Source: Brevibacterium picturae (GTDB lineage Bacteria; Actinomycetota; Actinomycetes; Actinomycetales; Brevibacteriaceae). Taken from it: 64,000 nt of DNA. Position numbers and translations under genes: made by a program. The notes below the pieces were generated by a model. It saw only the letters and a list, made by a program, of their open reading frames with translations, was not told the origin of the DNA and ran no database searches. The first letter of the stretch is position 1. Each line of letters starts with the position of its first letter. Positions 1 to 64,000 of this stretch are shown here, in pieces. The stretch is taken from positions 4,092,001 through 4,156,000 of the forward strand of contig NZ_LT629739.1 of the NCBI RefSeq assembly GCF_900105045.1. Direction: 5' to 3'.

Positions 1-1
1 G

Positions 2-913
2 CAGGGCTACGACGCCAACCAGTACGGCCAGCAACCGGCCTATGCCGGTGCCGACGGTTCTTCGGACCAGTTCATCCCGGCCAACCCCAACGCGAGCTAC
101 GGATCCTATTCGGCCGGCTCGGGTAACAACACATCGAAGAACATCTGGGGCATCCTCGCGCTGATCGGCGGCATTGCCGGCATCGTGCTGTCGTTCTTCT
201 TCGGGATCGGGTTCCTGTTCGGCGCTGCCGGCTTGATCTTCGCGTTCGTCGGTCTCTCCGCGATCAAGAAGGGGCTTGCCAATAACAAGGGTATGACGAT
301 CACCGGCATGATCCTCAGCTTCGTCGCCATCCTGTTCTCGATCATCTCGGTCATCGTGACCCTGATATTCGGCGGAATGTTCATCAGTGCGTTCGACGAG
401 GCCAATGACACGCAGTCCTCGTCCGCGGCACCCGTCGCCGATCCTTCCGATCCTGCCCAGGACCCCAGCCAGGGTGCAGGCTCATCTGACGGCGGTGAAG
501 GAGCAGCACCTCCTGTCGAAGCCGGAGGAGTCGAGATCGGCACCGGTCTGACTGCTGCGGTCGCCGTGAAATCGGCCACCGCATCCGACACGGCGTCTGG
601 TGCGGACGACACCAACGGCCAGATCGCTGTTGTGACGGTGACTTTGAAGAACACTTCCGGCTCCGATATCGATACGAGCAGCGCTCAGATGTCTGCGACC
701 GATGGTGCCGGCAAGGAATATATGGACGTCTTCCAGGCTGACCAGTACAAGGCCAGCCTCGTATTCGACACAACAATTCCTGCCGGCGGCGAGAAGACCG
801 TTCAACTCGCATATGGTGTTCCTTCGTCTGAACTCGACAAGGTCCACCTGAAGCTCGCACTGGGCGAAGACCTGGGCAAGGGCAAGAACTTCGAATTCAG
901 CAAGGCCGCGTGA
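2..913 (+). CDS. DUF4190/DUF4352-like membrane protein, 5' end cut by window edge
   Basis: The reading frame is open from the second base of the window, so this is the 3' part (303 codons seen) of a longer gene; the GTG at 185 lies inside the first membrane helix and is not the start. Order seen: a Gln/Tyr/Ser/Gly-rich hydrophilic N-terminal stretch to about residue 45; two hydrophobic helices at about residues 48-80 and 95-125, with the motif GLSAIKKG between them, as in DUF4190 proteins; an acidic Ser/Pro/Ala linker; and a C-terminal beta-rich domain with a TxxxPAGG-like pattern, resembling the DUF4352 extracytoplasmic domain. This is a common architecture of actinobacterial cell-envelope proteins, probably with an exported C-terminal domain. 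No enzyme function can be assigned. It ends about 185 bp before thrS, with a strong hairpin between them. Confidence 0.75.
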   Translation, partial: QGYDANQYGQQPAYAGADGSSDQFIPANPNASYGSYSAGSGNNTSKNIWGILALIGGIAGIVLSFFFGIGFLFGAAGLIFAFVGLSAIKKGLANNKGMTITGMILSFVAILFSIISVIVTLIFGGMFISAFDEANDTQSSSAAPVADPSDPAQDPSQGAGSSDGGEGAAPPVEAGGVEIGTGLTAAVAVKSATASDTASGADDTNGQIAVVTVTLKNTSGSDIDTSSAQMSATDGAGKEYMDVFQADQYKASLVFDTTIPAGGEKTVQLAYGVPSSELDKVHLKLALGEDLGKGKNFEFSKAA

Positions 914-991
914 TGCAACTCGGGACGATGCTCCGATCCCGACAGACATAACCGGTAACAGCGCAAGCATCGACATTTGCGTATAATTCAG

Positions 992-1027
992 CAGTTGGGT
1001 GGCAGTCGTATGACTGCCACCCAACTG
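992..1027. terminator. Perfect 16-bp hairpin, probable terminator without U-tract
   Basis: Left arm 992-1007 and right arm 1012-1027 are perfectly complementary (16 bp) around a 4-nt loop (gtat). It lies 79 bp after the first gene and 71 bp before thrS. No T-run follows, as is usual for GC-rich actinobacterial hairpin terminators. A role as a protein-binding site or thrS leader element cannot be excluded. Confidence 0.65.
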
Positions 1028-1050
1028 ATTTCGCACCGCCGAATTGGTAT

Positions 1051-1056
1051 TAGACT
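1051..1056 (+). promoter_or_regulatory. Possible -10 box for thrS
   Basis: TAGACT, preceded by TATT, lies 42 nt upstream of the thrS start and just after the 992-1027 hairpin. No convincing -35 is seen at 16-19 bp. The call rests on position and the TANNNT match only. Confidence 0.35.
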
Positions 1057-1098
1057 CGAGGTGCGAGGCACCCCAACACAGACGAACGGAGAAGATCA

Positions 1099-3105
1099 GT
1101 GGCAGACAGCATTGACTGCGCGGGAGAGACCATTCCTTGGAAACAGGGACTGACCGGCACGGAGATCTTCTCCACGGACCGCACGGTCGTTGCAATGTGG
1201 CTCGACGGACAGCCTGTCGACCTCAGCCGCGAACTCGCCGCAGGTGACCAGATCGCACCGATCTCCATTGATTCCCCGGCAGGCCTCGACATCTTGCGCC
1301 ACTCGGCCGCGCACGTTACTGCTCAGGCCGTCCAGGACCTCTTCCCCGAAGCGAAGCTGGGTATCGGCCCCTACATCACCGACGGCTACTACTTCGACTT
1401 CGACGTGGCCGAGCCCTTCACCCCTGAGGACCTCAAAGCGATTCAGAAGAAGTCTGCCCAGATCGTCAAGGCCGGCCAGACCTTCAACCGTGTCGTCGTC
1501 ACCGAGGGCGAGGCGAAGGCGCGCATGGCCAACGAGCCGTACAAGCTCGAGCTCATCACGGACAAGGGCGCAGGCTCCGACGATTCGGCCTCCGTCGAGG
1601 TCGGCACCGGCGAGCTCACCGTCTACGAGAACGTCGACCGCAAGGGTGAAGTCGTCTGGCAGGACCTCTGCCGTGGCCCGCACCTGCCCACCACCAAACT
1701 GATCGGCAACGGGTTCGCCGTGACTCGCTCATCTGCGGCCTATTGGCGCGGAGATCAGGCCAATGCGAGCCTGCAGCGCGTCTACGGCACGGCCTGGGCT
1801 TCGAAAGAGGACCTCAAGGCCCACCAGGACCGTCTCGCAGAGGCAGAGCGCCGCGACCACCGCAAGATCGGTGCCGAACTCGACCTGTTCTCCTTCCCCG
1901 AAGAACTCGGCTCCGGTCTGCCCGTCTTCCACCCCAAGGGCGGAGTCATCAAACGCGAGATGGAGGACTACGTCCGCGCCCGCCACATCGAAGAGGGATT
2001 CGAGTACGTCGGCACTCCGCACATCTCGAAGGAGGCTCTCTACTACACCTCCGGGCACCTGCCGTACTACGGCGAGAACATGTTTCCGCCGATCTCCGTT
2101 GACGAGGTCCACGACGAGAACGGTGAGATCGTCAAGGAGGGCACCCCATACCGCCTCAAGGCGATGAACTGCCCAATGCACAACCTCATCTACCGTTCAC
2201 GGGGCCGTTCGTACCGTGACCTGCCGCTGCGCCTCTTCGAATTCGGCACCGTCTATCGTGACGAGGCCTCCGGAGTCGTCCACGGCCTCACCCGCGTGCG
2301 TGCCCTGACTCAGGATGACTCCCACTCCTACGTGGCGCAGGAGGACGCCGGGAAGGAGATCCGTCACCTGCTCGAATTCGTCCTCAGCCTGCTGCGTGAC
2401 TTCGGACTCGACGACTTCTACCTCGAACTCTCGACTCGCGATGAAGAGGGGAAGAAGAAGGACAAGTTCATCGGCTCGGACGAGCAGTGGGCCGAAGCCA
2501 CGCAGGTCCTCGAAGAGGTCGCGTTGGAGACCGGCCTCGAACTCGTCCCCGATCCCGGCGGAGCCGCGTTCTACGGACCCAAGGTCTCCGTCCAGGCCCG
2601 CGATGCCATCGGCCGGACCTGGCAGATGTCGACCGTGCAGCTCGACTTCAACCAGCCGGAGCGCTTCGGTCTGGAATATCAGGCCGCCGACGGTACGCGC
2701 AAACAGCCGGTGATGATCCACTCGGCGAAGTTCGGATCCATCGAACGGTTCATGGGTGTGCTCATCGAACACTATGCGGGCGCATTCCCCGTCTGGCTGG
2801 CTCCGGTCCAGGTCACCTGCATCCCGGTGGCCGAGGAGTTCAACGACTACCTCGCCGAGGTGGCAGCTCAGCTCAAGGCTGCCGGCGTTCGCGTCGAGAT
2901 CGACGACAGTGACGATCGGTTCCCGAAGAAGATCCGGAATGCCTCGAAGTCGAAGGTTCCCTTCGTGCTCATCGCCGGTGGAGAAGACCGCGACGCCGGC
3001 GCCGTGTCGTTCCGTTTCCGCAACGGTGAGCAGGACAACGGCGTATCGGTCGCCGAGGCTGTCACCAGGATCGTCGAATCCGTCGAAACCAAGGCCCAGG
3101 TATGA
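1099..3105 (+). CDS. thrS: Threonyl-tRNA synthetase
   Basis: Charges tRNA-Thr with threonine in the cytoplasm. The 668-residue length fits bacterial ThrRS. A GTG start at 1099 follows a GGAGAA motif at about 1088-1093. Regions in order: an N-terminal TGS-like region to about residue 60; the editing domain with HSAAH near residues 72-77 and an acidic YFDFD patch; the class II catalytic core with the zinc-binding segment AMNCPMHN near residue 356 (Cys of the Zn site); motif 2 around [16 protein letters not shown]; and a C-terminal anticodon-binding domain. The stop overlaps the start of the HIT gene by 4 nt (ATGA), so the two are translationally coupled. I saw no T-box in the 185-bp leader. Confidence 0.97.
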
Positions 3106-3701
3106 CCCAGGACCCACACAACCACCTCGGCGAGGGCGGCTCCGATCATTTCGGAGGCATGCCCGAGCCCGAGGCGGCTGCGGGCTTTCCGGGTGAGCCC
3201 GATGGCTTCCAGAGGCTGTGGACACCGCATCGGATGGTCTACATCGGGGGACAGGACAAGCCCAAGGATTCGGGAATCTCCGAGTGCCCGTTCTGCAGCG
3301 CACCGACGAAGTCCGATGAACAGGGCCTGATCGTCGCCCGCGGTGACGAGGTGTACGCGGTGCTCAACCTGTACCCGTACAACCCGGGCCACCTCCTCAT
3401 CTGCCCCTACCGGCACGTCGCGGACTACACGGACCTCAGTGAATCGGAGACAGCGGAACTCGCGCGTTTTTCGCAGAAGGCGATGACCGTGATCCGCGCC
3501 GTCTCATCCCCGGACGGATTCAACCTGGGAATGAACCAAGGACCCGTTGCAGGTGCCGGAATCGCCGCGCACCTGCATCAGCACATTGTGCCCAGATGGG
3601 GTGGGGACTCGAACTTCCTCCCCGTCGTGGCACAGACCAAAGCTCTGCCGCAGGTGCACGCCGATGTGCAGGCAGCGCTGTCAAAGGAATGGAACAGATG
3701 A
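3102..3701 (+). CDS. HIT family nucleotide hydrolase/phosphorylase (Ap4A phosphorylase-like)
   Basis: A histidine-triad protein of 199 residues. The HIT signature is H157-L-H159-Q-H161, the middle His being the expected nucleophile, and a CPFC pair at residues 62-65 probably binds zinc. The position directly after thrS matches the mycobacterial order, where the orthologous HIT protein (Rv2613c) is an Ap4A phosphorylase; Ap4A is a by-product of aminoacyl-tRNA synthetases, so the pairing makes sense. The substrate here is inferred. The start ATG at 3102 overlaps the thrS stop, and the stop overlaps the next gene's ATG at 3698. It has an N-terminal extension of about 40 residues rich in Gly/Pro/Asp before the core. 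Confidence 0.88.
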
Positions 3702-5737
3702 ATCCCGAAGATCTCGACTCCCTCGCCGAATACTCCTCCCCACTGCTGCGCGGCAGCGAAGCCGTCATCACGATCACCCGCCCCGACCTGGAGTCCAACA
3801 GCTACCTCTCGCAGCTGTTCGCGCTGTCGGGGGAGTCCTCAAGGCGGCTGACCCACAATTGGCGGGACTCTGCCCCCGAAGTTCACAGCAGTTGGTCCGG
3901 CTACCTCAGCGCAGGTAAGAAGGAGTCCGGGCAACTGTACGTCGGCTCCTGCCTCGAAACGGCTCATCGGATCACGGACAATCACCTCGGCGTCTCCGAG
4001 TTCGCGCTCGATGACGCAGGCGCACGGGCGCTCTATGTCGCACGGGTGGCCGAGCCGGGACGCTACGGCCAGGACGACGACATTCCCGCCGGTGAGGAAG
4101 CGCCACGGCGAATCACCTCGGCGGCCTATCTCAGCAATGGGCTCGGGTACACGAATGACCGTCCGGCACGGGCCTTCCTCGTCGATCTCGTCGAACCCGG
4201 ACTCGGGAAATCCGGCATCACCGGAGGTGCCGAAGTTCCGTTGTCGACGCTCCTGGAGACCCCGGAGTCCGATGTCCGCGACCCCCAGTTCTCGCCGAGT
4301 GGAGACCGGGTCAGTGTGATCTCCTCACTCGCACCCGACCAGGGTGAGCCCGACCTGCGCTCGACCGTGTGGGTGCTTGGCGGCTCGAGTCCGGAGGCCC
4401 TGACGCTGCCGCGGATGAGCGTGAACCTGCACCGATGGATCGACGACGAGACAGTGCTGCTCGTCGGCAACGAACTGACCCGGGACGAACTCGACTTCGT
4501 CGGGCAGATGCCGGGACTCTTCGTCCACGATACGACTCAGGGCACGACACGGCGCCTGACCGACCCGGAGACCGTCGCGGTCGCCTCGATCCGGCCTCAA
4601 ATCGTCGGCCACGGCATCGACGGCTCAGTCCTGGCCGATGCTTGTGTCATCGCTGCGGTGGACACGGATGGTGCCTGTCGGATCATTTCGATCGACCTGG
4701 CGGCTGAGAACCGTGTGCTGGGCGAACTGGATTTCCTCACCGACGACACGGCCGTCGTCAACGGCTTCGACGTCGACGGGGGCAGCCTCGTCTGGACAGG
4801 GGAGACGCCCACGAACCCTGCCGTCCTCAACCGGGTCCGGATCTCCGACAGCGGCGCGCCAGTCACGGACAGTGGCGCCGCAGTCACGGACGGCGCGACG
4901 GTCAGGGCTCATCCGGCGCCCGCGAATTCCGTCCTCCCGCAGCTCCTCCGCGTCGACGGTGAGGGTGGGTCCATCACCGGGTGGGTGGCGAAGCCGACTG
5001 GTCAGGGACCGTTCCCCGTCATCCTCAATATCCACGGTGGGCCGTTTGCCCAGTACACGCACGGGTGGTTCGACGAAACCCAGGTGCTCACCTCGGCGGG
5101 ATATGCCGTGGTCTACGCGAACCCGAGAGGCTCCGGCGGCCGCACCCGTGCATGGGGGACTGCGGTGCAGGGGAACATGGCGGCCCCGGCGATGGCCGAC
5201 GTCCTCGCGGTGCTCGACCACGCGCTGGCCGGCGATTCCCAGCTCGACCCCAGCCGCCTCGGCGTCCAAGGCGGTTCCTACGGTGGTTATCTCACTGCGA
5301 TGATCACGGCCAATGATCATCGTTTCCGGGCGGCGATCGTCGAACGCGGCTACCTCGATCCCGACAGCTTCGTCGGCACCTCCGATATCGGCCGGTTCTT
5401 CACTGAGGAATACACCACACGTGACCGGCAGGCCATTGCCCAGCAGTCCCCGTTGGCGCACGCCTCGCAGGTGCGCACACCCAGCCTGGTGATGCATTCG
5501 GAACTCGACTTCCGCTGTCCGCTCGAACAGGCTCAGCAGTACTATGCCGCACTGCAGCGGGCCGGTGTGGACACCGAGCTGCTCATCTTCCCGGGGGAGA
5601 ACCACGAGCTGTCCCGTTCGGGCCAGCCTCGGCATCGTCGGCAGCGCTTCGAAGCGATGCTCGACTGGTGGGATCAGCATCTGGGCGGGGACGTCGATGC
5701 GAATCTCGACGATCCGACCACCTCGGGGATCCGCTGA
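3698..5737 (+). CDS. S9 family prolyl oligopeptidase-type serine peptidase
   Basis: An alpha/beta-hydrolase peptidase of 679 residues (S9C-like acylaminoacyl/dipeptidyl peptidase family). The start is set at ATG 3698 because AGGA at 3685-3688 sits 9 nt upstream and the codon overlaps the HIT stop (ATGA); longer in-frame starts lie inside the HIT gene. The N-terminal two thirds look like an irregular beta-propeller with TolB-like strands (SPSGDRVSVIS). The C-terminal hydrolase domain has the nucleophile in GGSYGGY (Ser527), Asp604 in HSELDF and His636 in GENHEL, in the order and spacing of the family. No signal peptide is seen, so it is probably cytoplasmic. Its physiological peptide substrate cannot be told from sequence. 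Confidence 0.9.
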   Translation: MNPEDLDSLAEYSSPLLRGSEAVITITRPDLESNSYLSQLFALSGESSRRLTHNWRDSAPEVHSSWSGYLSAGKKESGQLYVGSCLETAHRITDNHLGVSEFALDDAGARALYVARVAEPGRYGQDDDIPAGEEAPRRITSAAYLSNGLGYTNDRPARAFLVDLVEPGLGKSGITGGAEVPLSTLLETPESDVRDPQFSPSGDRVSVISSLAPDQGEPDLRSTVWVLGGSSPEALTLPRMSVNLHRWIDDETVLLVGNELTRDELDFVGQMPGLFVHDTTQGTTRRLTDPETVAVASIRPQIVGHGIDGSVLADACVIAAVDTDGACRIISIDLAAENRVLGELDFLTDDTAVVNGFDVDGGSLVWTGETPTNPAVLNRVRISDSGAPVTDSGAAVTDGATVRAHPAPANSVLPQLLRVDGEGGSITGWVAKPTGQGPFPVILNIHGGPFAQYTHGWFDETQVLTSAGYAVVYANPRGSGGRTRAWGTAVQGNMAAPAMADVLAVLDHALAGDSQLDPSRLGVQGGSYGGYLTAMITANDHRFRAAIVERGYLDPDSFVGTSDIGRFFTEEYTTRDRQAIAQQSPLAHASQVRTPSLVMHSELDFRCPLEQAQQYYAALQRAGVDTELLIFPGENHELSRSGQPRHRRQRFEAMLDWWDQHLGGDVDANLDDPTTSGIR

Positions 5738-5892
5738 ACCGATGACCAGCTCATCCGCCTCCGAGGCGTTCACCCTGCCCCACCTGACCCGGGCCAGATC
5801 TCGGCGCCGGTCGGTGATTCGTCACAGTGCATCCCACCGGCTTGGTCGCTTGGGCACTTCCCGATATTGTTCTGTCGGTGACGATTGCGGTC

Positions 5893-5921
5893 TTGCCGAT
5901 TGCTTGCCGCTTCACTATTCT
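5893..5921 (+). promoter_or_regulatory. Candidate promoter of the Nudix gene
   Basis: TTGCCG (5893-5898), a 17-bp spacer and TATTCT (5916-5921) make a good sigma-70-type match. Transcription would start near 5928, about 34 nt before the chosen Nudix ATG at 5962, which supports that start over longer in-frame ones. The rest of the 224-bp gap 5738-5961 holds nothing else I can support. Confidence 0.5.
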
Positions 5922-5961
5922 GCACAAACTGCGTCCGTCCATCGTCAACTCCTGGAGAACC

Positions 5962-6441
5962 ATGAAACCTCGTAAAGCCTCACGGGTCGTATTACTCAAT
6001 GAGCGCGACGAGGTTCTCCTGATTCGAGCGCGTGACCTGCTCACGCCCACGCACCAGTGGTGGATGACGTGCGGCGGCGGTTCCGAGCTGGGTGAGTCGG
6101 CGGCTCAGACCGCGGCCCGTGAACTCGCCGAGGAGACCGGACTGGAATGCGAACCCGGCGAACTCATCGGCCCGTTGGCGACTCGCGACGAAGTCTTCGA
6201 ATTCACGGAGAAATCGCTGCATCAGCACGAGACCTACTTCGCATTCCGCACGAATGAGGACATCGAACTCGAGGACGCTGTCTGGACGGACATCGAGAAG
6301 CGCAGCCTGCTCGAATTCCGGTGGTGGTCCCGCGAAGAGCTGATGGCCACGACCGAGACGATCTATCCGAAGGATCTGCTCAACCTCATGGATCTCGTCA
6401 CGGCGGGCTCTGTGCCCGACGTGCCCCTCGTCATCGACTGA
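5962..6441 (+). CDS. Nudix hydrolase
   Basis: A 159-residue cytoplasmic Nudix protein. The Nudix box is complete: G-x5-E-x7-R-E-L-x-E-E-x-G-L, from GGSELGE through RELAEETGL at about residues 39-61, providing the metal-binding glutamates. The family hydrolyses nucleoside diphosphates linked to another group; the substrate is not readable from sequence. The start ATG 5962 has GGAG at 5954-5957 and a promoter just upstream; reading from 5827 would add a poor hydrophobic extension. In Mycobacterium a Nudix gene also lies between the thrS-HIT end and yebC, so this may be the remnant of that conserved order. It is followed by yebC after 42 bp. Confidence 0.88.
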   Translation: MKPRKASRVVLLNERDEVLLIRARDLLTPTHQWWMTCGGGSELGESAAQTAARELAEETGLECEPGELIGPLATRDEVFEFTEKSLHQHETYFAFRTNEDIELEDAVWTDIEKRSLLEFRWWSREELMATTETIYPKDLLNLMDLVTAGSVPDVPLVID

Positions 6442-6483
6442 GCGTATAGACTCTAGGGGCTGTATCTATAGGAAGGAACACCA

Positions 6484-7236
6484 GTGTCAGGTCATTCCAA
6501 GTGGGCAACGACTAAACACAAAAAGGCCGCCATCGATTCGAAGCGGGCCAAGCTCTTCGCCAAGCTGATCAAGAACATCGAGGTTGCCGCTCGCAACGGT
6601 GGGGCTGATCTCGAAGGCAACCCGACGCTGTTCGACGCCGTTCAGAAGGCGAAGAAGAACTCGGTTCCCGCCGACAACATCACCCGTGCGGTCAAGCGCG
6701 GCGGTGGCCTCGACGGTTCCGCCGTGAACTACGAGAACATCCTGTACGAGGGCTACGCAGCCGGCGGTGTGGCCCTGCTCATCGAGTGTCTGACCGACAA
6801 CCGCAACCGTGCAGCCTCAGAGGTCCGTGTGGCCGTCACACGCAACGGCGGCACCATGGCAGACCCCGGATCGGTGACGTACAACTTCAACCGCAAGGGT
6901 GTCATCATCGTTCCCGCAGAAGGGACCGATGAGGACTCGATCGTCATGGCCACCCTGGACGCCGGTGCTGAAGAGGTCAAGGACGAGGGCGAGACCTTTG
7001 AGATCATCTGTGAGGCAACCGACCTGGTGGACGTGCGCACTGCACTCGTCGATGCAGGCATCGACTACGACTCGGCAGAGGCATCCTTCGTACCCGGAAT
7101 CGAAGTCAGCTTGGATGCGGACACTGCCAGCAAGGTCTTCAACCTCATCGATGCGCTCGAAGACAGTGATGAGGTTCAGAATGTCTACTCGAACGCTGAC
7201 GTCAGTGACGAGGTTCTCGCCGAACTTGATTCCTGA
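6484..7236 (+). CDS. yebC: YebC/PmpR family protein
   Basis: A 250-residue member of the YebC/PmpR family, opening with the hallmark [13 protein letters not shown]. The family was long annotated as transcriptional regulators; YebC-type proteins have more recently been linked to relieving ribosome stalling. The GTG start at 6484 has a strong AGGAAGG site just upstream (about 6470-6476). A TATAGACT -10-like sequence at 6445-6452 may be a promoter. Its stop overlaps the ruvC ATG by one base (TGATG), so it is coupled to the Holliday junction genes, the usual arrangement in actinobacteria. Confidence 0.95.
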
Positions 7237-7832
7237 TGAGAATCCTCGGTGTTGATCCCGGTCTGACCCGGTGCGGGCTCGGTGTCATCGACACCCTGTC
7301 CGCCCGCAAGGCCAGAATGATCTCCGTCGACGTGCTGCGGACACCGTCCACGGACTCGGTGGACCTGCGTCTGGGCGCCCTCGCCGAGGCGTTCGACAGC
7401 TGGATGGACACCTATCGTCCCGATGTCGTGGCGATCGAGCGCGTATTCGCCCGCAACGACGTCTCCACGATCATGGGCACCGCCCAGGTCTCCGGCCTGA
7501 CCATGGGACTTGCCGCCAGGCGCGGACTGCCGGTGGCGATGCACACCCCCTCAGAGGTCAAAGCCGCCATCACCGGCTCGGGACGAGCAGACAAGAAACA
7601 GGTCACGAACATGGTGACCCGGATACTCGAGCTCGACGCGCCGCCGAAACCAGCGGATGCGGCCGACGCCCTGGCGATTGCGATCTGCCACTCGTGGCGC
7701 GGAGCACTCAGTGCACAGTCGACCCCCGGTGCGAACAAAGACCTGAATGAACGCAAGAGCGGCGGACGCCAAGGCACAGGTCTGACGAAGGCACAGGAGC
7801 AGTGGGCCAAGGCCCTTCGCAACGCTAAGTAG
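7236..7832 (+). CDS. ruvC: Holliday junction endodeoxyribonuclease RuvC
   Basis: Resolves Holliday junctions by paired nicking as a dimer together with RuvAB. The four acidic catalytic residues are visible: Asp7 (ILGVDPG), Glu68 (AIERVF), Asp141 and Asp144 (PADAADALA). The length is 198 residues, with a basic C-terminal tail of about 40 residues beyond the core. ATG 7236 overlaps the yebC stop by one base. A 140-bp gap separates it from ruvA. Confidence 0.96.
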
Positions 7833-7972
7833 GCATGCTCGCATCTGCCGGCTGGCCGGCGACATCACCGCGACGGGACTGAGCCTTGGTATCGTCGGTA
7901 TGTCGAGTCGGGCGCTCCGACACGAGCTGATAGCCTGGATTCGTACATGTGTTCCCACTTGAAAGGCAGACC

Positions 7973-8569
7973 GTGATCAGTTTTCTCAGCGGTACGGTCC
8001 ATCGCATCGCAGCTGACCACCTCGTCATTCTCACCTATGGTGTCGGACGCAAAGTCAACGTCACACCGGATACCCTTTCAAGCACTCGTCACGGTGCGGA
8101 TATCGAACTCGTGACCACCCTGGTCGTCCGTGAAGACTCCATGACCCTGTTCGGTTTCGGGACCGAAGACGAAAACCATACCTTCGAGGTTCTGCTGTCG
8201 ATCTCCGGAATCGGTCCACGATTGGCGATGGCGATTCTGTCGGTGATGGGGCCGGACGAACTCGCTGCCGCGATTTCAAATCAGGATGCCAATGCGCTGA
8301 CTCGCGTCCCGGGTATCGGCAAGAAGGGCGCTTCCCGAATCATCCTCGAACTCGAGAACAAACTGCCGAAGCTCGCCGCATCTGAGCCGGGGCCGCAGCT
8401 GTCGTTCGGTGGGGCGAATCAGCAGGTCGTCGATGCGCTGGTCGGTCTTGGATGGAAAGAGGCTCAAGCCGCTGACGTCGTGCAGGAAGTGGTCAAGGAT
8501 CTCGGCCAGAATGCTGGCACATCGACGCTGCTGAAGGCCGCTCTCAAGGTTCTGGGTGCCAGGAAGTGA
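7973..8569 (+). CDS. ruvA: Holliday junction branch migration protein RuvA
   Basis: The tetrameric junction-binding partner of RuvB. It is 198 residues long from GTG 7973, which has GAAAGG at 7961-7966 as SD; a start at 7949 would add eight residues absent from the family. Seen are an N-terminal OB-fold ([11 protein letters not shown]), a helix-hairpin-helix region with [13 protein letters not shown] and [13 protein letters not shown] at about residues 70-125, and a C-terminal RuvB-contacting domain ([12 protein letters not shown]). The stop overlaps the ruvB GTG (GTGA). Confidence 0.96.
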
Positions 8570-9648
8570 CGAGTTCTTCTGACGGCGGGAACGCCTCCTA
8601 CGAAATGGACTTCGGCGATCAGAACCTGACGGGTGCCGAAGAGGAACGCTTGGTCTCGGGCCGCGCCGAAACAGCTGAACAGGACGCGGAAGCCGCCCTT
8701 AGACCCAAGGGCCTCCAGGACTTCATCGGCCAGCCACAGGTCCGCGAGCAGCTTTCACTGGTCCTCGATGCTGCGAAGGCGCGACACAGGGCCCCTGACC
8801 ACGTGCTGCTCTCTGGACCTCCCGGACTGGGCAAGACGACCCTGGCAATGATCATCGCGCATGAGATGCAGTCCAGTCTGCGCGTGACGTCCGGTCCGGC
8901 AGTGCAGCACGCGGGGGATCTTGCAGCGATCCTCTCCTCCCTGGAGGAAGGCGAAGTCCTATTCGTCGACGAGATCCATCGGATGGCTCGCGCCGCCGAG
9001 GAGATGCTCTATGTCGCGATGGAGGATTTCCGTGTCGACGTCATCGTCGGCAAGGGACCCGGTGCCACAGCAATCCCACTGGACCTTCCCCATTTCACGC
9101 TGGTCGGAGCGACAACTCGCTCCGGGCTCCTTCCTGCCCCTCTGCGAGACCGTTTCGGCTTCACCGGACTCCTGGACTTCTACTCCAGCAGCGATCTCCT
9201 GACCGTTCTGAAACGGTCGGCGCACATGCTCGGAATCGAAGCAGACCTTGCGGGCCTGAAAGAGATCTCTACCCGCTCTCGCGGAACTCCGCGCGTTGCG
9301 AACCGGCTTCTGCGCAGGGTCAGAGACTGGGCGCAGGTACGCGGCACGGGCGTCATCGACGAAGCCGCAGCACTCGCTGCGCTCACGGTCTACGAAGTCG
9401 ACGAACTCGGCCTGGATCGTCTTGACCGTTCTGTGCTGCAAGTGCTGTGCAAACGCTTCGCCGGAGGGCCGGTCGGTCTCGGAACCATTGCAGTGTCCGT
9501 CGGAGAAGAGGCCGATACCGTCGAAACCGTATCGGAACCCTACCTTGTGCGAGAAGGACTGATCAGTCGCACGCCGCGGGGTCGGGTCGCGACGTCCGCG
9601 GCCTGGAAGCACCTGGGAATGCAGATCCCAGCAAACTATGAGTTCTGA
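8566..9648 (+). CDS. ruvB: Holliday junction branch migration helicase RuvB
   Basis: A hexameric AAA+ motor that drives branch migration on RuvA-bound junctions. It is 360 residues long with Walker [10 protein letters not shown] at about 84-92, Walker B FVDEIHRM near 134, sensor residues in [18 protein letters not shown], and a C-terminal winged helix ([16 protein letters not shown]). The GTG start at 8566 overlaps the ruvA stop. The N-terminal extension of about 45 residues before the conserved [12 protein letters not shown] is acidic and longer than in E. coli. Confidence 0.97.
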
Positions 9649-9729
9649 TCCGGGCAATTGAGTTCGCCTTGAGTACTGACGACGAACTAAGGTAGTGGAC
9701 TGGTTCATTCTTATGAAAGGTAGATACCT

Positions 9730-10329
9730 GTGGATTTATTGATCCCTCTCGCGCTTGCTGCGCTGCTTATTTTTTTCCTGTTCAATTCTCGGCGTAAGCA
9801 GAAGGCGCGTGCAGAGGAGATCAAGACCGGACTGGTTCCCGGCGCAACGGTGATGACGACATTCGGCGTCTTCGGCACCGTTCTGTCCATCGACGATGAG
9901 AACAATCAGGTCACTCTCGAGTCGGGCCCCGGCACCGTTCTCCGCGTTCACCGCCAGGCCATCGGTCAGATCAGTAATCCAGAGGCTGGGGGCGCTGCCG
10001 CTGATGGGGCTGTCGCCGGCTCTGCAGGTGCCGCCGATGACGCCCAGAGTACCGAAGCTCCGGCAATCACCGATGCGGAACTCGATGCCATGAATGAACG
10101 CAAGCGGGCTGAGGGCAGCACTGACGATTCAGAACTCGCAGCCGACGACATCGACGCTGAACTGAACGCCAACGATGAGCAGGTTGACGCAGACGACGCA
10201 GAAGCCGCCAGCTCCGACAAGACGGCCGGGTCCCCGCCCGACGACGAAGTTGCGGATGACTCCGGTGACACCGATGCAGGCGCATCCGACGCCGATTCCT
10301 CCGACCCGGATAACAACAAGAAGAACTGA
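9730..10329 (+). CDS. yajC: Preprotein translocase subunit YajC with long acidic tail
   Basis: A small inner-membrane Sec accessory protein, encoded just before secD as usual. GTG 9730 follows AAAGG at about 9715-9719. Residues 1-18 form one transmembrane helix (LLIPLALAALLIFFLF), followed by the basic RRKQKARAEEIKTGL and the conserved VMTTFGVFGTVLSID fold up to about residue 75. The remaining 120 residues are a disordered Ala/Asp/Ser/Glu-rich tail; typical YajC proteins are near 110 residues, so this one is almost twice as long because of the tail. TAAGGT at 9688-9693 may be a -10 box, but no -35 is clear. Confidence 0.93.
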   Translation: MDLLIPLALAALLIFFLFNSRRKQKARAEEIKTGLVPGATVMTTFGVFGTVLSIDDENNQVTLESGPGTVLRVHRQAIGQISNPEAGGAAADGAVAGSAGAADDAQSTEAPAITDAELDAMNERKRAEGSTDDSELAADDIDAELNANDEQVDADDAEAASSDKTAGSPPDDEVADDSGDTDAGASDADSSDPDNNKKN

Positions 10330-10362
10330 CTTCGCTCACTGCACTCAATCGAAAGCTGAAAC

Positions 10363-12687
10363 GTGTCCGATATTGAAGAAAAGCCACGTCCTGGTTTGCG
10401 CTTCCTGTGGCTGTCGATCGTCACTGCGGTGCTCCTGGCCGTCATCGGCGGCGGCGTCGTGTGGTCCGATGCCACAACCACTCCGAAGCTCGCTCTGGAC
10501 CTCGAGGGCGGAACCTCGATCATCCTCGAGCCCCAGGTTTCGGAGGACACGGATATCAGCCAAGAGCAGCTTGACCAGGCCGTGTCGATCATCCGACAGC
10601 GCGTGGATTCGACCGGTGTGTCCGAAGCTGAGATCACGACTCAGGGTGATCGCAACATTGTTGTGAACCTGCCGGGCAACCCGGACGAGGAGACACGCAA
10701 CCTGGTTCGCTCGTCCGCCCAGCTCGTCTTCCGACGAGTCGCTCTCGTGGGTGACCCTCGGTCTCAGGAGCAGATCCAGAAGGAGCAGGAGAAGAGCGGC
10801 GGGGGAGAGCAGCAGCAGGATCCTTCCGAAGGTCTCACTGATGAGCAGAAGAAACGGCTCGAGGACCTGACCGGCGGCAGTTCCGGAGCCCAATCGGATG
10901 CTGGTGCCCAAGGCGATGCCAGTGGACAGGGCAGCGCCGGAACACAGGGCCAGGACAGCGCAGACGCACCTGCAGGCGGCGGTGAAGTCTCCAACGCAGG
11001 TGGAAACGTTCCTGGACCGGCAGCTAAGGACGCCGAGAAGTCAGCCCAGAAGAGCGGCGAGCAGGCATCCGGAGAGAGTGGTTCCGGCACAGGCGAGGAC
11101 ACGAAGGTCACCGACACGACACCGCGGCCACTCTTCGATCCCGAGAAGGACACCGACAAGTGGCAGACCGACGCCATCATCAAGAAGTACTCGGAACTCG
11201 ACTGCACCGATCCGAAGAACCGGACCGGCGGACAGCAGAAGCCATCTGATGAACCCGTCGTCGCCTGTGGCACGGACGGACAAGCCAAGTACATCCTGGG
11301 TCCCGTCGAACTCTCGGGCGAGCATCTCGCAGATGCCAGCGCCGGCTATGCGGCCGGCGCAAACGGCGTCCAGACCAACCAGCCTGCAGTGAACCTCGAG
11401 TTCGACAGTGTCGGGCGTGAGATCTTCAAACAGATCACGTCGGACATCACCGGAAAGCAGCAGCCCTACAACCAGTTCGCCATCACGCTGGATGGAAACG
11501 TGCTGTCGGCACCGTCATCAAATGCGGCGATCACCGACGGCAATGCCCAGATCACGGGTCAGTTCACTCTCGACGAGGCGCAGACACTGGCCGATCAGCT
11601 CAAGAACGGTTCTCTGCCGTTGAGCTTCCAGGTCCAGAGTGAAAACCAGATCTCACCGACGCTGGGCACGAACTACCTCAACATCGGTCTGCTCACGGGT
11701 CTCGTCGGACTCCTGCTCGTCGTCGTCTATTCGCTGTTGCAGTACCGGGTCCTCGGCCTCGTGACTGTCTCGAGCCTCGTTGTCGCCGGTGTCCTGACAT
11801 ACCTCCTGCTGCTTTTGGCATCATGGAGGTACGGCTACCGGCTGTCCCTGGCAGGTGTCGCCGGTATCATCATCGGCATCGGCATGGCAGCCGACTCGTT
11901 CATCGTGTACTTCGAACGCGTCAGAGACGAATTGCGCAGCGGGAGAAAACTGCTCTCCGCTGTCGAAGTCGGATGGGATCGTGCCAAACGCACGATCTGG
12001 GCGTCCAAGGCAGTGAACATGCTCGCCGCGGTCATCCTCTACGTCTTGGCTGTCGGATCCGTGCGCGGGTTCGCCTTCACGCTGGGCCTGACAGTGATCA
12101 TCGACGTGCTCATCGTCTTCCTGTTCACACACCCGATGCTGGAAGTGCTCGCCCGCACCAAATTCTTCGGTCAAGGGCACCCGATGTCGGGCATGGATCC
12201 TCGATTGCTGGGCGTCAAGCCCGCTTCGTATCGTGGCGCTCTCAATCTCAGCATCGATGACTCCGAGAAGTCGGCAGAGGGACGTCGCCGGGAGAAGGCA
12301 CGAACCCGGAAGGCGGGAATGTCCGCCGATGCCGAGGCGGAATCGGCCGAGGCATCGACCGTTGCGTCTTCGGCTGCGGCGCAAGAAGCTCCAGAGTTGT
12401 CCTCCGTGTCCTCCGACTCGGCGGTCAGCTCAGATGAAACGGTCTGGGGTCAGTCACGTGGCACCACCACGACGGCTGAACGCTCGAAGGAAGAACGTTC
12501 CTCCGATCCCGACGATGGAACAGATCCGAAGGCATCGAAGCCGACCAAGGCTGAGAAGAAGTCGAAGAAGAAGCCCAAGTCCCCGGCCGAGTCGGGACGA
12601 AACGGCAGCACGATCGCAGAGCGAAAGGCGGCTGCGAAGAAGGCCGCCGAGGATTCTGCCGACAAGGGCAAGGAGGCAGACAAGTGA
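10363..12687 (+). CDS. secD: Protein translocase subunit SecD
   Basis: The RND-type membrane subunit that uses proton motive force to pull preproteins through SecYEG. At 774 residues it is far longer than the roughly 550-630 of relatives. TM1 is at about 13-34, followed by the P1 head motif LDLEGGTSIILEP (44-56). Residues about 131-255 are a Gln/Gly/Ser/Ala-rich low-complexity insertion; the P1 domain then resumes and ends with LADQLKNGSLPLSFQ. Five more helices follow, with the conserved GIIIGIGMAADSFIVYFERV. A hydrophilic Lys/Glu/Ser/Ala tail runs from about residue 626 to the end. Its stop overlaps the secF GTG (GTGA). Confidence 0.95.
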   Translation: MSDIEEKPRPGLRFLWLSIVTAVLLAVIGGGVVWSDATTTPKLALDLEGGTSIILEPQVSEDTDISQEQLDQAVSIIRQRVDSTGVSEAEITTQGDRNIVVNLPGNPDEETRNLVRSSAQLVFRRVALVGDPRSQEQIQKEQEKSGGGEQQQDPSEGLTDEQKKRLEDLTGGSSGAQSDAGAQGDASGQGSAGTQGQDSADAPAGGGEVSNAGGNVPGPAAKDAEKSAQKSGEQASGESGSGTGEDTKVTDTTPRPLFDPEKDTDKWQTDAIIKKYSELDCTDPKNRTGGQQKPSDEPVVACGTDGQAKYILGPVELSGEHLADASAGYAAGANGVQTNQPAVNLEFDSVGREIFKQITSDITGKQQPYNQFAITLDGNVLSAPSSNAAITDGNAQITGQFTLDEAQTLADQLKNGSLPLSFQVQSENQISPTLGTNYLNIGLLTGLVGLLLVVVYSLLQYRVLGLVTVSSLVVAGVLTYLLLLLASWRYGYRLSLAGVAGIIIGIGMAADSFIVYFERVRDELRSGRKLLSAVEVGWDRAKRTIWASKAVNMLAAVILYVLAVGSVRGFAFTLGLTVIIDVLIVFLFTHPMLEVLARTKFFGQGHPMSGMDPRLLGVKPASYRGALNLSIDDSEKSAEGRRREKARTRKAGMSADAEAESAEASTVASSAAAQEAPELSSVSSDSAVSSDETVWGQSRGTTTTAERSKEERSSDPDDGTDPKASKPTKAEKKSKKKPKSPAESGRNGSTIAERKAAAKKAAEDSADKGKEADK

Positions 12688-13700
12688 AACGGTTCTTTGC
12701 CTGGGGCAACCGGCTCCACAACGGTGAGTCGTCCATTCCCTTCGTGGGAAAGGCCAAACTCTGGCTGATGATCACCGGCGTTCTGGTGCTGCTGTCGCTG
12801 CTCGTGCCGCTGATCGCAGGATTCAACTTCGGCATCGCCTTCAAGGGCGGGTCACAGTTCCAGATCGACCACGTCTCGGACACCTCGCCGAAGAAGGGCG
12901 AGGACCTCGTCTCTGATGTCGTCGCCGATTCCGAACCACGTCTGACTCCCACGGGCGACACCGCTGTGAAGATCGAGACGAACCAGCTCAGCGATGACCA
13001 GATGCAGGAAGTCCGTGACGCCCTCGTCGGCGGATACGACGTCAAAGTCGAAGACGTCACCTCGACGTTCGTCGGCCCCGAGTGGGGCCAGGACGTCACT
13101 GAGAAGATGCTTCGGGCGTTGGTGATCTTCGTCGGCATCGCGATGATCGTGATGGCGCTGTACTTCCGGACCTGGAAGATGTCGTTGGCCGCGATCGTCG
13201 GATTGTTCGTCGTGATGATCGTGACGACGGGCATCTACTCCGCGACAGGATTCGAGATCACCCCGGAAGCCGTGATCGGTTTCCTCACGGTCTTGAGCTT
13301 CTCTCTCTACGACACAGTGGTGGTCTTCGACAAGATCAGGGAGAATACGACTCGGTTCAAGGACAAACGCAACCTCAAGTTCTCCGAATTGGTCAACCTC
13401 GGCGTCAACCAGACAACGGTTCGTTCGATCAACACATCGGTGGTGTCGGTGCTGCCGATCGCGTCGATTCTGTTCATCGGTGTGTTCCTGCTCGGTGCCG
13501 GAACCCTGGTCGACATCTCTCTGTCGCTGTTCATCGGTACGATTGTGGCAGCAGCGTCGACATTGTTCGTCGCCAGCCCTCTCTACGCGTTGCTGCGGGC
13601 CAACGAACCTGCGGTCAAGGAGCAGGAAGAGGCTGTTCGTGAATTACGCTTGAAGAACGGAGCAGAAGATGTTCCACCGGTGATTCACGCTGAAGTCTGA
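12684..13700 (+). CDS. secF: Protein translocase subunit SecF
   Basis: Partner of SecD; 338 residues starting at GTG 12684 inside the secD stop. Seen are TM1 at about 27-50, the short periplasmic P4 domain starting FGIAFKGGSQFQI, and five C-terminal helices with the hallmark VLSFSLYDTVVVFDKIREN and RSINTSVVSVLPI. The C-terminus is charged and cytoplasmic. In many actinobacteria apt follows secF; here rel starts only 34 bp downstream. Confidence 0.96.
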   Translation: MKRFFAWGNRLHNGESSIPFVGKAKLWLMITGVLVLLSLLVPLIAGFNFGIAFKGGSQFQIDHVSDTSPKKGEDLVSDVVADSEPRLTPTGDTAVKIETNQLSDDQMQEVRDALVGGYDVKVEDVTSTFVGPEWGQDVTEKMLRALVIFVGIAMIVMALYFRTWKMSLAAIVGLFVVMIVTTGIYSATGFEITPEAVIGFLTVLSFSLYDTVVVFDKIRENTTRFKDKRNLKFSELVNLGVNQTTVRSINTSVVSVLPIASILFIGVFLLGAGTLVDISLSLFIGTIVAAASTLFVASPLYALLRANEPAVKEQEEAVRELRLKNGAEDVPPVIHAEV

Positions 13701-13734
13701 GTAGAATTCGAGGACTGAGCAGAAAGGGGATGTC

Positions 13735-16032
13735 ATGGCTTCTTCCGCCGATTCGCGCCGCCCGCGAGGCATCTCCCGCTTAGCCTGGTGGGCGGCCAGG
13801 GCGCAGAACAACCCTGGCTACCCACGTGTCCTTGGTCCGATGATCAGGGCGCTGCAGTCCAACCACCCCAAGTCCGACATCGACCTGGTCGTCCGGGCCT
13901 ATAAGATCGCCGAGCAGGCTCATCGGGGTCAGACGCGGAAATCGGGCGATGACTACATCACCCACCCCGTGGCGGTGGCGACGATCCTGGCCGAGATCGG
14001 TATGCTGCCGGTCACCCTCGCTGCTGCGCTGCTCCATGACACCGTCGAAGACACCTCGTATTCGCTGAAGGAGCTGACGGACGAGTTCGGTCCCGAGGTC
14101 GCAGGAATGGTCGACGGGGTGACCAAGCTCGACAAACTCACCTACGGGGAATCCGCGCAGTCCGAGACCGTGCGGAAGATGATCGTGGCGATGGCCAAGG
14201 ACATCCGGGTCCTCGTCATCAAACTCGCAGATCGTCTGCACAACGCCCGCACCTGGCGTTTCGTTCCCGCTTCGTCAAGCACGAAGAAGGCTCGGGAAAC
14301 CCTCGAGATCTACGCCCCATTGGCTCACCGCCTAGGCATGAACACGATCAAATGGGAACTTGAGGACCTGTCCTTCCAGGTCCTCCACCCCAAGGTCTAC
14401 GACGAAGTGGTGCGGCTCGTCGCCGATAGGGCGCCCGAGCGTGAGAAGTACTTGGCCACGGTCTCCAATGAGCTCCAAACGGAGTTGGTGCAGTCCAGCA
14501 TCGAAGCCGCGATCACCGGGCGGCCGAAGCACTACTACTCGATCTATCAGAAGATGGTCGTGGCCGGGCACGAATTCGCTGACATCTACGACCTTGTCGG
14601 GGTACGGGTTCTCGTCGAGACTGTTCGGGAATGCTATGCCACACTCGGCATCGTCCACGCCCGTTGGAACCCCGTGCCAGGTAGGTTCAAAGACTACATT
14701 GCGATGCCGAAGTACAACATGTACCAGAGCCTGCATACGACGGTGATCGGCCCGAACGGGAAACCCGTAGAGATCCAGATTCGCACCCATGAAATGGATC
14801 GCCGAGCCGAATTCGGTGTGGCCGCCCACTGGAAGTACAAGGATCGGCGCAATCCGTCCAAGGCTGTGACATCGAACACCGCACGTTCGGTCAAGGTCTC
14901 CGACGCCGGTGAGGTTGATGACGCAGCATGGCTGCGCCAGCTGCTGGAATGGCAGCGCGAAGTCAGCGACCCCGACGAATTCCTCGACAACCTGCGCTAC
15001 GAGGTGAATTCGAAAGAGGTCTACGTCTTCACCCCCAAGGGGGACGTAATGAGCCTGCCGGCAGGAGCAACGCCGGTCGACTTCTCGTATGCGGTCCACA
15101 CCGAGGTCGGTCACAAGACGATGGGCGCACGGGTCAACGGACGCCTGGTCGCGCTGGACACCGAACTGAAGAACGGCGACTCGGTCGAAGTCTTCACCTC
15201 GAAAGATGAGAATGCGGGTCCCAGCCGTGACTGGCTGGGCTTCGTCAAGAGCCCACGCGCCCGCAGCAAGATCCGCCAGTGGTTCTCCAAGGAGCGCCGT
15301 GAGGAAGCGATCGAGAACGGTCGCGAACAGCTGGCACGTGCGATGCGTCGGCATACCCTCTCCGCCTCGGCGCTGATGAGCCAGGAGGCGCTGCAGGTGG
15401 TGGCCACAGAGCTGCGCCTGCCCGATGTCACCGCCCTCTACGCCGCGATCGGCAATGGAGTGAGCTCGGCTGCCCATGTTGTCGATCTGTTGGCCAAGGA
15501 GGTCGCAGGCGAAGAAGATGAGCCGGTTCTGCCGCCGTCGCCGCGCAATCGCACCGGACAGTCCTCGGGGCACCATTCCTCGTCCGGGGGAGTGACAGTC
15601 AGAGGCGTCGACGACGTCCTCGTGAAGCTCGCTCGATGCTGCACACCGGTGCCAGGCGACGAGATCCTCGGATTCGTCACCCGCGGTTCGGGCGTGTCCG
15701 TGCACCGAGTCGACTGCCCCAACATCGGCTCCCTCGAACGGGAGCCCGAACGGATGGTCGACGTCTCCTGGGGCGAGAAGACCAGCGGCATCTACCTTGT
15801 CCAGATCCAGGTGGAGGCACTCGATCGCTCCGGTCTGCTCTCAGACATCACCAAGGTCCTCACCGAGACCCACGTCAACATCCTGTCCGCCACGGTCGCC
15901 ACGTCCCGAGCCCGAGTTGCTCAGTCGAAGTTCGTCTTCGAGATGAGCGACGCCACCCACCTCGATACAGTGCTCTCAGCAGTTCGCAAGGTCGAAGGTG
16001 TCTTCGACGTCTACCGCATATCCGGCGGCTGA
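13735..16032 (+). CDS. rel: Bifunctional (p)ppGpp synthetase/hydrolase (RelA/SpoT homolog)
   Basis: The stringent-response enzyme; 765 residues. ATG 13735 is preceded by GAAAGGGG. Domains in order: an HD hydrolase with the HD motif ALLHDTVEDT near residue 100 and upstream His in THPVAVA; a synthetase domain with RVLVETVRECYATLGIVHARW and YNMYQSLHT (about 280-340); TGS (VYVFTPKGDVMSLPAGATPVDFSYAVHTEVG, about 430-460 in two pieces); a zinc-finger/ACT region with ARCCTPVPGDEILGF near 635; and a C-terminal ACT domain. Both catalytic halves look intact. It is the last gene of its strand run and converges with the AbiEi-like gene, 11 bp away. Confidence 0.96.
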   Translation: MASSADSRRPRGISRLAWWAARAQNNPGYPRVLGPMIRALQSNHPKSDIDLVVRAYKIAEQAHRGQTRKSGDDYITHPVAVATILAEIGMLPVTLAAALLHDTVEDTSYSLKELTDEFGPEVAGMVDGVTKLDKLTYGESAQSETVRKMIVAMAKDIRVLVIKLADRLHNARTWRFVPASSSTKKARETLEIYAPLAHRLGMNTIKWELEDLSFQVLHPKVYDEVVRLVADRAPEREKYLATVSNELQTELVQSSIEAAITGRPKHYYSIYQKMVVAGHEFADIYDLVGVRVLVETVRECYATLGIVHARWNPVPGRFKDYIAMPKYNMYQSLHTTVIGPNGKPVEIQIRTHEMDRRAEFGVAAHWKYKDRRNPSKAVTSNTARSVKVSDAGEVDDAAWLRQLLEWQREVSDPDEFLDNLRYEVNSKEVYVFTPKGDVMSLPAGATPVDFSYAVHTEVGHKTMGARVNGRLVALDTELKNGDSVEVFTSKDENAGPSRDWLGFVKSPRARSKIRQWFSKERREEAIENGREQLARAMRRHTLSASALMSQEALQVVATELRLPDVTALYAAIGNGVSSAAHVVDLLAKEVAGEEDEPVLPPSPRNRTGQSSGHHSSSGGVTVRGVDDVLVKLARCCTPVPGDEILGFVTRGSGVSVHRVDCPNIGSLEREPERMVDVSWGEKTSGIYLVQIQVEALDRSGLLSDITKVLTETHVNILSATVATSRARVAQSKFVFEMSDATHLDTVLSAVRKVEGVFDVYRISGG

Positions 16033-16043
16033 CTGATGCTGCG

Positions 16044-16598
16044 TCAGCCACGGTCTGATGCGGCACAGATGCGCTCGAAGACGCTTCGCATCTGGGCCAC
16101 ATACGGTCTGCGAGAGACCTCTGCCAGATACAACCGGAACCGCTGTCTGGCTCTGCCGGGAAGTTCATCGATGAGATTCTTCACAGCCTGGGCCGAGCGA
16201 TCGTCGGGGCAGTGCAGGTGGGGAAGCAGCAGGTCGTAGAGCGTTCTCTCCGCAGTGGTGATGGGGTGATCGTTGATGAGCTCCCATTCGTCCTGCGCAA
16301 TCGTGAGCTCATGGACGACGATCTCGCACCCGTCGACGTAGCGCCGCCTCGGATAGGTGATGAACGTCAGCGGACTCGGGGCCCTGCCGAGACCGCTGTG
16401 GACCCACCAGGCGATGTCGTGGGAGAGCACAAGGCGCGGCGGGATCTGCGCATGCAGTGCAGCCATGCGGTCCTCCGAGCTGAGAACAGCACCCTTGCGG
16501 ACCCACGTGGACTCGGTCAGTCGCGTCAGCAGACCGTCCAGTGTCAGCTCGGTGAGGTGCTCGTAGCTGTAGTCACGCAGATGAAACATCGCCTCCAT
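16044..16598 (-). CDS. AbiEi antitoxin-like protein, orphan
   Basis: A 184-residue protein on the minus strand. The central part (about 50-125) has the pattern LVLSHDIAWWVHSGLG, FITYPRRR, VVHELTI and HPITTAERTLYDLL, which resembles the C-terminal domain of actinobacterial type IV AbiEi antitoxin-like proteins; the usual N-terminal winged helix is short or diverged, with LTLDGLLTRLTES-TWVRKGAVL as the likely equivalent. No nucleotidyltransferase toxin (AbiEii) lies next to it. The only in-frame starts are ATG at 16598 and ATG at 16589; an in-frame TGA lies upstream and no SD is present. Both ATGs lie inside a perfect 21-bp inverted repeat (16585-16630), which suggests autoregulation. The family call is from recalled pattern, not a search. 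Confidence 0.6.
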   Translation of the reverse strand: MEAMFHLRDYSYEHLTELTLDGLLTRLTESTWVRKGAVLSSEDRMAALHAQIPPRLVLSHDIAWWVHSGLGRAPSPLTFITYPRRRYVDGCEIVVHELTIAQDEWELINDHPITTAERTLYDLLLPHLHCPDDRSAQAVKNLIDELPGRARQRFRLYLAEVSRRPYVAQMRSVFERICAASDRG

Positions 16599-16630
16599 AC
16601 AGCCACTATTGGCTGTATGGAGGCGATGTT
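16585..16630. repeat. Perfect 21-bp inverted repeat over the AbiEi-like start codon
   Basis: Arms 16585-16605 and 16610-16630 are perfectly complementary around a 4-nt loop (ctat). The first and second possible ATG of the minus-strand gene lie in one arm; the other arm is its mirror, so both strands read ATGGAGGCGATG. It could be an operator bound by the gene's own product, or an RNA hairpin that hides the start codon. The rest of 16631-16717 shows nothing else. Confidence 0.8.
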
Positions 16631-16717
16631 CAAGACCGAGGAATCAATCTGTGGATAAACCGCGACTCATGCTCGGTTGTCTGTGGAAACCGAGTCTGCT
16701 CGTCTCGGCAGCCGTCA

Positions 16718-18070
16718 TCAGCTCAGCTCGGCGGCTGTCTGAGCCAACTGGTCTCGCCAAGCGCGACGCGCGTCGAGAGCCGACTGCGCCTCTGCAACGG
16801 CCTTCTCATCACCGCTGGACTTGGCCTTCTCGAACTTCTGCTCCAACTCGGCGATCGAATCATCGAGTTGGCTCAGCGCACCGGACGTGCGAGCCTTGGT
16901 CTCCGGGTTGCTGCGCTTCCACTCAGCGTCCTCTGCGTCGGAGAGTGCGCGTTCGACCTCACGCAGTCCGTTCTCCATACGAGAGACATCGGCACGAGGC
17001 ACCTTGCCGGCAGCTTCCCATTCGTCCTGAATGACGCGCAGCTCCTTCTTCGCCACGCCGACATCACCGATCGGCAGCAGGCCCTGCGCCCTGGCCAGGA
17101 TGGCCTCTTTGACCTCGAGGTTGCCCTTGTACTCCTCGTCGACCGCAGCATTCTCTGCATCTCGAGCGGAGAAGAAGACGTCCTGGGCTGCACGGAAGCG
17201 AGCCCATAGAGCGTCATCGTCCTTGCGTGAGGCCCGGGGAGCCTTCTTCCACTGGCTCATCAGGTCCTTGTACTTCTGGGACACCGTGCGGAAGTCGGTC
17301 GAATCCGACAGAGATTCCGCCTCGGCCACGATCTTCTCCTTGATCCGCTTGCCCTCGGAGTTCTGTTTGTCGAGTTCAGCGAAGAATTCCTTGCGCTTGT
17401 GCTCGAACGTGTTCCGAGCCTGTGAGAAGCGGCCCCACAGCTCTTGGTCCACGGCGCGCGGCAGCCGGGGGCCGCTGCGCTGCATGTCCTTCCACTGGCC
17501 GAAGAGCTCACGCAGACGTGCCCCGGACTGCTTCCACTGGATCTTCGCGGGATCGCGCTTGGCCAGTGATTCCGCCTCGGCGACGATCTCTTCGCGTTCC
17601 TCAGCCGCTTCGAGTTTCGCTGCCTCTGCGCGTGCCGCCTGCTTCGACTCGGTGGCCTGCGCATCCGAGATCAGGGTGTCCAACGTGGCGGAGAGGCCCT
17701 TGAGGTCGCCGACGACATTGGCTTCGGGCAGAGTCTGCTGCAGAGTCTTCGCAGCGGAGACCACCTCGCGACCTGGGGCACCGGCTGAGAGACGGTTGCG
17801 GAGAAGCGCCGCGTTCTCGACGAGTTCGACGTATTTCTTTGCGAAGTACTCCAGGGCCTCGTCAGGGCTGGCATCGGGGTACTGCCCGACCGCACGCTCG
17901 CCGTCAGCAGTGACGACGAAGACATTGCCCTCCTGATCTGCTCGACCGTGCTCCGTTGCGCGCCGGACTTCCGCATCATGATCAACGGTGGTCCCGGTCA
18001 CGGTCTGGGCCGCCTGCGGGCGGGGCAGAGAGGACGGGCGCGGGACCGGCTTCGGGGTCGGGGTCGACAT
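16718..18070 (-). CDS. DUF349 domain-containing protein
   Basis: A 450-residue, highly charged, mostly helical protein with at least three DUF349 repeats (W-x5-R-x-LF/DLM-xQWK and LWxRF patterns, for example LRELFGQWKDMQRSG, YKDLMSQWKKAPRAS and LRVIQDEWEAAGKVPR). The start at 18070 has AGGTGAG just upstream on the minus strand; an earlier in-frame start at 18205 lies over the divergent MBL promoter and is rejected. The C-terminus is a likely coiled coil (DSIAELEQKFEKAKSS). Function is unknown; the fold suggests a scaffold or nucleic-acid binding role but nothing in the context shows it. It is a single gene, divergent from the MBL gene. Confidence 0.85.
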   Translation of the reverse strand: MSTPTPKPVPRPSSLPRPQAAQTVTGTTVDHDAEVRRATEHGRADQEGNVFVVTADGERAVGQYPDASPDEALEYFAKKYVELVENAALLRNRLSAGAPGREVVSAAKTLQQTLPEANVVGDLKGLSATLDTLISDAQATESKQAARAEAAKLEAAEEREEIVAEAESLAKRDPAKIQWKQSGARLRELFGQWKDMQRSGPRLPRAVDQELWGRFSQARNTFEHKRKEFFAELDKQNSEGKRIKEKIVAEAESLSDSTDFRTVSQKYKDLMSQWKKAPRASRKDDDALWARFRAAQDVFFSARDAENAAVDEEYKGNLEVKEAILARAQGLLPIGDVGVAKKELRVIQDEWEAAGKVPRADVSRMENGLREVERALSDAEDAEWKRSNPETKARTSGALSQLDDSIAELEQKFEKAKSSGDEKAVAEAQSALDARRAWRDQLAQTAAELS

Positions 18071-18177
18071 GATTCTCACCTTGTTTCCATCGGTCGAACC
18101 TGCAGGGCTCTGTGCCGGCAGATCACTCGATTTCCTGATTGACGTTATCCCAGCATAACCAAGCCCCAGGCTCTGGA

Positions 18178-18183
18178 TAGACT
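18178..18183 (+). promoter_or_regulatory. -10 box for the MBL gene, likely leaderless
   Basis: TAGACT lies 6 nt before the ATG at 18190, with no SD between. Transcription would start at or next to the start codon. No good -35 at 16-19 bp. The gap 18071-18189 is the divergent promoter region shared with the DUF349 gene. Confidence 0.45.
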
Positions 18184-18189
18184 TTGAGC

Positions 18190-18834
18190 ATGGATGTATT
18201 TGCAACCCGTGCCGAATTCCTCGAAGTCAACTGCTACGCCGTGCGTGCCGAAGGCCATGACGACGCCATATTCGTCGACTCGGGATTCGACTGCGCACCC
18301 GGTCTGGCTGAAATCGTTGAGGAGGAGAATCTGGTGCCTCGCGCCGTCTTCCTCACCCATGGTCACCCGGACCACATCCTTGGCCTGACAAACGTCCTGT
18401 CCCGTTGGGAAATGCCCGTCTACCTCGGTGCTCCCGACCGCTACCGTCTGGACAGACCCGCCGAGACCTTGAGCCCGCAGTTCGCACCGATGCTCGAACC
18501 CCTCGTCAAGGACTGGACAGCACCCGAGGTCAACGCCCTCCTCGACGCACAGACAGTGGAAGTCTCCGGACTCACCATCACGGCTGTGGCCGCACCCGGA
18601 CACACCGAAGGCTCGACCCTGCTGCGGGTGCAGGCCGATGGGGAAGAGATCATCTTCACCGGTGATGTGGTCTTCGCCGGGGCGATCGGCCGGGTCGACC
18701 TCCCGGGAGGAGACGCCTCGGCGATGGCGGAATCGCTGCAGGCGTTCACGACGCTGCCCGACGTTCCCATCTATCCTGGACACGGCCCAGGCTCCCGAGT
18801 CGGTCACGAACTGGCGACGAATCCGTTCTTCTAG
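18190..18834 (+). CDS. MBL-fold metallo-hydrolase (glyoxalase II-like)
   Basis: A 214-residue metallo-beta-lactamase-fold hydrolase. The metal-binding signature THGHPDH (HxHxDH) is at about residues 57-63; the further ligands are His in APGHTEGS, Asp in FTGDVVF and His in YPGHGPG, giving a complete binuclear site. The segment GRVDLPGGD is like glyoxalase II/persulfide dioxygenase relatives, so a thioester hydrolase is plausible; the substrate is unknown. ATG 18190 is preferred to the TTG at 18184. It lies 66 bp upstream of hisS on the same strand, a conserved pairing in actinobacteria. Confidence 0.9.
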   Translation: MDVFATRAEFLEVNCYAVRAEGHDDAIFVDSGFDCAPGLAEIVEEENLVPRAVFLTHGHPDHILGLTNVLSRWEMPVYLGAPDRYRLDRPAETLSPQFAPMLEPLVKDWTAPEVNALLDAQTVEVSGLTITAVAAPGHTEGSTLLRVQADGEEIIFTGDVVFAGAIGRVDLPGGDASAMAESLQAFTTLPDVPIYPGHGPGSRVGHELATNPFF

Positions 18835-18900
18835 AGCAGACGAACCGACCGCAGTCAGCACCCCGAACACCATCAGAGACAAAGAGCACCAAGGAGAACA

Positions 18901-20235
18901 ATGGCGAAGTCAGCCCGACTGTCCGGATTCCCAGAACGGCTTCCCGCGGAACGCGTGATCGAGACGTCGATCATCGACGTCCTCGCACACACCTTCGCAC
19001 TGCATGGGTACTCGGCCCTCAACCACCGGGCAGTCGAGCCGATCAGCCAGCTGGCCAAGGACGGGGAGATCGACAAGGAGATCTTCGCCGTCAGCCGACT
19101 GCACTCCGAAGGCACGGAGCGCAACCCCCTGGGACTCCATTTTGATCTGACGGTGCCGCTGGCCCGGTTCATCGCCGATAACGCGAACGAACTGAGCTTT
19201 CCGTTCAGAGCCGCTCGCGTCCAACCGGTGTGGCGCGGTGAACGCCCGCAGCAGGGCCGATACCGCGAGTTCATCCAGGCCGATATCGATGTCATCGCCG
19301 AGGCGGAGCTGCCCAGCCACTTCGAAGTCGAGATTCCGCTCGCTGTCGCCGATGCCTTCAGCCGGTTGGCTCCGCTGGGCGTGCCCGGAGTCAAGATCGT
19401 GGTCAACGATCGCCGACTGCTCGAAGGGTTCGCCCGCGGCATCGGACTGACCAACATTCAGGCCGTGCTGCGCTGCCTCGACAAGTACGACAAGATCGGC
19501 CCGGCCGAGGTGGGCAAGCTGTTGGCCGCCGAAGCCGGTGCGAACGAGGAACAGCAGCGACTGTGCCTGGAACTGGCCGCGATCGAATCGGATTCACCTG
19601 ACTTCGCCGATGATGTGCGTGCACTCGGAGTCGAGCACCCCCTGCTCGATGAGGGGCTTGCGTCACTGACCACGATGCTTCGCGCCGCCCATGAGAGGGC
19701 ACCGGGCGTGGTGGTGGCACAGCTGAAGATCGCACGCGGACTCGACTACTACACCGGCGCCGTCTACGAGACGCAGCTGATCGGGCATGAAGAACTGGGC
19801 TCGGTCGCCTCGGGCGGTCGCTACGACTCGCTCGTCACGGTCGGGAAGAAGAGCTACCCCGGCGTCGGTATGTCGATCGGCGTCTCCCGGCTGATGGCCT
19901 TCATCCTCGATCCTGACAGCGGCATCAAGGCCACTCGCGGGACCCCCTCGGCAGTGGTCGTCGCGGTGACCGATGAGGACAAACGCAGCGAAGCCGACGT
20001 GGTGGCCACGGCTCTGCGTGGCCGCGACATCGCCTGCGAGGTATCACCGAGTGCTGCGAAGTTCGGCAAGCAGATTCGCTATGCGGAGCGTCGCGGGATC
20101 CCCTTCGTGTGGTTCACCGATGGTGAGTCCGGTCACGAGATCAAGGACATCCGCTCCGGAGACCAGGCTCCTGCAGACCCGGCGACCTGGGAGCCTGTCG
20201 ACGCCGACCGCAGTCCACGGGTCTACAGAGACTGA
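18901..20235 (+). CDS. hisS: Histidyl-tRNA synthetase
   Basis: A class II synthetase for tRNA-His; 444 residues. ATG 18901 follows AAGGAG at 18890-18895. Motif 1 is at the N-terminus; motif 2 lies around GLHFDLTVPLARFIA and RVQPVWRGERPQQGRYREFIQADID; the HisRS-specific KIARGLDYYTGAVYE and motif 3 GGRYDSLV...GVGMSIGVSRL are clear. The C-terminal anticodon-binding domain is present. The order MBL-hisS-aspS-rarA-alaS is a typical actinobacterial block, here with an ArsR gene inserted on the other strand. Confidence 0.96.
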   Translation: MAKSARLSGFPERLPAERVIETSIIDVLAHTFALHGYSALNHRAVEPISQLAKDGEIDKEIFAVSRLHSEGTERNPLGLHFDLTVPLARFIADNANELSFPFRAARVQPVWRGERPQQGRYREFIQADIDVIAEAELPSHFEVEIPLAVADAFSRLAPLGVPGVKIVVNDRRLLEGFARGIGLTNIQAVLRCLDKYDKIGPAEVGKLLAAEAGANEEQQRLCLELAAIESDSPDFADDVRALGVEHPLLDEGLASLTTMLRAAHERAPGVVVAQLKIARGLDYYTGAVYETQLIGHEELGSVASGGRYDSLVTVGKKSYPGVGMSIGVSRLMAFILDPDSGIKATRGTPSAVVVAVTDEDKRSEADVVATALRGRDIACEVSPSAAKFGKQIRYAERRGIPFVWFTDGESGHEIKDIRSGDQAPADPATWEPVDADRSPRVYRD

Positions 20236-20262
20236 CCACCCTGACCCCAAGACTGCCCTGAC

Positions 20263-20637
20263 TCAGGAGCCGTTCGCGGGCGGGTCGGGTGCCAGGGAGC
20301 CGTCCGGGGCGATGTGGTCGAAGATCTCTCGCACCATCGAGACCACGTGCGGGTCATCGACGGTGTAGAAGATCCGGCGCCCGTCCCGACGGGAGGAGAT
20401 CAGGCCCGCCAGTCTCATCTTCGCCAGGTGCTGGCTCACGGTGGGCACGGCCGCACCGATCGCCTCGGCGAGGGACGAGACGTCGAGTTCTTGATTGACC
20501 AGCGTCCAGACCAGACGCAGCCGCGTGCCGGAGGCGAGCATGCGGAAGGTTTCCGCCGCCACCTCGACCTGCGCCGAGGTGGGGTCGGCTCCCGCATCGG
20601 AGTCGGGATCGCCTGTGCCCATGCCGCCAATGCTCAT
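20263..20637 (-). CDS. ArsR/SmtB family transcriptional regulator
   Basis: A 124-residue winged-helix repressor. The recognition helix is VPTVSQHLAKMRLAGL with wing SSRRDGRRIFYTV (about residues 62-95). The alpha-3 Cys motif (ELCVCDL) of classic ArsR/SmtB is absent (ELDVSSLAEAIG). In the last helix a pattern D-D-P-H...D-H-I is seen, which could be an alpha-5 metal site of the NmtR/KmtR kind, but it is incomplete. Start 20637 is chosen with an AGGA-rich upstream; an in-frame start at 20715 would overlap the aspS promoter. It is convergent with hisS (27 bp between stops) and divergent from aspS. No obvious target transporter is adjacent. Confidence 0.82.
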   Translation of the reverse strand: MSIGGMGTGDPDSDAGADPTSAQVEVAAETFRMLASGTRLRLVWTLVNQELDVSSLAEAIGAAVPTVSQHLAKMRLAGLISSRRDGRRIFYTVDDPHVVSMVREIFDHIAPDGSLAPDPPANGS

Positions 20638-20662
20638 GTCATCCTCTTCCTCGTCCCGCGCG

Positions 20663-20675
20663 GCAGGTGACCTGC
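20663..20675. promoter_or_regulatory. Small dyad in the ArsR-aspS intergenic region
   Basis: gcaggt-g-acctgc is a perfect 6-1-6 dyad located 26 bp upstream of the ArsR start and well before aspS. It is a possible autoregulatory operator of the ArsR protein; ArsR operators are usually longer, so this is tentative. Confidence 0.3.
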
Positions 20676-20756
20676 AGTGGGCCATGCCGGTAATCGAGTG
20701 GCGAGCGACTATCATTGTTCACGCGCTGCCACATAAACATCGTAAAGGAGCCCTAG

Positions 20757-22541
20757 GTGCTGCGAAGCCATGAAACCGGAAGCCTGCGAGCCACACATGC
20801 AGGACAGACCGTCACCCTGACCGGGTGGGTCGATCGTCGTCGCGATCACGGAGGTGTCGCCTTCATCGATCTGCGTGACGCATCGGGGATCGTTCAGGTA
20901 GTCGTCCGCGAGGACGATGCGCATGCACTGCGAAACGAGACAGTGGTCAAGGTCACCGGCACCGTGTCCCAGCGGCCCGAGGGCAACACCAACGCCAATC
21001 TGCCCACCGGCGACATCGAGGTCATCGACACCAGCGTCGAGGTCCTCAGTCCGGCCGAGGCTCTGCCCTTCCAGGTCTCCGACCACGCCGAGGACGCCGG
21101 CACCGTCGGCGAGGAGACCCGCCTGCGCTACCGCTACCTCGACCTGCGCCGCTCCGGGCCGGCCGCGACCATGCGTCTGCGATCGGCGGCGAACAAGGCA
21201 GCACGCTCGGTCCTCGACGAGCAGGACTTCCTCGAGATCGAGACCCCGACCCTGACCAAGTCGACCCCTGAAGGTGCCCGCGACTTCCTGGTGCCCGCGC
21301 GTCTGCAGCCCGGTTCCTGGTATGCCCTGCCGCAGTCCCCGCAGCTGTTCAAGCAGCTTCTGCAGGTGGCGGGCATGGAACGCTACTATCAGCTGGCCCG
21401 CTGCTACCGTGACGAGGACTTCCGCGCCGATCGGCAGCCCGAGTTCACTCAGCTCGACATCGAAGCCTCCTTCGTCGAGCAGGCCGACATCATCGCCCTG
21501 GCGGAGAAGATCCTCGTGGCTCTGTGGAAGCTCATCGGTCACGAGATCACGACTCCGATCCCGCACATCACCTACGCCGAGGCGATGGAGAAATACGGCA
21601 GCGACAAACCTGATCTGCGCTTCGACCTCGAGCTGCACAACCTCACCGAGTTCTTCGCCGATACTCCGTTCCGGGTCTTCCAGTCCGATTACGTCGGCTC
21701 CGTCGTCTACCCCGGTGGCGGCTCCCTGCCCCGCCGTCAGCTCGACGCCTGGCAGGACTGGGCCAAGCAGCGCGGCGCCAAGGGCCTGGCCTACGTCCTC
21801 GTGGCCGAAGACGGCACCCTGACCGGCCCCGTGGCCAAGAACATCTCCGATGCCGAAAAGGCCGGCCTCGTCGCAGCAGCAGGAGCCACCCCCGGCGACG
21901 CGATCTTCTTCGCCGCTGGTGATCCTGGCAGCTCGCGGGCTCTCCTGGGCGCTGCCCGCAATGAGATCGCCGAACGCACCGGACTCATCAAGGAAGGCGA
22001 CTGGGCCTTCGTCTGGGTCGTCGACGCACCCATGTTCGAGTCCGCCGCCGATGCTCAGGCCGCGGGCGACGTCGCCGTCGGTGGGGGCCAGTGGACCGCC
22101 GTCCACCACGCCTTCACCGCTCCGAAGCCCGAATTCCTCGACACTCTCGAATCCGATCCCGGCGCTGCCCTGGCCTACGCCTACGACATCGTCTGCAACG
22201 GCAACGAGATCGGCGGCGGTTCGATCCGCATCCACCGCAAGGATGTCCAGGAACGAGTGTTCAAGATTATGGGCATCTCGGAAGAGGACGCCGAGGAGAA
22301 GTTCGGCTTCCTCCTCGAAGCCTTCAAGTTCGGTGCGCCCCCACACGGAGGCATCGCCTTCGGCTGGGACCGCATCGTGTCCCTGCTCGCCGGAGTCGAC
22401 TCGATCCGCGAAGTCATCGCCTTCCCGAAGTCCGGTGGCGGCTATGATCCGCTCACCCAAGCACCCGCACCAATCACCGACGCCCAGCGCGCCGAAGCCG
22501 GTGTGGACTTCGAACCGGAAGCCGACGTCGTCGAAGCCTGA
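20757..22541 (+). CDS. aspS: Aspartyl-tRNA synthetase
   Basis: A class II synthetase, 594 residues, bacterial type with a GAD insertion domain. GTG 20757 follows AAGGAG at about 20745-20750; TATCAT at 20710-20715 may be the -10 box. The N-terminal OB-fold anticodon domain has [20 protein letters not shown]. The core has [19 protein letters not shown], motif 2 [19 protein letters not shown], and motif 3 [24 protein letters not shown] (in two pieces). Whether it also charges tRNA-Asn cannot be told from this window. The stop shares one base with the rarA ATG. Confidence 0.96.
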
Positions 22542-24076
22542 TGACCGACGGTCCTGACCTCTTCTCCTCCGATGGCCCGGACCAGGGTATGCCTGGTCCG
22601 GGCGTCGGCGGTTCGCGTGCCGATTCGGGTCGTGCCCTCGATCCGCTGGCCGTGCGGATGCGTCCGCGCACCATCGCCGAGGTGGTCGGCCAGGACCATC
22701 TGACGTTCCCCGGCTCACCCTTGGTCCAACTCGTCGAGGCCAGCGGGGGAGACCGGGCCGGAGCCTCCTCGGTGATCCTGTGGGGCCCTCCCGGGGTCGG
22801 CAAGACCACGCTGGCCCATGTCATCTCCCACGCACCGGGACGGACCTTCGTCGAGCTCTCTGCCATCACCGCCGGCGTCAAGGATGTGCGGCAGGTGATC
22901 GAGAACGCCCGGCGTGAGCGCGACATGTACCAGCGCACGACCGTGCTGTTCCTCGACGAGATCCACCGGTTCTCGAAGGCACAGCAGGACGCGCTGCTGC
23001 CGGCAGTGGAGAACCGCCTCGTCGTCCTGGTGGCGGCGACGACCGAGAACCCGTCGTTCTCCATCATCTCTCCGCTGCTGTCCCGTTCGCTTCTGCTCAC
23101 GCTGCGACCACTCGACGACGCCGCGATCGCCGATCTGCTCGACCGTGCCGTGGCCAGCGAACGGGGCCTGGCCGGTCAGTTCGAACTCGAGCCGGCCGCG
23201 AAGGACTTCGTCGTCCGCATCGCCGGTGCCGATGCCAGACGGTCCCTGACGATCCTCGAAGCGGCTGCCGGAATCGCCACCGCACAGGCTGAATTCGCCA
23301 AGGTCGGCGGAATCGGTGCGCACGATGACCCGGCGGACTCCGATGACGCCGAGAGCGCCGACGAGTCCGGCGCCACGGGTGACTCAGGCGACACGGATGG
23401 CTCCGGCGAAGCGACGGATGGTTCGCAGTCCGAGGACCGCCCGATCATCATCACCGAGGCCGCCTGCGCCGAGGCCAGCTCCGAAACAGTGCTGCGCTAC
23501 GACAAGAACGGCGACCAGCACTACGACGTCGTCTCCGCCTTCATCAAATCGATCCGCGGCTCAGACGTCGACGCCGCACTGCACTACCTGGCCCGGATGA
23601 TCGTCGCCGGGGAGGACCCCCGGTTCATCGCCCGCCGCGTCGTGATCTCGGCCGCCGAGGACATCGGGATGGCCGATCCGCAGGCATTGCCGATCGCGGT
23701 GGCGGCCTCCACAGCAGTGCAGAACATCGGCATGCCCGAAGGCCGCATCCCCCTCGCCGAGGCGGTCACCTACCTGGCGATGGCACCGAAGTCGAACGCC
23801 AGCTACCGCGCTCTCGACGCGGCGATCGCCGATGTCAAAAACGGCTTTTCGGGTCAAGTGCCGACCCATCTGCGCGACGCGCACTATCCCGGTGCCAAGG
23901 AAATCGGACACGGTGAGGGCTACAAGTACTCGCACGACCATCCGCACGGTGTCGCAGCTCAGGAATACCTGCCGGAGACACTGCGCGGGAAGCGATACTA
24001 CGAGCCGACCGGCAACGGCATGGAGCGGTCCCTGGGGGAGCGGCTCGAAATGCTGCAGAGACTTCTGCGACCCTGA
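22541..24076 (+). CDS. rarA: Replication-associated recombination protein RarA (MgsA) family AAA ATPase
   Basis: A 511-residue clamp-loader-like AAA+ protein acting at stalled replication forks. Walker A is GPPGVGKTT near residue 85, Walker [23 protein letters not shown], and the sensor region GATTENPS-type reads [12 protein letters not shown]. The C-terminal tetramerisation/DNA-binding part has [23 protein letters not shown] and [18 protein letters not shown]. An acidic insert (about residues 262-304, rich in Asp/Ser/Gly/Glu) interrupts the lid region and is not usual in the family. It overlaps the aspS stop by one base. Confidence 0.95.
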
Positions 24077-24194
24077 GGCCAACGACGGATGTCTTAGCGC
24101 TGAGCCCGCAGACACGGTAGTTCTATGCACAGGGTGAAAGCGCGCCGCAGCCACGGTCGGTGACTCGGCGCAGTAGTGGCCAAGGAGGGGCGGC

Positions 24195-25785
24195 GTGCAG
24201 GAGATCATCGTCACCATCGCGGTCGCCCTCGCGCTCGGTCTGGTCGCACATGAGCTGCGCATTCCACCGCTCGTCGGCTTCCTCGGCGCCGGGTTCCTGC
24301 TCCACCTCCTCGGCGCCACCGCCTTCTCGGGTCTCGGCCTGGTCTCCGACCTCGGTGTGATCCTGCTCCTGTTCACCATCGGGCTGAAGTTCGATCTGCG
24401 TTCCCTGATCCAACCCGAGGCCTATGGCACTGCCGCCCTCCATATGCTGACAAGTGTCCTCGTCGGGGCTGGCACGATCGGGCTCGCCGCGGTCATCGGG
24501 GTCGTCACCCTCGGCGGTGGTCTGCGGACCGTGGGCCTGCTCGGGTTCGCACTCTCGTTCTCGTCGACGGTCCTCGTCGTCAAGGTGCTCGAAGATCGCT
24601 CCGATGACGGTTCATACTACGGTCAGATCGCCATCGCCATCCTCGTCTTCCAAGACATCGCCGCGGTCGCCTTCATCACCGTCGCGGGGGAGGAGCCGCC
24701 GAGCCCGTGGGCCTTCGCCCTGGTTCTCCTGGTTCCCGCCTCATGGGTGCTGCGCCGCATTCTCGATCGCGTGGGACGCGGTGAACTGCTTATGCTCTTC
24801 GGCGTGGTCATGGCGCTGGGGCCGGGCTACGTCGCCTTCGAGTCCGTGGGCATCCACGGCGACCTGGGCGCCCTGGCGATGGGTCTGCTCTTCGCCAGCC
24901 ATCCCAGGTCCACCGAACTGTCCAAATCCCTGTTCAGCGTCAAAGAACTTCTTCCTCGTCGCCTTCTTCGTCGAGATCGGTCTCCAGGCGGTACCGACCT
25001 GGGCCGATCTGGCACTGGCGCTGATCCTGTGCGTGGTTCTCATCCCGTTCAACTTCATCAGCTTCTATCTCATGGGCCGTCTCTTCGGTCTGCGCCATCG
25101 GACCAGCGTCCGGACCAGTCTGGCATTGAGCAATTTCTCCGAATTCGCGCTCACCGTCGTCGCCGTCGGGGTGGCCAACGGTGTCTTCGCAGACAACTGG
25201 CTGACAGTCACGGCATTGGCCGTAGCCATCGGCATGATCATCTCCTCGCTGGCCAACGCGTACAGCCTGCAGATCCTGGCCCGTCTCGACGAGATCCTGC
25301 CAGACGAGAACGAAGCCCGTCTGCGGCCCACCGACCGACCGATCGATACGGGGGCCGCCGAGGTGGTGGTGCTGGGTATGGGACGCATCGGCCCTGGCGC
25401 CTACGAACGGCTCGTCGATCGCGGCGGTCTGTCGGTCATCGGCATCGACAACGATCACCTGGTGGTGGAGGAGCTGGAACGCGAAGAATTCAATGTCCTC
25501 GAAGGCGACGCCACCGACCACAAATTCTGGCATCGACTGGTGGTCGGCGGAACGGCCCGCACGGTCATCCTGGCCATGGCGATCCACGACTCGAACACGT
25601 TCGCTCTCGACCAACTGCGGATCGCCGGTTTCGACGGCACCATCGCAGCGGTGGTGCAGCGCCAGGATCAGGCGCAGCAGTCGCCGATGCGGCAATGGAA
25701 CCACCTGACGGTCGAGGACCCGAGGAAGCCGGTCACACCGAAGTGTGACCCGCAGCGCACCTGCCGGAGCCCAGCTCTCCACTGA
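24195..25785 (+). pseudogene. CPA2/Kef-type cation:proton antiporter with TrkA-N domain, frameshifted
   Basis: Restored, this would be a protein of about 528 residues: some ten hydrophobic helices of the Na+/H+ exchanger fold (N-terminal VAHELRIPPLVGFLGAGF, LSFSSTVLVVKVLED) followed by an NAD-binding TrkA-N domain with GMGRIGPGAYERL and FNVLEGDATD. GTG 24195 has a strong AAGGAGG site 7 nt upstream. The frame breaks at about 24948: the first frame is good up to FSVKE (24945-24947) and the second resumes as FFLVAFFVEIGLQ from 24949, so one extra base separates the halves. Read in the first frame it continues as an Arg-rich nonsense tail to 25748. Either the gene is inactivated, or the assembly has an error, or a +1 frameshift occurs in translation. 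Upstream gap 24077-24194 shows only a possible -10. Confidence 0.85.
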
Positions 25786-25793
25786 CATCTGCA

Positions 25794-25823
25794 TTGCGCC
25801 GGGGGCTGGACTTCGGCTAAGAT
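25794..25823 (+). promoter_or_regulatory. Promoter for rpsD
   Basis: TTGCGC (25794-25799), 18-bp spacer and TAAGAT (25818-25823). Transcription would start near 25830, leaving a leader of about 140 nt before rpsD. Confidence 0.5.
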
Positions 25824-25829
25824 AGGTTG

Positions 25830-25973
25830 CTGTTGTGCCTGCACGCTAAAGGCGGTCGGTGCGAGCGGATCTCGACGCTCAATCCCTCTTTCCCATCCTG
25901 GGAAACAACCGTTTCGACTAGGGCGAGAACCTATGGCCGGTCGTGACACACCATATTGATGAAAGGTAATACA
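25830..25973 (+). promoter_or_regulatory. rpsD 5' leader, possible S4 autoregulatory RNA
   Basis: About 140 nt of untranslated leader, unusually long for this compact genome. It contains a perfect 7-bp hairpin with a 3-nt loop (25889-25905, tttccca/tgggaaa) and an upstream short stem (gagcg/cgctc). S4 represses its own mRNA in other bacteria through leader structure; that this leader does so is inference. Confidence 0.4.
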
Positions 25974-26600
25974 GTGCCAGCACCAGCACGTAACCGCCGC
26001 ATGACGCGCGTCTCGCGCGCCCTCGGCATGCCGCTGACTCCGAAGGCGGAGAAGTACTTCGAGCGTCGCCCGTATCCTCCAGGCGAGCACGGCCGCGCAC
26101 GTCGTCGCAATGACAGCGACTACTCGGTCCGTCTCAAGGAGAAGCAGCGTCTTCGCGCCCAGTACGGCATCCGCGAAGCTCAGATGCTCAAGATCTACAA
26201 GGAGTCCAGCCGCCTCTCCGGTCTGACCGGTGAGACCATGGTCGAACTTCTCGAATCGCGTCTCGACGCCCTGGTGCTGCGTTCGGGCTTTGCCCGCACC
26301 ATCGCTCAGGCGCGTCAGTTCGTCGTGCACCGTCACATCACCGTTGACGGCCAGCGCGTCGATCGTCCTTCATTCCGCGTGAAGGAAGGCCAGACCATCC
26401 AGGTTCACGACCGCAGCGCAACGATGGATCCGTTCCAGGTTGCTGCCGCCGGTGGACACAAGGATGTTCTCCCTGCAGTTCCGGGTTACCTCAACGTCAA
26501 CCTCGAAGGTCTGCAGGCCACACTGCTTCGTCGCCCCAAGCGCGAAGAGGTTCCAGTGACCGTCGACGTTCAGCTGGTCGTCGAGCACTACTCGCGCTGA
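25974..26600 (+). CDS. rpsD: 30S ribosomal protein S4
   Basis: A primary 16S rRNA binding protein, 208 residues from GTG 25974, which has GAAAGG at 25961-25966 as SD; an in-frame ATG at 25956 lies before that SD and is rejected. It has the Arg/Lys-rich N-terminal domain without zinc cysteines and the S4 RNA-binding domain (LESRLDALVLRSGFARTIAQARQFVVHRHITVDGQRV, about residues 90-130). It is a single gene outside the main ribosomal operons, flanked by a frameshifted antiporter gene and alaS, with its own promoter, leader and terminator. Confidence 0.97.
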   Translation: MPAPARNRRMTRVSRALGMPLTPKAEKYFERRPYPPGEHGRARRRNDSDYSVRLKEKQRLRAQYGIREAQMLKIYKESSRLSGLTGETMVELLESRLDALVLRSGFARTIAQARQFVVHRHITVDGQRVDRPSFRVKEGQTIQVHDRSATMDPFQVAAAGGHKDVLPAVPGYLNVNLEGLQATLLRRPKREEVPVTVDVQLVVEHYSR

Positions 26601-26625
26601 TCACCCCAGAGGGATCGCACGGCAG

Positions 26626-26658
26626 CAACTGCCCGGAACGTCGAGTTCCGGGCAGTTG
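26626..26658 (+). terminator. 14-bp hairpin terminator after rpsD
   Basis: Perfect 14-bp stem 26626-26639 / 26645-26658 with loop gtcga, starting 26 bp after the rpsD stop. Only a short T-poor tail follows, as at the other hairpins in this window. Confidence 0.75.
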
Positions 26659-26721
26659 TGCATTCACCCCTCAGATCGCTCGGCGGGTCACTTCGCAGAC
26701 CCGGGCCTCGACTGCTGATCT

Positions 26722-26747
26722 CGCCTGCGACCCGCGGGTCGCAGGCG
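26722..26747. repeat. Perfect 26-bp palindrome between rpsD and alaS
   Basis: The 26 bases read identically on both strands with no spacer, centred on gc at 26734-26735. It lies 64 bp after the rpsD terminator and about 93 bp before alaS, just upstream of a cataat sequence that could be an alaS -10 box. The absence of a loop favours a dimeric protein site over a second terminator. Confidence 0.7.
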
Positions 26748-26839
26748 CGCGGCGTCGGCACCTCGCATAATGTGGACGAGCCACTAAACTAATCCCTGAT
26801 GAGTGCAAGAGTGCACACGCAACATGTGAAAGGCCTTGG

Positions 26840-29494
26840 ATGAAGACGGCAGAGATCAAACAGCGCTGGTTGGACTACTTCGAAGCGAATGGGCACGCGG
26901 TCGTCCCCTCAGCGTCGGTGATCAGCTCCGACCCATCGATCCTGTTCAACATAGCGGGAATGGTGCAGTTCATCCCGTACCTCACAGGTCGTGAGCCTGC
27001 CCCGTTCAATCGCGCCACGAGCGTACAGAAGTGCGTGCGCACCGGCGACATCGAAGAGGTCGGCAAGACCACCCGCCACGGCACCTTCTTCCAGATGAAT
27101 GGCAACTTCTCATTCGGTGACTACTTCAAACGCGATGCCATTCGCTTCGCCTGGGGTCTGCTGACGAACTCCGTGGAAGACGGCGGGTTCGGCTTCGATA
27201 AGAATCTGCTGTGGGCGACAGTCCACGAGGACGACATCGAAACCATCGACCTGTGGCTCGACGAGACCTCGATTCCACGTGAGCGCATCCAGCCGCGCGA
27301 CAACGAGGACAACTTCTGGCACACCGGACAGCCCGGCCCCGGCGGCTACTGCTCCGAGATCTACTTCGACCGCGGTCCCGAATACGGCCTCGAGGGCGGA
27401 CCTGTGGCCGATGAGGATCGCTATATCGAGATCTGGAACCTCGTGTTCATGGAATTCGAACTCAGCGAAGTCCGATCCAAGGTCGACTTCGACATCGCCG
27501 GCGAACTCCCCGCGAAGAACATCGACACCGGCATGGGACTCGAACGCGTCGCCTTCCTGCTCCAGGGCGTTGAGAACATGTATGAGATCGACGAGGTCTT
27601 CCCCGTCATCGAGGCCGCCAGCCGACTCTCGGGGCACCAGTACGGTGCCGATCACAATGCCGACGTGCAGATGCGCGTCGTGGCCGATCACGTGCGCTCG
27701 TCCCTCATCATCATCGGCGACGGCGTCCGACCCGGCAACGAAGGCCGCGGCTACATCCTCCGCCGCCTGCTGCGCCGTGCAGTGCGCGCCATGCGCCTCC
27801 TCGGCGTGACCAGCGAAGTCCTGCCCGAACTGCTGCCGGTGTCCATGGAATCGATGAAACTGTCCTACCCGGAACTGGAGGTCGACTTCGATCGCATCTC
27901 CCGCATCGCGTATGCCGAGGAGAAGGCATTCCTGCGGACTCTGGAATCCGGCACTCAGCTGTTCCAGAACGCTGCGGCGTCGCTGCCCGAAACGGACAGG
28001 ACACTCAGCGGCGACGTCGCATTCGCCCTGCACGACACCCACGGTTTCCCGATCGACCTGACGTTGGAAATGGCCTCCGAACAAGGTGTCCACGTCGACG
28101 AGGAGGGCTTCCGGGCCCTGATGAGCGAACAGCGGACCCGCGCGAAGGCCGACGCAAAGGCGAAGAAGGGCGGGGGACATGCCGATCTCTCCGCCTATTC
28201 CGCGCTGCTCGACGACGGCGCCTCCGAATTCGTCGGCTACGACAGGCTCGAAGCTGACTCCCGGGTGCGCGGAATCGTCGTCGACGGGCTCGCCCGGGAA
28301 GTCCTGTCACCAGGTCAGAGCGCCGATCTCATCCTCGACCTGACCCCGTTCTACGCCGAGGCCGGCGGACAGCGTGCCGATATCGGCCTCATCAGGGGCC
28401 ATGGCTTCACCGCCCGTGTCCTCGATGTGCAGAATCCCATCAAGGGGCTCCCCGCACACCGGGTGGAAGTCATCGACGGTGAGATCCACGTCGGGGCCGA
28501 GGTCCTGGCCGTCGTCGACCACGACCACCGGTTCCAGGGTTCGCAAGCCCACACCGCTACGCACCTCGTCCATGCCGCACTGCGGGAGATCCTCGGAACT
28601 CACGCCGTCCAGGCCGGTTCGATGAACCAGCCCGGCTACATGCGCTTCGACTACTCGTTCCCCGAAGCCCCGAGCGCCCAGATGCGGGCGGAGATCGAAG
28701 ACGTCGCCAACCTCGCCGTCCGCTCGAACTACGAGGTCGGCACCGAATTCCTGCCGTTCGAAGACGCCCGAAAATCTGGTGCGATGGCACTCTTCGGCGA
28801 GAAGTACCCGAACATCGTGCGCGTCGTCGACATCGGCGGACCGTTCTCCCGTGAACTCTGTGGAGGCACCCACGTCGGAGCCTCGTCCGAGGTCGGACCG
28901 ATCTCCGTGCTGTCCGAAGCCTCCGTGGGCTCGGGCGTACGCCGCATCGAGGCGGCCGTGGGCATGGATGCCTTCCGCTCACTGGCCGCAGAACGCAGCA
29001 TCGTGTCCTCGCTGTCCGACATGCTCAAAGTGCCGGGAACAGACGTGAAAGAACGCGTCGGGGACCTGATGAGCAAGCTCAAGGACGCGGAGAAGGAGAT
29101 TGCACGACTGAACTCCCAACAGCTCCTTGCCTCGGCCGGAAAGTTCCTCGACAACGCCCAGACCGTGGGATCGACCCTGTTCGTCGTCGCCGAACTCGGT
29201 GCGGTCTCGAACGCCGGAGACATCCGCACCGTCGTCACCGACCTGCGCAGCCGAGTCTCCGATCGCAGCGCCGTCGTCCTGGGAATCGGGACGAGTAACG
29301 CAAAACCCGTCGTCGTCATCGCCACGACCTCTTCCGCACGGGAGGAAGGTCACCAGGCCGGCAAGCTCGTGTCCCTGGCCTGCGGCGAGCTCGGCGGAGG
29401 TGGCGGCGGAAAGCCCGATCTCGCCCAGGGCGGCGGCAGCGACGAATCCGCAATCCCCGCTGCCATCGGAGCGGTCAAGGCAGCTCTCCAATGA
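26840..29494 (+). CDS. alaS: Alanyl-tRNA synthetase
   Basis: 884 residues, class II. ATG 26840 follows GAAAGG. The catalytic core has motif 1-2 features (SSDPSILFNIAGMVQF, RHGTFFQMNGNFSFGDYFK) and motif 3 GRGYILRRLLRRAVR. The editing domain carries zinc ligands in QAHTATHLVHAALRE (HxxxH) and ELCGGTHV (Cys and His), so mischarged Ser/Gly-tRNA-Ala can be cleared. The C-terminal oligomerisation/C-Ala domain is Gly-rich (GGGGGGKPDLAQGGG). It overlaps ruvX by 4 nt (ATGA), the conserved alaS-ruvX-mltG-aroE order of actinobacteria. Confidence 0.97.
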   Translation: MKTAEIKQRWLDYFEANGHAVVPSASVISSDPSILFNIAGMVQFIPYLTGREPAPFNRATSVQKCVRTGDIEEVGKTTRHGTFFQMNGNFSFGDYFKRDAIRFAWGLLTNSVEDGGFGFDKNLLWATVHEDDIETIDLWLDETSIPRERIQPRDNEDNFWHTGQPGPGGYCSEIYFDRGPEYGLEGGPVADEDRYIEIWNLVFMEFELSEVRSKVDFDIAGELPAKNIDTGMGLERVAFLLQGVENMYEIDEVFPVIEAASRLSGHQYGADHNADVQMRVVADHVRSSLIIIGDGVRPGNEGRGYILRRLLRRAVRAMRLLGVTSEVLPELLPVSMESMKLSYPELEVDFDRISRIAYAEEKAFLRTLESGTQLFQNAAASLPETDRTLSGDVAFALHDTHGFPIDLTLEMASEQGVHVDEEGFRALMSEQRTRAKADAKAKKGGGHADLSAYSALLDDGASEFVGYDRLEADSRVRGIVVDGLAREVLSPGQSADLILDLTPFYAEAGGQRADIGLIRGHGFTARVLDVQNPIKGLPAHRVEVIDGEIHVGAEVLAVVDHDHRFQGSQAHTATHLVHAALREILGTHAVQAGSMNQPGYMRFDYSFPEAPSAQMRAEIEDVANLAVRSNYEVGTEFLPFEDARKSGAMALFGEKYPNIVRVVDIGGPFSRELCGGTHVGASSEVGPISVLSEASVGSGVRRIEAAVGMDAFRSLAAERSIVSSLSDMLKVPGTDVKERVGDLMSKLKDAEKEIARLNSQQLLASAGKFLDNAQTVGSTLFVVAELGAVSNAGDIRTVVTDLRSRVSDRSAVVLGIGTSNAKPVVVIATTSSAREEGHQAGKLVSLACGELGGGGGGKPDLAQGGGSDESAIPAAIGAVKAALQ

Positions 29495-29967
29495 GTTTCC
29501 GCCGAGGCCGACGCTTGGGCCTCGACATCGGTTCGGTGCGCATCGGGGTGGCCAGCAGCGACCCCGACGGCATCCTCGCCACGCCATTGACGGTGGTCCG
29601 TCGGAGTGACGAACCCGCGGCGCTGAAGGCGCTGCGAGAGATCATCGACGAATACGAGCCGATCGAGCTGCTCATCGGCGACCCGAAATCCCTAGACGGA
29701 GCAGCCCGGGCAGCGGCGGCCACCGCACTGGAGTTCGCCCGGCGGATCAGCGTTGCCACCGCGACGCCCATCCGCCTCGTCGATGAGCGCTTCACCACGG
29801 TCGAAGCCCATCACGCCCTGGCAGCCGCCGGGAAGAACTCCCGCCAACGCCGTGAGATCGTTGATGCTCAGGCGGCCGTGATCATCTTGCAGAACGCCCT
29901 CGAATTCGAACACAACACCGGTGCACCCGCCGGTCGAGCTATGCCCGACGAGGAGAGTGAGCAATGA
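29491..29967 (+). CDS. ruvX: Putative pre-16S rRNA nuclease / Holliday junction resolvase-like YqgF (RuvX)
   Basis: A 158-residue RNase H-like fold. It has LGLDIGSVRIGVASSDPDGILATPL (catalytic Asp, two pieces), PIELLIGDPKSLDG, and RLVDERFTTVEA with the conserved DER and a later Asp in REIVDAQAAVIILQ. In E. coli the ortholog trims the 16S rRNA 5' end and in mycobacteria it resolves Holliday junctions; which applies here is not decided by sequence. It overlaps both alaS and mltG by 4 nt. Confidence 0.92.
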   Translation: MSFRRGRRLGLDIGSVRIGVASSDPDGILATPLTVVRRSDEPAALKALREIIDEYEPIELLIGDPKSLDGAARAAAATALEFARRISVATATPIRLVDERFTTVEAHHALAAAGKNSRQRREIVDAQAAVIILQNALEFEHNTGAPAGRAMPDEESEQ

Positions 29968-31106
29968 GCCCGTTCCCAGGTGAGTTCTCGGAGAACGAAG
30001 GGCTGACCCGGTCCGACCTCAAAGCCAGGAAGCACCGGCGGATGATGCGCAGGCGCCGGACGACGGCCATCGTCGTCATCTGCGTGCTCGTCTTCGGCAT
30101 CGGAGGATTCTTCGGCGTCAGAGCCGCTGGCGGAGTCTTCGACGATCTGTTCGGCCCCAAGGGCGATTACGAAGGCGCGGGCACCAGTGAGGTCTCCATC
30201 GAGATCCCGCCGGGGGCTTCGGCACGCTCCGTGGCCAACCAGCTCGTCAAGGCCGGTGTGATCATGAACTCCGAACCGTTCCTCGACGAGGTCGAACGTC
30301 GCGACGTCACGATCCAGGCCGGACCGATCATCCTGCGGGAGAAGATGAGCTCCAAGGCTGCTGTGGAAGCGCTCGTCAATCCGATCAAGCCTCCCAAGAT
30401 CACGATTGCCGAGGGGCGGCAGATCAAACAGATCAAGGCCAAGATGGTTGAGTCTGGGATGAAGGCCGAAGAGGTTGACAAGGCCATCGACGACAAGACT
30501 CCGAAGGACTACGGTCTCGACGTCGAAGCCCCCAGCCTCGAAGGATATCTGTATCCGGCCACCTACAACCTCAACCAGAACAAAACCGCCGAGGACATCG
30601 TGTCCGAAATGGTCGACAAAACGAAGCGGGAGATCGAGAAAGCCGACATCGACCTCGATGACGCCAATCGGATCATGACATTGGCCAGCCTCGTCGAAAT
30701 CGAATCGCCCGGTGACGAAGAGGTGCGGAAGAAGGTTGCACGAGTCTTCCTCAACCGTATTTCGGAGGAGTCGAGGACCGGCAGACTGCTCCAATCCGAT
30801 GCGACCGTGGCCTACATCCACGGTGCCCGCAGCGACCTGACGACAACGAAGAAGGAACGCGAATCCGACAGCCCGTACAACACGTACAAGAAGAAAGGGC
30901 TGCCTCCGGGGCCGATCAATTCACCCAGCTCCGGTGCCGTCGACGCGGCACTGAATCCGACCAAGGGAGACTGGCAGTTCTTCGTGGCCACGAACCCGGA
31001 CACAGGCGAAACCAAGTTCGCCAAGACCTTCGAGGAACATAAGAAGAACGTCGAGATCTACCGGGAGTGGCTCAAACAGCACGGAGAGGACAACGGCGAC
31101 ACATGA
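29964..31106 (+). CDS. mltG: Endolytic murein transglycosylase MltG
   Basis: A membrane-anchored enzyme that cleaves nascent peptidoglycan strands. It is 380 residues: a cytoplasmic basic N-terminus (KARKHRRMMRRRRTT), one TM helix at about 35-57, a LysM-like region, and the YceG domain with the catalytic Glu in MTLASLVEIES and the signature LLQSDATVAYIHGA and LPPGPINSPS. ATG 29964 overlaps ruvX and the stop overlaps aroE. Confidence 0.94.
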   Translation: MSPFPGEFSENEGLTRSDLKARKHRRMMRRRRTTAIVVICVLVFGIGGFFGVRAAGGVFDDLFGPKGDYEGAGTSEVSIEIPPGASARSVANQLVKAGVIMNSEPFLDEVERRDVTIQAGPIILREKMSSKAAVEALVNPIKPPKITIAEGRQIKQIKAKMVESGMKAEEVDKAIDDKTPKDYGLDVEAPSLEGYLYPATYNLNQNKTAEDIVSEMVDKTKREIEKADIDLDDANRIMTLASLVEIESPGDEEVRKKVARVFLNRISEESRTGRLLQSDATVAYIHGARSDLTTTKKERESDSPYNTYKKKGLPPGPINSPSSGAVDAALNPTKGDWQFFVATNPDTGETKFAKTFEEHKKNVEIYREWLKQHGEDNGDT

Positions 31107-32056
31107 CGATCTCGGCTGCGGTGCTCGGATCCCCGATCGCCCACTCCAAGTCGCCGCTGCTTCACCGTGCGGCGTTCCGGGCACTGGGACTCCACGGCAG
31201 CGAATACGCCAGCTTCGACCTCGGCGCCGACGATCTCGAAGCCTTTCTCGCAACTCACGGGACGCAAGTCGGATTCTCCCTGACGATGCCGTTGAAGGAA
31301 CGGCTCGTCGAACTTGCCCGCGCCCACGAATGGGAACTCGATGACACGGCCGGACTGACCGGAGCGGCGAACACCCTTGTCCGCAGGGACGGAGCGACGT
31401 CGGTGGCCAACACCGACGTGCAGGGAATCGTGCGCGCGATGGCCCCAGGTCTGAGCACCTGTCGGGAGGCGGCCGTGACCGCTGGGATATCGGCGATGGC
31501 CGTGGGTCTCGGTGCGAGCGCGGGCGTCAACACGGCCGACAGTGACGGTGCCGAGAGGGCCACCATTCTCGGAGCCGGGGCGACCGCGGCCTCGGCACTG
31601 GTGGCCTGCCATGAACTGGGCATGACCACGGTCGAATTCCTCGTCAGGAATCCCGATCGGGCTCGCCGGGTCCTCGCCCTGAGTCAACGGCTCGGGATGT
31701 CGGCGACCACCGCACCCTTGGACCGCATCGATCCTTCCGCCCTTGTCATCTCCACCCTCCCCGCCGAGGCGGTCCCCGCGCTGCAGTGGTCGCCTGGCTT
31801 CCGCGGAGGAGTGGCCCTCGACGTGGCCTATGCCGCCGAGTCCGGATTTCTCCGCGCCGCCGAAGCTCATGGACTCATCCCGGTCGAGGGCACGGAGATG
31901 CTTGTCGAACAGGCTGTCGCACAGTCGGAGATGTTCATTGCCGCCGGTGACCAGCCGGTGGGGGCACACCTGCCCATGGGTCAGGACCTGCGGGTCGTCA
32001 TCGCGGACGCCATGTATCGAGCACTCGGCGAACAGAGCGCCTCGGCGCAGGACTGA
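31103..32056 (+). CDS. aroE: Shikimate dehydrogenase
   Basis: Reduces 3-dehydroshikimate with NADPH, the fourth step to chorismate. 317 residues from ATG 31103, with GGAGAGGA just upstream and overlap with the mltG stop. Substrate-binding SPIAHSKSPLLH is at the N-terminus; the catalytic Lys is in FSLTMPLKE; GAANTLV and ANTDVQG follow; the NADP-binding loop is GAGATAASA. An Ala/Gly-rich stretch of about 20 residues (TAGISAMAVGLGASAGV) precedes the nucleotide-binding domain and makes the protein longer than the usual 270-290. Confidence 0.92.
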   Translation: MTISAAVLGSPIAHSKSPLLHRAAFRALGLHGSEYASFDLGADDLEAFLATHGTQVGFSLTMPLKERLVELARAHEWELDDTAGLTGAANTLVRRDGATSVANTDVQGIVRAMAPGLSTCREAAVTAGISAMAVGLGASAGVNTADSDGAERATILGAGATAASALVACHELGMTTVEFLVRNPDRARRVLALSQRLGMSATTAPLDRIDPSALVISTLPAEAVPALQWSPGFRGGVALDVAYAAESGFLRAAEAHGLIPVEGTEMLVEQAVAQSEMFIAAGDQPVGAHLPMGQDLRVVIADAMYRALGEQSASAQD

Positions 32057-32074
32057 CGAGGAGGGCGCAGCGCG

Positions 32075-32821
32075 GTGGACACAGACGTTCTGCACGGAAT
32101 GCTCATCGGGCTGTCGATCCTCATCAGCGTCGCTGCAGGGCTGATTCTGGCTCGCACCGCCGCAACATGGCTCGCCGACGATGCCCAGTTCGAGATCATC
32201 TCGCGAGTGCGTCTGGTCCGGGGACCGTGGCTGATGATCGCGAGCATCTGCATCGCCGCCGCCGCAGTGCTGCTCTTTCCCTCCGGGCAGGTGATACCCG
32301 TCGACACCGGGTTCACCGCCTCTGCACCCAACCCGGCCGATATCATCCTGTCGGCGCTGATCCTCGGCGTCGTCGCCGCAGCCACGCCGTTCCTCATCGT
32401 CGTCGACGTCCTCGTCCACCGTCTGCCTGACCGCCTCGTCTACCCGCTCATCGTCATCTGCCTGCTGACCATGGTGCTCGGTACGCTGGTCGGGGAGTCG
32501 AGAATCTGGTTCGTCGGGCTCCTCGCGGGCCTTGGCGCAGCTGCGGCCTTCGCCGTCCTCCACCTGATCGGCAGGCTCATGCGCACGCGGACCATGGGCC
32601 TCGGCGACGTCAAGCTCGCCTTCGTCACCTTCTCCACTGCAGGCCTGTTCGACCACTGGGCTCCGGCACTGACATTCATCATCATGATGTTCATCGCCGG
32701 GATCTGGGCGCTCATCGCCGCCGCGGCGAAACGCAGCCTGAAAGCGACGACGATCGCATTCGGGCCCGCCATGCTTTCCGGAATGTGGTTCGGGTCGGTG
32801 CTTTCGCCATTCCTTTTGTAG
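32075..32821 (+). CDS. A24 family prepilin peptidase-like membrane protein
   Basis: 248 residues with about seven hydrophobic helices. The two catalytic Asp of the A24 aspartyl peptidases are seen in VVDVLVHRLPDRLVYP and in the hallmark GLGDVKLAF. The N-terminal cytoplasmic methylase domain with its Cys motifs is missing, as in short actinobacterial forms. GTG 32075 follows GAGGAGGG. It sits between aroE and aroC, a conserved place in actinobacteria, yet no pilin or tad genes are in this window, so its substrate is unknown. Its stop TAG is part of the aroC -10 box. Confidence 0.88.
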   Translation: MDTDVLHGMLIGLSILISVAAGLILARTAATWLADDAQFEIISRVRLVRGPWLMIASICIAAAAVLLFPSGQVIPVDTGFTASAPNPADIILSALILGVVAAATPFLIVVDVLVHRLPDRLVYPLIVICLLTMVLGTLVGESRIWFVGLLAGLGAAAAFAVLHLIGRLMRTRTMGLGDVKLAFVTFSTAGLFDHWAPALTFIIMMFIAGIWALIAAAAKRSLKATTIAFGPAMLSGMWFGSVLSPFLL

Positions 32822-32824
32822 AAT
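32819..32824 (+). promoter_or_regulatory. -10 box for aroC, likely leaderless
   Basis: TAGAAT, sharing bases with the stop codon of the peptidase gene, lies 7 nt before the aroC ATG and there is no SD. This suggests an internal promoter giving a leaderless aroC mRNA. Confidence 0.45.
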
Positions 32825-32831
32825 CGGTTGA

Positions 32832-34037
32832 ATGTTGAGATGGCTGACTGCAGGCGAATCCCACGGCGAAGCGCTGACAGGGATCATTGAGGGGCTTCCC
32901 GCCCATGTTCCGATCACCAGGGAAGACATTCGCGCGAGCTTGGCTCGACGCAGATTGGGCTACGGCCGTGGAGCGCGAATGAAGTTCGAAGCCGACGAGG
33001 TTCGACTCCTCGGCGGAGTCCGACACGGTCAGACACTGGGTTCACCGGTGGCCGTTGAGGTCGGGAACACGGAATGGCCCAAATGGGAGACCGTGATGAG
33101 CGCGGACCCGATCGACGAGGACGAACTCGCCGGACAGGCCCGCAACGCTCCGCTGACCCGACCACGTCCGGGTCACGCCGACATCGTCGGAATGCAGAAA
33201 TACGGATTCGATGAGGCACGACCGATCCTCGAACGCGCATCCGCACGGGAAACGGCGATGCGCGTCGCCCTGGGCACCATCGCCGCGAACTTCCTCGGCG
33301 AGCTCGGCATCACACTCGTCTCCCACACCGTGGCGATCGGGACCGCCGAGAACGTCGCCGATTCTGCGACCGAGCCCTCACTGCCTCTGGCCTCGGACGT
33401 GGACGCACTCGATGCCGATCCGGTGCGCTGCTTCGACCCGGAGCTGTCCGCACGCATGGTCGCGGAGATCGATACGGCGAAGAAGGCCGGTGACACCCTC
33501 GGCGGAGTCGTCGAGGTCCTCGCCTACGATCTGCCGCCCGGGCTGGGCTCGCATGTCCATTGGGACCGGCGACTCGATTCCCGACTCGCCGGAGCCCTGA
33601 TGGGCATTCAGGCGATCAAGGGCGTCGAGGTCGGCGATGGCTTCCTCACCACGCAGCGCCCGGGATCGGCGGCCCACGACGAGCTCGCCGTGGGCGATGA
33701 CGGCATCCGGCGCGTGAGCAATCGCGCCGGCGGCACCGAGGGTGGAATGTCGACGGGCGGGCCACTGCGAGTCCGGGCGGGCATGAAGCCCATCGCCACG
33801 GTCCCACGGGCTCTGGCGACCGTCGACGTGGCCACAGGCGAATCCGCCAAGGCCAACCACCAGCGTTCGGATGTGTGCGCGGTGCCGGCCTCCGGCGTCG
33901 TCGCCGAGGCGATGGTCGCCCTCGTCCTCGCCGAAGCCGTGGTGGAGAAGTTCGGCGGGGATTCCGTGGCCGAGACCAAACGGAACTTGGATGCCTATGC
34001 GGCCGCCATTCCGGAGAACCTCCGCATCGGCCGATGA
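32832..34037 (+). CDS. aroC: Chorismate synthase
   Basis: Converts EPSP to chorismate using reduced FMN. 401 residues. Family signatures: [19 protein letters not shown] at the start; [15 protein letters not shown]-type reading [27 protein letters not shown]; and [25 protein letters not shown] (two pieces) near residue 290-315. ATG 32832 has no SD, see the -10 box. It overlaps aroK by 4 nt (ATGA). Confidence 0.97.
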
Positions 34038-34657
34038 CTCAACGCCCGCACCCGAAACCGGTTCCACCGTTGGAACCGGTCCCGGCCGCGCAGTCACGCA
34101 TCGTCCTGACCGGGCCGCCCGCCGCCGGCAAATCCACGATCGGTCGGCTCCTGGCCGACCGGCTCGATCTGCCGCTCATCGACACGGATGCGAACATCGT
34201 CGACAAATACGGCGTCATCGCAGAGATCTTCGTCGAGCGCGGTGAGGACCATTTCCGCCGGATCGAGCGCGAGGTCGTCCGGCGTGCCCTGCGTCGCCTT
34301 CTCGACCGCCCGGGAATCGTGTCCCTGGGCGGGGGAGCGATCCTCAATCCGGGTACCCGGGCCCAGCTGGGGCATCCCGCGATCAAGGTCGTGCACATCG
34401 ACATCGATGTCGACACCGTCATGACGCGGCTGAACTCACCTCACAGGCCTCTGCTGCGCGGGGCGGGAACGCCGCTGGAGAACTGGATGGCGCTCGTGAA
34501 CGAGCGTGAGCCGCTCTACGACCAGGTTGCCACCTTCCGTGTCCACGCCTCGAATTCGCATCCGTCGACCATCGTCAACCGCGTCGTCGACGTCCTCACC
34601 GGCCTGCAGCGAGCCGAAGAGTATGCCAAGTACTCGGGTCACGAATCAGAGAGTTAG
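34034..34657 (+). CDS. aroK: Shikimate kinase
   Basis: Phosphorylates shikimate at the 3-hydroxyl with ATP. 207 residues from ATG 34034, overlapping the aroC stop. A Pro-rich N-terminal extension of about 20 residues precedes Walker [10 protein letters not shown]; the shikimate-binding Asp is in LIDTDANIV, with EDHFRRIE and SLGGGAIL following; the lid has LRGAGTP. It is slightly longer than the usual 170-180. Confidence 0.95.
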
Positions 34658-34737
34658 GCTTGGGGGCGCAACAGGTTCGTAAGTTCAGCCGCCGCGCGCA
34701 TGTCATGCCCGGAGGCAGCAAAGGGGAAAGTGCACGA

Positions 34738-35853
34738 ATGAGTCTCACACGCATCAACGTCGAAGCCGGCGGAAACTACCCGGTTCTCGTGGGGCAGGGG
34801 CTCCTGGGCGAGCTCCCCGAACTTCTCGGCCCACGTGTCGAGAAGGTGCTCGTCATTCATCCCCGAGCCCTGCGGACCACCGGAGAGACGGTCCGCGATG
34901 ACCTGCGTGCAACCGGTTTGGATGCGATCGTGGCAGAGATCCCTGATGCTGAGGAAGCCAAGCATGTCCAGGTCGCCGCGTTCTGCTGGCAGGTGCTCGG
35001 CCAGAGCGACTTCACGCGCACCGACGCCATCATCACAGTCGGCGGGGGAGCGGTCTCCGACCTCGGCGGCTTCGTCGCAGCCACCTGGCTGCGCGGCCTC
35101 TCCGCCATCCACATTCCCACCACGGTCCTCGGCATGGTCGATGCGGCAATCGGCGGCAAAACCGGCATCAACACCGCTGAGGGCAAGAACCTCGTCGGTT
35201 CCTTTCACGCCCCGTCGGGAGTCCTCGTCGACCTCGACACCCTGCAGACATTGCCGGAGAACGAGCTCTTTACCGGCCTCGCCGAGGTGGTCAAGACCGG
35301 CTTCATCGCCGATCCTGCGATCCTTGATCTCGTGAGCAGTCATTCAAAGGCTGAGATCGCCGAGGTGGACGGTCCCGTCCTGCGTGAGCTCATCGAACGT
35401 GCCATCGCCGTCAAGGCCGACGTCGTCGCCGATGACTTCAAGGAGTCCGGACGCCGCGAGATCCTCAACTACGGTCACACCCTGGCCCACGCCATCGAAC
35501 ACAAGGAGCGCTATCAGTGGCGCCACGGCGCTGCGGTGTCCGTAGGCATGGTCTTCGCCGCCGAGGTAGCCGCGATGGTCAAGGGACTTCCCCCCGAGAC
35601 CGTCGACCTGCACCGTGAGCTGCTGACCAAACTGGGTCTGCCCATCACCTACCGAGCCGATGTCTGGCCGCAGCTGCTGGAGACGATGAAGCGGGACAAG
35701 AAGGCACGCGGCTCGATGCTGCGCATGGTGCTACTGGGCGAGGTGGGCTCGCCCGCGACGGTCGAGATTCCCGACGTCTCGATCCTCCACACGGCCTACC
35801 AGGAGGTCGGGGAGGATTCGCCCCGGATCATGCTCGGCACAGACCTGGGCTGA
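34738..35853 (+). CDS. aroB: 3-dehydroquinate synthase
   Basis: An NAD- and metal-dependent cyclase of the shikimate pathway. 371 residues from ATG 34738, supported by AAAGGGGAAAG about 8 nt upstream; a TTG at 34660 would add 26 unconserved residues. It has GGGAVSDLGGFVAATWLRG, the PTTVLGMVDAAIGGKTGIN signature (in two pieces), and metal ligands Glu in GLAEVVKTG, His in LNYGHTLAHAIE, and a later His. No aroQ or aroD lies here. Confidence 0.96.
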   Translation: MSLTRINVEAGGNYPVLVGQGLLGELPELLGPRVEKVLVIHPRALRTTGETVRDDLRATGLDAIVAEIPDAEEAKHVQVAAFCWQVLGQSDFTRTDAIITVGGGAVSDLGGFVAATWLRGLSAIHIPTTVLGMVDAAIGGKTGINTAEGKNLVGSFHAPSGVLVDLDTLQTLPENELFTGLAEVVKTGFIADPAILDLVSSHSKAEIAEVDGPVLRELIERAIAVKADVVADDFKESGRREILNYGHTLAHAIEHKERYQWRHGAAVSVGMVFAAEVAAMVKGLPPETVDLHRELLTKLGLPITYRADVWPQLLETMKRDKKARGSMLRMVLLGEVGSPATVEIPDVSILHTAYQEVGEDSPRIMLGTDLG

Positions 35854-35884
35854 CCCCGAAATAGCAGCGTCTGCATGAGCTTGC

Positions 35885-35890
35885 TAGAAT
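35885..35890 (+). promoter_or_regulatory. -10 box for the efp-nusB transcript
   Basis: TAGAAT lies 6 nt before an in-frame TTG at 35897 and 75 nt before the efp GTG at 35966. Transcription would begin near 35897, giving a 70-nt leader that is itself open in the efp frame. Confidence 0.45.
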
Positions 35891-35965
35891 TGCTGTTTGG
35901 CGAAACTGCCAGACACCCCCGATCACCTCGCGGTGGCCAAGACTGACACGAAGAAGGACGGATTA

Positions 35966-36526
35966 GTGGCTTCAACCAACGACCTGAAGAACGGCCTTGT
36001 GCTCAATATCGACAATCAGCTGTGGCAGGTGCTGGAATTCCAGCATGTCAAGCCCGGCAAGGGTCCGGCATTCGTCCGCACCAAGCTCAAGAACGTGCTC
36101 TCCGGCAAGATCATCGACAAGACGTTCAACGCCGGAACCAAGGTCGAGACAGCCAATGTCGACCGTCGCGACATGCAGTACCTCTACCATGACGGCACCG
36201 ATTACGTCTTCATGGACGCCGAGGACTACGACCAGGTCTCCCTCTCACCAGAGCTCGTCGGCGATGCCGCCAACTACATGCTCGAGAACCAGAACCTGCA
36301 GATCTCCTTCCATGAGGGCACCGCGCTGTCCGTGGAGCTGCCGCCCTCGGTCGAGCTCGTGATCGCCCACACCGATCCGGGACTGCAGGGTGACCGGTCG
36401 ACCGGCGGTTCCAAGCCGGCGACGCTGGAGACGGGGTACGACATCCAGGTGCCGCTGTTCCTCGAAGAGGGCACCAAGGTCAAGGTCGACACCCGCAACG
36501 GCGACTACCTGGGTCGCGTCAAGTAA
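35966..36526 (+). CDS. efp: Translation elongation factor P
   Basis: Relieves ribosome stalling at polyproline. 186 residues from GTG 35966, which has GAAGGAC as SD and starts the conserved [19 protein letters not shown]. The loop that carries the modified residue in other bacteria reads [15 protein letters not shown], with Lys at the tip (the KPGKG Lys). Three beta domains are complete, ending NGDYLGRVK. The frame is open further upstream to a TTG at 35897 that sits at the predicted transcription start, so a 23-residue longer form is possible. It is directly followed by nusB. Confidence 0.95.
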
Positions 36527-38564
<2,038 letters not shown>

Positions 38565-38572
<8 letters not shown>

Positions 38573-39884
38573 TTATCTGATCCGCGGTGCGAATGTGCTG
38601 GGCCAGGGAATCGCCGATATTGCGATCAAGGATTCGACGATCGTCGACCCCGATCTGCTCACTCACGACGTCAGCGATGTTGAAATCGTCGACGCCGAGG
38701 GACTCATCGCCCTGCCCGGACTCGTCGACATGCACACGCATCTGAGGGAACCCGGAAAAGAGGACGCGGAGACGATCCTGAGCGGCTCACGCGCGGCCGC
38801 CTCGGGCGGGTTCACCTGCGTTCACGCCATGGCGAACACTGCACCGGTCGCGGACACCGCAGGCGTGGTCGAACAGGTCCACCGCCTCGGACGCACCGCC
38901 GGCTACACCGAAGTCGTGCCCATCGGAGCCGTGACCATCGGCCTGGAGGGGACGTACCTCGCTGAGATCGGCGCCATGGCCCGCTCGGCGGCTCGAGTCC
39001 GGATCTTCTCCGACGATGGGATCTGCGTCTCGGACCCGCTGCTCATGCGACGTGCCCTCGAGTACGTCAAGACCTTCGACGGAGTCATCGCCCAGCATGC
39101 TCAGGAACCGCGCCTGACCGAGGGCGCACAGATGAATGAGGGCGTCGTCTCCGCCGAATTGGGACTGCCCGGCTGGCCCGCGGTCGCCGAGGAGTCGATC
39201 ATCGCCCGCGACGTGCTCCTGGCCGAACACGTGGGCTCGCGCCTGCACATCTGCCACGTGTCGACCAAGGGCAGCGTCGACATCATCCGCTGGGCGAAGT
39301 CCCGCGGCGTCGAGATCACCGCCGAGGTGACCCCACACCATCTCATGCTCACCGACGAACTCGTCCGCAGCTTCGACCCGGTCTACAAGGTCAACCCACC
39401 GCTGCGCACCGAAGCCGATGTCACTGCTCTGCGCGAAGCCCTGGCCGACGGCACGATCGATGTCATCGGCACCGATCACGCCCCACACACCTCGGAGCAC
39501 AAATGCAGTGAGTGGACGGCCGCGGCCATGGGCATGGTCGGCATGGAGACGGCGCTGCCCATCGTCGTTCAGGCGATGGCCGACTATGACTTCGACTTCG
39601 GCGACCTCGCCCGTGTCATGTCGGTGACTCCCGCGCGGATCACCGGAGCAACAGGACACGGCAGCCTCGAGATCGGCGCGAGCGCGAACATCGTCCTCAT
39701 CGACCCGTCCTCGGCGCACACGATCGTGCCAGATGACCACGCCACGAAGGGACGCAACAACCCCTTCGCCGGTCTCGAAGTCTCCACCGCGATCACCGAC
39801 ACCTTCTTCTACGGCCACCGGGTGCTCTCCGGCGGACGACTCAGCACACCCCACCCGGCAGGAGCATCATGGACAGACCAGTGA
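38565..39884 (+). CDS. pyrC: Dihydroorotase
   Basis: A zinc-dependent amidohydrolase of the class I (bacterial PyrC with Bacillus-like) type; 439 residues. Metal motif [19 protein letters not shown] (HxH), later His in IAQHAQEP and ICHVSTKGS, and the catalytic Asp in [12 protein letters not shown] 38565 overlaps pyrB; the stop overlaps the next gene by 16 nt. Confidence 0.96.
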
Positions 39885-40363
39885 GCGTCATCATCATCGC
39901 AGTCGTCTTCGTCGTCCTGATCCTTGCGATCACCTGGGGGTGGAGCCGACGCAAGAAGAGTCAGACCCAGATGCCGCAGCCGACGAAACCGCATATGGGA
40001 ATCACACCCGTGTCCGATCCCGTCGAAGGATCCTATGTCTCGACGACCTTGGCCGGACACCCGCTCGAACGAGTCGCCGTCCACGGTCTCGGCATTCGCA
40101 CCACGGGAGAGATCGTCGTCACCGACGGGGGAGTCGTCATGGACCTGGCGGGACGTGAGGACTTCCTCATCCCCAGGCGAGACATCGTCTCCGTCGACAC
40201 CACCGCCGGCATGATCGGCAAATTCGTCGAACGCGGCGGCATCGTGCGCATCACCTGGCGACTGGGGGAGACCCTCGTCGACACCGGCTTCCGCGCCCGC
40301 TACGCCGCCAGCACCACTCCCACCGTCGACCGCATCCGCGAAATGATCGAAGAGGCACAATGA
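39869..40363 (+). CDS. Membrane-anchored PH-like domain protein in the pyr operon
   Basis: 164 residues: one N-terminal TM helix (about 5-26, [21 protein letters not shown]), a basic RRKK stop-transfer, then a beta-rich domain of about 110 residues ([52 protein letters not shown]) reminiscent of bacterial PH domains, ending in a helix. A gene of this kind between pyrC and carA is common in actinobacteria; its function is unknown. It overlaps pyrC by 16 nt and carA by 4 nt, so it is strictly co-translated with the pathway. Confidence 0.75.
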
Positions 40364-41511
40364 GACTGTCCACCACACCCGCCGTCCTCGTCCTCGAAGA
40401 CGGCCGCACCTTCCGCGGCTCCGCCTACGGAGCCATCGGTGAAACCCTGGGCGAAGCGGTCTTCGTCACCGCGATGTCGGGCTATCAGGAGACGCTGACC
40501 GACCCGTCCTACCACCGTCAGATCGTGATCCAGACAGCGCCGCACATCGGCAATACCGGCATCACCGATGATGACGACGAATCGGCGAAGATCTGGGTCG
40601 CCGGCTACGTCGTCCGCGATGCCTCCAGAGTCTCGTCGAACTGGCGCTCCATCGGAGACCTGTCCACCCGCCTCGTGGAATCGGGCATCGTGGGCATCAG
40701 CGACGTCGACACCCGCGCTCTGACCCTGCACCTGCGCGAAGCCGGAGCCATGCGCATGGGCATCTTCTCCGGTCCTGCGGCTGCGGCCGATGACGACGAG
40801 CTGCTGGCCAAGGTCCAGGGCTCACCGCACATGGCCGGTGCGAAACTGGCCGAAGAGGTTTCGATCACCGAACCCAAGCTCATCCACGCCGTGGGGCAGA
40901 AGAAGTTCAGCGTCGCGGCCGTGGACCTGGGCATCAAGTCCATGACGCCGGTACGGCTGAGCGAACGCGGCATCGACGTCCACCTCCTGCCCGCCACAAC
41001 GAGCTTCGAGCAGATCCAGGCGCTGGGAGTCGACGGAGTGTTCTTCTCCAACGGTCCCGGCGACCCCGCCACCGCTGATGCACAGGTCGAACTCCTCCGC
41101 GAGGTCCTGGGCGCGAAGATCCCGTTCTTCGGAATCTGCTTCGGCAATCAGCTGCTCGGCCGGGCTCTGGGCTTCGGCACCTACAAACTGCCCTTCGGAC
41201 ACCGCGGAATCAACGTTCCAGTCATGGACCGCACCACGGACAAGGTCGAAATCACCTCTCAGAATCACGGCTTCGCCGTCGACGCGCCCTTGGACGGTGA
41301 GACACAGGCACCACACGACGCGGCCTACGGTCGAGTCAGCGTCTCGCACGTGTGCCTCAACGATGACGTGGTCGAAGGACTCCAGTGCCTCGACATCCCC
41401 GCGTTCTCCGTCCAGTTCCACCCGGAGGCCGCAGCCGGTCCCCACGATTCGAGCTACCTGTTCGATCGATTCATCGACCTCATGTCCGCTTCCCAGGTCG
41501 CACAGGCCTAA
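40360..41511 (+). CDS. carA: Carbamoyl-phosphate synthase small (glutaminase) subunit
   Basis: Supplies ammonia from glutamine to CarB. 383 residues. The N-terminal domain has [17 protein letters not shown] and [13 protein letters not shown]; the class I glutaminase domain has the catalytic Cys in [16 protein letters not shown] and the His/Glu pair in [11 protein letters not shown]. The family usually reads ICLGHQ around the Cys; here it is ICFGNQ. It overlaps the PH-like gene by 4 nt. Confidence 0.97.
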
Positions 41512-41520
41512 GGAGAACCC

Positions 41521-44500
41521 ATGCCACTCAGACAAGATCTCACATCCGTCCTCGTCATCGGCTCCGGTCCCATCGTCATCGGGCAGGCCTGCGAGTTCGA
41601 CTATTCGGGCACCCAGGCCTGCCGTGTGCTGCGCGAAGAGGGCCTGCGCGTCATCCTCATCAACTCGAACCCGGCGACGATCATGACCGATCCCGATGTC
41701 GCCGACGCCACCTACGTCGAACCCATCGCCCCCGACATCATCGAATCGATCATCGACAAGGAACGCCCCGACGCGATCCTGCCGACCTTGGGCGGTCAGA
41801 CAGCACTCAACGCCGCGATCGAACTCCACGACGCGGGAACCCTTGAGAAGTACGGGGTCGAACTCATCGGCGCCGACGTCGAGGCCATCCAACGCGGCGA
41901 GGATCGCCAGAAGTTCAAGACCATCGTCGAAGAATGCGGCGCGGAATCGGCCAAGTCCGTCATCTGCCACAGCATTGAGGAGGCCCTGGCCGGGGCCGAA
42001 GAGCTCAACTATCCGGTCGTCGTGCGCCCCTCGTTCACGATGGGCGGTCTGGGCTCAGGCATGGCCTATGACGAGACCGACCTGCGCCGCATCGCCGGAG
42101 CCGGCCTGGGCGATTCGATGAACCACGAGGTGCTCCTCGAAGAATCGATCCTCGGCTGGAAGGAATACGAACTCGAACTCATGCGCGACCACAAGGACAA
42201 CGTGGTCGTCGTGTGCTCGATCGAGAACGTCGACCCTGTGGGCGTGCACACCGGTGACTCGATCACAGTGGCACCGTCGCTGACTCTGACCGACCGCGAA
42301 TACCAGAGGATGCGCGACATCGGCATCGACGTCATCCGCGCCGTCGGCGTGGCCACCGGCGGCTGCAACATCCAGTACGCCGTCGATCCGAAGACCGGCC
42401 GCATCGTCGTCATCGAGATGAACCCGAGGGTTTCGCGCTCCTCGGCACTGGCCTCGAAGGCCACCGGATTTCCGATCGCGAAGATGGCAGCGAAGCTGGC
42501 CGTGGGCTACTCGCTCGACGAAATCCCGAACGACATCACGAAGGTCACACCCGCCAGTTTCGAACCGACCCTCGACTACGTCGTGGTCAAGATCCCACGG
42601 TTCACGTTCGAGAAGTTCCCGGCAGCCGACCCGACGCTGACCACGACCATGAAGTCCGTGGGCGAGGTCATGGCTCTGGGCCGCAACTTCACCACTGCGC
42701 TGCAGAAGGCCATGCGCTCGATGGAGCAGCGGGAGGCCTCGTTCTCCTGGAACGAACTGCCCGACATCAGCGACGAGGACGTCAAAGATTCCGTCCTTGA
42801 GGCCATCTCGCACGCCACGGCCGATCGCATCCACTCCGTGCAGCGGGGACTGGCTGCCGGTCTGAGCAATGCGGAGGTCTTCGACGCCTGCGAGATCGAT
42901 CCCTGGTTCCTCGACCAGATCGAACTCATCAACGAAGTCGCCGAGTTCATCTCCTCGGCAGACGAACTCGACGCCCAGGTGCTGCAGCTCGCGAAGAACC
43001 ACGGCTTCTCCGACGAACAGATCGCCAGCCTGCGCAAGCTCGACACCGGTGTCGTCACCGGAGTCCGTCACGCTCTGCGCATCCGCCCCGTGTTCAAGAC
43101 CGTCGACACCTGCGCCGGCGAGTTCGCCGCACACACGCCGTACCACTATTCCAGCTATGACCAGGAGACCGAGGTTGCGCCCCGCGAGAAGCCGGCCGTG
43201 ATCATCCTCGGTTCGGGGCCGAACCGGATCGGTCAGGGCATCGAATTCGACTACTCATGCGTGCACGCGACGATGGCCATCTCCGAAGCCGGTTTCGAGA
43301 CGATCATGGTCAACTGCAACCCCGAGACCGTGTCCACGGACTATGACACCGCCGATCGCCTCTACTTCGAGCCCCTGACCTTCGAAGACGTGATGGAGGT
43401 CTACCACGCCGAGGTGGCCGCCGGTCCCGTGCTCGGCGTCGTCTGCACCCTGGGCGGGCAGACCCCGCTGGGCTTGGCCGACAAGCTCAAGGCCGCAGGA
43501 GTGCCGGTCCTCGGCACCCAGCCCGAGGCCATCGACCTGGCCGAGGACCGCGGCGAATTCGGTGCCGTCCTCGACCGCGGCGGGCTCACCGCACCGAAGC
43601 ACGGCACCGCAGTGACCTATGCCGAGGCCGAGAAGATCGCCGAGGAGATCGGCTACCCGGTCCTCGTTCGGCCCTCCTATGTGCTCGGCGGTCGCGGCAT
43701 GCAGATCGTCTACGATCGCACGCAGCTCGTGGACTACATGGCCAGCGCCACCGAGATCTCCGTCGACCGGCCCGTCCTCGTCGACCGGTTCCTCGAGGAC
43801 GCCATCGAGATCGACGTCGATGCCCTCTACGACGGCACCGACATCTTCATCGGCGGCATCATGGAGCACATCGAGGAAGCCGGAATCCACTCCGGTGACT
43901 CGGCGTGCGTGCTGCCGTCGCTGACCCTGGGCGACGACGTGCTCGACCGTGTCCGCACCGCCACTGCGGCGATCGCCGAGGGCACGAATGTGCGCGGGCT
44001 GCTCAATATCCAGTTCGCGATCACCGCCGACGTCCTCCACGTCATCGAGGCCAACCCCCGCGCCTCGCGGACCGTGCCCTTCGTCTCGAAGGCCACATCG
44101 ACGCAGCTGGCGAAGGCCGCAGCCCTCATCGCCGTCGGACGCACGATCGCCGACATGCGCGGGAACATGCTTCCGGAGGCCGGTGACGGTTCGACCCTGC
44201 CGCTGGATCACCCGATCGCAGTCAAGGAAGCGGTCCTGCCGTTCCGCCGATTCCAGACTGTCGAGGGCAAGGTCGTCGATTCGATCCTCGGACCGGAGAT
44301 GCGTTCGACCGGTGAGGTCATGGGCATCGACCACGATTTCCCGACCGCCTTCGCCAAGGGCCTCCTGGGAGCCTCGATCAAGCTGCCGACGTCGGGCACC
44401 GTGTTCGTGTCTGTGGCGGACCGGGACAAACGCGCCATGGTTCTGCCCGTCAAGGAACTCGTCGACATGGGCTTCGACGTCGTCGCCACGACCGGCACGG

Positions 44501-44796
44501 CTGCCGTGCTGTCCCGGTACGGCATCAATACCACTCAGGTCCACAAGCACTTCGAGGCCGACGCCGAGGACCGGTCGGTGCTGGACTACCTGGCCGCAGG
44601 CACGATCGACATGGTCATCAACGTCCCATCGGGACGACAAGAGCGGGCGGACGGCTATGAGATCCGTGCCTCAGCGACCGCGAACTCCGTGCCGCTGATC
44701 ACCACCCTGGCCGAATTCGCCGCGGCAGTGACCTCGCTCGAAGTCGTCCGGGACAAGACGTTCAAGGTCCGCAGCCTCCAGGACTGGAGCGCGTGA
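41521..44796 (+). CDS. carB: Carbamoyl-phosphate synthase large subunit
   Basis: 1091 residues with two homologous ATP-grasp halves and a C-terminal MGS-like allosteric domain. The N-half has [21 protein letters not shown] and [11 protein letters not shown]; the C-half has [21 protein letters not shown]-type residues and [11 protein letters not shown]. Metal-ligand segments [20 protein letters not shown] and [19 protein letters not shown] are intact. The MGS domain starts near [18 protein letters not shown] 41521 has AAGGAGA upstream, 9 bp after carA. Confidence 0.97.
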
Positions 44797-45650
44797 TGTA
44801 CGGTGCCCGCCTGAAGGCGGCCATGGACGAGCACGGGCCGCTGTGCGTGGGCATCGACCCCCACGACCACCTGCTCGAGGCCTGGGGGCTGCCGCGCACA
44901 GCGGATGGGGTACGCGAATTCTCACTGCGCACAGTGGCCGAGCTGTCCGGGAGCGTGGCCGCGGTGAAACCGCAGTCAGCCTTCTACGAGCAGTACGGCT
45001 CGGCCGGAGTCGCCGTTCTCGAGGAGACCCTCGCGGCCTGTCGGGCACACGAACTCATCAGCGTCCTCGACGTCAAACGTGGGGACATCGGGTCCACCAT
45101 GGGAGCCTACGCGCGTGCCTACCTGGACCCCGCCTCGGCGCTGGTAGCCGACTCCATCACGGTGTCTGCGTACCTCGGATTCGGGGCGCTGGATCCGGCG
45201 TTCGACCTCGCCGAGGCCCATGATCGGGGGGTCTTCGTGCTCGCACTGACCTCGAATCCGGAAGGGGCAGAGGTTCAGCACGCCAGACGTGGCCCGGCCG
45301 CCTCGGGATTCGGTGATTCCGTGGCCGGCTCGATCGTCTCCCAGGTCGCGGCCCGCAACGCAGACTCCGGTCCCGGCCCCGGTCGCTTCGGCTTGGTCGT
45401 CGGCGCGACGATCGGATCCGCAGCACGCGAGCTCGGCGTCGACCCCACCGAGTGCAATGGCCCCATCCTGGCTCCGGGAGTCGGCGCACAGGGAGCTGGG
45501 ATCACTGAACTCGTCGACGTCTTCGGACCCGAGGCCATTGCCGCCAACCAGATCCTGGCCACCACCTCGCGCGCCGTGCTCAGTGCCGGACCCGCCGGTG
45601 TGCGCGCAGCGGCAAAGTCACTCAACGAATCTCTGATCCAGGTGGGCTGA
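44793..45650 (+). CDS. pyrF: Orotidine-5'-phosphate decarboxylase (type 2)
   Basis: The last step to UMP. 285 residues from GTG 44793 or 284 from ATG 44796; both overlap the carB stop. Type 2 (actinobacterial) signatures: [34 protein letters not shown], and the catalytic [26 protein letters not shown] is the phosphate-binding loop. The operon lacks pyrD and pyrE, which must lie elsewhere. Confidence 0.96.
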
Positions 45651-45683
45651 GACCCGGACACGGGTGCGTCGGCTGGGTCCTCG

Positions 45684-45720
45684 GCGCCGGTCCGCGACGC
45701 TGACTGAGGCGGGCCGGCGC
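45684..45720 (+). terminator. 12-bp hairpin after pyrF, probable operon terminator
   Basis: gcgccggtccgc (45684-45695) pairs with gcgggccggcgc (45709-45720), 12 bp with one G-U, loop of 13 nt. It starts 33 bp after pyrF and has no T-run directly behind it. The rest of 45721-45847 is AT-richer and holds the mihF promoter area. Confidence 0.6.
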
Positions 45721-45795
45721 GGACCCGGAATGACAAGTTCTGCAGACATTTGAGTTTTCTTTCTCGCTTTATGCCTCTCACGAGGGTTTTTGTTT

Positions 45796-45801
45796 TAGAC
45801 T
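45796..45801 (+). promoter_or_regulatory. -10 box for mihF
   Basis: TAGACT after a T-rich stretch, 46 nt before the mihF GTG. No clear -35. The region 45721-45801 is the most AT-rich piece of the window. Confidence 0.45.
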
Positions 45802-45847
45802 GAAGCAACTTCCCTACCTGCTCGTTCATGGTGACAGAGGAGATAAT

Positions 45848-46159
45848 GTGGCACTCGAACCTTTGACCCCGCAACAGCGTTCTGCCGCTCTTGACAAGGC
45901 CTTCAAGGCCCGTCAGGCGCGAGCCGAGGTCAAAACCGCGCTGAAGAATGGTCAAACCGATCTCGCCGCCGTGCTGAAGAAGGCCGGCGCAGACGAAGCA
46001 CTCGCAAAGATGCGCGTCGTTGATCTGCTGAGATCGCTGCCCGGAGTCGGCGACCGACGCGCGGAAGCGGCCATGGATGACGTCGGCATCGCGTCGTCAC
46101 GGCGAATCAAGGGACTGGGCGTACACCAGAAGAATGCCCTGTTGGAGAAATACTCCTGA
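45848..46159 (+). CDS. mihF: Actinobacterial integration host factor (mIHF)
   Basis: A nucleoid-associated DNA-bending protein unrelated to proteobacterial IHF. 103 residues from GTG 45848, with GAGGAG as SD. It has the helix-two-turn-helix core with [38 protein letters not shown] (in several pieces) and a basic N-terminal helix ([16 protein letters not shown]). It lies immediately before gmk and rpoZ, as in streptomycetes and mycobacteria. Confidence 0.95.
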
Positions 46160-46163
46160 ATGT

Positions 46164-46742
46164 GTGAACAATAGATCTGTGAATAATCGACTCACCGTCC
46201 TCGCGGGACCCACCGCGGTCGGAAAAGGCACCATCAGCGCGTACATCAGAGATCATCATCCCGAGGTCTGGTTCTCCGTCTCCGCGACCACGCGGCCGCG
46301 GCGACCCGGCGAAACCGATGGTGTCCATTATCACTTCATCAGCGATGACGAGTTCGATTCGCTCATCGCTGCCGGTGAGCTCCTCGAGTACGCAGTCGTG
46401 CACGGTCGCCACCGCTACGGCACACCGTCGGCCCAAGTGCAGGAGAAGCTGGCCCAGGGAATACCCTCCCTGCTCGAGATCGATCTGCAGGGAGCACGCC
46501 AGGTCAAGGACAAGATGCCCGACGCGCTGTTCGTCTTCCTGTCTCCACCCAGTTGGGAGGAACTCGTCTCGAGACTCACCGGTCGCGGAACCGAATCGGC
46601 CGTCGAACAGGAGCGTCGACTGACCACGGCCAAGCAGGAATTGCAGGCCGAAACCGAGTTCGATGTCACCATCGTCAATGACCACGTTCGCACTGCGGCC
46701 GAAGAACTCATATCATTGATGGGTATATCCACTACCGATTAG
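46164..46742 (+). CDS. gmk: Guanylate kinase
   Basis: Phosphorylates GMP to GDP. 192 residues from GTG 46164; GTG 46179 (187 residues) is equally possible because neither has an SD and the two starts lie in a near-repeat (gtgaacaata / gtgaataatc). P-loop [12 protein letters not shown]-binding [19 protein letters not shown], and [13 protein letters not shown] are intact. Four bases separate it from mihF. Confidence 0.95.
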
Positions 46743-46745
46743 ATT
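46716..46745 (+). promoter_or_regulatory. Internal promoter for rpoZ inside the end of gmk
   Basis: TTGATG (46716-46721), 18-bp spacer, TAGATT (46740-46745, sharing the gmk stop codon). Transcription would start at about 46752-46755, at the TTG start of rpoZ, giving a leaderless mRNA. Confidence 0.5.
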
Positions 46746-46754
46746 GGACATTCA

Positions 46755-47087
46755 TTGCCTGCACAACCTGAAGGCATCACCAATCCTCCGATTGATGATC
46801 TGCTGGCCGTGACCAGCTCGAAGTACGAACTGGTCTCGATTGCGGCTCAGAGAGCCCGCCAGATCAACTCCTACTACGCTCAGCTCCAAGAGGGCCTGCT
46901 CGAGAACGTCGGTCCGCTCGTGACCCCCGGAACCCACGAGAAGCCCCTGTCGATCGCGCTCCGCGAGATCAATGAGGGCAAGATCGTGTCCCGCGAAGTC
47001 ACCGAAGCCGACTTCGGTGCGCTCAGCCCAGAGCCTGCACAGCCCGCCGTCAGCAACGACGGCGCACTGGACTTCAGCGACCAGTGA
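46755..47087 (+). CDS. rpoZ: DNA-directed RNA polymerase omega subunit
   Basis: Promotes RNA polymerase assembly. 110 residues. Signature region [31 protein letters not shown] (in two pieces) and [15 protein letters not shown]; the tail is longer than in E. coli. It starts at TTG 46755; the only in-frame alternatives between it and the gmk stop are not start codons. No SD. The stop overlaps the coaBC GTG (GTGA). Confidence 0.95.
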
Positions 47088-48373
47088 GAACCGTACTCGG
47101 CGTCGCCGGTGGAATCGCAGCCTACAAGGCGTGCCATGTCATTCGGCGACTCCGGGAACTCGGGCACAGCGTCAAGGTGGTGCCCACCGCCAGTGCGCTG
47201 AACTTCGTCGGTGCTGCCACCTTCGAGGCACTGTCCTCCCAGACAGTGACCACCGACGTCTTCGACGAGGTCGACACGGTCAACCATGTCCGCATCGGAC
47301 AGGAGGCCGAGCTCGTCGTCATCGCACCGGCCACGGCCAATGTGCTGGCAAAGCTGGCCGCGGGCATCGCCGATGACCTGCTCACCGCCACGGTCCTGAC
47401 GACGACCGCCGAGATCGTCGTCGCTCCTGCCATGCACACTGAGATGTGGCAGAATCCGGCCACCGTCGCGAACATCGCGACCTTGAAGCGGCGTGGCATC
47501 CACGTCCTCGAGCCCGCTGTGGGGCGCCTGACCGGTCCGGATTCCGGTCCCGGTCGCCTGCCCGAACCCGAAACCATCGTCGACTTCGCCCTCGCCGCTG
47601 CCGCAGACCCGACCACGCCGCCGACTGCCTCGACAGGGTCGGAGACCGACGACTCAGCGAGCAGCACCGCCGGGCCGTTGCATGGCAGGCACCTCGTCAT
47701 CAGCGCGGGCGGAACCAGAGAGCCACTCGACCCCGTGCGATTCCTCGGAAACCGCTCCTCAGGCAAACAGGGGATCGCGCTGGCACGAGCGGCCGTCGCC
47801 GCCGGAGCCCAGGTCCATGTGGTTGCGGCCAACATCGATTCCGGACTGGTGGCCACACTGCCCCCCGGTGTGCGAATCACGAACGCCGAATCGACGCTCG
47901 AACTCCAAACCCAGATGCACGCTGCTCAGGCCGAGGCTGATGCCATCATCATGGCCGCCGCCGTCGCTGACTACCGTCCGGCGGAGCGCACCGACTCGAA
48001 GATGAAGAAGACCGGCGGCGAGGGCGTGACCTTGAACCTGGTGCAGAACCCCGATGTTCTCGTCGGGCTCGTCGAATCGCGTCGAGAGCACCAGGTGATC
48101 ATCGGATTCGCCGCCGAGACCGGAGATCCTCATCACAGTGCACTCGACTACGCGAAGGCGAAGTTCCGACGCAAGGGCGTCGACCTTCTGGTGTTCAACG
48201 ACGTCTCCGATGACAGAGCCTTCGGCCACGACGACACCGCCGTCCAGATCCTCAGCGCCGACGGTGGGGACGTCACCGCCAGTGCGGAATTTCACGGCAG
48301 CAAGGATGAGGTTTCGGAAAAGGTCATCGAGGCGCTCGTGAGTCGCGTGGAATGCGTAGAATCGTCGGCGTGA
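47084..48373 (+). CDS. coaBC: Bifunctional phosphopantothenoylcysteine decarboxylase / phosphopantothenate-cysteine ligase
   Basis: Two steps of CoA synthesis in one 429-residue protein. The N-terminal flavin domain has [19 protein letters not shown], the catalytic His in [21 protein letters not shown], and the clamp APAMHTEMW (family usually PAMN). A 40-residue Thr/Ser/Asp linker leads to the ligase with [22 protein letters not shown] and the Lys-rich [11 protein letters not shown]. It overlaps both neighbours. Confidence 0.95.
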
Positions 48374-49572
48374 GTCAATCAAATCTGCGTTTCTTCTCGT
48401 CCGAATCCGTCACCGAGGGCCATCCCGACAAGATCTGCGACCAGATCAGCGATGCCGTCCTCGACGATCTGCTGAGTCAGGACCCGAACGCCAAGGTCGC
48501 CGTCGAGACGATGGTCACCACCGGTCTCGTCCACGTCGCCGGCGAGGTCAACACCGCTGCCTATGCCGATGTGGCAGGCATCGTCCGCAGGCTCATCACC
48601 GGAATCGGCTACGACTCCTCCGACACCGGATTCGACGGTCATTCCTGCGGAGTGTCGGTGTCCATCGGCAGCCAGTCCACCGACATCCATTCCGGTGTGA
48701 CGAACCCGCTCGACTTCCGCGAAGCCGTGGAATCCGACCATGGTTCGAGCCTGGGTGCCGGTGACCAGGGCCTGATGTTCGGTTATGCGGACAACGCCAC
48801 CGACGTCCTCATGCCGGTACCGATCCACCTGGCCTCACGGATGGCGGAGAAACTGTCCGAGGTGCGCAAGACCGGAGCCTTGGACTATCTGCGTCCCGAC
48901 GGCAAGACCCAGCTGACACTCGGCTATGACGGCAACGAAGCCGTATCGATCGAGAACATCGTGGTCTCGACGCAGCACGCCGGTCACGTCGACCAGAACC
49001 AGCTGCACGCCGAAATCAAGGACTTCGTCGTCGACCCGATCATCGCAGGCTCCGGCCTCGATGACTCTCATGCCAACATCCACATCAATCCGGCCGGCCC
49101 CTTCGTCACCGGCGGGCCGATGGGCGATGCCGGACTGACCGGTCGCAAGATCATCGTCGACACCTATGGCGGATACTCTCGCCACGGCGGCGGCGCCTTC
49201 TCCGGGAAGGATCCCTCGAAGGTCGACCGTTCCGCCGCCTATGCCATGCGCTGGGTGGCGAAGAACGTTGTGGCCGCCGGACTGGCCGACCGCGCCGAGG
49301 TGCAGGTCTCCTATGCGATCGGCCGTGTCGACCCCATGGGCCTCTACGTCGAAACCTTCGGCACCGAGAAGGTCGACCCGCACGCGATTTCGAAGGCGAT
49401 TCGCGAGGTCTTCGACCTGCGACCGGCCATGATCATCGCCGAACTCGATCTCCTGCGACCGATCTACTCGCAGACGTCGACCTACGGCCACTTCGGCCGT
49501 GAACTCCCGGACTTCACTTGGGAGGTCACGGACCGCGCCGACGATCTTCTGCGTGCCGTCTCCTCGGCTTGA
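48370..49572 (+). CDS. metK: S-adenosylmethionine synthetase
   Basis: Makes AdoMet from Met and ATP. 400 residues from GTG 48370, overlapping the coaBC stop; an in-frame ATG at 48352 lies further inside coaBC. It has [59 protein letters not shown] and [17 protein letters not shown], all conserved active-site segments. It is followed by priA with a one-base overlap. Confidence 0.97.
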
Positions 49573-51593
49573 TGGACGAACCTCTTCCGATCGACACCGG
49601 CACCTCTGCCGTCGGGCGGGTGCCGCTGGCAGCGGACGACCCCGTGGCCCACGTGCTCATCGATCATCCGGTTCCGCATCTGGCCCGTACCTTCGATTAC
49701 GCGGTGCCGGAGAAGTTCGCGGACACGGCCCGACCGGGTGTGCGTGTCAGAGTCAAGTTCGCCGGCAAGCTGCGCGACGGTTTCCTCCTGGACAGGGTTG
49801 ACTCCTCCGATCACATCGGACCGCTGGCCACAATCGAGCGCATCACCAGCCCGGTCGTCGTGCTCACTCCTGAGTTGCTGCGACTCGGCACTGCCACCGC
49901 CCGCCGCTATGCCGGGACGCTCTCCGACGTCCTCCGACTGGCAATCCCGCCGCGCCACGCCCGCGCCGAGAAGGCTGTGCTCAAGGCAGACAAGGCAGGA
50001 CTCGAAGCCGGCGACAACGCGACGGTGACTGGAGCGGACACGATCGGCCGCCTCGGCGAATGGGTCGTGAGCGAAACGCAGCACGAGGGCACCGATGAGT
50101 TCCCAGCCGCCGATCATCCGCGGATCGCTCTGACCTGCGTTCCCGGACCCACACCGGGGCTGAGCTGGATCACCGCCGGGCTCGAGGCGACAAGAGCGAC
50201 ATTGGCGGCGGGGGAGTCGGTGCTGTGGCTGGTGCCTGACCACCGTGAGCTCGCCGTCCTCTCGGCGGCGCTGGACGCCAGCGAGGACATCGACTCATAC
50301 TCGGTGCTCAGCGCAGATCAGTCACCCGAGCAGCGGTGGACAGCCTGGCTGCGTGGTCTGCTCGGACACACGCGGGTGACGATCGGCACCAGAGCGGCCG
50401 CCTTCGCCCCTGTCACAGACCTGGGCCTCATCATCTGCTTCGACGACTCGAACTCGAACTACCTCGACCAGCACGCACCGTACCCGCATGCCAGAGAGGT
50501 GTGCCTGCTGAGGTCGACCATCGAGACCACCGGGCTGCTGTTCGTCTCCACCGACCGCAGCGCTGAGATCCAACGCCTCGTCGAGATCGGCTGGCTGCGC
50601 GACACCACGCCCACCGGCCCTGACCGCCGCGAGGGAGCGCCCCGCGTCTTCGTCCCCGATGAGGAGCGCGACCCCTTCGCATGGCAGCGCATTCCTTCCC
50701 GGGCCTGGCAGCTGATGCGCGGAGCCCTGCGCCCCGGGGCCAAGGACACGAACGCGGTCGGACCCGTCCTCGTTCAGGTCCCGCGTGCCGGGTACTATCC
50801 GGTGTTCGCCTGCGCGAGATGCCAGGAGGTCGCCCGCTGCCCCCGCTGCGAGGCCACATTGACCACCCAGTCGGAGGTCGGACCCTTCGCCTGCCGCGCC
50901 TGCGGTTTCCACTCCGAAACGTTCTCCTGCGGACGCTGCCGGTCGAACCAGGTGCGCTCGATCGTGCGCGGCAGGGGTCGCACCGTCGAGGAGCTGCGCA
51001 AGGCCATGCCGGGCATCGAGATCCTCGAATCCGGCGGCGACGACATTCCCACCGCCATCGACGACACTCCACGCCTCGTCGTGGCCACCACCGGAGCCGA
51101 ACCCTATGCCCTCGGCGGCTACGCCTGCGCGATCCTGCTCGACTCGCTGTGGCCGGGGCCGTGGATGCGCTCGACGGATGAGGGAATCAGTCGGCGACTG
51201 CGTGCGGCAGCGCTCGTGAGATCACGCACCGCTGGGGGAGTCGTCTACCTCGGCGACACCGACGAGGCGATCCGGAACACGGTGACCACCTTCGACCCGG
51301 TGACCAACATGTCCAGAGCCCTCACCGACCGACGGGAGCTGGGCTTCCCTCCCTACCGGCGCATCGTCGAACTCACCGGGGCCGGCACCGACATCGACGC
51401 CGTCCTCACAGCCGTCCCAGACCTCACCGAACTCATCCGCGACTCCGACGGCGATGACCAGAAGGCTGTCGCGGCCTATCCGATCGCAGCTGGTGACGCA
51501 GTCGGCGAGGCGTTGGCTCAGCAGACCGCCTCCAGGTCAGCGAAGAAGCTGCCCCAGGTCCGCATCCGCATCGACGACCCTCGGTCCTTGTGA
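49572..51593 (+). CDS. priA: PriA-like primosomal protein N', helicase motifs degenerate
   Basis: 673 residues from ATG 49572. The N-terminal 3' DNA-binding domain (DHPVPHLARTFDYAVPEKFADTARPGVRVRVKFAGK, in pieces) and the zinc cysteines (CARCQEVARCPRC, CRACGFHS, CGRC) are conserved. Walker A GxGKT and DEAH are absent: the region reads LAAGESVLWLVPD and FDDSNSNYLDQHAPYPHARE. Loss of ATPase motifs is known for actinobacterial PriA, so it is probably not a helicase; its role may be only fork recognition. Neighbours metK and fmt are the usual ones. Confidence 0.9.
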   Translation: MDEPLPIDTGTSAVGRVPLAADDPVAHVLIDHPVPHLARTFDYAVPEKFADTARPGVRVRVKFAGKLRDGFLLDRVDSSDHIGPLATIERITSPVVVLTPELLRLGTATARRYAGTLSDVLRLAIPPRHARAEKAVLKADKAGLEAGDNATVTGADTIGRLGEWVVSETQHEGTDEFPAADHPRIALTCVPGPTPGLSWITAGLEATRATLAAGESVLWLVPDHRELAVLSAALDASEDIDSYSVLSADQSPEQRWTAWLRGLLGHTRVTIGTRAAAFAPVTDLGLIICFDDSNSNYLDQHAPYPHAREVCLLRSTIETTGLLFVSTDRSAEIQRLVEIGWLRDTTPTGPDRREGAPRVFVPDEERDPFAWQRIPSRAWQLMRGALRPGAKDTNAVGPVLVQVPRAGYYPVFACARCQEVARCPRCEATLTTQSEVGPFACRACGFHSETFSCGRCRSNQVRSIVRGRGRTVEELRKAMPGIEILESGGDDIPTAIDDTPRLVVATTGAEPYALGGYACAILLDSLWPGPWMRSTDEGISRRLRAAALVRSRTAGGVVYLGDTDEAIRNTVTTFDPVTNMSRALTDRRELGFPPYRRIVELTGAGTDIDAVLTAVPDLTELIRDSDGDDQKAVAAYPIAAGDAVGEALAQQTASRSAKKLPQVRIRIDDPRSL

Positions 51594-51633
51594 GATCCAC
51601 GATGCCCGGTCGCTGTGCGGGCGACATGAACAA

Positions 51634-51639
51634 GTAGAA
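51634..51639 (+). promoter_or_regulatory. -10 box for fmt, likely leaderless
   Basis: TAGAAT, 8 nt before the fmt GTG at 51648, with no SD. No strong -35. Confidence 0.4.
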
Positions 51640-51647
51640 TTCCTCAA

Positions 51648-52607
51648 GTGGATATCGTCTTCGCCGGAACACCGGATGCCGCAGTGCCAGCCCTCGAGGC
51701 CCTCGTCGAATCCCGGCACCGCATCCGTGCCGTCCTCACCCGACCCGACGCCCCGGTGGGACGCAAACGCGTCCTCACCTCATCGCCGGTCAAGGCCCGA
51801 GCCCTCGAGCTCGGTCTCGACGTCATCGAGGCGAGTCGACTCCGGGGCGAGGTCATCTCCGAACTCCGAGCTCTCAAGGTCGATGCTGTGGCCGTCGTCG
51901 CCTATGGAGCCATCGCCGGCCCGGCAGCCCTGTCGACCGCCGAACTCGGATGGTTCAACCTCCACTTCTCCCTCCTGCCTGCCCATCGCGGAGCCGCTCC
52001 GGTCCAACGAGCCCTGATCGCCGGGCAGGCCCGCAGCGGAGTCAGCGTGTTCAAGATCGACGAGGGCATGGACTCCGGCCCCGTCCTGCGCCGCCTCGAA
52101 CTGCCGCTGGACCATCCCGACGTCGCCACCGCACTCGATGACTACGCTCACCGGGGCGCGGTCGAACTGGTCGCGGCCTTCGACGACCTCGCCGATGGCA
52201 CCGCTGTTCTGACCCCACAGTCCGAGGAGGCGACCCACGCGGACAAAATCGACGTCGCCGACGCCCACCTCGACTTCGCCGAGCCCGCGCGGGCCATCAT
52301 CGACCGCTCCCGGGGAGTCAGTCCCAGCCCCGGACCATGGGCGAACGTCGATGGAAAGCGGACCAAACTCTTCGGACTCGCACCCGCCCCCGAGGTCACC
52401 GCGCCTCCCGAGATCGGACTGCTGACCTCATGGCAGAAGGCCGCCGTTATCGGCTGCAGCGACGGCTGGGTCCACGTGGCGGAGATCCAACCCTTCGGCA
52501 AAGCACGAATGGCTGCCGCGGACTATCTGCGCGGCCATGGCGACATCCGATTCGACCCCACTGACACCAGCGCCGAGCCGACGGCAGACCCCGAGCAAGG
52601 AGCATGA
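51648..52607 (+). CDS. fmt: Methionyl-tRNA formyltransferase
   Basis: Formylates initiator Met-tRNA using 10-formyl-THF. 319 residues. IVFAGTPDAAVPALEAL is at the N-terminus; the active site is in FNLHFSLLPAHRGAAPVQRALIAGQARSGVS (in two pieces) with IDEGMDSGPVL following. The C-terminal tRNA-binding beta-barrel is present. GTG 51648 lacks an SD. The stop overlaps rsmB by 4 nt. Confidence 0.96.
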   Translation: MDIVFAGTPDAAVPALEALVESRHRIRAVLTRPDAPVGRKRVLTSSPVKARALELGLDVIEASRLRGEVISELRALKVDAVAVVAYGAIAGPAALSTAELGWFNLHFSLLPAHRGAAPVQRALIAGQARSGVSVFKIDEGMDSGPVLRRLELPLDHPDVATALDDYAHRGAVELVAAFDDLADGTAVLTPQSEEATHADKIDVADAHLDFAEPARAIIDRSRGVSPSPGPWANVDGKRTKLFGLAPAPEVTAPPEIGLLTSWQKAAVIGCSDGWVHVAEIQPFGKARMAAADYLRGHGDIRFDPTDTSAEPTADPEQGA

Positions 52608-53989
52608 GACAGATGCCAACAGATCAGCGTCAGCCCAGACAGGCGAAGAATCTGCCTAGGCGCATCGCCTGGGAGGTCCTCGTCGACGTGGAGACGAAGG
52701 ACTCCTACGCGAACCTGCTCCTGCCCGCCAAGCTGGCCCGCACGCACATGGAAGCCCAGGACGCGGCGTTCACGACGGAGCTCACCTACGGTGCCCTGCG
52801 CCAGCAGGAGTTCTACGATGCGATCATCGCCACGGCAGCGAACCGGCCCATCGACACCATCGACCCTGAACCGCTGGCAGGCATGCGCCTCGGTGCCCAC
52901 CAGCTCCTGTCCATGCGCGTGCCCGACCACGCGGCACTGTCCGAGACCGTCGCCGTGATCAAGTCCTATGCGCCGAAGACCGCCGGATTCGTCAACGCCG
53001 TCCTGCGCCGGATCTCCGAGATCGACCGGGCCGAATGGCTGCGCCGCGTCACGGCCGGTGCCACCGCAGTCGGCGAACAGGCCATCGAATATTCCCATCC
53101 CGAATGGATCGTGCGGGCCATGACTCAGGCTCTCAAGGGTCATGGACGCCAGGCCTCTGAACTGCAGGCACTCCTCGAAGCCGACAATGCCGCAGCGAAG
53201 GTCAGTGTCTCGGCCCTGCCCGGACTCATCGACCGCGGCGAGCTGCCCGGGCAGCCGACCGAGTTCTCACCCATCGGCGTCACCCTTGAGACCGCCGTGC
53301 CCAAGAACGTCGACGCCGTTGCCACCGGCCGGGCCCGGGTGCAGGACGAAGGCTCCGCCCTGGTGGCACTGGCACTGGCGCAGGTTGCGGCACCGGCAGG
53401 AACCTGGGCAGACCTGTGTGCCGGGCCCGGCGGCAAGGCCGCAGTTCTGGCGGCGATCGCGAAACAGGAGGGCACCACCCTCGACGCCTTCGACTCGAGC
53501 GAACACAGGGTCGAACTCGTCAGGTCCTCCACCCAGGCACTCGACAACGTCACCACCCGCATCCAAGACGCCCGCGATGCCGCCGGTCCCTACGCGAAGG
53601 TCCTCGTCGACGTTCCCTGCTCGGGCCTCGGCGCCCTGCGTCGTCGTCCCGAAGCCCGCTACCGTCGTCGCCCCGAGGACATCAACGCCCTGGCCGGGCT
53701 GCAGCGCGAGCTCCTGCGTGCGGCATTGGAGGCATGTGCGCCCGGCGGGGTCGTGGCCTACTCCACCTGCTCGCCCCATTACGCGGAGACCGTACTCGTC
53801 GTCGACGACGTCCTGCGCGGAACCGACGTCGAGATCCTCGACGCACCGTCGGTCCTCGCCGAGGTCACCGGCAGCGACGCCGAGGGGTTCGCCTCGGTGG
53901 GGCGAGGAGAGGGACGGTACGCTCAGCTGTGGCCCCATGTCCACGGCACCGATGGAATGTTTGTGGCTCTGATGCGGAAGGCGAACTGA
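52604..53989 (+). CDS. rsmB: 16S rRNA (cytosine-5) methyltransferase RsmB
   Basis: 461 residues: an N-terminal NusB-like helical domain ([34 protein letters not shown]), then a Rossmann MTase with the AdoMet site [15 protein letters not shown] and the two catalytic Cys in [17 protein letters not shown] and [16 protein letters not shown] 52604 overlaps fmt; ATG 52613 is an alternative. Confidence 0.94.
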
Positions 53990-53990
53990 A

Positions 53991-54653
53991 ATGGCGATCG
54001 AGATCAACCCCAGCATCCTCAGCTCCGATTTCTCGGACCTGCGCGGTGAACTGGAGAAAATCAGCACGGCCGACATGGCGCACATCGACGTGATGGACAA
54101 CCATTTCGTCCCGAACCTGACGTTCGGTCCTCCCGTGGTCGAACGGATCCAGGCGATCAGTCCTATCCCGCTCGACGCCCATCTGATGATCGCCGAGGCG
54201 GATCGGCACGCCCCGATCTACGCTGAACTCGGTTGCGCCTCGGTGACCTTCCACGCCGAGGCGGCCGCCGCCCCCGTGCGCTTGGCCCGGGAGCTCCGGA
54301 AGCTGGGGGCCAAAGCCAGCCTCGCGCTCAAGCCGGCCACTCCGATCGAACCCTTCATCGACCTCCTCGGCGAGTTCGACCAGATCCTGATCATGACCGT
54401 CGAACCCGGATTCGGCGGACAGAAGTTCCTCGATGTGTGTCTGCCCAAGATCCGGCGGACCCGTGAGGCGATCTCCGCCGCGGGGCTTGAGATCAAACTG
54501 CAGGTCGACGGGGGAGTCTCGACGTCGACGGTCGAACGCGTCGTCGACGCTGGTGCCGACGTTCTCGTGGCCGGCTCCGCCGTCTACGGCCCCGAGGACG
54601 CTGCCGCCGCGATCTCAGGGCTGCGTGAACTCGCAGCGTCACACGTGCACTGA
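53991..54653 (+). CDS. rpe: Ribulose-phosphate 3-epimerase
   Basis: A TIM-barrel pentose-phosphate enzyme; 220 residues. [13 protein letters not shown]; metal ligands in [16 protein letters not shown] and [18 protein letters not shown] with the phosphate loop; LQVDGGVS. It starts one base after the rsmB stop and is probably in the same transcript. Confidence 0.96.
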
Positions 54654-54664
54654 GGAGGGCCGAT

Positions 54665-55330
54665 ATGGAACTGCTCGACTGGCTGAATACCCCGGCGTTC
54701 GAACTGCTGGGCAAACCGGTGCCGTTCTCGGACCTGTTCGGCAACATCTGCGCCTTGGCCACCGTGGTCCTGGCCCTGCGCCGCAACATCCTGTCCTGGC
54801 CGGTCCAGATCCTGGGTTCCATCCTGCTCTTCGCCGCGAGCATCTCCGCCGGACTGGGCGGAAATGCCTCCCGCCAGATCGTCATCATCGTCGCCGCCGT
54901 GTGGGGCTGGACGCAGTGGAAGAAGTCGCAGGAGGCCGCGGGCGAGGTCCTCGTTCGCTGGGCCACCTGGAAGGAGCGACTGCTCCTGATCGGCGCCCTC
55001 TTGCTGGGCACCGCGGTGTTCGGCTACGTCCTCGCCCTCGGAGGGTGGTCCTGGAACCCCTATCCCGACGCCTACATCTTCGTCGGCTCGGTCGTCGCGA
55101 TGTACGCCCAAGGACGGGCGATCGTCGAATTCTGGTTCGTGTGGCTGGCCGTCGACCTCGTCGGCATCCCCCTGGCAGTCGCCGGTGGGCTCGTGTTCTC
55201 CGGAGCGGTCTACCTCATCTTCCTCGTCATGGTCGTCCTCGGCTTCATCGACTGGTCGAAGAGATCGAAGCAGACGATCTCCGCGCCGCACCTCGGCGCC
55301 ACGGACATCAACCGCAGCCCCGACGACTGA
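54665..55330 (+). CDS. pnuC: Nicotinamide riboside/mononucleotide transporter PnuC
   Basis: A membrane transporter of the PnuC family for NAD precursor salvage; 221 residues with about seven helices. It has the NICALATVVLALRRNILSWPVQILG N-terminal segment (two pieces) and the WGWTQWKK motif (W-x-x-W), then WNPYPDAYIFVGSVVAMYAQGR and WFVWLAVDLVGIPL. ATG 54665 follows GAGGAGGG. No NAD kinase or nicotinamidase is adjacent; the exact ligand is not predictable. Confidence 0.9.
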   Translation: MELLDWLNTPAFELLGKPVPFSDLFGNICALATVVLALRRNILSWPVQILGSILLFAASISAGLGGNASRQIVIIVAAVWGWTQWKKSQEAAGEVLVRWATWKERLLLIGALLLGTAVFGYVLALGGWSWNPYPDAYIFVGSVVAMYAQGRAIVEFWFVWLAVDLVGIPLAVAGGLVFSGAVYLIFLVMVVLGFIDWSKRSKQTISAPHLGATDINRSPDD

Positions 55331-55380
55331 AACCGTCCCGCTGGCCGAGACCCCGTGTGAGGGTGGCATCGACGATGTAT

Positions 55381-55386
55381 TAGGCT
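55381..55386 (+). promoter_or_regulatory. -10 box for hisE-hisG, likely leaderless
   Basis: TAGGCT, 6 nt before the hisE GTG at 55393, with no SD. Confidence 0.4.
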
Positions 55387-55392
55387 GGATTC

Positions 55393-55656
55393 GTGAAGAC
55401 CTTTGACTCGCTCTACTCCGAACTCCTGCAGAAATCCCTCGATCGCCCCGAAGGCTCGAAGACCGTGGCCGAACTCGACGCCGGAGTCCATGCGATCGGG
55501 AAGAAGGTCGTCGAAGAAGCCGCAGAGGTCTGGATGGCGGCCGAATACGAGACCAAGGACGAGCTCGCCGAGGAGATCTCGCAGCTGCTCTATCATCTGC
55601 AGGTGCTCATGGTCGCCAAGGATCTCAGCCTCGACGACGTCAACTCGCACCTGTAG
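55393..55656 (+). CDS. hisE: Phosphoribosyl-ATP pyrophosphohydrolase
   Basis: The second step of histidine synthesis; 87 residues, an all-alpha MazG-like fold. It has [36 protein letters not shown] (pieces) with the ExxE-12-28-ExxD metal motif. GTG start, no SD. It lies 66 bp before hisG. Confidence 0.95.
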
Positions 55657-55722
55657 AGACTGCACGAAGGCTGCAGCCCGAACCCCAAACAAACCGTTGA
55701 CGATGACACACAAAAGGACATC

Positions 55723-56562
55723 ATGCTGCGTGTAGCCGTGCCGAACAAGGGCGCACTGTCCGAAGCCGCCTCCGAGATGCTCAGCGAGGCCGGATACTCC
55801 ACCCGTCGAGGAAGCAAGACCCTGGTCCATCAGGACGAAGTCAACGGCGTCGAATTCTTCTACCTGCGTCCACGCGACATCGCCGTCTACGTCGGCTCGG
55901 GGATCCTCGACGCCGGCATCACCGGCCGCGATCTGCTGCTGGAATCGAAGGCCGAGGCCCAGGAGGTCGTCGGTCTCGGCTTCGGCGCTTCCCGCTTCTT
56001 CTACGCAGGCGTCACCGGCTCCTATTCTTCGCCGACCCAGCTGGAAGGTGCGCGCATCGCCACCAGCTTCCCGAACCTCGTCGACGCTGATCTGCAGGCC
56101 AGGGGAATCGACGCGAAGACCGTTCAGCTCGACGGAGCGATCGAAGTCTCCATCCAGCTCGGCGTCGCCGATGCCATCGCCGATGTGGTCGAGACCGGCA
56201 GCACCCTGCGTGCGGCAGGACTCGAGACATTCGGCGACCCCCTGCTGGAGTCAGAGGCCGTCCTCATCCAGCGCGATGGAGCGGCCGAGACGATCGGGGT
56301 GCTGCGCCGTCGGCTCGAATCCGTGATGGTGGCCCGGCAGTACGTCCTCGTCGACTACAACATCGAAGAGCGCCTTCTGCCTGAGGCCCTCGGGCTGACC
56401 CCGGGACTCGAATCACCGACGATCTCTCCGCTGCAGGAGACAGGCTGGGTGGCGGCACGAGTCATGGTCGAGTCCAAAGAGGTCAACAATGTCATGGACC
56501 GTCTCTACGCGGTCGGTGCCCGTGCGATTCTGGTGACGAACATTGGCGCCTGCCGAATCTGA
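55723..56562 (+). CDS. hisG: ATP phosphoribosyltransferase, long form
   Basis: The first, feedback-regulated step of histidine synthesis. 279 residues, the long form with a C-terminal ACT-like regulatory domain (about 210-279), so no hisZ is needed. LRVAVPNKGALSEAASEML is at the N-terminus; the PRPP loop is DVVETGSTLRAAGLE. ATG 55723 follows AAAAGGAC. The end overlaps the next gene by 20 nt. Confidence 0.96.
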   Translation: MLRVAVPNKGALSEAASEMLSEAGYSTRRGSKTLVHQDEVNGVEFFYLRPRDIAVYVGSGILDAGITGRDLLLESKAEAQEVVGLGFGASRFFYAGVTGSYSSPTQLEGARIATSFPNLVDADLQARGIDAKTVQLDGAIEVSIQLGVADAIADVVETGSTLRAAGLETFGDPLLESEAVLIQRDGAAETIGVLRRRLESVMVARQYVLVDYNIEERLLPEALGLTPGLESPTISPLQETGWVAARVMVESKEVNNVMDRLYAVGARAILVTNIGACRI

Positions 56563-57004
56563 ATTCCGCGTCTTCAGGCCCCGCCAGGTGCGTGTCATCA
56601 GCATCGTCGGCGCTGTGGTGGTGTTCATCGGGTTCGCGGTGCTCTCCGTGGCACTGCTCGTCGTGGACTGGGACCCTTGGACACCGCTCGATGTGGTCTG
56701 GATGAACCTGCTGGGAATCATCTTCGCGGCCGCCCTGCTGCGCGTGTCCGACATTCAGGCCAAACCGAGCGAATCCGGATTGGTCGTGCGGAACATGGTC
56801 AGGACGCGGACCTTCGCGTGGGGCCAGATCCTCGGCGTCGCGTTCTCCCCGGAGGGCGATGACCCCTGGCCCACCCTCGATCTCACCGACGGAACCACAT
56901 ACGCCGTGATGGCGATCCAGCATGCAGATGGACCCCGAGCCCACGAGGAATGTCAGCGATTGCGTAAGCTCATCGCTGGATGGACCCACTTCAAGGAGGA
57001 ATAG
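56543..57004 (+). CDS. PH-domain membrane protein following hisG
   Basis: 153 residues from TTG 56543 inside hisG; a GTG further down is an alternative. Two TM helices at about 17-40 and 50-65 are followed by a beta-rich PH-like domain (SGLVVRNMVRTRTFAWGQILGVAF, DLTDGTTYAVMAIQ) and a C-terminal helix. A PH-domain gene after hisG is common in actinobacteria; its role is unknown. Confidence 0.8.
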   Translation: MAPAESEFRVFRPRQVRVISIVGAVVVFIGFAVLSVALLVVDWDPWTPLDVVWMNLLGIIFAAALLRVSDIQAKPSESGLVVRNMVRTRTFAWGQILGVAFSPEGDDPWPTLDLTDGTTYAVMAIQHADGPRAHEECQRLRKLIAGWTHFKEE

Positions 57005-57006
57005 GA

Positions 57007-58212
57007 ATGTCGAACGACACAATCACCGGGGTCGAAGGCCCACTGACCGGATATACGGTCATCGACCTCTCCCGTGCATTGGCCGGCCCACACGCGGGAA
57101 TGATGTTCGGCGACCTCGGTGCCCGAGTGATCAAGGTCGAGAACCCGGGCAAGGGAGATGACTCCAGGTCCTGGGGCCCTCCGTTCGTCGGTCCCGAGGA
57201 CGACCCCCAGGCCACGTACTTCTTCTCCTGCAACCGCAACAAGGAGTCCATCGCCCTCGACCTCAAGTCGGACACCGGCAAGGAGACGCTGCGGGAGCTC
57301 ATCGCACGCGCTGACGTGCTCGTCGAGAACTTCCGCTCCGGCGTCCTCGACCGCCTCGGCTTCTCCACCGCCATGTGCATGGAGATCAACCCCCGCCTGG
57401 TGCTGCTGTCGATCACCGGCTTCGGCCACGACGGACCCGAGTCCTCCCGTGCCGGCTACGACCAGATCGCCCAGGGCGAGGCCGGGCTCATGTCGCTGAC
57501 CGGATCCGGCCCCGAGGACATGCAGCGTGTCGGAGTGCCCATCGCCGACCTCCTCGCCGGCATCTACGGTTCCTACGGAGTCCTCGCCGCTCTGCTCGAA
57601 CGTGAGCGCACAGGCAAGGGCAAGGTCGTGCGCACCTCGCTCATCGCCGGCATGGTCGGAGTTCATGCCTTCCAGGGCACACGCGCCACCGTGGCCGGAC
57701 AGAACCCCGAACCCGGTGGCAATCATCATCCTTCCCTCTCGCCCTACGGCCTCTTCAAATGCCATGAGGGAGCCGTGCAGATCTCCGTGGGAAACGAGAA
57801 TCTGTGGCAGAAGTTCTGCGCCGCATTCGGCATCGACCCGGCCACAGAGGGCATGGGCGACAACTCTTCCCGTGTCGCGAACCGACCGGCGGTCATCGAG
57901 CTCATCGAAACCAAGTTCGCCGACTACGGCCCGGATGAGCTGCTCGCGAAGCTTGGCGACGCCGGCATCCCGTCGGGAACCGTGCGCACACTCGAAGAGG
58001 TCTACTCCTGGGATCAGGCGCTGAGCCAGGGCCTCAAGGTCTCGGTCGACCACCCCGTCCTCGGCGACATCGACCTGCCCGGACCACCACTGCGCTTCTT
58101 CGATGCCGAAGGTGAGGCCGAGGTCGAAACCACGAGGACCACCCACGAAGCCCCGCCTCTGCTCAACGAGGACGCCGAGGCGATCGTGTCCTGGCTCGAC
58201 GCGGACAGCTGA
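57007..58212 (+). CDS. CaiB/BaiF family (class III) CoA transferase
   Basis: 401 residues from ATG 57007, with a strong AAGGAGG 7 nt upstream. It has VIDLSRALAGPHAGMMFGDLGARVIKVENPG (in pieces), LDLKSDTGKETLRELIARADVLVENFR and the catalytic Asp in GYDQIAQGEAGLMSLTG. The family moves CoA between carboxylic acids; the acid here is unknown. It and the next gene are not histidine enzymes although they sit between hisG and hisF. Confidence 0.9.
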   Translation: MSNDTITGVEGPLTGYTVIDLSRALAGPHAGMMFGDLGARVIKVENPGKGDDSRSWGPPFVGPEDDPQATYFFSCNRNKESIALDLKSDTGKETLRELIARADVLVENFRSGVLDRLGFSTAMCMEINPRLVLLSITGFGHDGPESSRAGYDQIAQGEAGLMSLTGSGPEDMQRVGVPIADLLAGIYGSYGVLAALLERERTGKGKVVRTSLIAGMVGVHAFQGTRATVAGQNPEPGGNHHPSLSPYGLFKCHEGAVQISVGNENLWQKFCAAFGIDPATEGMGDNSSRVANRPAVIELIETKFADYGPDELLAKLGDAGIPSGTVRTLEEVYSWDQALSQGLKVSVDHPVLGDIDLPGPPLRFFDAEGEAEVETTRTTHEAPPLLNEDAEAIVSWLDADS

Positions 58213-58293
58213 GGAGGCCGACCACAGCCGCACCACCCAGGACCCAACACCGCTTACCGTTCGTCAGACACATCTGAAACAGGAGATACGCAC

Positions 58294-59796
58294 GTGGCAC
58301 GGTTGAATGCACATGAACTCGTCGACATCGTCGTGGACGACGGATCCTTCGTGTCTTGGGACACGACGCCTATCATGCCCGCCGGGGGAGTCTCCGAGGA
58401 ATACGCGGCCGAACTCGCCGCCGCCCGGGAGAAATCCGGCGCCGACGAGGCCATCATCACCGGAGAGGGCATGATCGAGGGGCGACGCGTCGCCATCGTC
58501 GCTGGGGAATTCCGCTTCCTCGCCGGTTCGATCGGCGTCGCCGCAGCCCAGCGGCTTGTCGATGCGATCGAACGCGCGACCCTCGAAGGGCTGCCGCTGC
58601 TGGCCGGGCCGGCCTCCGGCGGGACCAGAATGCAGGAAGGCACGATCGCGTTCCTGTCGATGGTCAAGATCACCAACGCCGTCATGGCCCACCGCCGCGC
58701 GGCCCTGCCCTACCTCGTGTACCTGCGCCATCCGACCACCGGTGGCGTCTTCGCCTCCTGGGGGTCGATGGGCCATGTCACTGTCGCCGAGGCGGGCTCG
58801 CTCATCGGCTTCCTCGGCCCGCGTGTCTTCGAAGCCATCTACGAGGAGAAGTTCCCGGAGAATGTGCAGACAGGTGAGAACCTGCACAAGCACGGCATCA
58901 TCGATGCGGTGATCGGCCCCGAGCGGATCCAGGCCACGGTGGCCCGAGTCCTCGACGTCCTCATGGGGGCCAAAGAGATCCCTCCTCGTGTGGCCGATCC
59001 CGACACGCGCCCGGTGAGCGTCGACCCGGATTCCGACGCCTGGGAGGCGATCACACGGTCTCGCAATGCCGATCGTCCCGGAGTGCGCGATCTGCTGCGG
59101 ACGGCGGCCAACACGGTGTTGCCGCTCAACGGTACGGGACAGGGCGAGAAGGACCCAGGGCTGCTGCTGGCGTTGGCGAAATTCGGCTCGGCTCCGTGCA
59201 TCGTGCTCGGCCAGGACCGGTTCCGCCAGGACTCCCGGGCCCCGCTGGGACCCGCAGCACTGCGAGAAGCCAGGCGCGGCATGCGGTTGGCGGCCGAACT
59301 CGATCTGCCGCTCGTGACCGTCATCGACACACCAGGGGCCGCACTGTCGAAATCTGCCGAGGAGGGCGGCATCGCCGGAGAGATCGCTCGCAGCCTCGCC
59401 GACCTCGCCAATCTCGACGCACCCTCGGTGTCCCTCATCCTCGGCGAAGGGTCCGGTGGGGGAGCTCTCGCACTGATTCCCGCGGATCGAGTCCTCAGCG
59501 CCGCGAACGGGTGGCTGTCCCCCCTGCCTCCGGAAGGAGCCTCGGCGATCGTGCACCGCACGACCGACCGCGCACCGGAGATGGCACAGAGCCAAGGTGT
59601 GCATGCGCCGATGCTCATGGCCACAGGAGTCGTCGACCGGATCATCGCCGAAGACCCCGACGCGAGCCAGGAGCCATTGGACTTCGTGGCGCGGGTGGGT
59701 GCGACACTGGAGTACGAACTCATCGAACTCATGCGCGAACCCTCCGACCGGCGCCTGGCACGCCGGATGGAACGGTATCGGACCCTCGGAATCTGA
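58294..59796 (+). CDS. Fused acyl-CoA carboxylase carboxyltransferase (AccD-AccA-like)
   Basis: 500 residues from GTG 58294 with AGGAG upstream. The N-terminal half (to about 235) is AccD/beta-like: GEFRFLAGSIGVAAAQRLVDAI, LPLLAGPASGGTRMQEG, VASWGSMGHV-type. The C-terminal half is AccA/alpha-like: RLAAELDLPLVTVIDTPGAALSKSAEEGGIAGEIARSL (pieces) and GEGSGGGALALIPADRVL. The N-terminal four-Cys zinc ribbon of AccD is absent. No biotin carboxylase, BCCP or biotin ligase is adjacent, so it needs partners elsewhere. The substrate is unknown; the pairing with a CoA transferase suggests an acyl-CoA pathway. Confidence 0.88.
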   Translation: MARLNAHELVDIVVDDGSFVSWDTTPIMPAGGVSEEYAAELAAAREKSGADEAIITGEGMIEGRRVAIVAGEFRFLAGSIGVAAAQRLVDAIERATLEGLPLLAGPASGGTRMQEGTIAFLSMVKITNAVMAHRRAALPYLVYLRHPTTGGVFASWGSMGHVTVAEAGSLIGFLGPRVFEAIYEEKFPENVQTGENLHKHGIIDAVIGPERIQATVARVLDVLMGAKEIPPRVADPDTRPVSVDPDSDAWEAITRSRNADRPGVRDLLRTAANTVLPLNGTGQGEKDPGLLLALAKFGSAPCIVLGQDRFRQDSRAPLGPAALREARRGMRLAAELDLPLVTVIDTPGAALSKSAEEGGIAGEIARSLADLANLDAPSVSLILGEGSGGGALALIPADRVLSAANGWLSPLPPEGASAIVHRTTDRAPEMAQSQGVHAPMLMATGVVDRIIAEDPDASQEPLDFVARVGATLEYELIELMREPSDRRLARRMERYRTLGI

Positions 59797-59825
59797 ACGT
59801 CGACGCAGGAATCTAGGAGAATCAT

Positions 59826-60590
59826 ATGGTTGCCATCAGAGTCATCCCATGCCTGGACGTCGACGAAGGACGTGTCGTCAAGGGCGTGAAGTTCGCCGAC
59901 CTCAAGGACGCCGGCGATCCGGTCGAACTGGCCAGACGCTACGGCGAATCCGGGGCCGACGAGCTGACGTTCCTCGATGTCACCGCCAGCAGCGGTGATC
60001 GGGAGACCGTTCACGACATCGTCCGTGCCTGTGCCGAAGAGGTCTTCATTCCTCTGACCGTCGGGGGCGGCATCCGCAGCGTCTCCGACGTCGACAGGCT
60101 CCTGCGCGATGGTGCCGACAAAGTTTCCGTCAACACCTCCGCGGTGACGAACCCTCAGCTCATCAGCGATATCGCCCGTCATTTCGGCAATCAGGTCCTC
60201 GTCCTGTCCCTCGACGCCAGGCGCACCCAGGGGACCCAGACGCGCTCCGGCTTCGAAGTCACCACCCGCGGTGGTCGGGAGGGGACCGGCCGCTGCGCGA
60301 TCGACTGGATCACCGAGGCGGCCGATCGCGGCGTCGGTGAGATCCTGCTCAACTCCATCGACGCCGACGGCACCCGTGACGGCTTCGATCTCGAACTCAT
60401 CGCCGCAGCCCGGGCGGCCGTCGACGTTCCGCTGATCGCCTCCGGTGGAGCCGGGCGAGTCGACCACTTCGCTCCGGCCGTGGCCGCCGGCGCAGACGCG
60501 CTCCTGGCAGCGAGCGTCTTCCACTTCGGTACACTGAGCATCGCCGAGGTCAAGGACGCACTCCGGACGGAAGGGATCGAGGTCCGATGA
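59826..60590 (+). CDS. hisF: Imidazole glycerol phosphate synthase subunit HisF
   Basis: The cyclase subunit of the HisFH synthase; 254 residues, TIM barrel. [17 protein letters not shown] (catalytic Asp), [15 protein letters not shown], the second Asp in LVLSLDARR, and [14 protein letters not shown] 59826 has AGGAGA. It overlaps hisI by 4 nt. hisH, hisA, hisB, hisC and hisD are not in this window. Confidence 0.97.
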
Positions 60591-60973
60591 ACACACACGA
60601 GGCGAGCACACTTGGGTCCGGAAGTCCGAGCGACGCGAATCCGGAGAACTGGCGCGAACTGATCATGGTCAACGCCGACGGGCTCATTCCCGTCATCGTC
60701 CAGGAGGTCACCACCCGCGAGGTCCTGATGATGGCCTGGATGGACACCGAAGCCATCGAACGAACCCTGCGCGACGGCCGCGCCGTGTACTGGTCGCGGT
60801 CCCGGCAGGAATACTGGGTCAAAGGAGAGACCTCGGGGTATACTCAGAAGGTGGTGTCCCTGAGCCTCGACTGTGACGCCGACGCTCTGCTCCTGGAGGT
60901 CGAACAGACCGGCCCGGCCTGCCACACCCTGACCCCGACGTGCTTCACCGGAAGGACCATCAGTGCCAACTGA
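60587..60973 (+). CDS. hisI: Phosphoribosyl-AMP cyclohydrolase
   Basis: The third step of histidine synthesis; 128 residues. [19 protein letters not shown] and the metal-binding [20 protein letters not shown] with Cys and Asp. An N-terminal extension of about 20 residues. It overlaps hisF by 4 nt and trpE by 11 nt, so his and trp genes are translated together. Confidence 0.95.
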
Positions 60974-62555
60974 CACACGCACGACCGAGACCGGCACGAC
61001 CGGACCGGAGGCGACGCACACCGGGCTGAGGGTCCGCCCCAGCCTCGAGGAATTCCGAGCCTTCGGCGCCGACCACCGTCTGGTCCCCGTCCACGCGGAG
61101 GTCCTCGCCGACGCCGAGACACCATTGAGCCTGTACCGCAAGCTCACCGACGGCGGCCCCGGCAGCTTCCTCTTCGAATCGGCTGTGTCCGGAGCCTGGG
61201 CGCGCTACTCATTCATCGGTTCCGCCCCCGTGGCCACGCTGATCTCCGAGAGTGAGAGCTTTCGCTGGGAGGGCACACCGCCGGTGGGAATCCCCACCGA
61301 AGGCAGCGTTCTCGATGCAGTGACCGCGACCCTTGAGCTGCTTGCCGTGGATGCGAGCGAGTCGGTTCTTCCGCCGATGGTCTCCAGCTTCGTCGGATAC
61401 TTCGGTTGGGACATCGTCCGTGAGTTCGAGAAACTGGGACCGGCCCAAACCAACGAGCATCATCTGCCGACCGTGCAGCTGATGATTCCCGGCGACATCG
61501 CGGTCTATGACCATTACTCGGGAACCCTCACACTCGTGGCCAATGTCTTCAACGTCAATGGCGCCGACACCGGCATCGACGAGGCCTACCACGCGGGTGT
61601 CGACCGGATCGAGGCGATGCTCGCCAGGATCAGCAGGCCCAGCGCAGCCGAGATCTCGAGCACGCACTTCGTCAAGCCCGAGGTATCAACCCGCACCGAA
61701 CCGCAGGTCTACCTCGACAGCGTCGAACAAGCCAAGCGTGAGATCGTCGACGGCGAGATCTTCCAGGTCGTCCTCGGCCAGCGTTTCGACACCGACTGCG
61801 AAGGCGACCCGCTGACCGTCTATCGGATGCTGCGCCATTCGAACCCCAGCCCATTCATGTATCTGCTCAACCTCCACGACGACCAGGGGCAGCCCGCCAG
61901 CATCATTGGCTCATCCCCGGAAGCTCTCGTCACGGTCCGGTCCGGAGACGTCGTCACCCATCCGATCGCGGGGTCGCGTCCTCGTGGAGCCACGCCCGAC
62001 GAGGACTCGACGCTGGCCAGAGATCTCATCAGCGACGAGAAGGAACGTGCCGAACACCTCATGCTCGTCGACCTCGCCCGCAACGACCTCGCAAAGGTCT
62101 GCCGGGCCGGAACGGTCGATGTCAGTGAGTTCATGGACATCGTCCGCTACAGCCACATCATGCACATCTCCTCGACCGTGCGCGGCGAACTCGCGCCCGG
62201 CCACGGAGCCGTGGATGTGCTTCGCGCAGCGTTCCCGGCAGGAACCCTCTCCGGAGCACCGAAGCCCCGTGCACTGCAGATCATCGACGAGCTCGAAACC
62301 ATCGGCCGTGGAATCTACGGGGGAGTCGTCGGATACATGTCGTTCACCGGCGACCTCGACCTGGCAATCGCCATCCGCACAGGGGTCCTGCGAAACTCGG
62401 TGATGAGCGTCTACGCCGGTGGTGGGCTCGTCGCCGATTCGGTTCCCGAAACCGAATACCAGGAATCGCAGAACAAGGCGGCCGCGGTGCTGGGGGCGGC
62501 GGCAGCTGCCAGTGCTGTGGAGAGACTCGGCGCGTCGACCGGGGAATGCAGCTGA
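60963..62555 (+). CDS. trpE: Anthranilate synthase component I
   Basis: Makes anthranilate from chorismate with ammonia from TrpG. 530 residues from GTG 60963. The N-terminal Trp feedback site is [18 protein letters not shown]; catalytic core [28 protein letters not shown] and [19 protein letters not shown]. The presence of the LFES-type segment suggests it is tryptophan-inhibited. No trpG follows here. It joins hisI to the trp genes. Confidence 0.96.
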
Positions 62556-62556
62556 G

Positions 62557-63135
62557 ATGACGAAATCACGCGGCGTCCTCCTCGTCCTCATCCTCGCCGG
62601 CGCACTGTGGGCAATCAGCCTCGCATCGTGGCAGGCTGGCGTGGCAGGCGACTCACTCGGCCCCACGGGTGTGGCTGATGTCACAGAGGATGCGAGTGCC
62701 CAAGCATCTCCGGTCGCGACCGCCTGCGTCGCCATTATTGCCGTCACCGGGCTGCTGTCAGCCATGATGGGCAAGATCGGACGATTCGTCGTCCTCGGCT
62801 TCGCCTCGCTGGCCGCCGTCGGTTACGGCATCACCGCGCTGCAGTCGATCTCCGCCCCCGGAGCCACCAGCTGGCCGATAGTCGCCCTGTTCGCGGCAGC
62901 GATCACGCTCATCGTCATCGTCTATGTGGCCTTCGCCTCGGCGGGGTGGACCAACTCCAACCGCTACGCCAGGACCGCCGAGGCCGACGGCGAGGAGTTC
63001 GACTCCGCAGCGACATGGGACGCCCTCTCCCGCGGAGACGACCCCGAAACCGACCCGAAGGACCTCGAATCCGACCCGAAGGCCCCGGAGTCCGACACCG
63101 ACGACGCTGGTGGGGCCGATGATGAATCGAAATGA
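62557..63135 (+). CDS. Trp biosynthesis-associated membrane protein (TIGR02234-like)
   Basis: 192 residues from ATG 62557, one base after the trpE stop. About four TM helices (GVLLVLILAGALWAISLASW; VATACVAIIAVTGLLSA; VVLGFASLAAVGYGI; WPIVALFAAAITLIVIVYVAFA) and an acidic Asp/Glu/Pro tail of about 40 residues. Members of this family sit between trpE and trpC in actinobacteria; function is unknown. Confidence 0.85.
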   Translation: MTKSRGVLLVLILAGALWAISLASWQAGVAGDSLGPTGVADVTEDASAQASPVATACVAIIAVTGLLSAMMGKIGRFVVLGFASLAAVGYGITALQSISAPGATSWPIVALFAAAITLIVIVYVAFASAGWTNSNRYARTAEADGEEFDSAATWDALSRGDDPETDPKDLESDPKAPESDTDDAGGADDESK

Positions 63136-63233
63136 CCTCGTGACCGGGTCGGTGTCTTGGCCCAAGTCGAAGCGTGTCACAATGGATGCAACAAGTTTTC
63201 ACGCGTGCCACGCCTGCATCTCTAAGGAGCACC

Positions 63234-63503
63234 ATGTCGCAATCCGTCGCTCGTAACGGCGCAACCGATCTCGACAAATCGACGATCGACTATGCCGCCA
63301 TCGCCGACCCGGGACACGGAAACTCCGTGGCCGGCTGGACCGGTGTCATCGTCATGCTGATCGGCGTCACCATCGGCTGCGTCGGGTTCACCATCCACAC
63401 CGCGACCATCACCTACGTCGGTGTCGGCGTCGTTGTGCTCGGCCTCATCGCCGGCCTCATCCTGCGTGCCGTCGGTCTGGGAAACAAGCCGAAGAAGCAA
63501 TGA
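63234..63503 (+). CDS. HGxxPAAW-family small membrane protein
   Basis: 89 residues from ATG 63234, with AAGGAG at about 63223-63228. The motif [14 protein letters not shown] corresponds to the HGxxPAAW signature, with Val for Pro. Two TM helices follow ([36 protein letters not shown]). This family is placed just before trpC in many actinobacteria; function unknown. The start chosen discards an in-frame extension upstream of the SD. It overlaps trpC by 4 nt. Confidence 0.85.
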
Positions 63504-64000
63504 CAGTTCTCGACGACATCGTCGCCGGTGTACGCGAAGATCTCGCCGAACGCCGGAGGCAAACACCGCTGGCAGACGTCATTGAGCGCGCGCGTGAGGC
63601 ACAGCCCGCGCGTGCGTTCGATCTCGACGGTGACTTCGGAGTCATCGCCGAGGTCAAACGGCGTTCTCCCTCCCGCGGGGACCTCGCCCACATCCCGGAT
63701 CCGGGGACCCTGGCCGGGCTCTATGCCGCCGGGGGAGCACGAGCGATCAGCGTGCTCACCGAAGGACGACGCTTCTCCGGCAGCCTTGAGGACCTCGACT
63801 CCGTCCGTGCAGCGGTCGACATCCCCGTGCTGCGCAAAGACTTCATGGTCGAGGAATACCAATTCCATGAGGCCCGCGCCCATGGCGCTGATCTCGTCCT
63901 CCTCATCGTTGCGGCACTGGATGTCGGCCAACTCCACGAGTTCCACGCTCTCGCCCGTGAACTGGGGATGACCGCCCTCGTCGAGACGCACAATGCCGAA
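63500..64000 (+). CDS. trpC: Indole-3-glycerol phosphate synthase, 3' end cut by window edge
   Basis: The first 167 codons of a TIM-barrel enzyme that closes the indole ring. [58 protein letters not shown] (pieces) and LVETHNAE are family signatures with the catalytic Lys and Glu in place. About 90-100 residues are missing beyond the edge. ATG 63500 overlaps the HGxxPAAW gene. Confidence 0.95.

Follow-up and report, generated by a model that had tools for sequence, protein, structure and literature searches.

What is a long, perfect inverted repeat doing over the start codon of a bacterial gene? The question is raised by the window, that is, the whole 64,000-nucleotide stretch of Brevibacterium picturae DNA analysed here, in which a gene for an AbiEi-like protein begins inside such a repeat. 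We propose that the repeat works at the level of double-stranded DNA, as the operator of a leaderless promoter, most likely bound by the gene's own AbiEi-like product in negative autoregulation, and we give this reading a probability of about 0.68. A sequence-only reading of the locus had suggested an operator at a leaderless start; the suggestion is supported by the fixed position of the dyad, compensatory changes between the arms, the -10 element and constraint on synonymous codons, from which we infer binding and the RNA end. On this proposal the repeat would be a clear case of an operator constraining codons, with covariation as evidence, and the gene between rel and the DUF349 gene would be one conserved representative for experiments.

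The repeat and the promoter

The two arms of the repeat are 21 nt long, 100% complementary and separated by a 4-nt loop, as the sequence-only reading had described, and it was right that both ATGs of the minus-strand ORF (16598 and 16589) lie inside one arm. Among the five inverted repeats listed in the window (arms of at least 15 nt, gap of at most 40 nt), it is the longest perfect one. With 3 mismatches or fewer allowed, the window has no copy of the arm sequence beyond the two arms, and the arm has 0 occurrences in 100 shuffles. A second perfect inverted repeat, with 16-nt arms and a 4-nt loop, lies at 992-1027. The features of the locus are collected in Table 1.

Table 1. Features of the AbiEi-like locus, in window coordinates
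Feature	Position	Strand	Remark
rel	13735-16032	+	named from its sequence
AbiEi-like orphan gene, 184 aa	16044-16598	-	presumed leaderless start, ATG at 16598
Codons 2-6, little synonymous variation	16581-16595	-	
Coding-side arm	16585-16605		-7 through codons 1-4, into codon 5
-10-like hexamer AATAGT	16605-16610	-	ends 6 nt before the ATG, at the dyad centre
Upstream arm	16610-16630		mostly within the -35/-10 spacer
-35-like TTGAAC	16628-16633	-	17 nt from the -10
DnaA-box-like TTATCCACA	16650-16658	-	its TCCACA starts at -57
Second, weaker box-like GTTTCCACA	16682-16690	-	32 nt further upstream
DUF349 gene	16718-18205	-	PF03993, E 1.6e-44

To judge from the sequence, a -10-like element at this distance from the ATG is the anatomy of a leaderless start, with the 5' end of the RNA presumably at the start codon. 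The repeat arms flank this element, one in the spacer and the other over the first codons. Across the genus the hexamer has A at -11 in 56/57 loci and T at -7 in 55/57, and a TTG is found at -35, -36 or -37 in 51/57. Upstream conservation among 32 representatives (less than 75% alike) is highest in the DnaA-box-like element (-59 to -51), the -35 and the -10. No Shine-Dalgarno sequence is seen by eye before the gene, in agreement with the sequence-only reading, and a scan with an E. coli-type consensus returned no promoter. Extra upstream start codons differ among the genomes, and the upstream frame is therefore no shared coding region.

The proposed mechanism is as follows. RNA polymerase would use TTGAAC-17-AATAGT and begin transcription on the A of the ATG or on an adjacent base. 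Both arms would be bound by a protein, most probably the AbiEi-like one encoded by the gene itself, which would thereby cover the spacer and the first codons, so that the promoter would be blocked. That the effect would be negative is deduced from the promoter anatomy together with published work on AbiEi and Rv2827c. The site at -57 is probably a second input, through which DnaA or another TTRTCCACA binder would activate or repress. The layout has counterparts: PY54 Cro and CrtR of C. glutamicum act at autoregulated leaderless promoters, with the repressor operator at the start. The protein families, however, are unrelated to that of the window gene.

Conservation of the gene and of the repeat

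A homologue of the AbiEi-like gene is present in 57/57 Brevibacterium genomes. That it stands alone between rel and the DUF349 gene had been noted from the sequence and holds for the genus: the same two neighbours flank it in 56/57 genomes, the exception being L028, whose contig breaks off within the gene. The neighbourhood is conserved well beyond the genus, in order-level loci. The first 19 order-level regions yielded 16 distinct syntenic loci, L065 and L087 being one place and L064 and L066, which have neither neighbour in the stretch covered (L064 at a contig end), being left out. Five further syntenic regions (L156, L157, L159, L166, L168) have DUF349 adjoining, two of them also rel, for a total of 21; the order-level loci were picked as protein matches and are no unbiased sample of the order. 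In L015 and L041 an in-frame TAG lies near the 3' end of the matched stretch, and the gene ends earlier there.

The gene was rightly called an orphan: no AbiEii toxin gene adjoins it, its neighbours being rel and DUF349. The sole AbiEii match in this genome, above the cut-off with E 4.1e-6, is at 1.04 Mb, 3 Mb away, and any AbiEii match is found in 29/57 genus genomes.

The repeat has a narrower distribution, so that its conservation in related genomes is partial. With presence set at 11 Watson-Crick positions of 22, it is found in 33/57 genomes, all within one 38-genome clade (groups A and B), where L017, L025, L047, L048 and L050 are without it. The other 24/57 genomes keep the gene and the box with the repeat absent, and therefore autoregulation through the repeat would be lineage-specific. 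When the sequences are aligned at the ATG, groups A (13 genomes) and B (25 genomes) both have a palindromy peak centred at -10.0, with 70% and 68% of positions paired, respectively; the average across all centres is 26%. Group C (19 genomes) has no peak and no repeat at the start. The dyad centre stays between -9.5 and -11 in the 33 genomes; the extremes are this genome (L006, -9.5) and L042 (-11), their offsets set by hand from the palindromy scan. Arms that pair at 21/21 positions occur in this genome only, relatives having fewer paired positions.

The pairing is preserved by paired changes. Over 25 distinct rows, Watson-Crick cells number 397 versus 353.7 +/- 5.1 in 2000 shuffles, and double-change cells 36 versus 16.1 +/- 2.7. 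The core, CGCCTCC/GGAGGCG, is Watson-Crick in all cells but one, an outermost T-G. Shuffles ignore relatedness, and a second count was therefore made on a tree of the DUF349 neighbour, built by a quick method, with many weak forks and a support of 100 for the 38-genome clade. This tree gives at least 9 compensatory double changes over 7 pairs, the paired states always differing on both sides. Repeat presence requires 4 changes on it, for which the simplest account would be a single gain in the ancestor of the 38-genome clade followed by three losses.

The coding arm appears to be constrained at synonymous sites also. Codon 3 is GCG in 32/32 genomes and codon 5 TTT in 32/32 (the incomplete L028 left out); in the rest of these genes 1% of Phe codons are TTT. 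Later codons have a mean entropy of 1.03 bits over 40 comparable codons, codons 23 and 61 being invariant too, as frozen as codon 3.

The protein and the weighing of explanations

We class the protein as AbiEi-like, by its fold and its orthologues, and do not count it as part of an AbiE toxin-antitoxin pair. The name given on first reading thus stands at these levels and not at that of the protein's own family matches. Searches of Pfam and NCBIfam returned no AbiEi family for the window protein up to E 1. The 56 genus members scanned gave one weak AbiEi_3_N match (0.23) and two UTRA matches, and in those two members the unrelated UTRA domain (best 0.0014) outscores any AbiEi model. Among order-level syntenic orthologues (9 of 16 scanned), 6/9 match AbiEi_1 at E 0.1 or better, with L091 over the cut-off (23.2 vs 22.2 bits) and L080 at it; L063 matches AbiEi_4 (0.068), and L082 and L085 have no family match. 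An AlphaFold2 model built from 56 genus sequences has a mean pLDDT of 88. Its best two PDB chains by Foldseek are both AbiEi 6y8q (E 0.037 and 0.039, TM 0.38), and no chain matches at an E of 0.001 or below. VIA gives Z 6.4 to AbiEi (rmsd 8.6, 155 aligned), where a Z below 8 is, according to the tool, possibly a mere common arrangement. None of the 7 profile matches to PDB sequences up to E 10 is AbiEi. The modelled fold match to AbiEi is modest.

Two known proteins invite comparison. In the part of PMC7319586 drawn on here, S. agalactiae AbiEi, of the type IV toxin-antitoxin system AbiE, recognizes a pair of 23-bp inverted repeats separated by 3 bp, and negative autoregulation is shown experimentally for it and for Rv2827c of M. 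tuberculosis. The window gene resembles S. agalactiae AbiEi in the modest fold match and, closely in geometry, in its 21-bp arms 4 bp apart; it differs in having no adjoining AbiEii, no Pfam AbiEi match of its own and a repeat over the start codon. The TTRTCCACA box at -57 would be a further difference. Rv2827c, an autoregulating protein of the AbiEi family (1zel, VIA Z 3.7), is similar in that its repeats overlap the promoter; it differs, according to the same portion of PMC7319586, in its two repeat pairs with 13-bp gaps and in the toxin partner Rv2826c in its operon.

These comparisons bear on what binds the repeat. The arms might be the operator of another repressor, with the AbiEi-like protein acting elsewhere: no sequence evidence links that protein to the repeat DNA, and 24/57 genomes keep the gene with no repeat. 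We consider this unlikely, since the 57 genomes show no enrichment of the core motif pair at other sites (171 forward matches vs 227 reversed-control matches), as would be the case for a dedicated operator, and AbiEi proteins, as described in the part of PMC7319586 drawn on here, autoregulate through inverted repeats. In four genomes (G012, G027, G065 and G007) the sole motif-pair match is the site at the AbiEi-like gene. An RNA hairpin, the other role proposed from the sequence, could hide the start codon in transcripts reading through from DUF349. Because the DUF349 and AbiEi-like genes share a direction, the repeat is directly 3' of DUF349; as RNA it folds at -41.3 kcal/mol (z -11.3), and G-U pairs result from some of the changes in the arms (39 of the 153 non-Watson-Crick cells, 21 of these at the outermost pair). 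Against this, a leaderless transcript would carry one arm only, its first 18 nt barely fold (-2 kcal/mol), and the dyad is centred on the -10 at constant spacing, which makes the hairpin improbable.

The two explanations that involve no regulation of the start fare worse. In quasipalindrome correction one arm is copied from the other by a template switch, and a neutral palindrome kept perfect in this way would have arms that change together, as they do here; this genome, moreover, has the most perfect arms among those compared. We regard it as very improbable: by eye, one deleted base in the loop region separates the window repeat from that of its near relative L036, so that no template switch is needed, the 7-bp core is kept as described above and the synonymous sites of the coding arm are frozen. 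A template-switch origin of the perfect arms, considered from L007-L012, was dropped for the same one-base difference. An intrinsic terminator for DUF349 or rel, including the bidirectional terminator for rel considered at the outset, has a stable stem in an intergenic gap to recommend it and is hardly credible. There are 0 terminator-like sites in 16500-16760 and no T run after the stem, and the repeat lies about 550 bp past the rel stop, beyond a whole gene and over a coding start. The preferred reading is thus that of an operator at a leaderless promoter, for the gene's own product.

A DnaA-box-like element before AbiEi-like genes

The element at -57 does not figure in the sequence-only reading. 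At 57/57 genus loci a TCCACA lies 56-59 nt before the ATG on the gene's strand, and at least 2 copies are present in 41/57, with a spacing of 32 nt in most cases between the upstream two. A third copy lies within the repeat in nine genomes, and L062 has an additional inverted copy at -98. The copies at the genus loci total 107, versus 1.31 expected from shuffles. In 16/16 order-level syntenic loci a TCCACA precedes an in-frame ATG or GTG at the same distance, -56 to -59; for L063, L080, L082, L083 and L092 the start used is not the most upstream listed and was picked with knowledge of the box. In the five further syntenic loci some in-frame start puts the box at -57 or -58 (21/21 overall), and in 4/15 non-syntenic AbiEi-like regions some in-frame start, in one case a TTG, puts it at -56 or -57. 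Judged from these sequences, the TTRTCCACA box at -57 is older than the repeat.

The part of PMC4285127 used here (Table 1) gives the high-affinity DnaA box as TTATCCACA in E. coli and TTGTCCACA in M. tuberculosis and S. coelicolor. The window box is identical to the former, relatives have the latter, and both occur beside dnaA in this genome. The locus shares with DnaA-regulated promoters, as far as that portion of PMC4285127 describes them, a high-affinity box sequence, DnaA binding here being putative. It differs from them in that the box stands at a fixed distance from a leaderless start and recurs in one gene family. In the open-access papers searched, we found no report of DnaA binding at such a box before AbiEi-like genes or of this arrangement.

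The idea that the box is confined to the rel locus is not upheld by counts over the AbiEi_4 family (PF13338) at the class level. We collected 90 matches (30 loci from 79 class-level genomes and 60 more by rank, 5 listed being skipped) and took as start the nearest ATG or GTG at or before the domain, which left 89 usable genes in 43 genomes (L257, with no start, was dropped). Neither rel nor DUF349 is found at the 90 loci, 60 of which span at most 450 nt upstream of the domain. TCCACA is present at -55 to -59 in 29/89 genes and its inverse, TGTGGA, at -46 to -51 in 12/89, that is, one or the other in 41/89 genes from 27 genomes; more than half have no box at these offsets. Each is the commonest hexamer at its offsets, the best other permutation of TCCACA reaching 5. 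The inverted class, in which for example L181, L184, L187, L188 and L199 have TGTGGA at -48 instead of a forward box at -57, was first noticed in the first 30 loci; the 59 loci independent of that noticing give 21 forward boxes and 6 inverted ones. When the rule is relaxed to admit any in-frame start within the 240 nt before the domain, 36 forward and 14 inverted boxes are counted among the 89, compared with 0 and 0 at 30 MarR control loci, the 30 returned from 60 genomes.

Promoter anatomy goes with the box. A is at -11 in 59% of the forward and 67% of the inverted class, and T at -7 in 66% and 92%; the corresponding values in the 48 box-less genes are 27% and 29%. Shine-Dalgarno-like sites number 0/41 in box-bearing genes and 7 among the 48. 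The consensus, T[TC]GTCCACAG, fits the DnaA box TTGTCCACA. From the first 30 loci, 10 of 14 box-bearing proteins were scanned; these are of 297-379 aa, and 5/10 have MTES_1575 or DUF559 nuclease-like ends (E 0.01 or better). Of the box-less proteins scanned (10 of 16), seven are of 191-287 aa and 2 have such ends.

A tentative proposal, to which we give less credence than to the operator, is that of an actinobacterial module. That is, many AbiEi_4 and AbiEi-like genes, often with a restriction-endonuclease-like C-terminus, would be leaderless and have a DnaA box at -57 (inverted, -48) through which DnaA might set expression, the self-operator having been added in one Brevibacterium clade. If the box is a DnaA site, there would be a link between the replication state of the chromosome and a widespread family of toxin-antitoxin-like and nuclease-like genes, and that state would be a direct cue for when such genes are expressed.

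Sites were surveyed one by one in two genomes, this one (G000) and G299, which are too few for a genome-wide statement. The notion of TTRTCCACA as a common genome ornament was rejected, there being 26 sites in 4.44 Mb versus 18 for the reversed control. Three of the 26 in G000 are at -57: one precedes the window gene, one a gene of 333 aa whose AbiEi_1 and DUF559 matches are weak and under the cut-offs, and one a spurious-looking 130-aa TTG ORF. A 62-aa GTG ORF has its site at -56, and other ORFs have theirs at -50 to -53 or -60 to -63. In G299, an ORF longer than 80 aa starts 54-60 nt downstream of the site in 5/15 cases. By eye, two of these five genes are AbiEi/DUF559-like, two are adjacent genes of unassigned kind and one, with AGGAGG, is nrdR-looking; a sixth site (L304) is an inverted box at a 288-aa ORF. 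That the box is exclusive to AbiEi-like genes is therefore unsupported, G299 having it before other genes. The boxes before the nrdR-looking gene and two nearby genes (917254, 946856 and 948736; L301-L303) are at -57 or -58.

In four loci (L084, L087, L088 and L093) the TTATCCACA box lies, by eye, in a hairpin loop 3' of the DUF349 gene, so that bases are common to the box and a possible terminator. Finally, three TTRTCCACA sites lie within 126 bp at 1963876-1964001 of G000 (L105-L107), about 61 kb from dnaA, and may form a second, predicted DnaA-binding cluster.
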